A model generated the notes under the pieces. The model saw only the letters and a list, made by a program, of their open reading frames with translations. It was not told the origin of the DNA and searched no databases. Both the position numbers and the translations under genes were made by a program. Positions 1 to 64,000 of a stretch of DNA of 64,000 nt are shown one piece after another (the stretch's first letter is position 1; each line of letters opens with the position of its first letter). This DNA comes from Psychrobacter maritimus (GTDB lineage: Bacteria; Pseudomonadota; Gammaproteobacteria; Pseudomonadales; Moraxellaceae): NCBI RefSeq assembly GCF_904846345.1, contig NZ_CAJHAJ010000007.1:1-64000 (forward strand), written 5' to 3'.

Positions 1-82
1 ACTTCTCACTTGTGGCAAGTCCGGTATGTCCTTGCCGATAGTATGCGATGACTTGCATCTTAAAGTCTAGATCGTAACGCAT
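1..82 (-). CDS. IS3-family transposase OrfA, N-terminal fragment (partial at window edge)
   Basis: The first 27 codons read MRYDLDFKMQVIAYYRQG and onward, the typical opening of the helix-turn-helix OrfA subunit of IS150-group elements (basic and aromatic start, then the first helix of the HTH). OrfA binds the IS ends; in this family the full transposase is made by frameshifting into OrfB. The gene is open to the left edge, so whether it is intact cannot be judged. Confidence 0.7.
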   Translation of the reverse strand, partial: MRYDLDFKMQVIAYYRQGHTGLATSEK

Positions 83-88
83 AAAAAT

Positions 89-120
89 ACCCCCATAAGT
101 TGTGTCCAACTTATGGGGGT
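89..120. repeat. 13-bp perfect inverted repeat between the IS end and its transposase start
   Basis: ACCCCCATAAGTT and its exact complement flank the six bases GTGTCC. The outer arm is part of the IS terminal repeat and the inner arm lies just before the OrfA start codon, so the hairpin would form at the 5' end of the transposase mRNA. A role in limiting read-in translation or in transposase binding is inference. Confidence 0.75.
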
Positions 121-192
121 CGGTTCATAAGCTCAGCCTATCGGGGTTTTTTGACAAAGAATTAGCACAGCTGCCATAAGATTTCTTAATAA

Positions 193-1806
193 CTATACGG
201 TAAAGCGAAACCTATCTCTTGAAACATCAAGTACGACAGTTTGATCATAGATATTATAAGTATGGAGACGATCGATATCAGTTGCCCAATTGGGTTCAAT
301 ATAACGCACAAAGGTTTCTTTATAGGATATCGGCGTCAAATCTTCTACTAAGTATAAAGCTATCCTACGTCCGTACCTAATTGTACAGTCCTGGGCAGTA
401 CGAAACAACTGACCATTTTTCCGAAATAGTGCTCCTGCTAATCGTGATCCACGTACATCAATCTTGATAGGTGCAAGCGGATGGAGTGTCCAATCATCCG
501 ACATTAACTTGTCAGAAATATAAATCTGCAACTCTAAACCCGCTGTAATTTCTGATAGTGAACCATGAGTCGTGAAAAGATACCATAGTCCATTGTGTTT
601 AATAACTGCACTATCTAATGCTTTCACCCCAACAACCAACTTATGAACCTTCTCCCACTTGTGAGGAAAGTTTGTCGCTTTCAATAGGTTAATGCAATTG
701 GTCTCTGCAGCTTCTGGAATCATATATATTACATTGTTGTACTTAAATACATTAGGAAAGCTCAAATGAACGCTAATACCTAAATTTGTCGGTCCCGAAT
801 CAATAACTTGATTGCTTTCATTCAGTTCTACCCATTCTATACGACCTATATTTTCTTTGTAATTTAAGCTTTCAAAGAATATATAGCGCCTTGAGTCTTG
901 TTCAATATAAAAAGGATCCGCCCAAAAGCATCCTTTTTCAGGTAATAGCTCCGTATATGTTTGTATTGATTGATCAACAGAGCCAATAAAAATACTCCAT
1001 TGACTTAGATAAGAAATTTTATAAAATATTTCCACAGCGTAATACTTTAAATAACCCGTCAAATGCCTTATAGCAGTTAAATATTTAGTGGTCTTATAGT
1101 TTTTGCAGTCGTCAATTGAATCAGCAAATTTTTCACTCTCGACTCCAATATTATTGTTATGGAAATAACAATACAATATTGATGCTAGAACCCCATTTAA
1201 TTTATGCTCAGTTAAGTTATAGTTCAAATAGAACAAAGTACAATAACCTCTCCCCACAACTTTGTCACCATCAAGGGAATCACTTAATAGGTGTAGACTA
1301 ACTACGCTATGATCCCATCGTTCGGCAAACTGCCAATACAATGCTGGTTCACCTCGTTTTATGGTTTCGTCACCATAATGAAAAGAAAGAATACCTTTTT
1401 TTGTAATACCTAAGACTTTCTCAGTTAAGTTCTGGAAACCAATATTAAGAAGGTAATCTAGATCTGCTGCTCCAAGTTTCTCAATAACTGAGTCTTCAAT
1501 CTCATCAGTAGACTGATACTGTTTTGGTGTTGATATAATGATAGGTATCTTGCCGTTAGCTACCAAATCATGGATAGAATAACCCTTAACATCACTTTTA
1601 GTACGAGAAAGGAAAGAGAATATTCGTTGATTAATAAATGGAATAACCTCTGTTACATTAGATATGATAGATTTTGGTTTTACACTTCGTCGAACAGCGA
1701 TACAAACCTCAACGATACCCTCATCAACTAGAAGTTTTAATGGTTCAAACATGTGCCATGCTAATGTTTCATCTTCTATTAGAATTCCAAGCCTAGTTTT
1801 TTTCAT
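193..1806 (-). CDS. Formyltransferase-like / beta-propeller fusion protein (GIPC-transferase-like C-terminal domain)
   Basis: This is a 537-residue protein beginning MKKTRLGILIEDETLAW. The start at 1806 is chosen over the longer frame to 1866 because AAGG lies about 8 nt upstream. Residues about 1-225 resemble a formyltransferase fold (GILSFHYGD, then RGEPALYWQF, matching the family's H-G-D and RG-P-W positions). Residues about 275-535 resemble the five-bladed propeller domain annotated in glucosamine inositolphosphorylceramide transferase-like proteins (GCFWADPF, HLSFPNVF and DSAVIKHNGLWYLF, each a repeat of the aromatic blade motif). Such fusions are usually met in surface-polysaccharide loci, so a part in modifying a glycan is likely but unproven. 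The gene stands alone, is AT-rich compared with its neighbours and lies next to an IS end, which suggests acquisition. The domain calls are by motif reading only. Confidence 0.6.
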   Translation of the reverse strand: MKKTRLGILIEDETLAWHMFEPLKLLVDEGIVEVCIAVRRSVKPKSIISNVTEVIPFINQRIFSFLSRTKSDVKGYSIHDLVANGKIPIIISTPKQYQSTDEIEDSVIEKLGAADLDYLLNIGFQNLTEKVLGITKKGILSFHYGDETIKRGEPALYWQFAERWDHSVVSLHLLSDSLDGDKVVGRGYCTLFYLNYNLTEHKLNGVLASILYCYFHNNNIGVESEKFADSIDDCKNYKTTKYLTAIRHLTGYLKYYAVEIFYKISYLSQWSIFIGSVDQSIQTYTELLPEKGCFWADPFYIEQDSRRYIFFESLNYKENIGRIEWVELNESNQVIDSGPTNLGISVHLSFPNVFKYNNVIYMIPEAAETNCINLLKATNFPHKWEKVHKLVVGVKALDSAVIKHNGLWYLFTTHGSLSEITAGLELQIYISDKLMSDDWTLHPLAPIKIDVRGSRLAGALFRKNGQLFRTAQDCTIRYGRRIALYLVEDLTPISYKETFVRYIEPNWATDIDRLHTYNIYDQTVVLDVSRDRFRFTV

Positions 1807-2343
1807 CTTTATCGCCTTAAATGGCACACAAGCTGTTGTAGCTATTAACCTACAGCACATGCCCAACTATTCCCTTGAATAAATTTTAAGTCCATTTAAC
1901 CTATATTCTAATACTAGCATATAGTTAAAGAAATTTTATATACTTAAAAGCTTATATAATTTTTGAATAGATTTACTCTACTCTATAGTCTTTTAATTTT
2001 TAAACGATATAACATACGTTAAAGGTTATGAGGTTAATAGAAGCGACTCAACCTAGATAACAGTTCAATATTTACCATAACTGTAAATCCTTACTCGGCA
2101 CTATCAACTTGAGATATATCAATCCATTTATAGCCTATTATCCAAATTAACTAGGCTACTACAACCAGACACAAAAAAGCCCTGCTATCTTAACGACAAC
2201 AGAGCTTTCGGTAGTTCAAACACTTTTACAGAAATACTTACACTTCTAGCGAAAAGTATCTTATAGATTGACTAAAAAAGTACGGTTATTCAATTAAAGC
2301 AACCGAGGTCCATAACATCATACAAATTTAGTAGAGGCATAAA
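1807..2343. other. AT-rich intergenic region
   Basis: This 537-bp stretch separates the fusion gene from groEL. The only clear structure is the groEL terminator near its right end. The first 300 bp are very AT-rich and presumably carry the promoter of the 193-1806 gene, but no convincing -35/-10 pair was found. Confidence 0.6.
2173..2208 (-). terminator. Rho-independent terminator of groESL
   Basis: On the minus strand a stem of AAAGCTCTG with GC-rich CAGGGCTTT (one mismatch) and a 15-nt loop is followed by a run of six T. It lies about 140 nt past the groEL stop codon. Confidence 0.75.
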
Positions 2344-3999
<1,656 letters not shown>

Positions 4000-4120
4000 T
4001 TACTCCACTATTATAAGTATGAGAATGCAATTAAATGTTTTAAAGAATTTTTTTATAAATGCTCTTGAGGTATAAATGGTGTTAGCTAAGAATAATTAGC
4101 TAAAATTGCCTCGTGGACAA

Positions 4121-4411
4121 TTAGCCTTCTAGCACACCCAATACATCAGATTCTTTCATAATCAATAGCTCTTCGCCGTCAACTTTTACCGTTTGACCAG
4201 CATATTGACCGAACAAGACTTTATCGCCAGCTTTTACATCTAACGCGCGAGTTTCACCGTTGTCACGAATCTGACCGTTACCGGTTGCTAGCACTTCACC
4301 TTGTGAAGGTTTTTCTTGAGCAGAACCAGGAAGTAAGATACCACCCGCAGTTTTTGTTTCTTCTTCTATACGGCGGACGACAATACGGTCATGTAAAGGA
4401 CGAATGTTCAT
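4121..4411 (-). CDS. groES: Co-chaperonin GroES (10 kDa)
   Basis: This is the 96-residue heptameric lid of GroEL. It begins [14 protein letters not shown] and contains the mobile loop with the hydrophobic tripeptide ([18 protein letters not shown], residues about 18-35) that contacts GroEL. It is the first gene of the groES-groEL operon. A heat-shock promoter lies about 130-155 nt upstream of the start codon. Confidence 0.98.
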
Positions 4412-5014
4412 CGATATGACTCCAAAAGTTGGTTATTAAAAGTAAGGGTTTATTTGAATTAATGATCTCAATACCAAGATCTATCAAAATGTCTGCTTAA
4501 AAACAGCATTCTTTAGATAAGCTTTGAGCTTGTATCAAAAAGTGGGGGCAAGGTGAGTTCGGTTCAAGTGTAAAGACCAAAAATTTACAAGAATTTTGCA
4601 CATTGTCGCTTATTCAGTCAGTAATGATGTTTTAAAAAAATCATTTGATTGAATTGCACGCTATTAAAGGTCTCAGCATTATTCTAAAACATCGGATTTA
4701 CTATCGAATAGTGGCTGTAAATGCAAGCGGTAGGACCTGAATGCACTTTAGTTATTGCTATCTATTCCATTTACGCCGTCTTACTAAGATTACAGCAAGT
4801 TACTGCGCCTGCTTTATTTAGCAAAACCAGCAACATTAACTACATTAGCCAAACGCTTGACTCTGTCGCTGCCCTTGAAAATGTAACAGAGTATGACCAT
4901 ATATAAGACTGAGCACATAACAAGACCTATAAATAAAAGCTAACAGTCAAACAAAAGACAATATTTATAAATAAAAGCTGATAACACAGCCTGAAACCAA
5001 ATTAAGGAATATCC
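4412..5014. other. Divergent promoter region between groES and the DUF3108 gene
   Basis: It contains the sigma-32-type promoter of groESL on the minus strand. No further gene is supported: a 61-codon frame at 4721-4906 has no ribosome binding site. The right half is plain AT-rich DNA leading to the DUF3108 gene. Confidence 0.6.
4539..4568 (-). promoter_or_regulatory. Heat-shock (sigma-32, RpoH) promoter of groESL
   Basis: On the minus strand CTTGAA is followed after 14 bases by CCCCCACTTT, close to the RpoH consensus CTTGAA plus CCCCATNT with 13-15 bp spacing. Transcription would start near 4530, giving a 5' leader of about 120 nt before groES. This is the promoter type expected for groESL. 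Assignment is from consensus matching only. Confidence 0.8.
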
Positions 5015-5785
5015 ATGAGTTTTTTATTAAACAATAAACAATCCCTAGCAACCGATTCTAATAACCCGAAACGCAGCCCATCTAAATTTTTTACCGTCTT
5101 AACCACTGGGGCGAGCATTGCTGCGATTGGAGCTTTAAGTATGACCGCACCTACCCTTGCCAGCGCCAAAAACATTGAACCATCAAGCGCCAATTATAGC
5201 TTTACCGTTGAAGACAAATACAAAGGGACGGCTACGCGTACGTTAAATAAAGCCGGCAATACGTGGAAATATAACGTCAATGCGCGGGTAGCCGGTGTCG
5301 CAAGTGCCGCGCAAAACAGTACCTTTAGCATTAACGGTAATAATGTCGTTCCAACCCAAGCAAGCACTACTTATAAGCTATTGGGTGTTGGTCGTACCCA
5401 TAAACTGGACTTTAATCCAAGCAGTAAAAAGGTGGTAAGTAACTATCGCGGCAAGTCGACCACCATGAATATGGCGCAGCAAGCTTTTGATGATTTGAGC
5501 CTCGAGGTGCAAATTCGCCAAGACTTGTTAAATGGTAAATTCTCTGGCAACTATTACATGGCGAAAAAAGACAAAGTAGAAAAAACGCCGTTTAAAAAAT
5601 CAGGTAATACTAAGATTACCGTGCCAGCGGGTACCTTTGACACCGTGCGTGTCGACCGTGTCCATGATGACAACAGCCGCTCGACCAGTTTTTGGTTGGC
5701 GCCAAGCTTAGATTATCTACCGGTTAAAGTCAGTCAGATTAACGACGGTAAAAAGATGGATTTAGAATTAACCAAGGTTAATTAA
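5015..5785 (+). CDS. Secreted DUF3108 domain protein
   Basis: This is a 256-residue protein with a long basic N-terminus, a hydrophobic core at about residues 27-48 and a probable signal-peptidase site after TLASA (about residue 51), so it is likely periplasmic. The rest fits DUF3108: YSFTVEDKYKGTATRTL near the start, a short conserved FDDLSLEVQIRQDL segment, and a C-terminal VPAGTFDTVRVDRV followed by the terminal strand DLELTKVN. The function of the family is unknown; it is thought to fold as a beta-barrel like LolA-type proteins. AAGGA lies 7 nt before the start codon. It is a single-gene unit with its own terminator. Confidence 0.8.
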   Translation: MSFLLNNKQSLATDSNNPKRSPSKFFTVLTTGASIAAIGALSMTAPTLASAKNIEPSSANYSFTVEDKYKGTATRTLNKAGNTWKYNVNARVAGVASAAQNSTFSINGNNVVPTQASTTYKLLGVGRTHKLDFNPSSKKVVSNYRGKSTTMNMAQQAFDDLSLEVQIRQDLLNGKFSGNYYMAKKDKVEKTPFKKSGNTKITVPAGTFDTVRVDRVHDDNSRSTSFWLAPSLDYLPVKVSQINDGKKMDLELTKVN

Positions 5786-5814
5786 GCCATTATTTCTGCA
5801 TAAATGACTAACAT

Positions 5815-5851
5815 AAAAAAGCGGCGCTCTAAAGTAGAGCGCCGCTTTTTT
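5815..5851. terminator. Bidirectional rho-independent terminator
   Basis: A perfect 10-bp GC-rich stem (GCGGCGCTCT and its complement) around AAAGT, with six A on one side and six T on the other, lies between two convergent genes and can serve both the DUF3108 gene and the DUF2069-wrbA side. Confidence 0.92.
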
Positions 5852-5906
5852 GCTATCAATCTTGCTATCAATATAGGTTACAACAATACAAGATGCCAAG
5901 ACTCAT

Positions 5907-6404
5907 CTAGCGAGAACGTGGTTGCTTAACGACATTATTCATTGACGGTAGGCGTTTTAGTAAGATAAATAACCAAACATTGATTGCCAGCAATAACACA
6001 AAATCAAGTAGATATACCACTATCTCAGCCCAACTACTGCCATAGATGCGCGTAAACAGCACCACACCGCTCGCGCCGAGATAAACCAAGGTAAACATAC
6101 TGCCTATCAATAGCGCATACGGCGAACGCCCACGTAATATCGATGGCGTCAAGACAAACGCCGGCACCAACCATAGCGCTTGCCAAGCAATACCGCCGAT
6201 AATATCTGGATTACTGGGATTAAAGACACTGATTAAAATCGGCAGCGCCAATAATCTAAAAACCAGCCATACCAACCACGTCACCATTAACCGCTGACGA
6301 ATAGGCGTTATCGGTTTTTGCGCCTTAACAGCATTAGTAGCCTGAGTTGATTTTTCAGTTGGCGTTTGAATGTTATTGTCCTGATTCGAGCGGTTAGTAG
6401 CCAT
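5907..6404 (-). CDS. DUF2069 inner-membrane protein
   Basis: The 165-residue protein has a polar N-terminal tail of about 38 residues and then four hydrophobic segments (about 40-60, 70-88, 95-118 and 127-150). The conserved WQALWLVPAFVLTP and RSPYALLIGSM stretches fit DUF2069, a small membrane family of unknown function that often lies next to wrbA in Moraxellaceae and pseudomonads, as it does here. It is 69 bp downstream of wrbA on the same strand, probably cotranscribed. Confidence 0.75.
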   Translation of the reverse strand: MATNRSNQDNNIQTPTEKSTQATNAVKAQKPITPIRQRLMVTWLVWLVFRLLALPILISVFNPSNPDIIGGIAWQALWLVPAFVLTPSILRGRSPYALLIGSMFTLVYLGASGVVLFTRIYGSSWAEIVVYLLDFVLLLAINVWLFILLKRLPSMNNVVKQPRSR

Positions 6405-6473
6405 GAGAGATATTTATTTCCTAATTGATAGCAGCAAGCAGCAATAGTTAGAGGTCAATTAACTAGACAGCAA

Positions 6474-7514
<1,041 letters not shown>

Positions 7515-9083
7515 ATGGTCGTCATGGAAAACTTATTAAAAAAAATCCCCTTTTTACACCAAAGCTGGTTTCAATTTCTGCGTTTTTTGACGCGGCATTT
7601 TTTTGAAGATAATTGCCAACAAAAAGCCGCGTCACTGACCTATACGACCTTATTATCCATTGTACCTATCCTAACGGTACTCTTAATGATTTTGTCCTCT
7701 GTTCCAGCCTTGGCTTCCGTCAGAGCGCAGATTTATGAAGTTATTTATAGCAATTTGCTGCCCCAATCGAGCTTACAGGTCAGTAAATATATCAATACCT
7801 TTGCTGAGCAATCGTCAAATCTGACCATTATCGGCGCGATGGTTTTATTCTTTACCACCATCATGACCTTGACGACCATTGAGCGCGCTTTTAACCAAAT
7901 ATGGCGGGTAGAAAACCGCTCTGGTGGTATGAAAAGTATGCTGCGCTATTGGACCATCGTCACGCTAGGACCGTTAGTATTAGGCACAGCATTCCTTGCC
8001 TCAAGCGCGGTACAAAGCCTAAGTTTTTTAAATAGACAAATTGCTGGTTATGGTATCGACTGGTCATTTTGGGTACAAGTCGTTTCCTTTACCATCACGG
8101 TAGCCGGCTTTATCAGTATGTATTGGTTTATTCCAAAAGCGCGTGTCCCTGCAAAAAATGCCGCCATTGCCGGTGTGTTTGTCGCCATTATCTTTGAGCT
8201 AATGAAGAATCTTTTTGGTACGGTGATGGCAAACTTTACCAGCTACGAAGTCATTTATGGTGCGTTTGCGGCGCTGCCAATTTTCTTATTATGGATATAT
8301 CTGTCGTGGAACTTGATTTTATTGGGCGTTGAGATTAGCTATACCTTGACTATTTTTGAGACCGAAGAGGTCTATCCGCGCCACCCGCTCTTAAGCTTGC
8401 TCGATATGCTAAACCTTGTTTATACCCATCATTTAAAAGGCGAAGCGGTGAGCGAACAAGCATTGCGCAATGTCTTGGGGCGTAAAGAGCTGCCAAAATG
8501 GTATACCTACCTTAATTATCTACAAGACAGCAACTTGATTACCATGACGGAAGAAGAAGATTATGTGCTGAAAAAAGATTTGAGCAAAATGACTTTATGG
8601 GACTTTTATCGCACTCTACCTTATCCCTTACCTATCAAAGATGAGCTGGATGAGATGAGCCCAGAAGACCAAAAACCGTGGCTAAGCTTGTTGGTCAATC
8701 GCTTTGAAAATACAGAAGCCTATGCCAAGCAGCAATTAAATATGCCGTTAAATACTATTTTTGCTCATAGTGAACCGCGAAAAAAATCAGCGGAAAACGA
8801 AGCCGATTTAGCTAAAAAAGAGCGCTCTAAACTCTTTAGAAAATCTGACGCTGCGACTCCTAATCACTTAATTAAGGAAGATAAAGATAGTGATGACGTC
8901 ACGCCACGTTTTGAGCCGGTCGCTTATGATAAAGACAGCGACATAGAGTATGACGAGCATAATAATGAAATTATCCTACCTAAAGATGTTGATATTGATA
9001 GTGACAAAGTGAATGCTGACAGCAAGCACGCTACCAATAGAAGCGATATCATTACTGAAGCGGATAATCCTACAGCAAATTAG
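7515..9083 (+). CDS. YihY/BrkB family inner-membrane protein
   Basis: Residues about 15-290 match the YihY/BrkB family, with the conserved N-terminal KAASLTYTTLLSIVPILTVL, the RAFNQIWRVENR motif and about six membrane segments. The family is often mislabelled ribonuclease BN; no enzymatic function is established. The 522-residue protein is longer than usual because of a hydrophilic, very acidic C-terminal tail (about 400-522, rich in D, E and K) likely to be disordered in the cytosol. An in-frame ATG nine bases downstream of the start is an equally possible start; neither has a clear ribosome binding site. Confidence 0.85.
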   Translation: MVVMENLLKKIPFLHQSWFQFLRFLTRHFFEDNCQQKAASLTYTTLLSIVPILTVLLMILSSVPALASVRAQIYEVIYSNLLPQSSLQVSKYINTFAEQSSNLTIIGAMVLFFTTIMTLTTIERAFNQIWRVENRSGGMKSMLRYWTIVTLGPLVLGTAFLASSAVQSLSFLNRQIAGYGIDWSFWVQVVSFTITVAGFISMYWFIPKARVPAKNAAIAGVFVAIIFELMKNLFGTVMANFTSYEVIYGAFAALPIFLLWIYLSWNLILLGVEISYTLTIFETEEVYPRHPLLSLLDMLNLVYTHHLKGEAVSEQALRNVLGRKELPKWYTYLNYLQDSNLITMTEEEDYVLKKDLSKMTLWDFYRTLPYPLPIKDELDEMSPEDQKPWLSLLVNRFENTEAYAKQQLNMPLNTIFAHSEPRKKSAENEADLAKKERSKLFRKSDAATPNHLIKEDKDSDDVTPRFEPVAYDKDSDIEYDEHNNEIILPKDVDIDSDKVNADSKHATNRSDIITEADNPTAN

Positions 9084-9120
9084 CTCAATATAACTTTACT
9101 TATAACCGTAATGAGACATA

Positions 9121-9152
9121 AATAAGCCCCTACTGCAGGGGCTTATTTTTTT
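9121..9152 (+). terminator. Rho-independent terminator of the yihY-like gene
   Basis: A perfect 11-bp stem, AATAAGCCCCT with its complement, around a 5-nt loop is followed by a T-run. Confidence 0.9.
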
Positions 9153-9244
9153 ACTAAATTTTTAATCCTTATGGCTTATATGGTAAGGTAATTTACTTTT
9201 AAGAGATTTTATCAGCCAAATAGAATCCTTAATTGTTAATAAAA

Positions 9245-10954
9245 ATGGGATTATTTCTTAGGTTAGTTTTTAGGTCATTTGTGGAGCACAAAACATTGGA
9301 TAAACACCCTGAGAATGGCTGGCTTAAATTTGCATGGCTTACACTCATGCATAGATTAAAGCAATTTACCCAGCTCTGGTCGCTACAGACGCTGACCGAT
9401 TTGCCTGATCGCCTAAGAAATATATGGCAGCAGCTTATTGGCTCTTATTGGTTTATTCCAACTGCTTGTGTGGTGGTAGGTATTTTACTTGCGCCTGTAT
9501 TGGTCACGATTGATGAACATTTCGACCGCGAGACAGTTAGAGAAATCACCTTTGCCTTTACAGGTGATGATGATGCCGCCCGCGCTATTATGACCACCAT
9601 TGCCGGTGCCGTACTCGGTGTCGCTGGGACCACTTTTTCGATTACGATTGCCGTGTTATCGATGGCGTCTTCGCAATTTGGCCCCAGATTGTTACGTAAT
9701 TTTTTGACCGATACGCCTAATCAGTTTGTCTTAGGTGCGTTTATTGGCACTTTTAGCTATAGTTTATTGGTGTTAAAAGCGATTCATAAATATGATGTTG
9801 GTTTTGGGGTGCCGCAATTGGCGGTGACCTTTGCCATTATCATGGCGATTATTTGCGCGTTATTATTGGTGTATTTCGTGCAGCATATGGTACATGCGAT
9901 TCAGGCATCACATGTGATTCAAGGCGCAAGTAATGAGGCGATTAAAAATATTCACTACTGGTATAAAGACCGCTGCGATATTGAGCATCAACGTGACGTT
10001 AAACATCATGACGTTGAACAATTTCATACTTGGCCTGCCACGCCGATTTATCCACCGTGCTCAGGCTATTTGCAGCAAATTTATCTAGAGTCACTGATCA
10101 CCTTGACCCAAGATTATGGCGGCGTGGTGCACATGAACGCCAATCTTGGTGATTTTGTCACTGATAGAAATATTATTGGCTATTTTTATCAGCGTCCAGC
10201 CGACCATTCAGACAATCGCCATCAAACCAATACGCCAAATCTGGCTATCGTCCCGCGTGCGCCTGATGGGCTGTTCTGGCAACGCTTTGCTGGCTGTATA
10301 CGTATTGAGCAACGCTTAAGCCACCCCAACGATATCGCTTATAGCTTAGGACAAATGACTGAAATCGCGGTACGCGCCCTCTCACCAGGGATTAATGATC
10401 CAAAAACAGCGGTCAACTGTGTGCAGTCTTTGACCGCTTGTTTAAGCATTATGATGCGGCGTCAGCCTCCCAGCCCCTATCACTTTTATACATCAAGCCC
10501 AGATCAATCAACGTCAGAGCAACCTGCGCCAGATAAAACAAACTCAGACAACAGCAATATTGAAAGCATAAACAATAAACCACGCGTCGCCATATTAGCC
10601 GTTGTGACTCATACTCCTAAAATATCCGACTTTATCGATGCATCGCTTGGCGAGATACGCCGTTACGCAACGGCAGATTTAATGGTATTAAAGGCGCTTT
10701 GTCAGGCATTGGTGGATCTCAATTATGCTAAAGTTAATAACGCCCAGCAGCAAACGCTACTACATGAGCTGACATTGATTGAACGTGCTGGACAAGACAA
10801 TCTCAGCTATCAAGAATTGGTCGATGACTTAAGCGCCATGTGCCAACAAGCTAAGCAATTTATTCTAAATGAGGATGCCCAGCATCAATACTTTGCTTAT
10901 GTCCCTAAGTTTGATGCTCATATTCGTCAAACGCTACAAGCGCAATCAAGGTAA
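9245..10954 (+). CDS. DUF2254 membrane protein
   Basis: The 569-residue protein has an N-terminal region with hydrophobic segments: GSYWFIPTACVVVGILLAP, then a pair of helices around TIAGAVLGVAGTTFSITIAV, and further helices to about residue 220. A soluble C-terminal half follows. The motif SMASSQFGPRLLRNFL and the later RALSPGINDPKTAVNC are the hallmarks of DUF2254, a family of unknown function. A low-complexity, polar insert (about 420-460) may be a linker. The ATG at 9245 is taken as start; a TTG four codons upstream is also possible. Confidence 0.8.
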   Translation: MGLFLRLVFRSFVEHKTLDKHPENGWLKFAWLTLMHRLKQFTQLWSLQTLTDLPDRLRNIWQQLIGSYWFIPTACVVVGILLAPVLVTIDEHFDRETVREITFAFTGDDDAARAIMTTIAGAVLGVAGTTFSITIAVLSMASSQFGPRLLRNFLTDTPNQFVLGAFIGTFSYSLLVLKAIHKYDVGFGVPQLAVTFAIIMAIICALLLVYFVQHMVHAIQASHVIQGASNEAIKNIHYWYKDRCDIEHQRDVKHHDVEQFHTWPATPIYPPCSGYLQQIYLESLITLTQDYGGVVHMNANLGDFVTDRNIIGYFYQRPADHSDNRHQTNTPNLAIVPRAPDGLFWQRFAGCIRIEQRLSHPNDIAYSLGQMTEIAVRALSPGINDPKTAVNCVQSLTACLSIMMRRQPPSPYHFYTSSPDQSTSEQPAPDKTNSDNSNIESINNKPRVAILAVVTHTPKISDFIDASLGEIRRYATADLMVLKALCQALVDLNYAKVNNAQQQTLLHELTLIERAGQDNLSYQELVDDLSAMCQQAKQFILNEDAQHQYFAYVPKFDAHIRQTLQAQSR

Positions 10955-11099
10955 TCCCTAAAGCAAGTTGCATTACTAAAAATAAGTTTGCTATTCATAA
11001 CTAGCATGCAAGCGCGAAAATAACTAAAATAAAAACCCAGGCAATCTTTATAAGTTCTAATCTTAGGACGATTTTTTATCATTATTTGAGACCTTTTTT

Positions 11100-12374
11100 A
11101 TGGCTCCTACCAGCAGCTTGACCATACTAGAAATCAGCGCTATTTTTTTATCGATTACCGCCTTACTGACTTACGTAAACCATCGATTTATCGGTCTGCC
11201 AACGACTATTGGCGTGATGGTTATCTCCATTTTACTATCTATCGGTGCGATATTTTTGGGCTTTTTAGGTTTTGATGAGCTGATTGATTACGAAGTGAGC
11301 TTATTAGAGCAGCTTGATTTTACCGAAGTCTTATTAGACGGCATGCTGTCTATGTTGTTATTTGCCGGGGCGCTACACGTCAATATTGGCGATTTAAAAC
11401 GTTATAAATTGCCCATTGGTATCCTTGCTTGTATTGGCACGATCGTATCGGCGCTATTAATTGCCGCTGCGCTATACTTTATGCTGCCGCTATTTGGTTT
11501 TCGGCTGCCGTTTTTGTGGTGCTTATTGTTTGGTGCTTTGATATCGCCGACCGATCCTATCGCCGTCATGGGTATTTTGGCATCGGCAGGCGCGCCAAAA
11601 AGTATTGAAACCGTCATTGCTGGTGAGTCATTATTTAATGATGGTATCGGCGTGGTTATTTTCGTGCTGCTGCTCGGTATTTTATCGAGCGGCGATATCC
11701 CAACGGCCAATTATGTCGCCCATACCTTAGCCGTTGAAGCGGGTGGCGGTATTATCTTTGGTTTGATACTCGGCGGCATATTATATTATTTAATAAAAAG
11801 CATCGATAGTTATCAAGAGGAAGTATTATTGACGCTGGCAGGCGTAATAGGTGGTTATGCACTCGCCAGCCATTGGCATTTATCAGGTCCACTTGCGATG
11901 GTAATGATGGGGTTAATGGTTGGTAATCGCGGACGGGCACTGGCAATGAGCGATAAAACGCGCCATTATATCGACCTATTTTGGGAATTAATTGATGAGA
12001 TTCTCAATGCTATTTTATTTGTGTTAATTGGTTTAGAAGTGGTGATGATAGCTTATTCGGGCAATTTGTTTATCGCCGCTGGTTTGACCATTGTTATTGC
12101 CCTACTTGCGCGCTTTATCGTGGTAGGTATGACCACCAAAACCTTTCACCGTCAGCTTGATTTACCGACAGGCGCGTGGAAAGTGCTGACATGGGGCGGA
12201 TTACGTGGCGGCATTTCGGTTGCTCTGGTCTTGCAGCTGCCGGCAGGCAGCGAGCGTGATATTTTATTGGCGCTGACTTATGCGGTGGTGATATTCTCTA
12301 TCTTGGTGCAAGGTTTGAGCGTCGGTAAAGTCGCCAAAAGTATTCGCACTGATGAGCCAGTAGCAGAAATATAG
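11100..12374 (+). CDS. Na+/H+ antiporter, CPA1 family (NhaP-like)
   Basis: This is a 424-residue polytopic membrane protein with about 12 hydrophobic segments. The antiporter core motifs are present: GALISPTDPIAVMGIL (TDP at residues 151-153) and AGESLFNDGIGVV (FND at 179-181), the discontinuous helix and the ion-binding Asp pair of CPA1 exchangers. TWGGLRGGISVALVLQLP near the C-terminus is also typical. It lacks the long cytosolic tail of many NhaP proteins. It should exchange Na+ (or Li+/K+) for protons across the inner membrane; ion specificity cannot be read from sequence. Confidence 0.9.
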   Translation: MAPTSSLTILEISAIFLSITALLTYVNHRFIGLPTTIGVMVISILLSIGAIFLGFLGFDELIDYEVSLLEQLDFTEVLLDGMLSMLLFAGALHVNIGDLKRYKLPIGILACIGTIVSALLIAAALYFMLPLFGFRLPFLWCLLFGALISPTDPIAVMGILASAGAPKSIETVIAGESLFNDGIGVVIFVLLLGILSSGDIPTANYVAHTLAVEAGGGIIFGLILGGILYYLIKSIDSYQEEVLLTLAGVIGGYALASHWHLSGPLAMVMMGLMVGNRGRALAMSDKTRHYIDLFWELIDEILNAILFVLIGLEVVMIAYSGNLFIAAGLTIVIALLARFIVVGMTTKTFHRQLDLPTGAWKVLTWGGLRGGISVALVLQLPAGSERDILLALTYAVVIFSILVQGLSVGKVAKSIRTDEPVAEI

Positions 12375-12411
12375 ACTTTAAAGAGTATTAATCTAGTCGT
12401 TTTAGTAAAAT

Positions 12412-12451
12412 AAAAGCCAGTATAAGTATCATCGCTTATACTGGCTTTTTT
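12412..12451. terminator. Bidirectional rho-independent terminator
   Basis: A perfect 15-bp stem (AAAAGCCAGTATAAG and its complement) with an 8-nt loop and T-run lies between the convergent antiporter gene and the DUF2127 gene. Confidence 0.9.
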
Positions 12452-12492
12452 AGGTCTATTGAACGCGTTTATTCGTTTTTATAGCAGCCTAG

Positions 12493-13050
12493 TTATATCA
12501 AACCTTTACGCTTCATATTGCGATAAACCACGATCACAATAATAATATTCGATACCAAGATAGCAAGCTTAAACCAATCAAACGGGCTTGCAAACAGATA
12601 ATAAAGCTCGATAGGGATAAATATCCCATAGCCTAATACCCCAAACCAATATGCCCACGTTCTGTCTTGCCATAGACCATAGGCTTCAAGAAAGCGCAAA
12701 CTGGCATAAGCAAAAATCAACAATAAAAATACTGGCCAATTTTTGCTTGCCTGCTGAGCAATGCGTACCGCACTATCAACCTGCGGTGCCAGTAGCTGTC
12801 CAAAGCTCTGTTGCCAAGAAGCGGTCGCTGTCGTAAGCCAATGCTCAAGGTCACTATGCCATGACCATAAAGCCCCCGCCCCTAATAGCGCACCGACGCC
12901 TTTGACCACCTCGTATATTGCGACCGCTTTAATAGATTCGCTAGAGGTACTAGCACTACTGTGCGGTTTATGCTGCTGGCTGGTTAAATTTCGGTCGTTA
13001 TCCTTCGAGGATGGTTGCAGATTATCATCCTGTCGGGGCAAGTTAGCCAA
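12493..13050 (-). CDS. DUF2127 membrane protein
   Basis: After a polar N-terminal stretch, the segment IKAVAIYEVVKGVGALLGAG and the following three membrane helices, with the conserved EAYGLWQDRTWAYWFG, fit DUF2127, a small membrane family of unknown function. An ATG at 13110 would overlap the upstream pyrX gene by 68 nt. A TTG at 13050 has GGAG 7 nt upstream and overlaps the pyrX stop by only 8 nt, so translational coupling from TTG is preferred. It is the last gene of pyrB-pyrX-DUF2127. Confidence 0.7.
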   Translation of the reverse strand: MANLPRQDDNLQPSSKDNDRNLTSQQHKPHSSASTSSESIKAVAIYEVVKGVGALLGAGALWSWHSDLEHWLTTATASWQQSFGQLLAPQVDSAVRIAQQASKNWPVFLLLIFAYASLRFLEAYGLWQDRTWAYWFGVLGYGIFIPIELYYLFASPFDWFKLAILVSNIIIVIVVYRNMKRKGLI

Positions 13051-14254
13051 AGAAAGTCTCCACAACGCGGCCTTGCAACTGCTGATTAAAGAATGGCGTA
13101 TTTTTACCATTTGACAGCATGGATTCTGTGGTTACTTGCCATTCGATATTTGGATCGACCAATATTGCGCCGCCGATACTTTCATACTGCTCGCTAATAC
13201 CAGCGATTTTTGCTGGATTAAGACAGATTTTATCGACCAACTGTCCTAAGGTTAATACTTCATCACGTACCAACTGACATGCCAACGCCATAAAGGTATC
13301 AAAGTTTGAGATACCGGGCGTACTCTCAGCAAACGGTGCTTTTTTAGCGGTACTATTTAGCGGCTCATGATGGCTACAAATCGCATCAATGGTGCCATCT
13401 CTTAGCCCGCGGCGGATAGCTTGCTGATCGGTATTACTACGCAGCGGTGGTAGCACATAAGCTTGGGCATTAAAGCCTTTTAAATTATCATCAGTTAAAT
13501 ACAGCTGATGCATCGCCACATCACAAGTCACCGGCAGCCCTTTATCCTTTGCCCAACGCATCAGCTCAATCGAAGACTTACAAGATAACTGGCTAAAATG
13601 TGCTGCAATACCCGTTTCTTCCACCATCAATAACTGTGTTGATAAGGCGACGGTTTCAGCAATCCAAGGAATCCCTTGCAGACCATGATATGAGGCGATA
13701 TAACCTTCATGTGCCACCCCATCACCAGACAAACTTGGCTCATCAGGATAAAAGAACACTTTCATATTAAAAGTAGCCGCATATTCCAAGGTACGCAGTA
13801 ATACTAAGTCATTGCGAAAAGGTCGACGCGCATTAGAAACCGCGATACAGCCGCCTTTTTTAAGCCCAGCAATATTTGATGGGCGCTCGCCTTCTAAGCC
13901 TGCGGTCAGAGCACCTAAAATATGTAAATAAATACCGCCATCACCAAGCGCACGCTCACGCAAGCCTTTTAACAGCGAGCCGTTTTCTAAAATAGGATTG
14001 GTATCAGGCGGAATCACCACATGCAAAAAACCATTGCCACGGGCAGCGCGCCCTTCTGATTCTAACGTACCGTGTTGTTGTTGCCCTGGTTCACGTAGGC
14101 GCGCGCACAAATCAACCAAAGGTGGCAGCAGCCACATCTCACCGCCCGTTGCAACTGCAGCTAATTTGTCTGTTGCCCCGCTTGGTAGTGAATCTTTAAA
14201 TGCTTGAGGAAGATGGTTAATTATCGGTGCATCCGTATTTAACATAGTGGTCAT
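13043..14254 (-). CDS. pyrX: Dihydroorotase-like protein PyrX (probably non-catalytic partner of PyrB)
   Basis: The 403-residue amidohydrolase-fold protein belongs to the class I dihydroorotase family, but the metal-binding HxH is lost: the VDLHVHLREPG motif reads VDLCARLREPG here (residues 47-57). The usual metal-ligand lysine region and the second histidine segment are also altered (CIAVSNARRPF, AAHFSQLSC), while CSHHEP (293-298) remains. The gene lies 60 bp behind pyrB. In Pseudomonas, such an inactive pyrC' protein is required to assemble active aspartate transcarbamoylase; the same role is inferred here, with the true dihydroorotase encoded elsewhere. Confidence 0.85.
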   Translation of the reverse strand: MTTMLNTDAPIINHLPQAFKDSLPSGATDKLAAVATGGEMWLLPPLVDLCARLREPGQQQHGTLESEGRAARGNGFLHVVIPPDTNPILENGSLLKGLRERALGDGGIYLHILGALTAGLEGERPSNIAGLKKGGCIAVSNARRPFRNDLVLLRTLEYAATFNMKVFFYPDEPSLSGDGVAHEGYIASYHGLQGIPWIAETVALSTQLLMVEETGIAAHFSQLSCKSSIELMRWAKDKGLPVTCDVAMHQLYLTDDNLKGFNAQAYVLPPLRSNTDQQAIRRGLRDGTIDAICSHHEPLNSTAKKAPFAESTPGISNFDTFMALACQLVRDEVLTLGQLVDKICLNPAKIAGISEQYESIGGAILVDPNIEWQVTTESMLSNGKNTPFFNQQLQGRVVETFFG

Positions 14255-14314
14255 GAGCGTTATTACCGTATCAATAAAATGGGATAAATAAATATAAAAC
14301 AGCGCAGCAGAGTA

Positions 14315-15388
14315 TTATTTACTCTCAGCTTGATGGGCGCGCTGACCTTCCATTGCCAGTGACAAGACCGCCATACGAATAGCGATACCATTATTTACCT
14401 GCTTTAAAATCACAGATTGCGCTCCATCGGCGACGCTTGAGGCAATCTCAACACCGCGGTTCATCGGCCCTGGGTGCATCACCAAGGCGTCAGGTTTAGC
14501 CAGCGCCAGCCGTTCAGGCGTAATACCATAGTGTTTATAATATTCACTCGACGACGCCAGTAGCGGCGAGCCGATACGCTCATTTTGTATTCTTAATCCC
14601 ATAATGACATCACAGTCCGTGACACAGTCATTCATATTTTCATACACTTGTACGCCAAAACGCTCAATACCTTTAGGTAACAAGGTACGCGGCGCGCAGA
14701 CGCGAATGTCTTTAACGCCTAAAGTTTGCAGGGCACTGATATCAGAGCGTGCGACCCGTGAATGCTTAATATCACCAACGATAGCCACTGATAATTCTTC
14801 AAATGGGCGCGGCGCTTCACGGTGAATGGTCAGCATATCGAGCATCCCTTGGGTTGGATGCGCATGCCAGCCATCACCGCCATTGATAATAGCAATATCC
14901 GGCGTCACTTCGGTTGCCATAAAATGGGCCGCGCCTGACGCTGAATGCCGTACCACAAAAATATCTGCCGTCATCGCTTGTAGATTCCACAGCGTATCGC
15001 GCAAACTTTCGCCTTTTTTGGTACTAGAGCGTTCGATATCGATGTTTAGCACATTGGCACCAAGACGCTTTTCGGCCACTTCAAAGGTTGTACGGGTACG
15101 CGTTGACGGTTCAAAAAACAAATTCATCACCGTATAGCCTTCAAGCTCAGGACGGTTAATCAGCTGCCCATTTTCATCAAAGAACGTTTCAGCTTTGGCA
15201 ATAATTGCCTGCAATTGCGCCTTATTAAGCCCTTCTACCCCTAAGAAGTGGCGAATGCTGCCATCGTTATTAAGCTGCGGAAGACTTAACGAGCTATTGA
15301 GCTTTTGATGAATGGTATCAGGGTCGAATTTAGCGTAATCCGTTGGCGAGACGGTCTGGGTTGAGCGACTATCGATAGAATTTGACAT
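14315..15388 (-). CDS. pyrB: Aspartate carbamoyltransferase catalytic chain
   Basis: PyrB condenses carbamoyl phosphate and aspartate to carbamoyl aspartate, the first committed pyrimidine step. Of 357 residues, the first 43 form an extra N-terminal arm, as in the Pseudomonas-type class A enzymes that bind Pyr[14 protein letters not shown] (STRTR 95-99) is the carbamoyl-phosphate loop, HPTQ (177-180) and HPGPMNRG (305-312) the remaining active-site motifs. It is followed by pyrX; no pyrI gene is present nearby, in keeping with the PyrB-PyrX type. Confidence 0.96.
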
Positions 15389-15816
15389 AATGGCAGGTCT
15401 TTATTGTTGGTTTATATGATTTGCTAAGCATCATTTATGCATTTTTTGGCGATTTATGGTCGATAAGCACAGAGACAAGGACATTTTGGCACTTATTTGC
15501 TACAATTTACCCCAGTGGCTGTGATAGACATAACGCCGCAAAAAACAGCATTCGTCATCTTCTTGGGTAATAGCCATAGACCTGTCATAACCATCATTAA
15601 AATCCGCTTATCCAAACGATAAATAAATAATAATAGCGCTAGTGTAGCTGATTTTGTGGTCAGGACAAAGATGCCGTGTGGGGTATTTAAAAATTTACCA
15701 GATTTAAGGGCATTAAGTACGAGCTAAAATATTTCTCAAACGCTCATTTGTTCTTTAAATTTACCAGCCTTTATTTTAAATCATTTTCATTTCAATAGCC
15801 TTTATCAGGAAGCATT
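15389..15816. other. Divergent promoter region between pyrB and fbp
   Basis: This 428-bp non-coding stretch must hold the promoters of pyrB (minus) and fbp (plus). No attenuator-like leader with a strong hairpin and no confident -35/-10 pair was found by eye. Confidence 0.5.
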
Positions 15817-16800
15817 ATGACAACCTTAGCAAACTATCTAAACGCTCATGCCAGTAACCCTGCCCTCAATGACGTGATTACTACCGTGACTGATGTCGGT
15901 AAGACTATCTCACAGTTATTAAGAAAAGGGGCGCTTGCAGATATCTTAGGTGAAGCGGGCAATCAAAACGTCCAAGGTGAAGAGCAGAAAAAACTCGACG
16001 TGTTGGCTAATGATTTATTATTAGACGCTTTGGCAAAAAACAGCCATTGTGCGGGCGTCGCTTCAGAAGAGCTCGACGATGCCACCCCTGCCAATGCCGA
16101 TGGCAGTTTATTGGTATTGTTTGACCCGCTTGATGGTTCATCAAATATCGACATTAATATGGCCGTCGGTACTATCTTCTCTATCCTACCTTATCAACGC
16201 CAAGGTCAAACCAGTGAAAATAGCGACTTCTTACAAGCGGGCAACCAGCAGCTAGCCGCCGGTTATTTGCTATATGGTACCTCTACGGTATTAGCACTGA
16301 CTATTACTGATAATGTTGTGATGTTTAGCTTAGACCCTGATACCAATGACTATGTGCTGATAGAAGAAAATGTCACCATCGATGCTGATACCAGCGAATA
16401 CGCTATCAATGCTTCAAACTATCGTTATTGGCGCGCGCCGATGCAACAATATATCGACGAGCTCATCGCTGGCAAAACTGGTGTTCGTGGTCGTGACTTT
16501 AATACCCGTTGGGTAGCGGCGATGGTCGGTGATGTGCATCGTATTTTATGTCGCGGCGGACTTTTCACTTATCCTTTTGATACTAAAGATGCCAATAAGG
16601 CGGGCAAGTTACGCCTCATGTATGAAGCCAATCCGATGAGCTTATTGATTGAGCGTGCTGGCGGCGCTGCCACTGACGCAGTCAATCGTATCTTGGATAT
16701 AGCGCCAACCGATATTCACCAACGTGTCCCTGTGGTACTTGGCAGCAAAAACGAAGTCGATTACGTTAAAAACCTACATGTAAATTATACGGATAAATAA
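15817..16800 (+). CDS. fbp: Class 1 fructose-1,6-bisphosphatase
   Basis: This enzyme hydrolyses fructose 1,6-bisphosphate to fructose 6-phosphate in gluconeogenesis. The 327-residue protein contains the metal and phosphate motif [18 protein letters not shown] (about residues 107-124) and the substrate-binding [20 protein letters not shown] near residue 265. AGGAAG lies 5-10 nt before the ATG. It stands divergent to pyrB and upstream of the methyltransferase gene. Confidence 0.96.
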
Positions 16801-16898
16801 TTCAGCCGCGCCAATCTGCTAACCGTCATTATAAAGTCCTATAATTGATAGGCCTTATAATGACAATTATAACTCTCTATATTTTTGAGCGATCCATT

Positions 16899-17693
16899 AT
16901 GGTAGCAAATCCCACCGAGCTTATTACCTCAGATAAAAATACGACCGTCAAGCTTGTCAAAGGGTTATTAACGCAAGCGCGCCAACGCAAAAAGCAAGGT
17001 CAAACCGTCATTGAGGGTGTGCATCTAATCGATGCGGCGCTGCGTAGCGATTATCCGTTCGTGCAAATACTCCTGGCAGACTCAGCGCATCAGCATCCTG
17101 AGGTTCAGCAGATTTTAACGCGACTGCCAACCTACACACCTATTTTGACTTTGTCCGATGTACTGTATGAGAGTATTCGTAGCTTAGGTACCGGTATCGA
17201 CATTATGGCGCTGATTACTATACCAACGCCGAGCATAGTGGCAATCAGTGACGATTGTCTTATTCTTAATGATGTACAAGATAACGGTAATGTGGGCACG
17301 CTGTTGCGCACTGCTGCCGCAGTTGGCATACGCAATATCCTATGTACCAGTGGTACCGCGCAAGCATGGTCACCAAAGACACTCAGAGCAGGTATGGGCG
17401 CACAGTTTGCCCTAACCATTTATGAAGATCTCAGTGTGCAAGATATTTTAGATTATGTGCAAACGCCGCTATTTGCGACCAGCTCACATACTGATACTGT
17501 CATTTATCAACACGATTTAAAGCAACCTATTGCTTGGATTATGGGACATGAAGGCCAAGGCGTATGTGATGAGCTGATGCAGTGTGCCATCCCTATCGCT
17601 CTACCGCAGCCTAACGGGCAAGAAAGTCTTAATGTCGCCATTGCAGGCTCATTATGCTTATATGAGACGTTGCGCCAGAGAAAATATACTTAG
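16899..17693 (+). CDS. TrmH-family (SpoU) RNA 2'-O-methyltransferase
   Basis: The protein has an N-terminal substrate-binding domain (VKLVKGLLTQARQRKKQGQ, then VIEGVHLIDAAL) and a C-terminal SPOUT methyltransferase domain with the three motifs NDVQDNGNVGTLLRTAAAVG, IMGHEGQGV and IALPQPNGQESLNVAIAGSL, which form the trefoil knot that binds S-adenosylmethionine. The target, a tRNA or 23S rRNA ribose, cannot be fixed from sequence. The ATG at 16899 (265 residues) is preferred; TTG 16845 and ATG 16860 are in frame upstream, without a clear ribosome binding site. Confidence 0.85.
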   Translation: MVANPTELITSDKNTTVKLVKGLLTQARQRKKQGQTVIEGVHLIDAALRSDYPFVQILLADSAHQHPEVQQILTRLPTYTPILTLSDVLYESIRSLGTGIDIMALITIPTPSIVAISDDCLILNDVQDNGNVGTLLRTAAAVGIRNILCTSGTAQAWSPKTLRAGMGAQFALTIYEDLSVQDILDYVQTPLFATSSHTDTVIYQHDLKQPIAWIMGHEGQGVCDELMQCAIPIALPQPNGQESLNVAIAGSLCLYETLRQRKYT

Positions 17694-17726
17694 CATTAGT
17701 GTTGGATATATCGACAAGTACTTATT

Positions 17727-17769
17727 AAAAAATGACTGATAGCACTATTTTGCGTTATCAGTCATTTTT
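17727..17769. terminator. Rho-independent terminator
   Basis: The 14-bp stem AAAAATGACTGATA with its complement and a 14-nt loop ends in T on the plus strand and in a T-run on the minus strand too; it separates the convergent methyltransferase and JmjC-like genes. Confidence 0.85.
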
Positions 17770-17805
17770 AGTTTAAGAGCAAGCTCGGTTTTTTAATCCA
17801 GCCTC

Positions 17806-19014
17806 TCAACTCTGCGCTTTTTTAAAGCTTTCAGCATAGTTATTTGGTGCATTAAAGTTGGTGAAGCTGATGCTAATAGATTTATCCAGCCCTTCTACGC
17901 AATGCCACCACCCAATAGGAATAAATAACGCATCGCCTGCATCAATAGTAACTTCAACTGGGGTCACATGCTGCATCAATGGATGTTTTTTCAAATCAAA
18001 ATTGGGAAAATCTACTTCACTATACACGTGCAAATCATTATAGAGCCAAGGCACTTGCCAAGCTGGAATCAAAGTAACCTTTTTAGAGCCATACACTTGA
18101 ACCAACATATTGTTAGTCAAGTCATGATGTAGCGGCGTAAAAGTACCTTTGGGTCCCATCCAAAAATACGTACTAAAGGCTGCATCACTGTCTAAAAGCT
18201 GGCGGTAGCCTTCACCAAAATCCCCTATATCATCAAGTGCTGATCTGATGGCTTCAACGTTTTGTTGCGTGTTATTGGCAGTCATATAATAGTTATTACT
18301 TTCACCGTCATTTTCTATCATATTGACAAATTCAGACATCAGCATCGATTTGCGATACTTATCAGAATGCCGCTCAAAAAGCGCATCATTTTCGCGATCG
18401 AACTGCACCTCAATTTCTGCATCCCCTAAAACCTCAGCAAAGTATTGTGGACTCCACTTTTTAAGAGCAGGCCAATGATCAATGCCTTTTTTAAGTACCA
18501 CAGGCTTGTGCTTACTATAATAATCTCTAATAAAGGTTTCAAACGCTGGCGTATCAATGACATCAAGCTGTTGGTTGTAACCGGCATCCAATCTAGCCAA
18601 GTGATCACAGGTTTCAAGTAGCCATTCTCGCTTTTTTAGCGTTTTGGCAGCCTTTATACCCGCTCGCAAATAGGGACTTTTTAAAGCCGTCTGTACCTCT
18701 AGGGCAATCTCTACCTCACTAAATCCCTGCTGCACCAATACGTTCGCGATACTGCTTTTACTCGTTCCCTCAAGTAGATTAGTAGCGACCCATTCTTTCC
18801 AATTATTCGGCAGCCTACGAATGGGTTGCTTGCTGTCATTCGCCACTGGCTCTAACTCATCATTGAGAGCGGCTTTGATCTGAGCATCTGAAAAGTGATT
18901 GCTCTTTAATGTCTCAATGATTGTCTCTGTTTGGACACCGCGTATTATATTCGTTGCTACCCACTCATGCCATTCTTGAGGTAAGCGTACTGCCGCGTTT
19001 AATCCTGCACTCAT
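17806..19014 (-). CDS. JmjC/cupin-8 Fe(II)/2-oxoglutarate hydroxylase-like protein with N-terminal tandem repeat
   Basis: Residues about 150-395 form a cupin_8/JmjC-like domain: KPVVLKKGIDHWPALKKW opens it, TPLHHDLTNNMLVQVYG gives the HxD metal pair (H296, D298) and IGWWHCVEGLDKSISISF gives the distal histidine (H371). The facial triad is intact, so it is likely an active oxygenase, perhaps a protein hydroxylase, but the substrate is unknown. The N-terminus carries two similar 40-residue units (about 11-50 and 68-107), each with the pattern LP-W-EWVATN followed by a small helical UBA-like region. It is a single gene between two terminators. Confidence 0.85.
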   Translation of the reverse strand: MSAGLNAAVRLPQEWHEWVATNIIRGVQTETIIETLKSNHFSDAQIKAALNDELEPVANDSKQPIRRLPNNWKEWVATNLLEGTSKSSIANVLVQQGFSEVEIALEVQTALKSPYLRAGIKAAKTLKKREWLLETCDHLARLDAGYNQQLDVIDTPAFETFIRDYYSKHKPVVLKKGIDHWPALKKWSPQYFAEVLGDAEIEVQFDRENDALFERHSDKYRKSMLMSEFVNMIENDGESNNYYMTANNTQQNVEAIRSALDDIGDFGEGYRQLLDSDAAFSTYFWMGPKGTFTPLHHDLTNNMLVQVYGSKKVTLIPAWQVPWLYNDLHVYSEVDFPNFDLKKHPLMQHVTPVEVTIDAGDALFIPIGWWHCVEGLDKSISISFTNFNAPNNYAESFKKAQS

Positions 19015-19345
19015 TAGTATCTCCTAATCCCTTATGTACTACTTCATTGGTCTATAGCATCCAGTTATGAGTAGCCTCTCACGAGAATATATTCATAACA
19101 ATCACCTGACTATCACTTAGCCCGCGGGCGCTATGATAAAGCTATTTATCCAAAATCCTGCTAAATTGATAGACTAAATTTTAGTCTATCATAGTGGATA
19201 GGCTAATAAAATCAAAATTAACTTTCGAAGTATAGACCGTTAATAGGATTTGAATTTTTACATAAAAAAAGCCTCCGATTCATTGAACCGGAGGCTTTTA
19301 AAACTGTTATAGATTAAGCGATATAAAGCACTAAACCGTTAAGAA
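19015..19345. other. Intergenic region between the JmjC-like gene and etfA
   Basis: The 331-bp gap holds the etfA terminator at its right end and, presumably, the promoter of the JmjC-like gene; an imperfect palindrome around TAGACTAAATTTTAGTCTA (19172-19190) is also visible. Confidence 0.55.
19264..19299 (-). terminator. Rho-independent terminator of etfBA
   Basis: The stem AAAAGCCTCCG with its complement around an 11-nt loop is followed, on the minus strand, by a run of seven T. Confidence 0.9.
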
Positions 19346-20278
19346 CTAAATCTTGCTAGTCAGCTCAGGTAACGCTTCAAACAAATCAGCTTCTAAGAAG
19401 TAATCAGCAACGCTAGCGATGGGCGCTTCTGGGTCATTATTGATAGCAACGATGACTTTAGAATCTTTCATACCAGCCAAATGCTGAATAGCGCCTGAGA
19501 TACCAGCCGCGATATAAAGCTGCGGTGCCACGATTTTACCCGTTTGACCGACCTGCATATCGTTTGGTACATAGCCTGCGTCAACAGCAGCGCGTGATGC
19601 ACCAACAGCAGCACCAAGCTTGTCAGCTAATGGCTCAATGTATTTAGTGAAGTTTTCACCATTTGCTAAGGCACGACCACCAGAAACAACGATGCCTGCT
19701 GAAGTTAATTCAGGACGGTCAGATTTGGCCATCTCTTCATTAACAAAGCTTGCTTTACCAGTTTCTTGTACGTTGTCGATAGTTTCAACAGTCGCTGAAC
19801 CACCTTCACTTGCTACTGGGTCAAACGCTGTCGTACGTACTGTCATAACGACTTTGTCTTCTGTGGTTTTAACCGTTGCCGTAGCGTTACCTGCATAGAT
19901 AGGACGCTCAAACGTTTGCGCATCTACTACAGCTGAGATTTCTGACAACATGCTCACGTCAAGTAAAGCTGCCACACGTGGCATAAAGTTCTTACCAGTG
20001 GTGGTAGCAGGTGCAAGGATATGGCTATAATCACCAGCAATATCAGCAACCAATAGCGCAACGTTACCAGCCAATTGATGCTCATAAGCGGCATTGTCTG
20101 CTAATAATACTTTAGTCACGCCATCTGCTTTAGCTGCTTCATCAGCTGCCGCTTGTGCGCCACTACCCGCCACCAATACATGGACATCATCGCCCATTTG
20201 TTTAGCAGCAGCGATCGTGTTTAAAGTTGCCTTTTTTAGACTGGCATTGTCATGTTCTGCATATACCAAAATTGCCAT
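19346..20278 (-). CDS. etfA: Electron transfer flavoprotein alpha subunit
   Basis: EtfA binds FAD and, with EtfB, passes electrons from acyl-CoA and other dehydrogenases to ETF-quinone oxidoreductase. The 310-residue protein has the N-terminal alpha/beta domain (MAILVYAEHDNASLKKATLN) and the C-terminal FAD domain with VVSGGRALANGENF, GASRAAVDAGYVPNDMQVGQ and IAAGISGAIQHLAGM. It follows etfB by 155 bp and is closed by a terminator. Confidence 0.96.
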   Translation of the reverse strand: MAILVYAEHDNASLKKATLNTIAAAKQMGDDVHVLVAGSGAQAAADEAAKADGVTKVLLADNAAYEHQLAGNVALLVADIAGDYSHILAPATTTGKNFMPRVAALLDVSMLSEISAVVDAQTFERPIYAGNATATVKTTEDKVVMTVRTTAFDPVASEGGSATVETIDNVQETGKASFVNEEMAKSDRPELTSAGIVVSGGRALANGENFTKYIEPLADKLGAAVGASRAAVDAGYVPNDMQVGQTGKIVAPQLYIAAGISGAIQHLAGMKDSKVIVAINNDPEAPIASVADYFLEADLFEALPELTSKI

Positions 20279-20348
20279 TGTTTTTGTCCTTTATTTATTC
20301 GTATCATCTATTCATGCGGTTGTTTGTGTACAGCGTTATTTATACATT

Positions 20349-20380
20349 TAGCTTAAATATTAAATAGCTTAAATATTAAA
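20349..20380. repeat. Perfect 16-bp direct repeat between etfB and etfA
   Basis: TAGCTTAAATATTAAA occurs twice head to tail in the etfB-etfA spacer. It is AT-rich and without coding capacity; it may simply be replication slippage. Confidence 0.9.
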
Positions 20381-20433
20381 CTGCTCAGACCTCATAACGT
20401 TGCACAGGATATGCCGTAGCAAAGTATTAACAA

Positions 20434-21183
20434 TTAAATAACTTTTGCTTCATTTCTTAGCTTATCGACCAACTCGTCAACTGAACCCACTTTGATACCA
20501 GCTTTACGCTCAGCAGGTGGCACGACTTTGATAATTTCTTGCTTAGATGCCATATCAACACCAAAATCAGCAGGCGTTTTCTCATCAAGTGGCTTTTTCT
20601 TCGCTTTCATGATGTTAGGCAATTTAGCATAACGTGGCTCATTCAAACGTAAGTCAGTGGTAATAACCGCTGGTAGATCAAGCGCTAGGGTCTGTAAACC
20701 ACCGTCGATTTCACGAGTGACATTTACTTTACCGCCATCAACTTTCACTTCTGACGCAAACGTACCCTGACCAATACCCATCAATGCCGCTAGCATCTGA
20801 CCGGTTTGGTTATTATCATCATCAATAGCTTGTTTACCCAACAGGATAATATCGGTAGATTCAGCCTCTGCGATACTTTTTAGGATTTTAGCGATTTGTA
20901 GTGGATAAGGTTTTGCGTCAGTCACTACCAAGACACCACGGTCAGCACCCAATGCTAAAGCTGCACGGATCTGCTCTTGTGACTCTTTTGGACCAATTGA
21001 TGCCACAATGATTTCATCAATCACGCCCGCCTCTTTTAGACGAACCGCTTCTTCAACAGCAATTTCATCAAAAGGGTTGATTGACATTTTAGTGTTAGAT
21101 AAATCTACGCCAGAATTATCAGCTTTTACACGAACTTTTACGTTGTAATCAATGACACGCTTGACCGCTACTAATGCTTTCAT
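20434..21183 (-). CDS. etfB: Electron transfer flavoprotein beta subunit
   Basis: EtfB is the AMP-binding partner of EtfA. The 249-residue protein begins [20 protein letters not shown] and contains the family's [19 protein letters not shown] near residue 35, the AMP loop [12 protein letters not shown], and the C-terminal signature [20 protein letters not shown]. It is the first gene of the pair, with the usual etfB-etfA order. Confidence 0.96.
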
Positions 21184-21648
21184 ACGTTCCTCGTTTATTA
21201 ATGTTATGAATTAAAAATTGCCAGTTAAGAACCAGAGGTTCATCTTTTTCAAACTGTTGTTCAAATCGTCGTTCAAAATACCACTAAAGGTTATTACTAC
21301 AGTAACAGAAATTTTAACTAAACACTCATAAGCCAATCGCCAAAAGTGTCTTGGCATAATACTTGCTTTTTACCAATAATCAAAATTTAAAAGTAAAATA
21401 TTAAAACCTGTTAAAGCTAAGCCAACCGTAATTATCAGACCCATCTATCTTGCGTGAGCACAGTGCTAAGGTCAAGGCAACGCCGTGAATAATGCGTCAT
21501 AAATTTGTCACCACTGTTGCAAAAAGCGTCTATAAGCGCATAAATGAACCATTTATCTTATTAAAAACCGTTAGCAGTACAATATTTATTATGCTTTCTA
21601 TGCTTTACGAATCACTTAACTTGATAATTATCTCTTGATTTAGGCTTC

Positions 21649-21793
21649 TATAGTCAGTCCTAAATAAAATAAGTACAAGTATTATAATGCGCTACTAGTA
21701 TTCATTTTCCTTGCTTGCTGTGCCTACGCAGACAGAGGCTGCGCAAAATGAATACCAGTAGCTCTGTGTTCATTTTATAGCGGATCGCCTATA
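21649..21793. repeat. Dispersed hairpin repeat, copy B (145 bp)
   Basis: Two 18-nt arms (GCTACTAGTATTCATTTT and AAAATGAATACCAGTAGC, one mismatch) enclose a 36-nt core with GCTGTGCCTACGCAGACAGA. The hairpin is flanked by about 42 and 31 bp that are also shared with copy C (59004-59148), which is its reverse complement with about six differences by eye. Length and boundaries are the same in both copies, as for a discrete element. No protein is encoded. Confidence 0.9.
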
Positions 21794-21863
21794 TTCTATT
21801 TAAAATCAATGAGAACAAGCTTAGTGATATTAAATATGTAGTCTATTTTCTTAGAAAATTGCA

Positions 21864-21899
21864 TAAAAAAAGCAACCTGATGAGAGGTTGCTTTTTTTT
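21864..21899 (-). terminator. Rho-independent terminator of the cold-shock gene
   Basis: AAAAAAGCAACCT pairs perfectly with its complement around a 6-nt loop and runs into T on the minus strand, about 110 nt past the stop codon of the csp gene. Confidence 0.9.
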
Positions 21900-22011
21900 A
21901 AAGTCTAAACAGTATTTTTATTGTTTTAACAAACAAAGGAATCAATGCTTATTAATAATCTTTTGCTATTAAGTAAACTGATAAATCAGTATGACTCAAT
22001 AATCAGTAAGA

Positions 22012-22224
22012 TTAGATAGCTTCGATTTGCTCAGCTTGTGGGCCTTTTTTGCCATCACCTAAGATGAAAGACACTTTTTGGCCTTCGGCTAGAGTTTTGA
22101 AACCGTTACCTTGGATAGCGCTGTAGTGAGCGAATACGTCTTGTCCGCCATTGTCTTGAGCGATAAAACCAAAACCTTTAGCTTCATTAAACCACTTTAC
22201 AGTGCCTTCAACTTTATCTGACAT
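22012..22224 (-). CDS. Cold-shock protein, CspA family
   Basis: The 70-residue single cold-shock domain binds single-stranded RNA and DNA and melts mRNA structure. It begins [20 protein letters not shown], with RNP1 (KGFGFI) and RNP2 (VFAHYSAI) in place. The start at 22224 is chosen since AGGA lies 7 nt upstream and the length then matches the family; the frame runs on to 22269 without support. The about 150-nt leader from the predicted promoter is typical of cold-shock mRNAs. Confidence 0.95.
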
Positions 22225-22592
22225 AAATTTTCCTAACTCTTTAACTGTTGGCGAGACGTGTGTCATCACCGATTAATTGATATATACTCAAGTATTTTCT
22301 GCTGAATGCGACGGCTTAAACCCTTGATATATCTAGAAGATATACTATCTGTCCTCGCCTCAAATCCTTTGAGTACAAGCTGATTATAACAGCTTTTCTC
22401 AACTGCAACAGGTTAAATTACTTTTTTTTGTAAATAATTCACTTCTTATGTAAAGGGAATGGTTAGGATGACGTAAATCTATCTAAGCTATTGATTTTCA
22501 TAACTATTTGTCGTTATTTAGCAAACTATAACGAACACTCATCACGTTTTTCTTAATGATAAAATTAATAAATTAACTGTTTAACTCGATAT
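22225..22592. other. Cold-shock gene leader and promoter region
   Basis: It holds the promoter of the csp gene and its untranslated leader. Within the leader is a near-palindrome (around 22325-22350, GATATATCT with a complement having one bulge), and nothing else that can be called. Confidence 0.5.
22383..22391 (-). promoter_or_regulatory. Extended -10 promoter of the cold-shock gene
   Basis: On the minus strand TGTTATAAT, an extended -10 element with perfect TATAAT, lies about 160 nt before the start codon. The -35 region is weak (CTGTTG at 17 bp), as is common with extended -10 promoters. Confidence 0.6.
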
Positions 22593-23018
22593 CTACTGCG
22601 GTAACGGTAGCCATGGTGACGATAATACCAGTAGACATAGGGCAAAAAATATCAAGGAAAACGATTGGCTATAAGCGATGTACTTAGCTGGAACCACCAA
22701 GTCTTTCGGTGAATCTGGTATGCCCTTGCGTTTGAGTAGCCGTGTGCCGTATATCCAACCATAGATGGTATAAATACTATAAGCAACCGGAACTGCGAGC
22801 GCTAATGGCGCTAGATCGATAACATATAAGGCGACCGTCGAGACAAAAAACCAAGCGGTATCAATCAAGGAGCTGATTTGGAAAAATTTTGACTTTGGCA
22901 ACTTACCCTGATTGCTTTTGAGCATCTCCCCCTCTATCCATATCAAAACAGCCACGATAGCGCTCAGAGTAATATATGCGAATTGCGGCGTTAGCCAGTT
23001 AGGATTTGGTATTTGCAC
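22593..23018 (-). CDS. Small multi-pass membrane protein of unknown function
   Basis: I do not recognise a family. The 141-residue protein has four likely membrane helices (about residues 13-28, 46-65, 70-86 and 116-136), a short basic loop (KLPKSKFF) between the first two, and a conserved-looking YGWIYGTRLLKRKG after the third. There is no ATG; the GTG at 23018 has AGG 9 nt upstream and is preferred to a TTG at 23027. It lies alone, about 270 bp past the end of ilvC, on the same strand. Confidence 0.6.
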   Translation of the reverse strand: MQIPNPNWLTPQFAYITLSAIVAVLIWIEGEMLKSNQGKLPKSKFFQISSLIDTAWFFVSTVALYVIDLAPLALAVPVAYSIYTIYGWIYGTRLLKRKGIPDSPKDLVVPAKYIAYSQSFSLIFFALCLLVLSSPWLPLPQ

Positions 23019-23204
23019 AACAGACAACCTGTAATCAAGAAAAAATAAGAATAAGAAGCGATATGAAATAACGCTTTAAATAAGACAAAGTCATTGATAA
23101 AAATGATGAAGGCTGTCTATATGAGGCAGAGATGCTGCGTTTTCAACCAATATTAAAGCAATTGACATGAAAACCTTACTTAGCTTATTGAAATAATAGC
23201 CATT

Positions 23205-23240
23205 AAAAAACCCGTGCCATCAAGTGATAACACGGGTTTT
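23205..23240 (-). terminator. Rho-independent terminator of ilvC
   Basis: A 10-bp stem (AAAACCCGTG and its complement) with a 16-nt loop ends in six T on the minus strand, about 50 nt past ilvC. Confidence 0.88.
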
Positions 23241-23284
23241 GATTTCTAGATGAGCGATTAATTACCTAATCGCTCACTAGCCAA

Positions 23285-24322
<1,038 letters not shown>

Positions 24323-24464
24323 TCATGGCGGGCCATGGATAAATAAACGCCTAGATTACAGTCACTGTCGTAAAGTGATTTGCTATATAAGCGCTATGTT
24401 AAGTGTTGAATAAATAAGTTTAAAATACCAAGCTTAAAACCGTATATTTTGCAATAAACGCTGA

Positions 24465-24962
24465 TTATAAGCTTAGCGTTTTTTCGCCGCGTGCAATACC
24501 AATCACACCCGAACGCACGACTTCCATGATACGTTCGCGGCCAATCACATCGATAAAGCCATCAAGCTTGGCTTTGTCACCGACGATTTGAATGGTATAA
24601 AGGTTTGAATTTACATCAACGATTTGTGCGCGGAAAATATCGGCACTGCGTTTAATCTCTTCACGTACACCGCCTGTCGCTCGTACTTTGATTAGCATAA
24701 GCTCGCGTTCAACGTGTACATTATCTGATAGATTAAGCACTTTAACCACTTCAATCAATTTATGCAATTGCTTGGTGATTTGTTCAATTTTTTCAGGTGA
24801 GGTAATAGTGGTTAACGTTAAGCGAGAAATACTCGGATCGTCTGTTGGGGCAACGTTCAAAGTTTCGATGTTGTAGCCACGTTGAGAAAACAAACCAACC
24901 ACTCGCGACAACGAACCCGCTTCGTTTTCCATCAATACCGAAATGAGATGTTGTTGTTGCAT
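24465..24962 (-). CDS. ilvN: Acetolactate synthase small (regulatory) subunit
   Basis: The protein starts [20 protein letters not shown], an ACT domain that binds valine and regulates the catalytic subunit, followed by a second ACT-like domain. Length, 165 residues, fits the IlvH/IlvN type. The stop of ilvB and this ATG overlap in TAATG, and GGAG lies 9 nt before the ATG, so translation is coupled to ilvB. Alternative name ilvH. Confidence 0.93.
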   Translation of the reverse strand: MQQQHLISVLMENEAGSLSRVVGLFSQRGYNIETLNVAPTDDPSISRLTLTTITSPEKIEQITKQLHKLIEVVKVLNLSDNVHVERELMLIKVRATGGVREEIKRSADIFRAQIVDVNSNLYTIQIVGDKAKLDGFIDVIGRERIMEVVRSGVIGIARGEKTLSL

Positions 24963-26794
24963 TAGGTACGCTCCCCTTTTGTTAACCACATATCACGCAT
25001 CGCTTGCCCAGCGATTTGCATCGGATACACATGCTCGTTACGATCGACATAAACGTCGATAAATACCAATTTATCTGTCATGGCCATGGCTTCTGCCAAC
25101 TGTGCTTCCATAGTCGCAGGATCAGTAATTTTAATACCGACGTGACCATAGCTTTCGGCCAATTTGACAAAATCCGGTAATGAATTCATATAAGACTGTG
25201 CATGACGGCCTTCATACAGCATGTCTTGCCACTGTTTTACCATACCTAACTGGGCGTTATTTAGGTTTAATATTTTAACTGGCAAATTATACTGTAGGCA
25301 GGTTGAGAGCTCTTGGATATTCATCTGAATAGAGCCTTCACCGGTAATACAAACCACGTCGCGCTCAGGGTTAGCAAGCTTCGCCGCCATTGCGTATGGC
25401 AGGCCAACGCCCATGGTACCAAGACCACCTGAGTTTAGCCATTGACGCGGCTCATTGTAGGTATAGTAAAGCGCCGCAAACATCTGATGCTGACCGACGT
25501 CACTGGTGATAATCGCGTTACTATTAGTCACTTTATCTAAAGCTTGCACGACCGCTTGTGGCTTAATGCCATTGTCAGTGCTGGTGTCATAACGCAGGCC
25601 ATGACGCTTACGCCACTCGTTAATTTGTGACCACCAATCTAACAATGCATGTTGTTCTAGCTCTTTATCATCACCGACAATCTCTAGGATATCGGTAAGG
25701 ACAGATTTGACATCGCCCACGATCGGAATATGCGCATTAATCGTTTTCGAGATGGACGTAGGATCAATATCAATATGAATAATCGTCGCATTCGGACAGA
25801 ATTTTTTGACATTATTGGTTACGCGATCATCAAAACGCGCCCCAATTGCCAAAATGACGTCAGCATGATGCATGGTCATGTTGGCTTCATACGTGCCATG
25901 CATACCAAGCATTCCTAAGAACTGACTATCAGAGCCAGGAAAGGCACCCAAGCCCATTAGGGTATTGGTTACTGGTAAATTCAAGCGATGCGCAAGATGA
26001 GTCAGCTCTTTATGTGCATTACCTAAAACAACACCGCCACCAGAGTAAATGATCGGGCGCTTAGCAGCGAGCAGCGTTTCAACCGCTTTTTTAATCTGAC
26101 CACTATGACCTTTTAATGACGGCTGATATGAGCGTATAAATACCTCTTTCGGATATTCATAAGCAAATTTCTCGCTAGGCGCGGTCATGTCTTTTGGCAC
26201 ATCGATGACCACAGGACCGGGGCGCCCAGACTGGGCAATATAAAAGGCTTTTTTGACAATCATAGGAATTTCGCTAGCATGGCGCACTTGAAAGCTATGC
26301 TTCACGATAGGACGCGATACACCAACCATATCGGTTTCTTGGAAGGCATCTTCACCGATTAGGCTACTAGGTACCTGACCTGCGATGACCACCATCGGCA
26401 CAGAATCCATAAAGGCGGTGGCAATAGCCGTCACCGTGTTGGTAGCGCCCGGACCTGAAGTCGCTAAGACCACCCCTGTCTGACCTGTGACTCGCGAATA
26501 AGCATCTGCCATATGACCGGCTGCTTGCTCATGACGTACTAAAATATGCTCGATATTCTCTTGTTGAAACAAGGCATCATAAATATGCAGAACAGCACCG
26601 CCTGGGTAGCCAAAAATATATTTGACCCCTTCATCGGTGAGTGATTGCACCAACATCTCAGCGCCAGATAGCATCACAGGCTGATCGCTACCTTCAGCAA
26701 GGCGTTGTTGCTTCTCTTCAAAATTTTTGGCGGCATTACCCGTTTGGGTATGTCCAGTCATATTTGGACTTTGCGTGGTTTGCGTCACTGTCAT
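24962..26794 (-). CDS. ilvB: Acetolactate synthase large (catalytic) subunit
   Basis: This ThDP- and FAD-dependent enzyme makes acetolactate from pyruvate, the first step of branched-chain amino acid synthesis. The catalytic glutamate lies in [17 protein letters not shown], and the ThDP motif reads [12 protein letters not shown], then NLNNAQLGM. About 40 residues of Q/T/N-rich N-terminal extension precede the fold. The ATG at 26794 is preferred to a TTG at 26812; an AGG sits close to the ATG. First gene of ilvB-ilvN-ilvC. Alternative name ilvI. Confidence 0.94.
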
Positions 26795-27640
26795 CACCTT
26801 TTTTTGTGGCAAGAATTGGCGTTTATTTATAAGAGAAAACCACGATATTTACATAGGGTTGTCCGGCTTTTAAAATAAATACGAATCCTTGTCCATATCA
26901 AGAATGTGTGCCCACCATATCTAAGTAACGCTGTTTTATAAGACAGCAAGCCACTCAAACACAGCAATATATGTAAGGTCAGTATTGTGACAGGAGTTTA
27001 TCGATAGACAAGTGACAAGATGCGAATGCACCTATAAAAGAAGCTTATTATTTGTGATGAATACGAGCTTACGCCAGTAATAAATAAATCGATAGCGCAT
27101 GAAAAAACAAATCTCAAAATGGTTACCACATTATAGGATCGCTAAATCTTATAACCTGTTTGATGAGTAAATGTTATAACCACACATTATGCCCTATTTT
27201 TACTACAGCCAAATCTTAGCAAACACACTAATAATAAGTTTATCTTAGTCATTGTAGACGGATAAGTCCGGAGACAATAAATATAGCATCTGATAACCAT
27301 TGCGATAATGACCATCTATTTTATATTCTTGTCACAAAGAAAATACAGCTAAGCGAGCTACTGATAAGCAACCGCTAGTCCTTATTTTCAAGTGCCACGG
27401 CAATATCATAAAAGCCGCTCACTGACCAATCAACTGCTATTATATTCGGTGGTTTGGGCACCATTGTCAAGAAAAACTTCTAAACCCTATACCTAACTAT
27501 TAGTTATTAAATAATGTACATTTATAAGTATTATTTGCTAGAATCAAACGCTAATGTATTTATATTGTTATTAAGACGTTTAAATATTATCCTTAACTGA
27601 TAAATATATCCGTTTTTTACCTATTAAGAGGATTGTTACC
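26795..27640. other. Long divergent intergenic region upstream of ilvB
   Basis: An 846-bp region between ilvB (minus) and the DUF4124 gene (plus). I looked for a leader peptide rich in Val, Leu or Ile with an attenuator upstream of ilvB and found none. No ORF, repeat or convincing promoter was found, though AT-rich DNA near the right end should hold the DUF4124 promoter. Confidence 0.55.
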
Positions 27641-28141
27641 ATGGCATATGCGTCTACGATAAATACCGCTGCCAAACTGCTTATGAGTATCAGCACGGCG
27701 TGTATGCTCATGCTACCAATCAATGCCAGTTATGCCATTCAGGTTTATAAGTCTATCGGCGCGCATGGTGAGGTGAAATATAGCCAACATGCCCCGCAAG
27801 ATGGTAGAAATATCGAAGTGATTGAATTTCGCAGTGACGGTAGACAAAGTAATGCTGGGCAATTAGCTGGTAAAACTGAAGCCAACCAAGCGGCACCACA
27901 AAGCGCAGAAGAACAGCGGGTGGCGCAGTTAGAAGCGCGTATCAAAGAGCAAGAGGCGCAGGCCAATGCTCAACGTTGCCAGTCATTACGTAACAATTTG
28001 ACCAACCTCAATGTTGGCGGACGTATTTATGAGATGGATGCCAACGGTAAACGTCAATATTTAGATGGCCGTGAAATTGAGCTAAAGCGTGAGCGTGTAC
28101 AGCAAGCGATCAATCAATATTGTAATGGTGCTAAAACCTAG
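27641..28141 (+). CDS. Secreted DUF4124 domain protein
   Basis: The 166-residue protein has a signal peptide (hydrophobic core about 10-26, likely cleavage near NASYA) and a short DUF4124 domain IQVYKSIGAHGEVKYSQHAP, the YK-G-V-YS pattern typical of this periplasmic family. The rest is a coiled-coil-like region (QRVAQLEARIKEQEAQANAQ) and a C-terminal part with two cysteines. AGAGGA lies 8 nt before the ATG. The function of the family is unknown. Confidence 0.78.
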   Translation: MAYASTINTAAKLLMSISTACMLMLPINASYAIQVYKSIGAHGEVKYSQHAPQDGRNIEVIEFRSDGRQSNAGQLAGKTEANQAAPQSAEEQRVAQLEARIKEQEAQANAQRCQSLRNNLTNLNVGGRIYEMDANGKRQYLDGREIELKRERVQQAINQYCNGAKT

Positions 28142-28211
28142 TTTTAATTATTTTTTCAAGAATTTTAATGACGCTCTATTTAACGCTTATCAATAATGAC
28201 TGAGTTATTAA

Positions 28212-29987
28212 TTATTCAGTCAGCAATTGCATAACATGACGAATAGCAGCGGGCATATCTTGCGCTTGTAAGCCTCGTTGACCGACAAGTAATGACCTAT
28301 CATTATTGGTCATACTGTTTAATTTCCCCGTTTGTTTGACTAAGCAGTCTCCTGCCAACCCATGAAGAAGCACCGCTTGGTGCAAACTACGCGCTGCTTC
28401 GTTTAAATCTTCTTGAGCTAGCAGACCTGCAATCACACCTGATAGCACATCGCCCATACCAGCGCTTGCCATGCCAGCGTTACCGACGCCGCAAACATAA
28501 ACATGATGCTCTGCTTTATCCTGTTCCAAAATCAACGACCCTGCGCCTTTTAATACCCAATCTCCACCATATATCTTGGCACACTGTTTTATCGCTACTA
28601 ACCTATCAGCTTCTAGCTCACTAATCTTTTTATTTAATAACTTAGCGGCTTCACCACTATGCGGGGTGAAACAAACCTGACGCTTAGCGCTATGCTCTTT
28701 TAGCTGTGTGATTAATTGATGTTCATCGAGATGTAATGCTGCCAGATGATAAAGACCGTCCGCATCAATGATTATCGGCTTACCTTCTCTTATCGCAGCT
28801 TCAATATAAGTGATAAACACTGCTTTTGCTTTTTGATCACGGCCCAGTCCCATACCGATAGCCATCACACTGGCTTCCTTGATAAGGTCTTTTACCCCAT
28901 CTGTATCATGTAAATTCATCGTCATTGCATCTGGCAGTGAGGTTAATAGCGCCGCATGAAATGCCTCGTGACAGGCTACGGTGATTTTACCAGCCCCTGT
29001 TGCCATCGCACTCGAGGCCGAAAGGATAGCGGCACCGCCCATCCCTTGGGAGCCATCAATACGATTACCACCAATGACCAGTACATGTCCATAACTGCCT
29101 TTATAGCTGTTTTGCCGACGAGGATTTAAAGCATGTGCAGTCGTCATTAATTTGGCAACTGGCTTAAATGCCTCACTATCCATTTGATACGGTATCAGCG
29201 GTATATCCATCACTTCTCCGCTATAATCCATACCATCTTTAGTATGCAAACCAAATTTACGCGCAATTAAGCATACCGTCGCATCAGCTTGCACCGCTAT
29301 TTGGTCGAATACTTGACCCGTAGAAGCAACCAATCCGCTGGGAATATCAACCGCAATCGCCAAAGCACTATCATCCTGAATAGCAGCATTAAAAGCGCAA
29401 ATTGCCTGCTTATAAATACCTGTAGGCGCACGATCTAAACCAATACCGAATAGCGCATCGATATAAACATCCGCTTGCCACTGCTTATTTACTTTCTCAT
29501 TATCATTATCATTACTGTCTTCAAAGTGCTGATAAGAACAGTTAGTAGACAACGCTATTTGTAGCGCCTTTTCTGCATCAGATAGCGCTTTTTTCTCGTT
29601 AAGATGTTGCGTTGTATTAGCTATCTCAAACTCATGACTATCAAAACCAACGGCTATGACCTCTACTTGCCAGCCCATTTGCTGCAAATAATAAGCAATC
29701 ACCCAACCGTCGCCACCGTTATTCCCCTTGCCCACCCAAATGCTGACTCGATGCGAATAAGCAGGACGACGGTAAAAATCAATATTATCTGATGCATGAA
29801 TATTTAGGGATTTTTGCTCATAAAGCGCCGCAATATACTGCGCCATTTGCCATGCCGCTTGTTTCATCAGTCCAAAACTATCATGACCGTCTGTAAACCA
29901 TGCCTGTTCCATAGCATAAAGTTGTTTACTGTTATATAGCGCGATAGGCATAGTGCTATTTGCTAATAAATTGACTGGTACTGGCAT
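28212..29987 (-). CDS. nnr: Bifunctional NAD(P)H-hydrate epimerase / ADP-dependent dehydratase
   Basis: This enzyme repairs hydrated NAD(P)H. Residues about 15-280 are the YjeF N-terminal epimerase, with GKGNNGGDGWV (86-94), and residues about 290-585 the ribokinase-like dehydratase, with ASAGMGDVLSGVIAGLLA near the end. Length, 591 residues, is somewhat longer than the E. coli YjeF protein because of polar inserts. It stands divergent to queG; in E. coli the two are neighbours as well (yjeF, yjeS). Confidence 0.93.
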   Translation of the reverse strand: MPVPVNLLANSTMPIALYNSKQLYAMEQAWFTDGHDSFGLMKQAAWQMAQYIAALYEQKSLNIHASDNIDFYRRPAYSHRVSIWVGKGNNGGDGWVIAYYLQQMGWQVEVIAVGFDSHEFEIANTTQHLNEKKALSDAEKALQIALSTNCSYQHFEDSNDNDNEKVNKQWQADVYIDALFGIGLDRAPTGIYKQAICAFNAAIQDDSALAIAVDIPSGLVASTGQVFDQIAVQADATVCLIARKFGLHTKDGMDYSGEVMDIPLIPYQMDSEAFKPVAKLMTTAHALNPRRQNSYKGSYGHVLVIGGNRIDGSQGMGGAAILSASSAMATGAGKITVACHEAFHAALLTSLPDAMTMNLHDTDGVKDLIKEASVMAIGMGLGRDQKAKAVFITYIEAAIREGKPIIIDADGLYHLAALHLDEHQLITQLKEHSAKRQVCFTPHSGEAAKLLNKKISELEADRLVAIKQCAKIYGGDWVLKGAGSLILEQDKAEHHVYVCGVGNAGMASAGMGDVLSGVIAGLLAQEDLNEAARSLHQAVLLHGLAGDCLVKQTGKLNSMTNNDRSLLVGQRGLQAQDMPAAIRHVMQLLTE

Positions 29988-30179
29988 GGTTGATTCTCGC
30001 TTATTTTATTTAATAGCTTTGTTATTTTAATAATAGGATGACTTATCATCCCTATGAGCTTATTCAAATGTTAGGTTCGATCAGATATAGTATAAATCCA
30101 GATTTATTTATTTTGCTACTTGCGCTCTTGGCTCACTGGCTTATCATACAGCTATTCACATTATCATTTATAGCTCACT

Positions 30180-31421
30180 ATGAATAGCAAATCCCAACCT
30201 ACTCAGTCTCAGTTAATACAGCCAGACACACAGGCGTTAGCAGCGCAGACGACTACGCCCAATCATGTACGACAAACAAAAATTGATGTTAATAATGCGC
30301 CAACCTTTGCAACGCCATCTGAGGTAAAGCAATGGATTAAAGCCCAAGCCCAAGCTCTAGGCTTTGCTGACTGTGGTTTTTTATCGGTGCATCATCCTTT
30401 ATTTGTTCAGCAGACTGAGCGACTACAGCAATGGCTAGCTAAAGGTTATGAGGGGCAATTGCAGTTTATGCATAATAACCATCATTTGCGTACCCATCCC
30501 GAACAGCTGGTAGAAGGCGCCAAAACCATCATCAGCGTACGCATGGATTATTTAACCCAAACTCCCACACCGCGAGCGGTCACTGATAATGCTTATCCCA
30601 ATCAAGGTATCATCGCCCGTTATGCTCGAGGTCGCGATTATCATAAAACAATGCGTAGTCGCCTCAAGCAATTGGCATTAAAAATCGAAGCCATGCTTCC
30701 TGAATGGCAGCATCTTAATATCGGCTCAGAGCAAGATTTTATCTTTAGACCCTTTAGTGACTCTGCTCCTATCTTTGAGCGACCTATTGCCGACGCAGCA
30801 GGTCTTGGTTGGACGGGCAAACATACCCTACTCATCAACAAACAAGCTGGCTCATTTTTTGTACTGGGTGAGCTGTTTATGAGCCTCGAGCTGCCCGATG
30901 ATGAGCCGGTTAAAGAGCATTGTGGCAGCTGCAGCGCTTGTATCGACATCTGCCCTACCCAAGCGATTATCGCGCCCTACGAGCTTAATGCCTCTGCCTG
31001 TATCTCTTATCTCACCATTGAGCACGATGGCATTATAGACACCAAATACCGCCGCGCCATTGGTAATCGTATCTTTGGCTGCGATGACTGTCAGCTTATT
31101 TGCCCATGGAATCGCTACGCCAACCTGACATCGGTAGAGGACTTTGCGCCGAGGCACAATCTTGATAGCAGCAGTTTACTTGAGCTATGGCAATGGCAGG
31201 AAGCAGAGTTTATGAAAAAGACCGAAGGTAGCCCATTGAGACGCACGGGTTATGTGAATTTTTTACGTAATATTGCCATTGCTCTTGGCAATGCGGATGG
31301 TAGCGCAGAAATAACCTTTCAACTTCAGCAAAAATTGGGCATCCATAATGCCATGCTCGATGAGCATATTACTTGGGCTATCAAGGAGCAGCAGGAAAAA
31401 TTAGAAAGCTTTAAGCCATAA
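30180..31421 (+). CDS. queG: Epoxyqueuosine reductase
   Basis: QueG makes queuosine from epoxyqueuosine in tRNA with cobalamin and two 4Fe-4S clusters. The cluster motifs are CGSCSACIDICP (C248, C251, C254, C258) and CDDCQLICP (C301, C304, C308), and FSDSAPIFERP holds the catalytic Asp (194). The C-terminal HEAT-like region is short, as usual. The first 45 residues are a polar, weakly conserved extension, and the true start could lie further in. Confidence 0.95.
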   Translation: MNSKSQPTQSQLIQPDTQALAAQTTTPNHVRQTKIDVNNAPTFATPSEVKQWIKAQAQALGFADCGFLSVHHPLFVQQTERLQQWLAKGYEGQLQFMHNNHHLRTHPEQLVEGAKTIISVRMDYLTQTPTPRAVTDNAYPNQGIIARYARGRDYHKTMRSRLKQLALKIEAMLPEWQHLNIGSEQDFIFRPFSDSAPIFERPIADAAGLGWTGKHTLLINKQAGSFFVLGELFMSLELPDDEPVKEHCGSCSACIDICPTQAIIAPYELNASACISYLTIEHDGIIDTKYRRAIGNRIFGCDDCQLICPWNRYANLTSVEDFAPRHNLDSSSLLELWQWQEAEFMKKTEGSPLRRTGYVNFLRNIAIALGNADGSAEITFQLQQKLGIHNAMLDEHITWAIKEQQEKLESFKP

Positions 31422-31444
31422 CTTCTATAGCAAATATACCAAAA

Positions 31445-31478
31445 AAAAATGCCTCTTATTTTAGTAAGAGGCATTTTT
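31445..31478. terminator. Bidirectional rho-independent terminator
   Basis: A perfect 14-bp stem (AAAAATGCCTCTTA and its complement) around a 6-nt loop is located between the convergent queG and kbp genes. Confidence 0.9.
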
Positions 31479-31539
31479 ATTAGCATGTAACTTTAAATAT
31501 TTATGTTTAAAAGTCTATATTTTAATATTCAAAATCATC

Positions 31540-32049
31540 TTATGGCTTAGGAATACGCAATACTTGACCAGGATAAATCTTATCTGGCTCAGAAAGCATT
31601 GGCTTATTGGCTTCGAAGATTTTCATATAATCATTCGCTGAACCATAAACGTCTTTTGCAATTTTAGATAAGCTATCACCAGATTTTACCGTATACATAG
31701 TAGATTCAGGCGCATCTTCTTCGATATCGATATTATCGATGACTTTAGCAACGTTTTGCACGTTACCGATAGCAATAATGGCTTTTTCACGGTCTGCTTG
31801 TGTTTTCGCTTTACCACTGATTTCAGCAGTATCGGTTGAGCCGTTGTATTTGATTTTTAAATCGCTGATATTCAGGTTTTGTTGCTGAATACGACGCAGT
31901 AAAATATTGGCAACAGACTGAGCTGATGGCTCACTGCTTTGTACTGGGGTGTTGGCATCCGCTTTGGTTTCTGCTTTAGCGTCATGCTTGGCATCATCAC
32001 GGTTAAAGATTTTATCACCGATATCTTTTGCAAAACTGAACATACCCAT
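31540..32049 (-). CDS. kbp: Potassium-binding protein Kbp-like (BON plus LysM)
   Basis: The start MGMFSFAKDIGDKIF, a BON domain (about 50-110, with ISGKAKTQADREKAIIAIGN) and a C-terminal LysM (about 118-167, YTVKSGDSLSKIAKDVYG and KIYPGQVLRIPKP) match E. coli Kbp (YgaU) domain for domain. In E. coli the protein binds K+ in the cytosol. An Ala/Lys/Asp-rich linker after residue 17 makes this protein 20 residues longer than the E. coli one. It lies alone downstream of the acpP region. Confidence 0.88.
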   Translation of the reverse strand: MGMFSFAKDIGDKIFNRDDAKHDAKAETKADANTPVQSSEPSAQSVANILLRRIQQQNLNISDLKIKYNGSTDTAEISGKAKTQADREKAIIAIGNVQNVAKVIDNIDIEEDAPESTMYTVKSGDSLSKIAKDVYGSANDYMKIFEANKPMLSEPDKIYPGQVLRIPKP

Positions 32050-32391
32050 ATAACTGCTCCTTAAAATATTATTAATTATTATGCATGGTTATTTTTACGA
32101 TGATAACGCCTAGCGGTTACCATCCTTTTTTGCTTACCATTATGAGTATAAGCAAAGGTATCAGCGATGAATAGTAATAGTATGTTGAGTAATGTTGATT
32201 TGGCGTAGCTTATGTTAACGTAATCGTTAATGGTAACGAGTAATGTATAAAAGCTATTACGCCAAATTAAGAAAGACAATAATAGATAGCCAGACGATAT
32301 TTATAAAAATAAGCTATAAAAAAATAAGCAAAAAAAACCGCTTATCTATTAAGATAAACGGTCATATCAAATGGTTTAAGCTAATCGCTAA
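32050..32391. other. Intergenic region between acpP and kbp
   Basis: It contains the terminator of the fatty-acid cluster at its right end. A 66-codon frame here has no ribosome binding site and is not counted. The kbp promoter must lie in the left half. Confidence 0.5.
32330..32362 (-). terminator. Rho-independent terminator of fabD-fabG-acpP
   Basis: On the minus strand ACCGTTTATCT pairs with AGATAAGCGGT (one G-U pair) and is followed by a run of T, about 30 nt past the acpP stop. Confidence 0.85.
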
Positions 32392-32628
32392 TTATAGCTG
32401 CGCTTGCACGTAATCAATTGCTTTTTGAACTGTGGTTAGTTCTGCTGAATCTTCATCAGGAATAGTGATGCCAAAATCGCTTTCAAATGACATAACCAAT
32501 TCAACTAGGTCTAATGAATCAGCGCCTAAGTCTTCCATAAATGATGCATCGTTGTTGATGTCTTCAACATTCATACCCAATTGTTCTGCTACTGCCGCTT
32601 TAACTCTTAGCTCGGTATCATTACTCAT
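32392..32628 (-). CDS. acpP: Acyl carrier protein
   Basis: The 78-residue carrier holds acyl chains on a phosphopantetheine arm attached to the serine of [10 protein letters not shown], which is present. The protein is acidic, as usual. It follows fabG by about 280 bp, more than in E. coli. AAGGAG lies 8 nt before the start codon. Confidence 0.97.
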
Positions 32629-32911
32629 GTAGATTTCTCCTTTTTGATCTATTATTTTGACAAATTGCTATAGTCCCGTATTGGGCACTATAGCATTATA
32701 TATAAAATGGGATGTTCAGATTAATATGGCTGTCTGAGTGCACTATAACCAATTATACGTTTTGACTAATGTCTGGTAAAGCCTTGCTATCATACAGGGC
32801 TTTGACAAAAAAGTATCCGTCATTATAGCACCCTTTATTATAGTTTACACTCGTTCACAGAGTTTTTTATTATAAGTATGTAACGCTTAATTAGAATAAT
32901 AAATTCTAATG

Positions 32912-33640
32912 CTACATATACATGCCACCATTAACTGGAATAATCGCACCGGTGATATAACTGGCTTCATCACTTGCTAAGAATGAGACCGCCGCGGCGA
33001 TATCTTCTGGCTGACCAAGGCGGCTAATCGGCACCGCATCGAGCATTGAATTGAGTAAGCGCTCATCGAGCTCATCGGTCATGTCTGTTTCAATCAAACC
33101 TGGAGCGACACAGTTAATGGTCACCTGTCTTGAGCCAATCTCGCGCGCCAGCGTACGGCTAAAACCTTCTACACCAGCTTTGGTCGCAGCATAGTTAGAT
33201 TGGCCCGCATTGCCCATTTGGGCGACAACAGAGGTGATATTGATGATACGACCACGGCGCGCTTTCATCATACCGCGTACCGCACGTTTACTCATACGAT
33301 AGACTGAGGTTAAATTGGTATCAAGCACATTGTCCCAATCTTCATCTTTCATGCGCATCAATAAGCCATCTTGGGTAATACCAGCGTTATTGACCAATAC
33401 TTGTACCGCGCCATAGACGCTTTCAATCTCTTCAAACAGCTTATCAATCTGCGCGGTATCACGTACGTCTAATACTCGACCAATACCGCCGCTATCGTGT
33501 AAATAATCATCAATAAGTGCCGCGCCTTTTTCTGTGGTCGCGGTGCCAATGACAAAATGGCCTTCTTTGGCAAAACGTTTGGCAACGGCTTTGCCAATAC
33601 CGCGGCTAGCACCGGTCACTAATGTAATCGTACGGCTCAT
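32912..33640 (-). CDS. fabG: 3-oxoacyl-ACP reductase
   Basis: FabG reduces 3-oxoacyl-ACP with NADPH in each round of fatty acid elongation. The 242-residue short-chain dehydrogenase has TGASRGIGKAVAKRF, NNAG, and the active-site triad as S in ITSVVAQMG plus YAATKAG. Its ATG overlaps the fabD stop as ATGA, so the two are translationally coupled. Confidence 0.95.
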   Translation of the reverse strand: MSRTITLVTGASRGIGKAVAKRFAKEGHFVIGTATTEKGAALIDDYLHDSGGIGRVLDVRDTAQIDKLFEEIESVYGAVQVLVNNAGITQDGLLMRMKDEDWDNVLDTNLTSVYRMSKRAVRGMMKARRGRIINITSVVAQMGNAGQSNYAATKAGVEGFSRTLAREIGSRQVTINCVAPGLIETDMTDELDERLLNSMLDAVPISRLGQPEDIAAAVSFLASDEASYITGAIIPVNGGMYM

Positions 33641-34605
33641 GATAATACCTCCATTAACTTATCTAGACGGGCGGGCTTGTCGGTAGGATAACTGGCAATA
33701 GGATGCGCTTGACGCTTGGCCAAATTGCTCAGGACATTACCACTGCCACACTCGATTAAAATATTAATTTGTTTATCCGACAGCTCTTGCATGGTTTTTG
33801 ACCATAAGACAGGTTCACTTAACTGCTCGGTCAATGCCTGCTTGATGCCCGTGGCGCTGGTTTCGACCCGTGCATGACGGTTTTGAATCACAGGAATAGT
33901 CGCTTGATCAAACTGAATAGCCGCTAGCTCTTCGGCCAAGGCACTGCTTGCAGGTTCCATAAGGGCACAATGCGATGGCACACTGACCTTTAATGGAATG
34001 GCTTTTTTGCCAGTATTTTGGACTTTATCAATGACGGCGTTGACGCCTGCGGCATTACCTGAAACCACCACTTGTCCGGGACTGTTAAAGTTTGCTGCCC
34101 CGACAATGGCATCATCAACATGCTCGGTAGCTTGTTCACACAAGTTCTCAACCCGGTGGTCTTCTAGACCTAGTACGGCTGCCATTGCAGTATCAATACC
34201 AACCACCGCCTCTTGCATCAATTGGCCACGCTTATGTACCAGCTTGACGGCATCAGCAAGCGTTATCACACCAGCCGCACACAGGGCGCTATATTCCCCT
34301 AAAGAATGACCCGCTAGGTAACAAGGCTTGTCTTTTATTTTTTGTTGTAAAATGCGCCAAACAGCGATACTAGCAGTCAATAAAGCCGGCTGAGTGTATT
34401 GGGTTTGATTGAGCTTGTCTTCGTCCTGACAAATTTCCCATAAATCTTCACCAAGCGCCGTACTCGCCTCAGCAAAGGTATCACGAATTTTAGGATAGGT
34501 TTCAGCAAGCTCACTCAGCATTCCGACGACTTGCGAGCCTTGTCCTGGGAACATAACTGCGATGCGAGTGGGTTGTTTCTTTATCATATCGGGTACAGAG
34601 GCCAT
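33637..34605 (-). CDS. fabD: Malonyl-CoA:ACP transacylase
   Basis: FabD loads malonate on acyl carrier protein. AVMFPGQGSQ and the nucleophile elbow AGHSLGEYSALCAAG are present, with the catalytic His in VSVPSHCALM. The start at 34605 is chosen because AGGA lies 9 nt upstream; a TTG two codons earlier is too close to it. It is 322 residues long, a little longer than in E. coli. Confidence 0.95.
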   Translation of the reverse strand: MASVPDMIKKQPTRIAVMFPGQGSQVVGMLSELAETYPKIRDTFAEASTALGEDLWEICQDEDKLNQTQYTQPALLTASIAVWRILQQKIKDKPCYLAGHSLGEYSALCAAGVITLADAVKLVHKRGQLMQEAVVGIDTAMAAVLGLEDHRVENLCEQATEHVDDAIVGAANFNSPGQVVVSGNAAGVNAVIDKVQNTGKKAIPLKVSVPSHCALMEPASSALAEELAAIQFDQATIPVIQNRHARVETSATGIKQALTEQLSEPVLWSKTMQELSDKQINILIECGSGNVLSNLAKRQAHPIASYPTDKPARLDKLMEVLS

Positions 34606-34801
34606 AACCAATATTCCTTATTTAATTGGAAATACCCCTAAATTAATGGGGTGCATTATAGAATTAGAAAATAATTAGAAGATTTATGATATAAAGTGAT
34701 GGCTATCATTATTCCTTTAAGACAGCTAACGGTGGTTAAACTATACACTGACGCAGGCAATTAGCATAGCTGCCAACAAGCCAATGGCGTAAAACGGTTT
34801 A

Positions 34802-34845
34802 TTTATAATATTTACTGCTTAAATTTATAATATTTACTACTTAAA
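34802..34845. repeat. Tandem 22-bp repeat, two copies
   Basis: TTTATAATATTTACTGCTTA plus two A occurs twice head to tail, with one difference (G to A). It lies between the rpmF terminator and fabD. Confidence 0.9.
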
Positions 34846-34872
34846 ATGAATTACTGTTAAAAAACCAATAAC

Positions 34873-34926
34873 AAAAAGCCAAGTTATCTAGCTACATAAT
34901 ATATGATAGCGAAATAACTTGGCTTT
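34873..34926 (-). terminator. Probable terminator of rpmF
   Basis: The 13-bp stem AAAGCCAAGTTAT with its complement has a long loop of about 28 nt and a T-run on the minus strand. The long loop lowers confidence. Confidence 0.6.
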
Positions 34927-35024
34927 CGTTTGCTCAAACTGCTTGCCCAATAATAACTGTGTAAAATCATAGATAGTTATCGGAACTATCATCATTTTGC
35001 ATCAACCATCAATTAGCAAATAAC

Positions 35025-35207
35025 TTAAGCGTCTTGACTAACTTTAAACAACTGGCGACCACGATAGAAACCATCTTTAGTCATGTGATGACGGCGATGC
35101 TTTTCACCAGTGGTGGCGTCGATGCTTAACTCAGCGATTTCCATACGATGATGTGAACGGCGCATGTCACGACGAGAACGACTTTTACGACTTTTTTGAA
35201 CAGCCAT
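35025..35207 (-). CDS. rpmF: 50S ribosomal protein L32
   Basis: The 60-residue basic protein begins [20 protein letters not shown] and ends with the LFKVSQDA-type tail, as in gammaproteobacterial L32. It lacks zinc-finger cysteines, as usual for this branch. It follows yceD by about 330 bp, with a candidate promoter of its own in the spacer. Confidence 0.95.
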
Positions 35208-35535
35208 GATATAGCTCCTATACTTAAAAGGGATAAGCTTGAAATTCAGCTTTAATCGATACTGACAGAGGCTATATAATCACAACAACCTAAGTCTTAC
35301 GCATCATTAGTTAAATAGATTGCCACACGTATTAAAGTGCTGACTACGTCTAAAATCTATAGTTCGTTTGCAAGGTCAGCTTCTCTCTGCCAGCGGCAGG
35401 TTGCTAGAATGCAATAAACGGGACATTATACGCATGTTTCGCGAATTAATAAAGCCCTGCTTTCCACTCTTCTGCAGAAAGCTGATAAAAGGTATAAAGC
35501 CGCCATTAATTTTGCCCATACTGCAAATTATACGA
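35208..35535. other. Spacer between yceD and rpmF
   Basis: The 328-bp spacer holds a candidate promoter for rpmF and no supported gene. Confidence 0.5.
35425..35430 (-). promoter_or_regulatory. Candidate -10 element of an rpmF promoter
   Basis: A perfect TATAAT on the minus strand lies in the yceD-rpmF spacer about 220 nt before rpmF. The -35 region at 17 bp (TTTATT) is poor, so the call is tentative. Confidence 0.4.
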
Positions 35536-36129
35536 CTACAACTTACCTTTTAACGAAGCTAACGCCGCAAAAGGATTTTCATTTTCTTCTTCTTCTGGTA
35601 TCTCACCGAACTGCTCAACACTCATCTCGCAATCATCATGCTTTGGTGCCATCGGTGTTTTCAATAAAATCTCATCTTCGACCAGTTTTTTAAGCGGTAA
35701 TAAACGCTCAGGAGCCGGCTCAGTGATAATTTCATCAAGCAATAAATAATCCTGCTCTTCACCGACCAAGCGCACTTGGCTTTCATTATCGAGCAATGCG
35801 ATATCATAATCATCGGTCAAATCAATCGCAATCGGTTGCAAACAACGCTGGCAAGTTAACCATATCTCACCGGTTAAGGTAAAAGAGAGATGCAAAACAT
35901 TATTACGGCGATAAAGATTTGCTTTAATCTCAAGCTCTGACTGTAGATGCTCGGTCGTCAGTAAGGCATTAAGACGCTCAAAAGAGCGCGGTGCCACTTG
36001 CCCTACCCATTCAAAACCACTGTCTTCCCATTTACTTAAAGAGATATGTTCTGGCAGATTCGCTGACGTAGGGACTGATGCTTTATCAGCCTGAAGCGCT
36101 GAGGGCTTGTTTGTTGGGGTGCTTGACAT
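35536..36129 (-). CDS. yceD: YceD family protein (DUF177, 23S rRNA accumulation)
   Basis: YceD-type proteins are linked to 23S rRNA accumulation. The protein has the first CxxC (TCQRCLQPI), but only one further cysteine (HDDCEMS) instead of a second CxxC, as in other gammaproteobacterial YceD. The start at 36129 has GAGG 6 nt upstream; an ATG four codons earlier is less likely. The yceD-rpmF order is strongly conserved. Confidence 0.88.
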   Translation of the reverse strand: MSSTPTNKPSALQADKASVPTSANLPEHISLSKWEDSGFEWVGQVAPRSFERLNALLTTEHLQSELEIKANLYRRNNVLHLSFTLTGEIWLTCQRCLQPIAIDLTDDYDIALLDNESQVRLVGEEQDYLLLDEIITEPAPERLLPLKKLVEDEILLKTPMAPKHDDCEMSVEQFGEIPEEEENENPFAALASLKGKL

Positions 36130-36380
36130 GCGCGGCCTCATTCATCAAAAACGGTGTATAATATTGCCTGCCATACTAACGGAAAGCACTGATTAGCGCT
36201 AGCGCTAGTATGTTAAGATTTTTTGGCACTAACTTTAGTAATAGTTATAGCACTGGTTTTGATGCTAATTGTTGTACACTAATTTTCGCAAAAGGTTTGC
36301 CTCTTGCTTTGTTTTATCGGCGTCACTCTATTGTGCCTGTATAAAGCGCCATAAATCTCTTACTTGGTTACTATTTTAAT

Positions 36381-37124
36381 ATGATATCGCCTGTGGTTGA
36401 TCCTGATTTTTCTCACTTACTTTCTGCGCCTGACGCCAAACGTTTACTAAAACGTCTTCAGGCATTGGACAATAAAAAACCCAATGATAGGGTCAAAGTA
36501 AAGCCGCAGCTAAAAGCACTGTCAGAACAATGGCAGCAGATTATCCATACTCAACATACAAAACCCTTTCCTGAAAAGCCAATCATAGATGCACAAAGTA
36601 CAAATACCTCTAATGATGAGAATGAAAAAGCAGCGACTGATTGGCTGATAAGTTTATTCAATACCTTGTTTGCGGAGCAGCAGGTTATCTTAGTACGCGG
36701 CGCGGGCGAACCAGAGTATTTTCCTGCCAAAAACAATCAGCCAGCACGTATTGAATTTGCCCATGGTTTCTTTCAAAGTGCATTGCATGAGCTAAGTCAC
36801 TGGAGCCTCACTGGTAGCGAGCGTAGGAGCTTGAGCGACTTTGGCTACTGGTATGCGCCTGATGGACGCACGGCAGCGCAGCAGCAGGCATTTGAGCGTG
36901 TAGAGATTAAACCACAGGCACTGGAGTGTTTGTTTAGCTTGGCTTGCGGGCGTAATTTTCAAGTCTCACAGGACAATCTATTTGCAGACTTTGATACCAG
37001 CACTAGCACCTTTGCGCAGGACGTCTATCAACAAGCCAAAGCTTATATTGCTGAGCCTCATACGCTACCACGTGATGCCAAAACGTTATTGCAGGCATTA
37101 TTGACTATCTGTAGCGCTGCTTAG
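36381..37124 (+). CDS. epmC: Elongation factor P hydroxylase EpmC
   Basis: EpmC hydroxylates the lysylated Lys of elongation factor P. FAHGFFQSALHELSHW with a nearby ERRSLSDFGYWYAPDGRT, and the later EIKPQALECLFSLACG, match EpmC closely, including the metal-binding H, E and H. About 60 residues are added at the N-terminus compared with the E. coli protein (180 residues), and they are polar and probably disordered. epmA and epmB are not in the window. It stands divergent from yceD. Confidence 0.9.
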   Translation: MISPVVDPDFSHLLSAPDAKRLLKRLQALDNKKPNDRVKVKPQLKALSEQWQQIIHTQHTKPFPEKPIIDAQSTNTSNDENEKAATDWLISLFNTLFAEQQVILVRGAGEPEYFPAKNNQPARIEFAHGFFQSALHELSHWSLTGSERRSLSDFGYWYAPDGRTAAQQQAFERVEIKPQALECLFSLACGRNFQVSQDNLFADFDTSTSTFAQDVYQQAKAYIAEPHTLPRDAKTLLQALLTICSAA

Positions 37125-37407
37125 TTGCACAATACTGCTCACCTCATATTTGCTACTTATCAAAAATAATCCATTTTATAGCGTTAACGTTTCCCTACTC
37201 ATAGTAACGCCGTGCCAATAAACTTATATTTGCTTTGCGCTATACTGGATAGGTAGTTTTGATTTTTTCTATGCTTAATTGTTTATTAGCATAGTTAGTC
37301 AGAAAAAAGTCTGATATTAAAATTGTTCGATTCAATCATGATGGATTAAATTTTTATATTAAAAATCCCATATCAAATAATCTATAATTATAAAATAAGG
37401 AACGATT

Positions 37408-38028
37408 ATGCAAGTATTCTACATTCATCCAGAGAATCCACAGCCGCGACTTATCGAACAAGCGGCGGATTTATTACGCAGTGATCAGCTGCTTATCTAC
37501 CCTACCGATACCAGTTATGCGTTTGGTTGCCGGTTAGGTGCCAAAGATGCGCTAGAAAAGCTCAAGCAAATACGTGCGCTTGATGATAAGCATCAATTTA
37601 CGCTGCTATGTCGCGACTTAAGTGAAATTGCCAATTATGCAAGCGTAGACAATGTACAATTTAAACAGCTAAAAGCCCATACACCAGCACCGATTACATT
37701 TATCTTAAACGCTACCAAAGATGTGCCTAAGAAATTGGCGCATCCTAAGAAAAAAACCATCGGTATTCGAGTACCGAGCAACCCTATTGCGCAGGCGCTG
37801 TTAGAAGCCATGGACGAACCTATCCTGACCAGCTCCTTAATACTACCAAACCGTGATGATATATTGGACGATCCCTTTGAGATCGAAGACTTATTGGGTC
37901 ATCAAATAGATGGTTTGATAAATGCCGGCATTAAAACCACTAAGCTAACTACCATTATTGATATGACCAGTGGCCAGCCCGAGGTTATTAGACAAGGTGC
38001 GGCTGATGTCAGCTCGCTATTGTTATAA
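37408..38028 (+). CDS. yciO: YciO/YrdC-type L-threonylcarbamoyladenylate synthase family protein
   Basis: The 206-residue Sua5/YciO/YrdC-fold protein has the fold's start (YPTDTSYAFGC), KKKTIGIRVPSNPIAQALL and the C-terminal ITxIIDMTSG-type motif (TTIIDMTSGQPEVIRQGA). It is closer to YciO than to the essential TsaC. YciO has weak tRNA-modifying activity and an unclear role. AAGGA lies 7 nt before the ATG. Confidence 0.85.
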   Translation: MQVFYIHPENPQPRLIEQAADLLRSDQLLIYPTDTSYAFGCRLGAKDALEKLKQIRALDDKHQFTLLCRDLSEIANYASVDNVQFKQLKAHTPAPITFILNATKDVPKKLAHPKKKTIGIRVPSNPIAQALLEAMDEPILTSSLILPNRDDILDDPFEIEDLLGHQIDGLINAGIKTTKLTTIIDMTSGQPEVIRQGAADVSSLLL

Positions 38029-38054
38029 ATAAAAAATGCATAAAAAAAATGCAT

Positions 38055-38087
38055 AAAAAAAAGCTCCAATTAATTGGAGCTTTTTTT
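38055..38087. terminator. Bidirectional terminator between yciO and rplQ
   Basis: AAGCTCCAATT and its perfect complement, flanked by A- and T-runs, lie between convergent genes; it should end the ribosomal superoperon on the minus strand. Confidence 0.9.
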
Positions 38088-38109
38088 ATCTTACAATTAG
38101 CGTGTAAAA

Positions 38110-38469
38110 TTAGTCACGATCAACCAGTTCTACATAAGCCATTGGCGCATTGTCACCATCACGGTAACCGCATTTTACGATACGCAAATAGCCACCTGGA
38201 CGAGCTTGGTAACGAGGACCAAGAGTACCAAATAGTTTGCCTACCATAGCTTTGCTACGCATACGGCTGAATGCCAAACGACGGTTAGCAACGTTGTCTT
38301 CTTTAGCCATAGTGATTAATGGCTCAGCAACGCGACGTAACTCTTTTGCTTTTGGTAAAGTTGTTTTGATCAGTTCATGCTCAAATAATGAGTTGGTCAT
38401 GTTCTGAAACATTGCCTTACGATGACTGCCGGTACGACCCAGCTTGACTCCACTCTTACGATGGCGCAT
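38110..38469 (-). CDS. rplQ: 50S ribosomal protein L17
   Basis: The 119-residue protein begins [20 protein letters not shown], the L17 signature. AAGGA lies 9 nt upstream of the ATG at 38469, which is preferred to an in-frame TTG two codons earlier. It is the last gene of the alpha operon and closes the ribosomal cluster. Confidence 0.96.
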
Positions 38470-38488
38470 AGTCAAAAATCCTTAAAGT

Positions 38489-39496
38489 TTAACGGCTACG
38501 ATAAGAAAAGCGATCATCAACACGAAGGTCAGCTGGCGGCCAGTTATCTAGGCGCATACCAAGCTCCAAATCTTTAGACGCTAATACGTCCTTGATTTCC
38601 GTTAATGATTTCTTACCAAGATTTGGGGTTTTTAGTAGTTCAGTCTCTGAACGCTGTACCAAATCACCGATATAGTAAATGTTTTCAGCTTTCAAGCAGT
38701 TGGCTGAGCGAACCGTTAGTTCAAGATCGTCCACAGGGCGTAATAGCACCGGATCAACCTCTTCTTTTTCTTTCACAGGCTCAGGCGCTTCTTCAGCTTC
38801 TAGGTCAACAAAGATAGAAATCTGTTGTTGTAAAATAGTGGCTGCTTTACGAATTGCTTCTTCTGGATCTATAGTGCCATTAGTTTCAAGCTCAATGATG
38901 AGACGATCAAGATCGGTACGTTGTTCTACACGTGCGTTCTCAACCTGATAAGCAACACGAAGTACTGGACTAAAACTTGCATCAAGCTTTAAGCGTCCAA
39001 TCGCTTTAGTGTCACCATCTTCACGGCGCTGGTTTGCTGGCTCATATCCACGACCCATTACTACGCGCAAACGCATCTTAAGATGACCACGATCGCTTAA
39101 TGTGCCTAATACCAATTCTGGATTGATAATGTCAACATTATGCGGCAAGGTGATGTCTGCAGCAGTAATAGTGCCTGGACCTTGTTTATCCAAGGTCAAA
39201 AATACTTCATTTTGGTCATGAAGGGTGATTGCCAAGCCTTTTAGGTTCAAAAGCAAGTCAAGCACGTCTTCTTGTAGCCCTTCAAGCGTTGAGTATTCAT
39301 GGTCAACACCATCAATCTCAGCTTCAATGACTGCAGCACCAGGTAATGAAGATAACAAGATGCGACGTAAGGCATTACCTAAGGTATGCCCAAAGCCGCG
39401 TTCTAACGGTTCGAGCGTGACTTTCGCAATCGTTTCATTAACCGTATCCACGTTAATGGCATTCGGCGTTAGAAACTCAGTTGCACTTAGCATCAT
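38489..39496 (-). CDS. rpoA: RNA polymerase alpha subunit
   Basis: The 335-residue protein has the dimerisation domain (about 1-235; [20 protein letters not shown]) and the C-terminal domain (about 250-330; [19 protein letters not shown] and [13 protein letters not shown]) that contacts UP elements and activators. The acidic linker is longer than in E. coli. Two ATG codons in tandem begin the frame; GAGG lies 7 nt before the first. Confidence 0.98.
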
Positions 39497-39577
39497 GATG
39501 TCACCTCGATTTATTAAACTGGTTTAATTAACGTCAATTGCTCAATGCTATTTTCATAACATCGAGCATCACGTTAC

Positions 39578-40219
39578 TTACTTAGAGTATAGCTCAACGA
39601 TCAAGCTTTCGTTGATTTCAGCAGGTAGATCAATACGATCAGGCGCTTTCTTAAACGTGCCTTGTAGTTTGCTGTGGTCAACATCTAGCCATTCTGGAAT
39701 ACCACGTTGTGTCGCTAGTTCGATAGCGTTTTTAATACGTAGTTGTTCGCGAGACTTCTCTTGGATAGCGATGACATCACCATCTTGCAACTGAATTGAT
39801 GGAATGTTCACACGAACAAACTCATCACGGCCAGCTTTTTTTACCATCACAGTGCGATGGCTAACTAGCTGACGTGCTTCAGCGCGAGTTGAGCCGAAGC
39901 CCATGCGATATACTACGTTATCAAGACGGCTCTCAAGCATTGCTAACAAGTTTTCACCAGTAGCGCCACGCTTACGAGCAGCTTCTTTGTAGTAGTTTGC
40001 AAACTGACGCTCTAATACACCATAGATACGCTTAACTTTTTGTTTTTCACGTAACTGTAGAGAGTATTCTGAACTTTTATTACGGCTAACACCATGTTGA
40101 CCAGGTGGACGAGCCGATTTTTTCGTTTTTACGTCGTATGGTTTAACACCAGACTTAAGGCCTAAGTCTGTACCTTCACGACGTGATAATTTGAGTTTTG
40201 GTCCAATATAACGGGCCAT
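39578..40219 (-). CDS. rpsD: 30S ribosomal protein S4
   Basis: S4 nucleates 30S assembly and, in E. coli, represses the alpha operon. The 213-residue protein begins [19 protein letters not shown] and contains the S4 RNA-binding domain around [20 protein letters not shown]. No zinc-finger cysteines are present. Gene order rpsM-rpsK-rpsD-rpoA-rplQ is the classical one. Confidence 0.98.
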
Positions 40220-40267
40220 TGTTATGTCTCCTATAAGCTCTTATGATAAAAAGCTTCGTCTTTAATA

Positions 40268-40657
40268 TTAGACGCGGCGCTTTTTCGGCGCACGGCAACC
40301 ATTGTGTGGGATTGGGGTTACATCAGAGATGCTGTTGACTTTATAACCCAATGCACCTAGTGCTCTTACCGCAGACTCACGACCCGGTCCTGGTCCTTTG
40401 ACCAAAACGTCGATATTCTTAACACCATATTCTTGAGCCGCTTTACCAGCGACTTCAGCTGCAACCTGAGCTGCAAATGGTGTAGATTTACGTGAACCAC
40501 GGAAGCCTTGTCCACCTGAAGTGGCCCAAGCCAATGCATTACCCTGACGATCGGTAATCGTAACAATGGTGTTATTAAAAGACGCATGGATATGGGCAAT
40601 GCCCTCCGATACTGAACGACGAGCCACCTTTTTGCGACTGCGAGTGTCTTTTGCCAT
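40268..40657 (-). CDS. rpsK: 30S ribosomal protein S11
   Basis: The 129-residue platform protein has [20 protein letters not shown] and the C-terminal [18 protein letters not shown], both S11 signatures. The basic start [14 protein letters not shown] is a normal N-terminal tail. Confidence 0.98.
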
Positions 40658-40677
40658 CTTTTAGCTTCCTAAGTTAA

Positions 40678-41034
40678 TTATCTTTTGAGAGGGCGTGTCG
40701 GACCCTTACGAGTACGAGCGTTGTTCTTGGTGTTCTGACCTCTAACTGGTAGGTTACGGCGATGGCGGATGCCACGGTAACAACCAAGATCAACCAAACG
40801 CTTGATATTCATTGACACTTCACGACGAAGATCACCTTCAGTCATGTAATTTGCAACTTGTGCACGGATAGCATCTAACTGTGTATCATCTAACTGACTA
40901 ACTTTAGTAGTAGGGGCAATGCCAACTGCTTCTAAGATTTTCTGAGCAGTGGTACGACCTACACCAAAGATGTAAGTTAGTGAAATAACAGCATGCTTAT
41001 TATCCGGAATGTTTACGCCGGCAATACGAGCCAT
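40678..41034 (-). CDS. rpsM: 30S ribosomal protein S13
   Basis: The 118-residue protein starts [20 protein letters not shown] and ends in the basic tail [14 protein letters not shown] that reaches the P-site tRNA. It is the first gene of the classical alpha operon and has a candidate promoter in the spacer upstream. Confidence 0.98.
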
Positions 41035-41079
41035 TGATTTCTCTCCATTAAAGAAAAATAAGCTTTATCTATAGATAAG

Positions 41080-41108
41080 GCGTTATTTTTCAGATTTGTT
41101 GCTGTCAA
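41080..41108 (-). promoter_or_regulatory. Candidate promoter of the alpha operon (rpsM)
   Basis: On the minus strand a perfect TTGACA is followed after 17 bp by TAACGC, with transcription predicted about 40 nt before rpsM. The -35 is ideal while the -10 is weak. Its position matches the alpha-operon start known from E. coli. Confidence 0.45.
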
Positions 41109-41205
41109 TACTAAAGCTTTTATAATTATTATCGCTGTTTTGACTTGGTAACCAAGCCCATTCATTGACCATGTTATAAAAGATTTTGCATAAACTACGG
41201 CAAGT

Positions 41206-41227
41206 GGCGGATGATATCCCATCCGCC
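41206..41227. other. GC-rich hairpin in the rpmJ-rpsM spacer
   Basis: GGCGGATG and its perfect complement surround six bases, with no T-run. It lies 62 nt past rpmJ and well upstream of rpsM. It could stabilise the end of the spc mRNA or have a regulatory role; either is inference. Confidence 0.7.
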
Positions 41228-41288
41228 GTCATTTTTCAAGTATTAATTTAATTAGTAACTAAAGCTTAACACTTTAGAGTACTAAATA

Positions 41289-41405
41289 TTAACCTTGACG
41301 TTGCTTGTGGCGAGGTTCTGCGGTACAAATAATATGTACACGGCCTTTACGGCGCACAACTTTACAGCTACCACAAATCTTCTTAACTGATGCTTGAACT
41401 TTCAT
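41289..41405 (-). CDS. rpmJ: 50S ribosomal protein L36
   Basis: This 38-residue protein reads [20 protein letters not shown] and on to EPRHKQRQG. It has the zinc-ribbon ligands C-x2-C, C and H, so it is the cysteine-containing form. It lies between secY and rpsM, its usual place, and AAGGAG lies a few bases before its start codon. Confidence 0.95.
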
Positions 41406-41437
41406 AGCATACTCCTTTGAGATATCGTACCGCTCAT

Positions 41438-42784
41438 TTAAGGTTGAGTGGGCGATTGAATTAACGTCTGATCATGATATTGATGGGTCATCAAGTGCGC
41501 TTGGATTTGCGAGATGAAGTCCATCACCACAACCACCATAATCAGTAACGACGTACCACCAAGTTGAAACGGTACACCAAACGATGACTGGACGACCATT
41601 GGCATTAAACAAATAACCGTCATATACATCGCGCCAATAAAGGTCAGTCGGTTTAATACATGATCGAGGTAACGCTGAGTTTGTTGTCCGGGGCGAATAC
41701 CTGGGATATACGCACCACTACGTTTAAGGTTCTCTGCGACTTCACGCGGACTAAATACCAATGCCGTATAGAAGTAACAGAAGAAAATAATCATTGCGCC
41801 AAACAGAACCAAATATAGCGGTTGCCCTGGAGACAACACCAATGCCATATTCTGCAATACCTTTTGCGTCAAGGTAGGATCAGCCGATTGACCAACCCAC
41901 TGCCCTAAACTTGCTGGAAACAACAATAACGAGCTGGCAAAAATGGCCGGGATAACCCCTGCCATGTTCAGCTTCAACGGCAAGTGTGACTGCTGCTGAG
42001 CATATATCTTGCGGCCTTGTTGTTGCTTCTGTGCATAGTTCACTGGTACACGGCGCTGAGCACGTTCAATATAAACGATACCAGCAGTCACCGCGATGCC
42101 TAGCAATACAAAGATAAAGAGTACAATCAAGTTCATCTGCCCTTGATTGACCTGTTCGATAGACTGCGAAATCATACCTGGCGTACCAGCCACAATACTC
42201 GCAAAAATGAGCATTGAGATACCATTACCTACGCCGCGCTCTGTAATCTGCTCACCAAGCCACATTAAGAACATAGCACCAGCTACCAATGAGGTAACCG
42301 CTGGAATATAAAAGGTCAGACCAGAAGATAAGGTAAGATTTTGACTGATTAAGCCAGCACACATTCCTAATGACTGTACTAGCGCTAACGCAAGTGTGCC
42401 CTGACGGGTGTACTTGTTTAGCTTACGTCGTCCCGCTTCACCTTCTTTTTTGAGGGCTTCAAGCGATGGCAGTACTGCAGACATCATCTGTACAATAATC
42501 GATGCTGAAATATATGGCATGATGCCAAGCGCCATGATGGACATACGCTCTAGTGCACCACCTGAGAACATGTTAAACATACTCAGAATGGTATTTTCGT
42601 TGCGCGAAAACAGATCAGCCAAGTTAACCGGATTGATACCCGGCACTGGAATATGTGACCCTAAACGATAAACAATCAATGCGCCGATTAAGAATAATAA
42701 ACGCGTCCATAATTCATCATACTTACGTATAAATGCAAATGGATTGAGCGGTATACCAGCCGATGACATTGATTGTTTTGACAC
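41438..42784 (-). CDS. secY: Preprotein translocase subunit SecY
   Basis: SecY is the channel of the Sec translocon, with ten membrane helices; [21 protein letters not shown] begins the first helix (quoted in part) and PGINPVNL the plug region. The start is a GTG at 42784: GGAG lies 7 nt upstream, inside the last codons of rplO, and the protein then begins [16 protein letters not shown]. The frame runs on upstream to 42808, overlapping rplO, without support. Confidence 0.96.
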
Positions 42785-42788
42785 GTTA

Positions 42789-43229
42789 CTACTCCTCGAT
42801 GCTACCACCAGCAGCTTCGATTGCTTGCTTGGCGCCTTTAGTCACTTTGATACCTTTAAAGGTATAAGCTTTAGTAACTTCGCCTGACAACATAATACGA
42901 GCGCGCTTCATGTCATGACGGATAAGGTTAGCAGCTTTTAATGTTTCAATGCTAACCACATCGCCTTCGATTTTGTTCAGTTCAGACAGACGAACTTCAG
43001 CAGTCGTCATGGCCATTTTACTGGTAAAACCAAATTTTGGTAGACGGCGATATAAAGGCATTTGACCACCTTCAAATCCTGAGCGAATGCTAGAACCTGA
43101 ACGAGATTTCTGACCTTTTACACCACGACCACCAGTCTTACCAAGACCTGAACCGATACCGCGACCACGACGTTGGGCAGTTTTCTTTGCGCCAACACCT
43201 GGTGATAATTCATTTAATCTAAGTCCCAT
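42789..43229 (-). CDS. rplO: 50S ribosomal protein L15
   Basis: The 146-residue protein has the glycine- and arginine-rich N-terminal arm ([20 protein letters not shown]) and the later [18 protein letters not shown]. Its ATG overlaps the rpmD stop by one base in TAATG. Confidence 0.97.
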
Positions 43230-43408
43230 TACGCTTCCTCCACTTTTACCATGTAGTTGACGCGATTGACCATACCACGTGTTGAAGGAGTATCTTCTAC
43301 TTCAACAGTATGACCAATACGGCGTAAACCCAATCCTTTCAAGCTCGCTTTGTGGCTCTTGAGGCGATGGGCACCCGATTTAAATTGAGTGACTTTCATT
43401 TTTTTCAT
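43229..43408 (-). CDS. rpmD: 50S ribosomal protein L30
   Basis: The 59-residue protein reads [20 protein letters not shown], then [20 protein letters not shown], the L30 signature, and ends NYMVKVEEA. It lies between rpsE and rplO as usual. AGGTGA lies 8 nt before the ATG at 43408; an internal ATG at codon 4 is a possible alternative. Confidence 0.95.
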
Positions 43409-43428
43409 CGTAACTCACCTAGTCTAAG

Positions 43429-43944
43429 TTAACCCAAGATTTCGTCTACAGATTTACCACGTTTCGCTGCCATCTTTTCTGGAGTTGACATATCACGTAA
43501 ACCATTGAACGTTGCGCGAACAACGTTAGCGGTATTGGTAGAACCATAACATTTAGTCAAAACATCTTTGACACCAGCAACTTCTAATACAGCACGCATT
43601 GCGCCACCAGCGATTACGCCAGTACCTTCAGATGCAGGTTGCATATAAACTTTACTAGCACCATGACGTGCTTTGATTGGATGATACAAAGTTGCATCAT
43701 TTAGCTCAACAGTAATCATATTACGTTTGGCAGCTTCTAGTGCTTTTTGAATAGCAGCTGGCACTTCACGTGCTTTACCGCGACCAAAACCAACACGACC
43801 ATTGCCATCACCAACTACAGTTAGCGCGGTGAAAGAGAAAATACGACCACCTTTAACAACTTTTGCAACGCGATCAACGGTAACTAAGCGTTCTACTAGA
43901 CCGTCAGTCTGTTCATTTTTATCATTTTTATCATTTCTAGCCAT
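43429..43944 (-). CDS. rpsE: 30S ribosomal protein S5
   Basis: The 171-residue protein has the double-stranded-RNA-binding fold with [20 protein letters not shown] and the second domain with [20 protein letters not shown]. It is important for decoding fidelity. The N-terminus has a short KNDKNEQ repeat-like stretch ([13 protein letters not shown]) absent in E. coli. Confidence 0.97.
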
Positions 43945-43946
43945 GA

Positions 43947-44297
43947 TTAAAACTCCAATCCGTTTTCGCGAGCAGCTTCAGCTAAAGCTTTAACTCGACC
44001 ATGATATTTAAAACCACTACGGTCAAAGGCAACTTTAGTGATACCAGCTGCTTTTGCGCGTTCTGCGATCAATTGGCCCACAGACGTCGCTGCATCAGCG
44101 TTACCAGTTGCGCCTGAACGCAAACTGCTGTCTAAGGTAGATGCCTGCGCAATCACTTCACCACCGTTCGGAGAGATAATCTGGGCATAAATGTGTTTCG
44201 GCGTACGGTTAACCGTTAGACGATGAACGCCCAAGAAACGGATATGTGCGCGGGTTTTCTTAGCTCGACGTAGACGAGCTGCTTTTTTATCAAACAT
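43947..44297 (-). CDS. rplR: 50S ribosomal protein L18
   Basis: The 116-residue 5S-rRNA-binding protein opens with a basic arm ([19 protein letters not shown]) and ends [20 protein letters not shown], then ENGLEF, as in other bacteria. It sits only a few bases upstream of rpsE. Confidence 0.97.
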
Positions 44298-44308
44298 TTC
44301 AACTCACC

Positions 44309-44842
44309 TTATTTTTTCTTGGCTTCTTTGCGAATCACATGCTCGTCACTATAACGAATACCTTTACCTTTGTAAGGCTCTGGTGGGCGGAAAGCGCGGA
44401 TATTAGCCGCTGCTTGACCAAGCTGCTGCTTATTGTTTGATTTCAAAACAATTTCAGTTTGCGTTGGTGTTTCAGCCGATACACCTTCAGGTAACGTATA
44501 TTCTACTGGATGTGAGTAACCAACGTTTAGCGTTACTTTATTACCAGTAGCTTGAGCACGATAACCAACACCAATTAGTTGAAGACGTCTTTCGAAGCCT
44601 TCATTAACGCCTGTAACATAGTTGTTAAGCAGAGCGCGCATGGTGCCAGTGTGCATCATGGCTTCTTTTGAATCGACTGTAGGTGAGAAAATGATTGCAT
44701 CATCTTCCTGTTTCAGCTCGACCAAATCATGCAGGCGTAAAGACAAATTGCCGTTCTTGCCTTTAACTTCGACCTGCCGATCGTTCAAAGTAACGCTTAC
44801 GCCGTTTGGCAGCGTCACTGGGGCTTTAGCCACACGAGACAT
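44309..44842 (-). CDS. rplF: 50S ribosomal protein L6
   Basis: The 177-residue protein has two similar halves; the C-terminal one holds [20 protein letters not shown], the L6 signature. AAGGA lies 8 nt before the ATG. Unlike in E. coli, it is separated by 224 bp from the rpsH gene upstream. Confidence 0.97.
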
Positions 44843-44881
44843 AGGAATATTCCTTAAAAAATTAACTTCTTTATATTAGCG

Positions 44882-44913
44882 AAAAAACTAACAGGCTAAA
44901 AAGCCTGCTAGTT
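44882..44913 (-). terminator. Terminator-like hairpin inside the spc operon, between rpsH and rplF
   Basis: On the minus strand AACTAGCAGGCT pairs with AGCCTGTTAGTT (one G-U pair) around a 4-nt loop and is followed by GTTTTTTCG. It has the form of an intrinsic terminator or attenuator, and lies about 40 nt upstream of the rplF start codon. Whether it stops RNA polymerase in part is not known. Confidence 0.7.
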
Positions 44914-44987
44914 TAGCATAATTGTTCCCAATAAACATCATTCAATTTTATCAATATCAAATGCTTAGCGTTCTTTGAGCTTCGTTA

Positions 44988-45015
44988 ATTCTATGCAGAG
45001 TTATCAGCAGCTCAA
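44988..45015 (-). promoter_or_regulatory. Weak candidate promoter in the rpsH-rplF spacer
   Basis: TTGAGC and TAGAAT are spaced by 16 bp on the minus strand, which would start an RNA ahead of the terminator-like hairpin and rplF. Matches are 4/6 and 5/6, so the call is tentative. Confidence 0.3.
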
Positions 45016-45066
45016 AGGGGTTCAAGTAGACTTTATCGTCTCATTACCCATAGCAATAATTGCTAA

Positions 45067-45465
45067 TTAGGCAACGAATGCAACGACTTCACCACCGATA
45101 CCAGCAGCGCGTGCAGCACGATCGCTCATGATACCTTGGCTAGTTGATACGATAGCAACACCCATACCTTGTTTAACAGTAGGGATAGCGTCTTTACCGC
45201 GATGCTGGCGTAAACCAGGACGGCTAAAACGTTGAATCGTTTCGATAACAGCTTTACCTTCGAAGTATTTCAATTCGATAGATAAAGTTGCTTTGTTGTT
45301 TTCTTCTTCAGTAACAACAGCGCTAGCTACATAACCTTCACTAACCAATAAGTCAGCGATTGATTTACGTAGTTTAGAGCTCGGCATTGCTACCGATACT
45401 TTATTGGCCATTTGTGCGTTACGAATACGGGTTAGCATATCCCCAACGGTATCTTGCATACTCAT
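45067..45465 (-). CDS. rpsH: 30S ribosomal protein S8
   Basis: The 132-residue protein contains the C-terminal [20 protein letters not shown], the S8 signature, and in E. coli represses the spc operon at rplE. Its start is set by GGAG 7 nt upstream. It follows rpsN by 11 bp. Confidence 0.97.
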
Positions 45466-45476
45466 ATAGTTACTCC

Positions 45477-45782
45477 TTACCAGCTTGCTTTACGAACACC
45501 AGGCACATCGCCTTGCATGACACGCTCACGCAGCATATTGCGTGATAAGCCAAACTTGCGGAAGTAACCGTGAGGACGACCTGTGATAGCACAACGATTG
45601 CGCAGACGTACTGGTGATGCGTTACGTGGTAGAGCTTGTAGCTCTAACATCGCTTCCATACGAGTTTCGTCACTTGCAGTCATATCACTGATAGTTTCTT
45701 TTAGCTTGATACGCTTGTCAGCGTACTTAGCAACCATTTTTTCGCGCTTTAATTCGCGGTTAATCATGCTCTTCTTTGCCAT
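45477..45782 (-). CDS. rpsN: 30S ribosomal protein S14 (zinc-independent type)
   Basis: The 101-residue form lacks the CxxC zinc ligands and has [20 protein letters not shown] near its C-terminal third, as in the C-minus S14 of enterobacteria. It lies between rplE and rpsH. Confidence 0.97.
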
Positions 45783-45794
45783 AACGTCTTTACC

Positions 45795-46331
45795 TTATTT
45801 AAATGGGAAGCCGAATGCTTTAAGCAACGCACGACCTTCTTCATCAGTACCAGCTGACGTGGTGATTGTCACATCCATACCGCGGATACGATCAATCTTG
45901 TCAAAGTCTACTTCTGGGAATACGATTTGTTCTTTGATACCCAATGAGTAGTTACCACGTCCGTCAAAGGCTTTAGGTGAAAAACCGCGGAAATCACGAA
46001 TACGAGGAATTGCAATGGCAATGAGACGATCTAAAAATTCGTACATTTGCTCACCGCGTAGCGTTACTTTACAGCCAATTGGCCATTCTTCACGAATTTT
46101 AAAGCCAGCAACTGATTTACGCGCTTTGGTGACGACAGGTTTTTGACCAGCGATAGCGGTCATATCAGCTACTGCACCTTCAAGCAATTTCTTGTCTTGA
46201 GACGCGCCGCCTACACCCATATTTAGTGTGATTTTAGTGATTTTAGGCACTTGCATCACGTTCGCCAAACCAAGTTCTTCTTTGATTTGCTGCTTTAATT
46301 CTTCGTTATATAAAGATTTTAATCTTGCCAT
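45795..46331 (-). CDS. rplE: 50S ribosomal protein L5
   Basis: The 178-residue 5S-rRNA-binding protein begins [20 protein letters not shown] and includes [20 protein letters not shown]. The ATG at 46331 has AGGG 10 nt upstream, while an ATG two codons earlier is too near the same site. Confidence 0.97.
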
Positions 46332-46352
46332 TACCATTACACCCTTAGTGTC

Positions 46353-46670
46353 TTACGCAGTCGCCACTACTTCACCGTTCGAACGATAGACGCGTTGTTT
46401 CTTGCCGTCTTCGCCGAACTGATAAGTAATACGATCAGCTTTTTGGGTTTGCGCATTTAATATTGCGACATTTGAGATATGCAGAAAAGCTTCTTGCTTA
46501 AGAATGCCACCTTCAACGCCAGTTGCCTGATTTGGCTTCTGATGTTTAGTGACAATATTAATGCCTTCAACTTTAATACGATCATTTTTTACAGCTTGTA
46601 CAGTACCTTGCTTGCCTTTGTCTTTCCCAGCAATCACGATAACTGTATCGCCTTTACGTAATTTTGACAT
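46353..46670 (-). CDS. rplX: 50S ribosomal protein L24
   Basis: The 105-residue protein starts MSKLRKGDTVIVIAGKDKGK, a KOW motif, and continues with the VEGINIVTKHQKP motif. It starts assembly of the large subunit. Confidence 0.97.
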   Translation of the reverse strand: MSKLRKGDTVIVIAGKDKGKQGTVQAVKNDRIKVEGINIVTKHQKPNQATGVEGGILKQEAFLHISNVAILNAQTQKADRITYQFGEDGKKQRVYRSNGEVVATA

Positions 46671-46678
46671 GGATTACC

Positions 46679-47047
46679 TCACAATACTTCTGGTGCTAGT
46701 GATACAATTTTCATAAACTGATCACCACGTAGTTCACGAGTTACCGGTCCAAAAATACGAGTTGCAATCGGTGCTTTGTTTTGGTTCAACAATACCGCAG
46801 CATTGTCGTCAAAACGCAGAACAGAACCATCAGGACGACGAACGCCTTTTTTGGTACGTACAACTACAGCATTCATCACGTCGCCTTTTTTAACACGACC
46901 ACGCGGAATGGCTTCTTTAACCGTTACTTTAATAATGTCGCCAACTGATGCATAACGACGATGAGAGCCACCCAGTACTTTAATGCACTGAACTCGTCTT
47001 GCACCGCTATTATCTGCAACTTCCAGCATCGATTCAACCTGAATCAT
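46679..47047 (-). CDS. rplN: 50S ribosomal protein L14
   Basis: The 122-residue protein begins [20 protein letters not shown] and contains [20 protein letters not shown]. The frame runs on to 47116 but the family always starts at this Met, so 47047 is used. It is the first gene of the classical spc operon, and a good promoter lies about 150 nt upstream. Confidence 0.97.
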
Positions 47048-47194
47048 AGCGTTACTCCACACGTATGAGCAATAAAAACCAGTTGCTGCCGCTAGCACAG
47101 TATGAGTAGTCGGCATTTTAATAATAATAACCGCTGCTACTCTTAATGTGAGTGATATACGCTCGGCGCAATCAGCATCCTTAAAAAGGCGGCT

Positions 47195-47223
47195 ATTTTA
47201 ACAGCTTCTGGCTTTTAATGCAA
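47195..47223 (-). promoter_or_regulatory. Spc-operon promoter between rpsQ and rplN
   Basis: On the minus strand TTGCAT is followed after 17 bp by TAAAAT, giving a start about 140 nt before rplN. The E. coli spc promoter occupies the same interval, which supports the call. Confidence 0.65.
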
Positions 47224-47228
47224 TTTAC

Positions 47229-47504
47229 TTAGATTTTTTCTACTTTTTCAACCACTTCAACCAAAGTCCAAGACTTGGTTTTTGAGATTGGACGCGTTTC
47301 TTTGATGCGGACAAGGTCGCCTTGTTGGCAAACGTTATTCTCATCATGAGCCTTGATTTTTGTAGAACGACGAAGCTGTTTGCCATACAAAGGATGACGA
47401 ACCAGACGCTCAATCAAAACTGTGATGGACTTGTCCATCTTGTCGCTGACAACTCGTCCTGTCAATACGCTAGCATTGGTCGCTGTTTGATTGTTATCGC
47501 TCAT
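47229..47504 (-). CDS. rpsQ: 30S ribosomal protein S17
   Basis: The 91-residue OB-fold protein contains [20 protein letters not shown] and [20 protein letters not shown]. Its ATG overlaps the rpmC stop as ATGA. It is the last gene of the classical S10 operon. Confidence 0.97.
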
Positions 47505-47698
47505 GAGTCGCCTCGTTGTTTCTCGTTAATCAAAGTCTGAAGCTGAGCAATCGCACGACGATTGACACGCACTTCATGGGTATTCCCCAACTGACCAGTT
47601 GCTTTAGCCATACGAATACGGAAAGCATCAAGTTGCTTTTCATCAAGTAACTGGGTCAGTTCTTCTAATGATTTATCACGTAATTCACTGATCTTCAT
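47501..47698 (-). CDS. rpmC: 50S ribosomal protein L29
   Basis: The 65-residue two-helix protein begins [20 protein letters not shown]. It overlaps rplP by one base (TAATG) and rpsQ by four. Confidence 0.97.
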
Positions 47699-48111
47699 TA
47701 CATTATCGTCCGCTTAACAATGGTAGTTTTAAAGGGCAGTTTTGCTGCAGCAAGCGTTAACGCTTCGCGAGCAAGGTCTTCTGAAACCCCTTCGATTTCA
47801 TATAGCATTTTACCAGGTTTGACTTCGCATACCCAATATTCTACAGGACCTTTACCTTTACCCATACGTACTTCTAGTGGTTTATTGGTAATTGGTTTGT
47901 CTGGGAATACACGAATCCAAATCTTACCGCCACGCTTAATTTTACGAGTGATGGTACGACGTGCTGCTTCAATTTGACGGGCAGTCATACGACCACGAGT
48001 CAACGATTTTAGACCAATTTGTCCGAATGCAACGGTGCTTCCACGATGAGCTAGCCCAGTGTTACGACCTTTGTGCATTTTACGAAACTTGGTACGTTTT
48101 GGCTGTAACAT
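47698..48111 (-). CDS. rplP: 50S ribosomal protein L16
   Basis: The 137-residue protein begins [19 protein letters not shown] and carries the [20 protein letters not shown] motif. It has the arginine region ([14 protein letters not shown]) that, in gammaproteobacteria, is often hydroxylated by YcfD. Confidence 0.97.
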
Positions 48112-48114
48112 AGT

Positions 48115-48843
48115 TTAACCTCTGTCTGTGTTTCGACGGTTTCCGTTTCCACGACCACGGCGTTTTGGCGCACGAGTCTGCTCTTCTTTGACGGGATTGT
48201 ATACACTGTTCATGCCGTCAAGGATTTCGCCACGGAAAATCCAAACTTTTACACCGATAGTGCCGTAAGTTGTCTCTGCACGTACTGACGCGTAGTCAAT
48301 ATCAGCGCGGAGTGTATGCAATGGCACACGACCTTCACGGTACCATTCAGTACGAGCGATCTCAGCACCGCCAAGACGGCCAGACAACTCAACTTTAATA
48401 CCTTTAGCACCAGAGCGCATGCTGTTCTGTACCGCGCGCTTCATCGCACGACGGAACATAACGCGACGCTCAAGTTGGCTGCCGATACCATCAGCGACCA
48501 AACGTGCATCAAGATCAGGTGAAGTGATTTCTTCAATGTTGACCTGAGCAGGTACGCCCATAATTTTGGTCAATTCTTTTTGAAGTCTTTCGATATCTTC
48601 GCCTTTCTTACCGATAACAATACCAGGACGCGCAGTGGCGATGGTAATCTTAGCAGCACCAGTAGGACGCTCAATCATGATATTGCTAATCATAGCATTA
48701 TCTAGTTTTTTGCGTAGATACTCGCGGACTTGGATGTCGTTGATCAGGTATTCTGAGTATTGTTTAGGGTTAGCATACCAGTTTGCGTTATGCTTTTTGA
48801 CAACACCAAGACGAATTCCGATTGGATGTACTTTTTGACCCAT
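48115..48843 (-). CDS. rpsC: 30S ribosomal protein S3
   Basis: The 242-residue protein begins [20 protein letters not shown] and has the KH domain with [19 protein letters not shown] and the C-terminal [20 protein letters not shown]. The tail is basic, [10 protein letters not shown]. Confidence 0.98.
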
Positions 48844-48846
48844 AAC

Positions 48847-49176
48847 TTATTCTCCTACCTTTATAGTGATGTGACAAGTACGCTTACTGATACGATCAGC
48901 GCGACCTTTAGCACGTGGTAGGATACGTTTTAGCGTAATGCCTTCATCAACGTAGATGGTTGATACTTTAAGGGTATCAATATCTAAACCGTTGTTATGT
49001 TCGGCATTGGCGATGGCTGAGTCAAGACATTTCTTAACGAAGACAGCGCCTTTTTTATTACTATACGTTAGGATATCCAAAGCACGCTCGATAGATTTGC
49101 CACGAACTTCATCAGCAACGAGTCTAACTTTTTGTGCCGAAATGGCGGCACCGCGTAATTTTGCAGTTACTTCCAT
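48847..49176 (-). CDS. rplV: 50S ribosomal protein L22
   Basis: The 109-residue protein begins [20 protein letters not shown] and ends [14 protein letters not shown]. The frame runs to 49248, but the start at 49176 gives the normal length. Its long beta-hairpin lines the exit tunnel. Confidence 0.97.
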
Positions 49177-49186
49177 GGTAAGCACC

Positions 49187-49462
49187 TTATTTCTTAGCTT
49201 TTCTGTCAATGCCATGACCACGATACGTACGAGTCGGGGCAAATTCACCTAGTTTATGACCAACCATCTGTTCGCTCACGATAACCGGTACATGAGTACG
49301 GCCGTTGTGAACAGATAAGGTTAGGCCAACCATTTGTGGCAAAATCATCGAGCGGCGCGACCAAGTCTTAATTGGTTTGCGTGAGTTGGTGTCTAATGCA
49401 TTCTCAACTTTGGCAAACAAGTGCGCGTCTATGAATGGACCTTTTTTCAATGAACGAGGCAT
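49187..49462 (-). CDS. rpsS: 30S ribosomal protein S19
   Basis: The 91-residue protein begins [20 protein letters not shown] and contains [17 protein letters not shown], the S19 signature. Confidence 0.97.
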
Positions 49463-49474
49463 GAAATTCTTCCT

Positions 49475-50302
49475 TTATTTCTTCTTGGCGCGGCGGCGGA
49501 TGATCATACTGTCAGTACGCTTATTGTGACGCGTTTTAAGTCCTTTAGACTTCTGACCCCAAGGGCTGGTTGGATGGCGACCTTTGTTACGACCTTCACC
49601 ACCACCATGTGGGTGATCAACCGGGTTCATAGCAACACCACGAACAGAAGGACGAACACCACGCCAACGTGAAGCACCGGCTTTACCAAGTGATTTCAAG
49701 TTGTTTTCAGTGTTAGAAACTTCACCGATAACGGCACGGCAGTTCACATGTACGCGGCGTGTTTCGCCAGAACGTAGACGTAGAATAGCATAAATACCGT
49801 CACGACCAAGTAATTGAACGCTGGCCCCCGCAGAACGAGCTAGCTGTGCACCTTTACCGATTTTAAGTTCGATATTGTGAATCACAGTACCCAATGGGAT
49901 GTTTTTCAGCGGTAAACAGTTACCTGGACGGATTGGAGAGTTCTCTCCTGACATTACTGTATCACCAACTGCTTGTTTTTTAGCAGCAATGATATAGCGG
50001 CGTTCACCATCAGCGTACTTAAGTAAAGCAATGTGCGCAGTACGGTTAGGATCGTATTCAATACGCTCTACCGTGGCTGGGATATTGTCTTTAGTACGTT
50101 TGAAATCGATAATACGATAATGTTGCTTATGACCACCACCGATGTGACGAGTCGTGATGCGACCATTATTGTTACGACCACCTGACTTACTTTTTGATTC
50201 GAGAAGCGCTGCAAAAGGACGACCTTTGTAAAGGTGTGGATGCACCACTTTTTCAACAAAACGACGGCCTGGTGATGTTGGCTTTGCTTTTACGATAGGC
50301 AT
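49475..50302 (-). CDS. rplB: 50S ribosomal protein L2
   Basis: The 275-residue protein has the RNA-binding and SH3-like domains and the C-terminal [19 protein letters not shown], whose histidine is near the peptidyl-transferase centre. Start [19 protein letters not shown] is typical. Confidence 0.98.
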
Positions 50303-50313
50303 GAGTGTAATCC

Positions 50314-50664
50314 TTATTCGTTGTTCGCTGTTTCACTAGTAGAAGCAGTCGTTTTTGCGACGTCTTCACCAGCATCAGCCATTTGTACATCTTGACCAGC
50401 TTTTAAGGTAACGTAGGCTTTTTTATAGTCATTACGACGGCCGATATTCTTACCAAAACGCTTTGTCTTACCTTTAACATTCAAAGTGTTTACTTTTAAA
50501 ACTTCAACGCCTTCGAACATCATCTCAACTGCTTTTTTGACTTCTAGCTTAGTAGCGTTAGAGTCAATTTTAAATACCTGCACACCAAGTGAATCGCCAA
50601 GCATTTGAGATTTCTCTGAGAATACAGGTCCTCTTAGGATCTGATAAAGTCTTGCGTTATTCAT
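50314..50664 (-). CDS. rplW: 50S ribosomal protein L23
   Basis: The 116-residue protein begins [20 protein letters not shown], a normal L23 start. The last 20 residues ([19 protein letters not shown]) are a polar tail beyond the usual end. Its ATG overlaps the rplD stop as ATGA. Confidence 0.96.
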
Positions 50665-51263
50665 GCTAGTGCTTCCTCAAATTGTTTCGCAGCTTCAACT
50701 GACATGATTACTTTATCAAAAGCAATCAAGCTCACTGGATCCACTTCGTTTGTACCAAGTACATTGACGTGTGGAATGTTGCGAGCAGCTAAGTATAAGT
50801 TTTCGTCAACTTCTTTGGTGACGATTAGTGCACGAGGTGCGCCTAAGTCATTTAACTTTGCAATCAGCTCTTTGGTCTTAGGGCCAGAAACGCTTAGCTC
50901 TTCAACCAAAATTAGACGATCTTGACGAATCAATTCGGCTAGGATGCACTGCATCGCACCGCGATACATCTTACGGTTAACTTTTTGTGACCAATCTTGT
51001 GGTTTTGCAGCGAATGCACGACCACCAGAACGCCAGATTGGGCTACGAATAGAACCTGCACGAGCGCGACCAGTACCTTTTTGGCGCCATGGCTTAATGC
51101 CACCGCCAGAAACTTCGGCACGGGTTTTTTGAGCGCGTGTACCTTGACGAGCACCAGCAAGATATGCGGTGACGACTTGATGCACTAATGCTTCGTTGAA
51201 TTCACGACCGAAAGCCGTATCAGAAAGCTCAACTGCCGCCCCTGTAACTGTTTTTAAATCCAC
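50661..51263 (-). CDS. rplD: 50S ribosomal protein L4
   Basis: The 200-residue protein has the tunnel loop with [20 protein letters not shown]. The start codon is GTG ([13 protein letters not shown]) with AAGGGG 6 nt upstream. In E. coli L4 represses the S10 operon by way of its leader; the long leader of rpsJ leaves room for this here. Confidence 0.97.
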
Positions 51264-51277
51264 GTTAATCCCCTTGC

Positions 51278-51916
51278 TTAGGCTTTGACTGACGGACGTA
51301 CGATGACATCGCCACCGGTGGCACCTGGGATAGCACCCTTGATGACAAGTAACCCTTTTTCAACATCAACCGATATCACTTCTAGGCCCTGAACGGTAAC
51401 ACGTTTGTTACCCATCTGACCTGGCATTTTTTTGCCTTTGAAGACTTTACCTGGTGACTGGTTTTGACCAGTTGAACCAAGGGCACGGTGAGATACTGAG
51501 TTACCATGAGTGGCATCTTGCATGCTGAAGTTGTGACGCTTCACGCCGCCTTGAAAGCCTTTACCTTTACTCTGTCCTGTGACATCAACCATCTGACCTT
51601 GTTCGAACAAGTCAGCTAGGATCTCACCACCAATTTCACGACCTTCAAGATCGCTTTCATTGGCACGAAATTCCCAAACACCACGGCCAGCTGCAACACC
51701 AGCTTTAGCGAAGTGACCTTTTTGAGCTGCTGTTACGCGGCTGTCACGACGGGTGCCTGTGGTAACTTGGATGGCTTGATAGCCATCTACATCAGTATTT
51801 TTTACTTGAGTAATGCGGTTAGCACTGATCTCAACCACTGTTACAGGGATAGATGCGCCTGCTTCAGTGAAGACACGGGTCATGCCGCATTTTTTACCGA
51901 CTAAACCGATCGCCAT
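51278..51916 (-). CDS. rplC: 50S ribosomal protein L3
   Basis: The 212-residue protein begins [20 protein letters not shown] and contains [18 protein letters not shown], including the glutamine that is methylated in E. coli L3. Confidence 0.97.
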
Positions 51917-51964
51917 TTTAGACCTCTTTATATCTTATATTAATGGGTTGGGTGTTTATGTGCA

Positions 51965-52276
51965 TTAACCCAAAGCAATTTGAACGTCAACACCCGCCGC
52001 CAAGTCAAGCTTCATTAGCGCATCCACAGTTTTGTCGGTAGGTTGAACGATGTCAACCATACGCTTATGAGTACGGATTTCGTACTGATCACGAGCGTCT
52101 TTGTTTACGTGTGGTGAAGTTAGAACGTTGAAGCGCTCAATGCGAGTCGGCAACGGTACAGGACCACAAACTTGCGCACCGGTGCGCTTTGCAGTATCAA
52201 CAATCTCTTGTGCAGATTGATCAATCAGACGATGATCAAAAGACTTAAGACGGATACGGATTCTCTGGTTAGCCAT
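51965..52276 (-). CDS. rpsJ: 30S ribosomal protein S10
   Basis: The 103-residue protein begins [20 protein letters not shown] and contains [20 protein letters not shown]. In other bacteria it also joins NusB in antitermination. AGGAG lies 9 nt before the ATG. First gene of the superoperon, with a long leader. Confidence 0.98.
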
Positions 52277-52710
52277 GCCAGCAAGCTCCTAATATGTGCC
52301 TTTGTCATTCTTGCTTTGCAAGTAAATGAGCAAAAGCCGTTTGGTTAAATATTCACTTAAAGCGGCCTTCTGTTCTAAACCAGAATGAGTTCGTTAACGG
52401 AACTTATAGCGTACTAAAAGCAAAATAGTTTAAAGCCCCGCCGACCCTTCCATTATAGGATGTCAGCAAAGGCATAATGAAATAGTGCTAGAAACGATGC
52501 TCTAGCTGTCATAGCGCCAGCTGTTTGATTGGCTGCGCATATATAATTCAGTGGTGTGTATTATACATAATTTTTGACCCATTGCAAGGAGGTTATTTGC
52601 AATGATGTTAGATAGTAGTTGATATAAAACATTATTTGTAAAACACATTCCTACTATTTATAGCAAAATAACTTATTAAATATGTATTTGAGGCAGTTAA
52701 CAATCACATT
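52277..52710. other. S10-operon leader and promoter
   Basis: About 275 nt lie between the predicted start site and rpsJ, in keeping with a structured leader of the S10 type. Several small stems can be drawn, but no clear L4-type terminator hairpin was found by eye. The stretch from 52588 to 52710 is plain AT-rich DNA past rng. Confidence 0.55.
52560..52587 (-). promoter_or_regulatory. Promoter of the S10 operon (rpsJ)
   Basis: On the minus strand TTGCAA is followed after 16 bp by a perfect TATAAT, and transcription is expected near 52553. This is the strongest sigma-70-like promoter seen in the window. Confidence 0.75.
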
Positions 52711-54303
52711 TTAATCTAGAACAATATCATACTGCTCTTGGGTATAAAGATTCTCAACATCAAAGGTAATTACCCGACCCAATAGGTATTCTAAATCTGC
52801 CACGGTGTCCGACTCTGAAGTCAGTAATAAATCTATCACGGCAGCATGGGCGACCACGGTAAATTTCTTTGGTGAGTTATAAGTGCGAGCACAGCGCATA
52901 ATTTCACGGAAAATCTCAAAGCAGACGGTTTCAGCGGTTTTAACAAAGCCGCGACCTTGACAGGTTGAGCACGGCTCACAAAGCTGCTGACCGAGCGATT
53001 CGCGCGTACGTTTGCGCGTCATCTCAACCAAGCCAAGCTCACTGACTTGGGTGATTTTGGTTTTGGCATAGTCTTGTGTCAGCTGTGCTTGCAAACTCTC
53101 TAAAATATCGTCTTTATGCTGCTGCTCAAGCATATCAATAAAATCTAGAATAATAATACCACCTAGATTGCGCAGACGTAGCTGCCGTGCAATAGCATGG
53201 GTGGCTTCGAGATTGGTTTTATAAACGGTATCTTCTAACGAGCGCGCGCCAACGAATGAGCCGGTATTGACATCAATCGTGGTCATGGCTTCAGTCTGAT
53301 CGATAATCAGATAGCCACCCGACTTTAAGTCAACCCGCCGTTTTAGGGCGTCGCGTAAGTCGTCTTCGACACGGTGCACATCAAACAGTGATTGCTCAGC
53401 GGTATAATGCACAATGCGGTCATAGACAAAGGGGACAAATTCTTTGGCAAAGTATCTAACTTGCTCATAAATTTGTTCATTATCAATCACCACTTTTTCG
53501 GTATCGGCATGTACCAAGTCACGAATCGAGCGCAGTGGCAGCGATAACTCTTGATAGATAAGCTCGGAGCTTTGATTGGGCTTCATTTCTTGGCGACGGG
53601 CACAAATAGTGCGCCACAGCTGCAATAAATAGTAAATATCTTCTTCAAGCTTATCGACAGGGACACGCTCAGCCGCCGTACGGGCAATCAGACCGCCTTT
53701 TAGATTGACCGTTTGCATCAGGCTAGCAAGTTCAGTTTTCAGCCGTGTGCGCTCTTCGTCGCCATCGATACGTTGCGAGATACCGATATGCTCACTTGAT
53801 GGCAGGTACACTAAATAACGTGATGGTAGCGAGATATTGGTGGTTAGACGCGCACCCTTGCTACCGAGCTGGTCTTTGGTGACTTGTACTAAAATACGTT
53901 GGCTTTCGTGCAGACGATGCTGAATCAGAGTTTTTGTAACGGGGACGACTTCAGTGCTTTGCGCACTGACAACGGGCGGCGTGATTGCTAATTCATCAGT
54001 AGCAGCGTCTATAATAGTGCGTTCGTTATTGGTCGAGTCTTGGGATTTGTTTTTCTTTTCGGCGACTGGACGCGGTTCACGCTGCATATCATTGACATGT
54101 AAAAATGCGGTGCGCGATTGTCCAATATCAACAAAGGCTGCCTGCATACCAGGAAGCACACGTACCACCGTCCCTAGATAGATATTGCCGACCAAACCCA
54201 GTTTATGATGACGCTCAATATAAATCTCGCCTAAGACACCGTTATCCAACACGGCGACCCGAGATTCCATGGGACTAATATTAATCAGCAGCTCTTCGGA
54301 CAT
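52711..54303 (-). CDS. rng: Ribonuclease G
   Basis: RNase G, the RNase E paralogue, matures 16S rRNA 5' ends and cuts mRNA. The protein has the S1 domain (LPGMQAAFVDIGQSRTAFLH), the RNase H-like and DNase I-like parts with IIDQTEAMTTIDVNTGSFVG and IIILDFIDM, and the zinc-link cysteines in CEPCSTCQGRGF. At 530 residues it is about 40 longer than E. coli RNase G, due to a polar insert after FLHVNDM, near residues 75-120. The start at 54303 gives MSEELLINISP. Last gene of the mre-maf-rng cluster. Confidence 0.94.
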   Translation of the reverse strand: MSEELLINISPMESRVAVLDNGVLGEIYIERHHKLGLVGNIYLGTVVRVLPGMQAAFVDIGQSRTAFLHVNDMQREPRPVAEKKNKSQDSTNNERTIIDAATDELAITPPVVSAQSTEVVPVTKTLIQHRLHESQRILVQVTKDQLGSKGARLTTNISLPSRYLVYLPSSEHIGISQRIDGDEERTRLKTELASLMQTVNLKGGLIARTAAERVPVDKLEEDIYYLLQLWRTICARRQEMKPNQSSELIYQELSLPLRSIRDLVHADTEKVVIDNEQIYEQVRYFAKEFVPFVYDRIVHYTAEQSLFDVHRVEDDLRDALKRRVDLKSGGYLIIDQTEAMTTIDVNTGSFVGARSLEDTVYKTNLEATHAIARQLRLRNLGGIIILDFIDMLEQQHKDDILESLQAQLTQDYAKTKITQVSELGLVEMTRKRTRESLGQQLCEPCSTCQGRGFVKTAETVCFEIFREIMRCARTYNSPKKFTVVAHAAVIDLLLTSESDTVADLEYLLGRVITFDVENLYTQEQYDIVLD

Positions 54304-54422
54304 AATATTTTCTCTTATCACTCAGCTTTCTTGTGAAGCGTTCATAGTTTGGTAGCCTCACAGTGTACCAAATGCACCTTGCGTTTGCCCATCACCCTAC
54401 CGTGTCATTATGTGCATAAAGG

Positions 54423-55172
54423 TTAGCCATCTGCTTTTAGCGAATTGACAACCTTAGCTTTATCCTCTGGCATTTCTTTTAGTTGCATGTCATTTACTTG
54501 CATGTCATTTATTTGCATCTTGTTTATAAGCGCCAATGTCTGTGCCAGCGGCAAACCAACCACATTGGTATAGCTGCCATTAATACGGCTCACCCATGCT
54601 GCACCCAAACCCTGAATGCCGTAACCACCCGCTTTATCAGCAGGCTCGCCGCTGTCCCAGTAATTACTCATCATCTCTATGGTTAAAGGTATAAAGGTCA
54701 CTTCGGTACGCTCAGTGATTCGTTGCTGATTCACGACTTGCAATACTGGCTTATGATTTGGATTGTTAGCCGCTTTAGAGGAGAATGCTACATGAGTTGC
54801 TTGCACCGCTGTCCAGACTTCATGGACATTATCAGACATCTGCTGCCACATGCGATAAGCGTCTTCACGATCAGCCGGTTTAACCAACACTGTCTTGCCG
54901 TCTGCTAAGACACCGATGGTATCAGCGGTTAAAATAATAATGGATTCGGGTAAATCAGCTTGTTTGTCGTTTAACTTTTTATTCAATGCTCTATTTAATT
55001 GTTCGACTGCTGCCTCTGCCTTAGTAGCGACCATACGTTCAATATACGCTTTGGGTGCTTCGTCAATATGAGGCGTTTCGTCAATATCGATGCTCATGAC
55101 CGTAAAGTCCAGTTGCGCTCTGGTTAACAGCTCATGACGGCGCGGTGAGCCAGACGCTAAAATGAGTTTCAT
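54423..55172 (-). CDS. maf: Maf-family nucleotide pyrophosphatase (YhdE type)
   Basis: Maf proteins hydrolyse dTTP, UTP and modified nucleotides and affect septum formation. The start MKLILASGSPRRHELLTRAQ is the family signature, with TADTIGVLADG and DKAGGYGIQGLGAAWVSRING following. The C-terminus of about 35 residues is an extension with a short repeat of the form MQxND (three units). At 249 residues it is longer than E. coli YhdE (197), also because of an insert near residue 60 and one near 135. Confidence 0.93.
   Translation of the reverse strand: MKLILASGSPRRHELLTRAQLDFTVMSIDIDETPHIDEAPKAYIERMVATKAEAAVEQLNRALNKKLNDKQADLPESIIILTADTIGVLADGKTVLVKPADREDAYRMWQQMSDNVHEVWTAVQATHVAFSSKAANNPNHKPVLQVVNQQRITERTEVTFIPLTIEMMSNYWDSGEPADKAGGYGIQGLGAAWVSRINGSYTNVVGLPLAQTLALINKMQINDMQVNDMQLKEMPEDKAKVVNSLKADG
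54484..54528. repeat. 15-bp tandem repeat inside the maf C-terminus
   Basis: TTGCATGTCATTTAC recurs with small changes about three times; in frame it encodes the repeated MQxND units. It probably arose by slippage and adds to the C-terminal tail. Confidence 0.8.
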
Positions 55173-55221
55173 TGCTATTCTCTTATTTTATAAATTCATG
55201 ACTTTTTATTGTTGCAGATTA

Positions 55222-55391
55222 GGGCGTGTCCTCAATTCAATCGATGGACATCTAAATGGGCTAAAAATGGCTAAATTTTGCCAAACCTCGTCAAATAGCT
55301 GGGTAATATCCCGATATTAACTGCACTATTTTCCTCGTTTGGCTACAATTTATCTCATTTTTATCACCATTTTTAAAATGAGGACACGCCC
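55222..55391. mobile_element. MITE-like element, 170 bp, with 13-bp terminal inverted repeats and TA duplication
   Basis: GGGCGTGTCCTCA at one end and its exact complement at the other enclose 144 bp without coding capacity, and the element is flanked by TTA and TAA, which contain a TA duplication. Such ends resemble those of IS5-family (IS427-group) elements, so a non-autonomous derivative mobilised by such a transposase is likely. It lies between maf and mreD. Confidence 0.75.
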
Positions 55392-55407
55392 TAATAAGCA
55401 TCTAAAA

Positions 55408-55893
55408 TCAGCGCGCAAATTTGCGTAATATAAATAGCACCAATGGCCAACTTATAATACTCATCAATAAAGATAAGGCAGATTGGGCGACAAAGGTATC
55501 TTGGATATACATCTGTAGTATCCATAAAGTGACTTGAAAGATGACCAATCCTAGGCTGGCAATTAACCACGCACTGATGGTATTTAGCTGTCTGATATAG
55601 ATGCTAGTGACTTTTATCACCAATGCCACCATCACGGCAGCAAAGGCTTGCTGACCTAAGTGTGTGTCCATCAACAAATCAGCGATGATGCCAATGGTAA
55701 AGGCGGCAAAAACCCCAACATAACGTGGTTGAAACAGTAACCAAAAAATCAGCACCATCATCATAACCATCGGGCGCAATGTTGCCATGCTCGGGCTTAA
55801 CGGATAAACACTGAGCGAGGAGGCGACAATAAAGCTCAGGACAATCACGGCAAGCAACAGCCCAGTTGCATTATCAGAATCAGGATATGCCAT
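55408..55893 (-). CDS. mreD: Rod-shape-determining protein MreD
   Basis: The 161-residue membrane protein has five or six helices and MATLRPMVMMMVLIFWLLFQ as its conserved early segment. It joins MreC and MreB in the elongasome. Weak conservation is usual in this family; position between mreC and maf supports the call. Confidence 0.88.
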   Translation of the reverse strand: MAYPDSDNATGLLLAVIVLSFIVASSLSVYPLSPSMATLRPMVMMMVLIFWLLFQPRYVGVFAAFTIGIIADLLMDTHLGQQAFAAVMVALVIKVTSIYIRQLNTISAWLIASLGLVIFQVTLWILQMYIQDTFVAQSALSLLMSIISWPLVLFILRKFAR

Positions 55894-56065
55894 GAATACT
55901 TACCTTTAGCGAGTGTTTAGCGGCTGCTATTTGACTATTAATCTAGCATTGAGGGGAATAACACGGCGGTTAACGGTTAATAATATCTTTGGATATCATT
56001 CATCCATCTATCCATACATGCACGCTATGGATTATGACAAGCTATGCATGCTTATGAATAAGCTA

Positions 56066-56926
56066 TTAATTTTCACTGATGCCTGCATTGCGTTCATTGC
56101 TCAGCTTATCTTGTAGCACCAGCACGTAAGCATTGTCGATAAAGTTTGCCGCTGGCGTGACTTCAATACTTCTAAAGTTATCGGCTTGCGTATCTTCGAC
56201 ATGAGCAATGCGCCCAACCCGATAGCCTGCCGGTATACGCCCACCCAATCCCGATGACACCAGCTCATCACCGACGCGCACATCTGAGGTTTTAAAGACG
56301 TAATTAAGGCGTAAAGAGGTCGGTATGCCCTCACCGGTGACAATGGCGCGCTGTCCCGTACGCTTGACGGTCACGGCAACTGATTGCTGCTCATCGGTAA
56401 TCAATAACAAGCGGCTGGTATTAGGATAGACATTAATAATCTGCCCTAAGATACCGTCTTCATCGATGACCGTTTGACCCACTTGCACGCCATCTTGCTC
56501 GCCTTTATTGAGCACCACGATTTGCCTGAGCAGATTGGTATCAGTACCAATCACTTGGGCCAAATTTAAATCAAACTGTTCGGGACGTGTCGTCGATAGG
56601 ATACCTTGCAGGCGGGCGTTTTGTGCCAAGATATAATCTTGCTGCTGCAGCTTAGCTTGGGCATGGATAAGTTGCGATTTTAGCTGCATGTTTTCGCGGC
56701 GTAGCGCTTCTTTAGATTGCAGACTGCCACTTGACCAGTGTTTTGCATAGCTTGGCAATAACGACAGCTCATAAATGGGCTGCATGGCGGCATGGGTGGT
56801 CGTACGTATGGGATTGAACCATTCTGGATTTTTGCTATCAAACCACATCAATATCAGCGCCACTATCAATACAATAGCAGTCTTACGAAGCGCTAGCGGT
56901 TGGCGAGCAAAAATACTTGGAATCAT
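56066..56926 (-). CDS. mreC: Rod-shape-determining protein MreC
   Basis: The 286-residue protein has one N-terminal membrane helix (about 14-27), a coiled coil (ALRRENMQLKSQLIHAQAKL, about 73-108), and two beta-domains with GTDTNLLRQIVVLNKGEQDG and EGIPTSLRLNY, the periplasmic scaffold of the elongasome. It lies about 170 bp upstream of mreD and about 560 bp past mreB. Confidence 0.94.
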   Translation of the reverse strand: MIPSIFARQPLALRKTAIVLIVALILMWFDSKNPEWFNPIRTTTHAAMQPIYELSLLPSYAKHWSSGSLQSKEALRRENMQLKSQLIHAQAKLQQQDYILAQNARLQGILSTTRPEQFDLNLAQVIGTDTNLLRQIVVLNKGEQDGVQVGQTVIDEDGILGQIINVYPNTSRLLLITDEQQSVAVTVKRTGQRAIVTGEGIPTSLRLNYVFKTSDVRVGDELVSSGLGGRIPAGYRVGRIAHVEDTQADNFRSIEVTPAANFIDNAYVLVLQDKLSNERNAGISEN

Positions 56927-57490
56927 AGTTGGTCTAATCTAGAGGTTTTAATGTGAGCAATAACGGCTACTTGACATAACAATAGCAAATATCAAGATAT
57001 AAAATATGACCCTATCAAAATTTTGTACTTAGCATCTCGATATAGTAGAACTACTTTAAAATCGATACAATTTCAAAATCTATACCGTGCGACTGGGATG
57101 GATTTTTCGTAGCCTCTGTGATAACAGCAAACAAGGAAAATTTATACCAGTCGCACATAGCTATAACGTAGTGTTTTTATTTTAAACTAACTATAGCAAT
57201 GCTAAAAATCAATGACCAAAATGACCAAGCAAGTAATATCTTGCTGCTATTTAATTTCAGCATGAATTTTGGCATGGATTAATGTTATTAAAGGCAACCT
57301 GATTGGCTACCTTTAATAGAATAAAACGAATAAGAAAAAACGGTTTTTATGATAAAGCGCCCACGCAATGTCATGCTAGCGTTCATCAAACAGAGCAAAT
57401 ATAGCCATGCCTGATTACTAACTATATAGGCAGTACGAAATAAACAGTACCAACTATATGAACAGCACCACCTATATAAGCATTACCGAT
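56927..57490. other. mreB-mreC spacer with hairpin repeat copy D
   Basis: The 564-bp gap holds copy D of the hairpin repeat and, at about 57291-57321, a weak imperfect hairpin that could end the mreB mRNA. In most relatives mreB and mreC are close together, so mreC probably has its own promoter here. Confidence 0.6.
57087..57156. repeat. Dispersed hairpin repeat, copy D (diverged)
   Basis: The arms GTGCGACTGG and CCAGTCGCAC pair perfectly. The core GTAGCCTCTGTGATAACAGC, then AAACAAGG, is a shorter form of the core in copies B and C (GCAGCCTCTGTCTGCGTAGG, then CACAGC). The arms differ in sequence but still pair. Confidence 0.7.
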
Positions 57491-58648
<1,158 letters not shown>

Positions 58649-58690
58649 TCAAACCGAAGCCATAATGATGAAATGCAAAAACTGAGCTAA

Positions 58691-58696
58691 ATTATA
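58691..58696 (-). promoter_or_regulatory. Candidate -10 element of the mreB promoter
   Basis: A perfect TATAAT on the minus strand lies inside a small hairpin about 170 nt before mreB. The -35 region is not convincing. Confidence 0.4.
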
Positions 58697-59003
58697 CCGA
58701 TTTAGCTCAAAAAAAACACAGATATTTGCATCAGTACGCTAGGATTTTGCTCTTAAGCGCTAAAAGTTGTTACAAAGTTTGAAATGGCGGACAATACCAC
58801 TCCATTATATGAAACATCATTTAATTCAATAACTAACAAGGCGCTACAGCCATGTGACATTTCTGCTGAGTGTTTTGCTTATTAATTTGCTTAGCAGTGG
58901 GTGCATACTGTAACGTATTTCATAACCAAATAGTGACTAATTGATAATCAATCCATAACTATCCGGTCAATTTTGCAATTAGGGCTGTTTTCTAAAGTCA
59001 GCC

Positions 59004-59148
59004 TATAGGCGATCCGCTATAAAATGAACACAGAGCTACTGGTATTCATTTTGCGCAGCCTCTGTCTGCGTAGGCACAGCAAGCAAGGAAAATGAATACC
59101 AGTAGCGCGTTATAATACTTGTACTTGTTTCATTTAAGATTGACTATA
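59004..59148. repeat. Dispersed hairpin repeat, copy C (145 bp, inverted relative to copy B)
   Basis: This is the reverse complement of copy B with about six differences in 145 bp by eye. The 18-nt arms GCTACTGGTATTCATTTT and AAAATGAATACCAGTAGC pair perfectly. A TATAAT-like element next to one arm is conserved in both. Confidence 0.9.
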
Positions 59149-59468
59149 TTAATAAAGACAGTTGCGCGCTTAGTAACAGCAAGGCTTAATAACAGCAGCG
59201 CCTCATAAAGCCAACGAGCAAAACATAAAAATGAATGCAGCATAAAGACCAATAAAGCATAGATAATAATGCAGCAATCAAAGCCCTGCTCTGTAATCTT
59301 GGCTGAGATGCTTTATAATAAGGACACTCTCTATAAAACATACAGATAGAGCTTGTGTTTTAATATTTTTTAACCTGTTTTAGTATGTTTTAACGATTAT
59401 CTCTCTTAATACTGACCCATTTTAGTCATACCCTACTCTAATAAAAACTGTCCTTAACTGGAGAAATT

Positions 59469-59783
59469 ATGTCACAGCCAACCCCAGCGACTGAAAATAC
59501 TGTCAGCCGTCAAGAAATCTTAGAAGTTGCCCGCCTTGCGCGCTTAGGTGTTGATGAAGACACCGCCAGCAGCTACGCTGACGATATCACCAAAGTACTA
59601 AAGCTGATGCAAACGCTTGGTAATGTAGACACCACCGATATCAAACCCTTGTCAAACATTCATGAAGTTTGCCAAGATTTGCGCGCAGACGTCGCCAAAC
59701 ACGATATCAATCGCGAGCGCAATCAATCAATGGCGCCTGCTGTTGAAGCGGGTCTATACCTTGTGCCACAAGTGATTGAATAA
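59469..59783 (+). CDS. gatC: Glutamyl/aspartyl-tRNA amidotransferase subunit C
   Basis: The 104-residue subunit links GatA and GatB. The conserved part is VSRQEILEVARLARLGVDED and the later DIKPLSNIHEVCQDLRAD. GGAG lies 8 nt before the ATG. First gene of gatCAB. Confidence 0.95.
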   Translation: MSQPTPATENTVSRQEILEVARLARLGVDEDTASSYADDITKVLKLMQTLGNVDTTDIKPLSNIHEVCQDLRADVAKHDINRERNQSMAPAVEAGLYLVPQVIE

Positions 59784-59852
59784 TTATTCTAATAATTTTT
59801 ACCTTTATTTTATCCTATTTACTGCTACTCACATTTTGACGGACGACACCTT

Positions 59853-61355
59853 ATGTCTGAACTTCACCTCTTAAGTACCCAGCAGCTTATTACGGGCTTG
59901 CAAGACAAACAATTTAGCAGCGCGGAATTAACTGAACATTATATAAAGCGCATCGACGCGCTCGACAGCAAGATTAACAGTTTTATCACTCATACCTCTG
60001 AAACCGCGCGCGCACAAGCACAAGCAGCAGATGAGATGCGTGCCCAAGGCGACAAGCGTCCGCTGCTTGGCGTACCAATGGCACATAAAGACATTTTTTG
60101 TACCCAAGGTGTATTGACGACTTGTGGCTCAAAAATGCTACATAACTTCATCTCACCTTATGATGCAACTATCGTCACCAATATCGATAAAGCGGGCATG
60201 ATTAGCCTTGGTAAGCTCAATATGGATGAGTTTGCGATGGGCTCGGATAATGAGAGCTCGCATTATGGTGCGGTACACAATCCTTGGAATCTAAATCACG
60301 TCCCCGGTGGCTCATCAGGTGGTAGTGCTGCCGCCGTCGCCGCAGGCTTTGTGCCCGTTGCTACCGCTAGTGACACGGGTGGTTCTATTCGTCAGCCAGC
60401 GTCATTTTGTGGTTTAACCGGTATCAAGCCAACTTATGGTCGTATCTCGCGCTTCGGTATGATTGCCTACGCCTCAAGTCTTGACCAAGCAGGTAGCATG
60501 GGTCGTAGTGCCATGGACTGTGCTTATCTGCTACAACCGATGATTGGTCATGATCCACGCGATGCCACTTCTATCAAACATGATATGCCAGATTATGTCC
60601 AAGATTTGAATGCTGCGGTCACTGCCGCTGGTGATAACGCGAAGCCATTAGAAGGCTTACGTATTGGCGTGGCAAAAGAGTACTTTACGAGCGGACTAGA
60701 TACGGAAGTCGAGCAAGCGGTACGTGCAGCGCTAAAGCAATACGAAGCGCTTGGTGCAACGATTGTAGAGGTCAATATTACTGACCCTGAGATTACCCTT
60801 GCGACTTATTATATGCTCGCACCAGCGGAAGCCTCATCGAACCTGTCACGTTTTGATGGCGTGCGTTTTGGTTATCGCTGTGAAAACCCAACCGACCTTC
60901 TCGACTTATACACGCGCTCACGCTCAGAAGGCTTTGGCCCTGAAGTACAACGTCGTATTTTGACCGGTACTTACGCGCTATCTGCTGGTTACTTTGATGC
61001 TTATTACACCAAGGCTCAAAAAGTACGTCGACTCATTGTCAAAGACTTCGAAGACGCTTTTGCTAACTGTGATGTCATCGCCAGTCCAACCGCGCCAACT
61101 GCTGCTTATAAGCTTGGTGAAGACCTCGACCCTGCAACGATGTATTTGGGTGACGTATATACCATCGGTGTTAACTTAGCCGGTTTACCTGCACTTAGTC
61201 AGCCTGTTGGTTTAACCTCAAACGGTTTGCCAATTGGTTTGCAATTGATTGGTCAGTATTGGCAAGAAAGCAAGTTGCTCTCTACCGCGCACCTATTCCA
61301 GCAGCATACCGACCACCATTTACAACACTCTACCATCGCGAAGGAGACGGTATAA
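59853..61355 (+). CDS. gatA: Glutamyl/aspartyl-tRNA amidotransferase subunit A
   Basis: GatA is the amidase that frees ammonia from glutamine. The amidase signature [20 protein letters not shown], then [16 protein letters not shown], contains the Lys-cisSer-Ser triad, with the lysine in VPMAHKDIF. Length, 500 residues, is normal. The stop overlaps the gatB start in TAATG. Confidence 0.97.
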
Positions 61356-62881
61356 TGAACACAGCAACTACTACTGATAATGCCGCTCACCAAGAAATCG
61401 TCCGCAAAGAGCTGTTCGTCGATGGCTATGAAGTGGTCATCGGGATTGAGATTCACTGCCAACTTAATACTGAAAGTAAGATATTTTCCAGCGCACCGAC
61501 TGACTTTGGTCATGAGCCAAACACCCAAGCCAGTATCGTCGATTTAGGTCTGCCGGGTGTCTTGCCCGTATTAAACAGTGGCGTCGTCGATCGCGCCTTA
61601 AAATTCGGCATTGGCGTCAATGCTGAGCTGGGTTTATTTAATACGTTTGATCGTAAAAACTACTTCTACCCTGATTTACCAAAAGGCTATCAAATTACCC
61701 AAATGGCCAATCCTATCGTTGGCAAGGGTTATATCGACGTGGTGGTCAATGAAGGCGAGAAAAACGAATACCCTAAACGTATGGGTATCACCCGCGCCCA
61801 TTTAGAAGAAGATGCTGGAAAATCGGTGCATGATGCTGTCGATGGCATGACGGGCGTGGATTTGAACCGCGCTGGTACGCCATTAATCGAAATCGTCTCT
61901 GAGCCTGATATGCGCTCAGCTCATGAAGCCCTTGCTTATATCAAAGCCATTCACCAGCTGGTCACATGGCTTGGTATCTCTGATGCCATCATGGCAGAAG
62001 GCTCATTCCGCTGCGACTGTAACGTTTCTGTGCGCAAGCCAGGAAGCGAGCTTGGCACACGTACTGAGCTGAAAAACCTCAACTCGTTCCGCTTTATCGA
62101 GCGCGCTATCAACCGTGAAATCGAGCGCCAAATCGATATCATTGAGGACGGCGGTAAAGTCATCCAAGCGACGATGCTATACGATCCTGAGCGCGATGAA
62201 ACCCGTACCATGCGTACCAAAGAAGACGCCAACGATTATCGCTACTTCCCTGACCCTGACTTGCTGCCTGTCCGTATCGAGCAGCATACCGTTGATAGCA
62301 TTCGTGCAGCGATGCCTGAATTGCCTGTTGCCCGCCGTGCACGTTTTGAAGAGGCACTTGGTCTATCAGAATATGACGCTCGTATCCTAACCGGTAGCCG
62401 TCCGCTAGCCGATTATTTCGAAGATGTCGTCGCTGAGGTTGGACAACAAGATGCCAAAATGGCGGCTAACTGGGTCATGGGCGATCTGCTCGGTGCACTT
62501 AACAAAGATGATAAAGACATCATCGACTCGCCTATCAGTGCCAAGCAATTGGCTGGTATGCTAGCGCGTATTAAAGACGATACCTTATCTGGCAAATTGG
62601 CTAAGAAAGTCTTTAGTGCTCTCTATGAGCGTGAAGGCGGCGACGCTGATGACGCCGCTGATAAAATCATCGAAGAAAAAGGTCTTAAGCAGGAAACCGA
62701 TACCGGCGCTATCAAAGCCATTGTTGAAGAGGTCATCGCGAAAAATCAAGCGATGGTCGACGAGTATCGCGGCGGTAAAGAAAAAGCCTTTAACGGTCTG
62801 GTCGGGCAAGTGATGAAAGCCAGCCGTGGTAGTGCCAATCCACAACAAGTAAACCAAATCCTAAAAGAGCTATTGGGTTAA
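61355..62881 (+). CDS. gatB: Glutamyl/aspartyl-tRNA amidotransferase subunit B
   Basis: GatB binds and phosphorylates the misacylated Glu-tRNA(Gln) or Asp-tRNA(Asn). The protein has [20 protein letters not shown], the [10 protein letters not shown] motif and a C-terminal YqeY-like tail. AAGGAG lies 8 nt before the ATG at 61355; a frame running upstream to 61259 overlaps gatA without support. Length 508 residues. Confidence 0.97.
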
Positions 62882-62956
62882 GGTTAACTGCTCATTGGTT
62901 ATGCTGACTATGATAAGTAAAATGCGACTGTAGATTTTGGCTAAAATAAATAGCCC

Positions 62957-62984
62957 TTGCAATATGCATAATTTTGCGTAAAAT
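62957..62984 (+). promoter_or_regulatory. Promoter of tRNA-Pro(GGG)
   Basis: TTGCAA is followed after 16 bp by TAAAAT, 11 bp before the tRNA 5' end. Confidence 0.7.
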
Positions 62985-62995
62985 AGTCAGTCATT

Positions 62996-63072
62996 CGGGG
63001 CGTAGCGCAGTCTGGTAGCGCACTACACTGGGGGTGTAGTGGTCGCAGGTTCAAATCCTGCCGTTCCGACCA
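62996..63072 (+). tRNA. tRNA-Pro (anticodon GGG)
   Basis: The 77-nt cloverleaf has the acceptor arm CGGGGCG with CGTTCCG (two G-U pairs), the anticodon stem CTACA and TGTAG around CTGGGGG, giving the anticodon GGG, the T-loop GGTTCAAATCC, and an encoded CCA. The 3' end is used as the attachment site of the integrated element that follows. Confidence 0.95.
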
Positions 63073-63082
63073 AACACAATAT

Positions 63083-63118
63083 TAGGGCATACCGTCATTG
63101 ACCGTATGCCCTTTATTT
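63083..63118 (+). terminator. Rho-independent terminator of tRNA-Pro
   Basis: AGGGCATAC pairs with GTATGCCCT around an 11-nt loop and is followed by TTTATTTTG. Confidence 0.75.
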
Positions 63119-63172
63119 TGGGCGTTTTTCAGGTATTGAGCGTTATATAGGTGTATGGCGTTCCATATAGAA

Positions 63173-63223
63173 TGTTGGTATTATTGTTGGTATTGAGCAG
63201 TACCAACATGGACAATACCAACA
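63173..63223. promoter_or_regulatory. Paired repeats TGTTGGTA upstream of the integrase (operator or arm-site candidates)
   Basis: TGTTGGTA occurs twice in direct orientation (63173 and 63185) and twice inverted as TACCAACA (63201 and 63216), so the block is roughly palindromic. It lies between the tRNA and the integrase start codon. It could bind the integrase, an excisionase or a repressor; which is not known. Confidence 0.65.
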
Positions 63224-63235
63224 AAGGATAACCCC

Positions 63236-64000
63236 ATGCCCCTAACCCATACAGGTATCAACAAGCTACAGCCTAGTAGCACCTCGATTGAAACAAAACG
63301 ACCTGATAAACACAGTGATGGTAACGGGCTGCAATTATGGGTGCGTTATACGGGCGTTAAGTCATGGATTAGCGCCTACAGGTGGCAAGGCAAACAGCAA
63401 ACCCTCACTATTGGCACTTATCCAGTAATGAGCCTACAAAATGCACGCCAGCGCAATATTGAGATTAAAAGGCTTATAGCTGATGGCATCAACCCTAAAG
63501 ACGATAAGAAAAAGACACAAGCAGATAATGATGGTTCAAGGGCGTTCGATACCATAGCCCAGCGGTGGCATGATGACCGTAAGGCGCACATTGCCGCTAC
63601 CACCTATAGCCGTGATTACTCACAATACCAGCGCGATATTAAGCCCGTCATTGGACACATGAACATAGAGGACATAACCGCGCCTGATGTTTTGGCTATC
63701 GGTAAAGCTATCGAAGCAAGGGGCGCTAGTGATATGGCAAGGCGTGCAATGCGTCAAACAGGGCAAATCTTTAAGCAAGCAATCCGTGAGGGCTTAACCA
63801 ACCTCAACCCAGCCAACGACCTAACCGAAGCCTTAAAGCCCCATAAGGTGAAGCACCATAGCCGTATCACCAGCCAGCAATTACCAAAGCTACTACAAGA
63901 TATTAACGCCTATGAGGGTGACCTACTGGTGAAGCTAGGCTTGTGGTTTATGTGCTATACGTTTGTGAGAACGCAAGAATTGCGCTTTATGGAATGGAGC
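63236..64000 (+). CDS. P4-type tyrosine integrase, partial (runs off the window)
   Basis: The 255 visible codons open MPLTHTGINKLQPSSTSIET and give the N-terminal arm-binding domain typical of P4-type integrases (LWVRYTGVKSWISAYRWQGK, then TIGTYPVMSLQNARQ). The core-binding helices follow (FDTIAQRWHDDRKAHI), and the start of the catalytic domain with its arginine (FVRTQELRFMEW). The remaining catalytic residues lie outside. AAAGGA lies 7 nt before the ATG. Confidence 0.9.
   Translation, partial: MPLTHTGINKLQPSSTSIETKRPDKHSDGNGLQLWVRYTGVKSWISAYRWQGKQQTLTIGTYPVMSLQNARQRNIEIKRLIADGINPKDDKKKTQADNDGSRAFDTIAQRWHDDRKAHIAATTYSRDYSQYQRDIKPVIGHMNIEDITAPDVLAIGKAIEARGASDMARRAMRQTGQIFKQAIREGLTNLNPANDLTEALKPHKVKHHSRITSQQLPKLLQDINAYEGDLLVKLGLWFMCYTFVRTQELRFMEWS

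Follow-up and report, generated by a model that had tools for sequence, protein, structure and literature searches.

As described in PMC2229807 and PMC3049150, the RUP repeat of pneumococcus is 107 bp long, occurs in ~110 copies, is linked to IS630-Spn1 and has a TA target; its transcripts are described as folded, and a review's table lists it without a DNA motif. BOX, another interspersed repeat of pneumococcus, is described as having a conserved folded transcript and as being expressed by RNA-seq (PMC3049150), while the Correia repeats of Neisseria (NEMIS or CREE) are described as giving stem-loop transcripts that are cut by RNase III (PMC2229807, PMC10969869). ERIC of the enterobacteria is presented as an intergenic repeat of 127 bp whose transcript folds and which affects mRNA in an orientation-dependent way, and it has been linked with RNase E. 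Closer in taxonomy, MITEAba12 is described as a 113-bp non-coding MITE of Acinetobacter and one Moraxella genome (PMC6382973), and for P. arcticus a palindrome count gives 2,260 'REPs', as a number only. REP and REPIN palindromes are described as GTAG- or CGTC-tagged (PMC3733652).

The element described here was found as a pair of copies in a stretch of Psychrobacter DNA of 64,000 nucleotides, the whole of which is called the window below. Like RUP as described, it has ends that resemble those of a resident IS630-family element and a TA target, but it belongs to another genus and has a conserved asymmetric core with a strand-resolved wobble signature. With the Correia repeats, as these are described, it has in common the build of a small MITE, in which the inverted-repeat ends are long and the termini are TA. 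Correia ends also start with TATAG. The likeness considered here is one of build; RNase III cutting is described for NEMIS and would be a proposal for the present element. ERIC is likewise an intergenic repeat with a fold (predicted here), and BOX, which has a modular build (boxA, boxB, boxC), is similar in being interspersed and having a conserved fold. MITEAba12, likewise non-coding and from a member of the same bacterial family, is described with 16-bp ends common with ISAba12 and a 9-bp duplication, compared with ~29-bp IS630-type ends and TA here. No report of this element family was found among the literature matches listed, which were open-licence papers. Its mobility is of a known kind, that of IS630-linked MITEs, and the new part is a core that appears to be selected on one strand as RNA.

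Results

A repeated intergenic element and its anatomy

Copies 1 and 2 (Table 1) consist of the same 145 bases in opposite orientation with exactly 6 differences and no gap, recovered by a repeat search of the window as inverted arms of 96% identity over 145 nt with 37,210 nt between them, in agreement with the original prediction of a near-identical intergenic pair with about six differences, 37 kb apart. Across the window, 162 24-mers recur as their reverse complement compared with 0 in three mononucleotide shuffles, which excludes chance for the window repeats. The 100-base flanks of the two copies match at only 29 and 24 positions, so that the 145 bp represent the whole repeat and not a piece of a duplicated gene; a duplicated gene was thus rejected as the source of the pair. 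Copy 1 is flanked by a cold-shock-domain gene (22012-22269, −) on one side and by an ETF-domain gene (20434-21183, −) on the other, copy 2 occupies the gap between divergent mreB-like (57491-58639, −) and gatC-like (59469-59783, +) genes, and no ORF ≥80 aa was found at either copy. A third, diverged family member with the same core is also present in the window.

Table 1 Positions of the element copies and of their parts in the window
Feature	Position	Strand	Basis or remark
Copy 1, whole element	21649..21793	+ (core-reading); predicted RNA strand −	TA at both ends
Terminal inverted repeat, IS630-type	21649..21677	+	Family alignment, IS ends
Internal hairpin, 76 nt	21689..21764	− (predicted RNA strand)	Covarying stem and conserved core
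Core 5' side, CTTGCTTGCTG on canonical strand	21710..21720	+	Conservation
Variable apex	21721..21732	+	65 apex types in 204 parsed elements
Core 3' side, CAGAGGCTGCG	21733..21743	+	Conservation
Terminal inverted repeat, other end	21765..21793	−	Family alignment
Copy 2, whole element	59004..59148	− (canonical); predicted RNA strand +	
Copy 2, internal hairpin	59033..59108	+ (predicted RNA strand)	R1, 97.0 bits
Third, diverged copy	7274..7415	+	End remains and same core

In the aligned copies the left part reads TATAGTCAGTTC.AAATAAAA..GATACg - spacer - GTGCTACTGGTATAAATTTT. CTTGCTTGCTG - apex and the right part after the apex CAGAGGCTGCG. AAAATTTATACCAGTAGCAC - TGTATCG.TTTTA....GACTATA, while the order on the reverse strand is 5'-GUGCUACUGG...CGCAGCCUCUG-apex-CAGCAAGCAAG...CCAGUAGCAC-3'. 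Element lengths are mostly 137-148 bp. A total of 254 non-identical elements were gathered, and among the 246 that were judged, 198 have both ends close to the hairpin, 41 have one end, and 7 have neither; both ends were scored at 322 of 4390 random places in the same loci, a control value that is high because up to 3 mismatches in 10 were tolerated when ends were scored. The second end falls exactly 29 nt past the hairpin in 145 of the 198 elements with both ends, and in G005, a copy-rich Psychrobacter genome, TA..TA termini occur in 60 of 61 such elements. A core-free search based on ends and stem returned 209 non-identical elements, 206 of which have ≤4 mismatches to the 21 core bases, with 113 of the 206 lying in contigs that were fetched by the core; at the same threshold the core was found in 47 of 48 elements from G005 stretches and in all nine from stretches of three further genomes (G013, G030, and G031). 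Near position 14281 of L328, one family element is nested in another, each with its own ends.

Two other features of the window may be mentioned. An inverted pair of 35 nt with GGACACGCCCTAAT occurs at 55206-55407, and as a similar string (TAGGGCGTGTCCTC) adjoins an element copy in L004, a second repeat family may exist in the genome. Further, the interval 41002-41086 (−) has a match to Rfam Alpha_RBS, beside ORFs that may form a ribosomal protein cluster.

Copy number and distribution

A blastn search of the Psychrobacter genome that contains the window, using the 145 bp, gave 43 matches, three of which are the same places on the other strand, leaving 40 places (54 first-look candidates, 40 scored). 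The expectation of a mobile, amplified non-coding intergenic element with a hairpin and fixed ends was right; the case set against it at the outset, only two copies in the genus with the flanks of a duplicated gene, does not apply to a multicopy family with unrelated flanks. Other genomes were searched with R1, a covariance model built on the inner hairpin. Matches to R1 were present in 99 of 105 Psychrobacter genomes (E up to 1e-3), many of which have ≥45, compared with one of 243 other genomes of the same family (G296, 2 matches), and in a class sample of 369 only the element's own genome was matched (E up to 1e-4, strict filters). The 117 named stretches listed as matches to the core pattern are all from Psychrobacter. 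G005 holds at least 150 R1 matches, 71 of them in 580 kb, equivalent by density to ~320 per genome. Among the 61 elements of this genome that have both ends (L324-L332, L344-L363), 56 share a length of 138 bp, with a median pairwise identity of 0.971; the copies would represent a recent burst with the mover missing, only fragments of an IS630 transposase having been found there.

Plasmid matches were limited to four records (two are versions of one), three from Psychrobacter and one from Acinetobacter. Plasmids pAV_175-4 of Acinetobacter variabilis (L151) and pPSYFG1 of Psychrobacter raelei (L152) each carry a copy of the element, and the two copies have identical scores and lie equally far from a gene for a cation diffusion facilitator, which points to transfer between the two genera. 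No match to the element was found in phage or E. coli, and an origin in either was rejected on this basis. In Rfam, the interval 21600-21840 has no match even at an E value of 5, and neither window copy has a match at gathering score; without a covariance-model match, a known Rfam family was rejected as the identity of the element. An ancestral single-copy RNA gene was also rejected as the source, the low-copy genomes that were looked at holding decayed copies, several with end remains, and in an unsystematic look no common locus was noticed among them.

IS630-type ends and TA duplication

The ~29-bp ends of the element resemble the ends of ~915-bp IS630-family insertion sequences of Psychrobacter (end sequences TATAGTCAGTTCAAAATAAAAGAGATACA in L188 and TATAGTTAATCCAGAATAAAAGAGATACA in L031, the latter from the own genome), whose gene matches DDE_3 (E 5e-34), HTH_Tnp_IS630 (E 1.3e-16), and the IS630 transposase model NF033545 (E 2.5e-34). 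IS630-related genes were detected in 81 of the 105 Psychrobacter genomes, with 18 matches in G011. The own genome has two DDE_3 matches, and L031 encodes the HTH_Tnp_IS630 and DDE_3 parts in two frames (1913-2266 and 1420-1986, − strand) that overlap at a run of eight A, which points to a programmed frameshift. The split is also seen in L032, and as many IS630 copies in the genus have open frames of 187-192 aa, programmed frameshifting may be common.

The two window sites did not give a clean view of the target, as the four relatives listed per site lack the element and have diverged local sequence, and duplication was for this reason sought elsewhere, in stretches collinear between G005 and G013. 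Four of the nine filled and empty pairs listed are clean, each fitting a TA duplication, while the other five show slight differences at the junctions or contain a nested element. The target duplications looked for at the boundaries thus fit the four clean pairs and were not seen cleanly at the window copies themselves; a candidate for the matching transposase lies in the IS630 family with its resembling ends and not in the Y1 group, whose genes have no hairpin within 1.5 kb on each side. Short, non-coding, and with terminal inverted repeats and TA duplication, the element is a MITE, one of the classes named in the original prediction, and with ends common to resident IS630 it is an IS630-derived one. 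Movement by IS630 is supported by the matching ends and the empty sites, while the identity of the particular transposase that acts is a prediction.

For several copy-rich genomes the source of mobility may lie elsewhere. G005 has transposase fragments only, and no IS630 gene was found in G001, G045, or G055; with the assemblies of G001 and G045 split over several contigs, a gene may be missed there, and in general the mover may be gone, missed, or from another source. In 2.79 Mb examined, 158 G005-type ends were located, 150 of which precede a hairpin, and at the eight that do not, no IS630 was evident, leaving no candidate for an IS630 that carries G005-type ends. The two insertion sequences that were checked (L031 and L032) do not contain the element's hairpin. 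Adjoining the decayed IS630 copy of L032 is a second MITE-like palindrome (2084-2236) with the same end sequence, the inner part of which resembles an insertion-sequence end (GATACAGTCCATATCATGAAAA), without the conserved core or an R1 match.

A covarying hairpin with a conserved core

In 30 copies from the own genome, the stem has 59 double-change cells compared with 18.0 in shuffles (sd 3.2) and a covariation score of 0.233 compared with 0.095. The same was true for 150 rows from 100 named loci (three of the rows being antisense readings of already counted places), with 430 double-change cells compared with 148 in shuffles and 18 pairs with a double change, a number reached by 23 of 500 shuffles. 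The covariation goes beyond the controls, as in a structured RNA.

Conservation was counted on 90 representatives (80% clustering) of 234 elements, 20 of the 254 having been dropped for core mismatches (>2 in either core half), contig edges, or a poor core score. The two core halves reach 0.97 and 0.94, compared with 0.77 and 0.75 for the arms and 0.66 and 0.57 for the ends, values for the core that are inflated, as an exact core pattern had served to fetch the named contigs and the core filter was applied. In 97 of the 254 elements the exact pattern used for fetching is absent; in this set, which has the opposite bias, the core halves have on average ~1.0 and ~1.4 mismatches in 11, and the resulting conservation of ~0.91 and ~0.87 is still above that of the arms and ends. 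In low-copy genomes the decayed copies have lost parts of the core too. The element thus contains a hairpin of ~76 nt in which a covarying stem surrounds an asymmetric core that is better conserved than the stem or the ends.

The strand probably under selection

A mismatch that reads as G.U from one strand appears as A.C when the opposite strand is read, and strand-symmetric mutation would yield equal gains of both. On the core-reading strand, gains of A.C and G.T number 141:64 (p 8e-8; parsimony on a tree of 148 representatives; 139:64 in an earlier run), with A.C ahead in 13 of 18 columns and G.T in four, and 120:64 without the most skewed column. The direction is the same in the own genome (22:8), named contigs (89:51), and other genomes (30:6), the species of which are partly common, and row counts show the same excess at clustering levels as low as 70% (56:26). 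First counts on the 150 rows with three antisense readings lost significance at 80% and 70% clustering, and the larger set keeps it at both. As R1 favours G.U on the core-reading strand, the search works against the observed bias. Among 68 hairpins from G005, 137 mismatches are A.C and 4 are G.T (closely related copies that are not independent), and 25 of the 68 are hybrids with two wobbles that are permitted on the reverse strand; the opposite hybrid was not seen among them.

Pairs formed between the two end repeats of the same elements served as a control. Here parsimony gives 128 A.C and 158 G.T (p 0.09) and row counts give 156 and 216 (p 0.002), the opposite lean. Minimum free energy favours the reverse strand weakly, in 86 compared with 61 of 148 elements (p 0.06) and in 40 compared with 23 of 64 in a smaller set (p 0.02). 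An excess of A.C on the core-reading strand indicates that G.U pairs are kept on the other, and the absence of this bias from the end repeats points to selection on the reverse-strand RNA, which is the − strand for the copy at 21649 and the + strand for that at 59004. A single-stranded DNA hairpin would yield the same bias; the reverse strand thus seems to be under selection as RNA or, less likely, as single-stranded DNA.

Genomic context and transcription signals

Only two of 233 elements lie inside an ORF ≥100 aa. For 212 elements with both neighbours called, the RNA strand in tandem gaps is sense in 85 and antisense in 50 (p 0.003), and the remaining gaps are convergent (44) or divergent (33), with genes called as longest-ORF guesses and orthologous copies included. 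A second set of 84 hits gave 25:17, or 24:17 without two shared copies (p 0.35), which is not significant. The RNA strand of copy 1 runs in the direction of both neighbouring genes, and that of copy 2 runs with gatC and against mreB. No promoter-like site or intrinsic terminator was found inside either window copy. The suggestion that the repeat could encode a small structured RNA gains support from the covariation and the strand-specific wobble, while the TATAAT-like box that was thought to be kept beside one arm does not hold as a promoter, being TATAAT in copy 1, TATAAC in copy 2, and not kept in 30 aligned copies.

Discussion

The reading that we consider probable is that the element is an IS630-group MITE mobilised in trans, with a hairpin selected as reverse-strand RNA and a core that likely sets the fate of transcripts. 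An IS630-family transposase would recognise the ~29-bp ends and insert the element at TA, which would be duplicated, and transcription of neighbouring genes would then carry the copy into RNA. There, the reverse strand is predicted to fold to a rod with the conserved asymmetric core as an internal loop, a fold that, judging by the covariation and the strand-specific G.U wobble, would be kept by selection. The core may be a binding or cleavage site that sets the processing or stability of the transcripts containing it, an effect that could make insertions tolerable or useful. By analogy with NEMIS and ERIC, the most likely role of the RNA would be in mRNA processing or stability.

A plain IS630 MITE, in which the interior is a passenger, symmetry is kept up by template switching or gene conversion, and the core is shared by descent, is an unlikely alternative. 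Its account of mobility is identical and well supported, part of the core conservation is a product of how the copies were fetched, and palindromes can stay symmetric without selection through quasi-palindrome correction and gene conversion, so that upkeep of this kind is possible on general grounds. Such correction, however, would not put A.C ahead of G.T on a single strand, the core stands above the arms and ends even in elements that were not fetched by it, and the variety of the apices, 65 types in 204, indicates that the copies are not simply young.

It is less probable again that the hairpin acts at the DNA level, being extruded, or single-stranded on one strand, while replication or transposition takes place, with the transposase or a protein of the host binding it so as to promote movement. 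The wobble bias would be expected of a single-stranded DNA hairpin as well, and the core could be the protein site, but IS630 and Tc1-mariner elements move through double-stranded ends with TA duplication, which the filled and empty pairs fit, and IS630 is numerous in some genomes (as in G011) and lacks the hairpin in L031 and L032. Least of all is to be said for a REP/REPIN family with a RAYT (Y1) transposase as its mover, as the original prediction had suggested, which is highly improbable and was rejected: the element is intergenic, palindromic, and of high copy number and its own genome has three Y1_Tnp matches, but REP/REPIN families have a linked RAYT and no TA duplication, while the ends here are IS630-type (TATAG...CTATA) with TA duplication, and the 1.5 kb on each side of the Y1 genes is free of the hairpin.

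Returning to an RNA-selected IS630 MITE, its wider significance would be that of a mobile RNA module, with the transposon spreading a one-strand-selected hairpin that is recognised by a protein or nuclease to hundreds of places genome-wide, an idea that we hold tentatively. Descriptions of MITEs mostly treat them as remnants of insertion sequences, with transcripts that fold by chance. In the present element, selection seems to maintain the fold on one particular strand, round a core conserved more strongly than the ends of the transposon. The comparison of wobbles and mismatches, with the end repeats as an inner control, is reusable on other palindromic repeats, and with one genome holding, by density, hundreds of near-identical copies, the question whether MITE hairpins act as RNA becomes directly testable. 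If the idea is true, a transposon would have installed a genome-wide site of post-transcriptional control in one genus.
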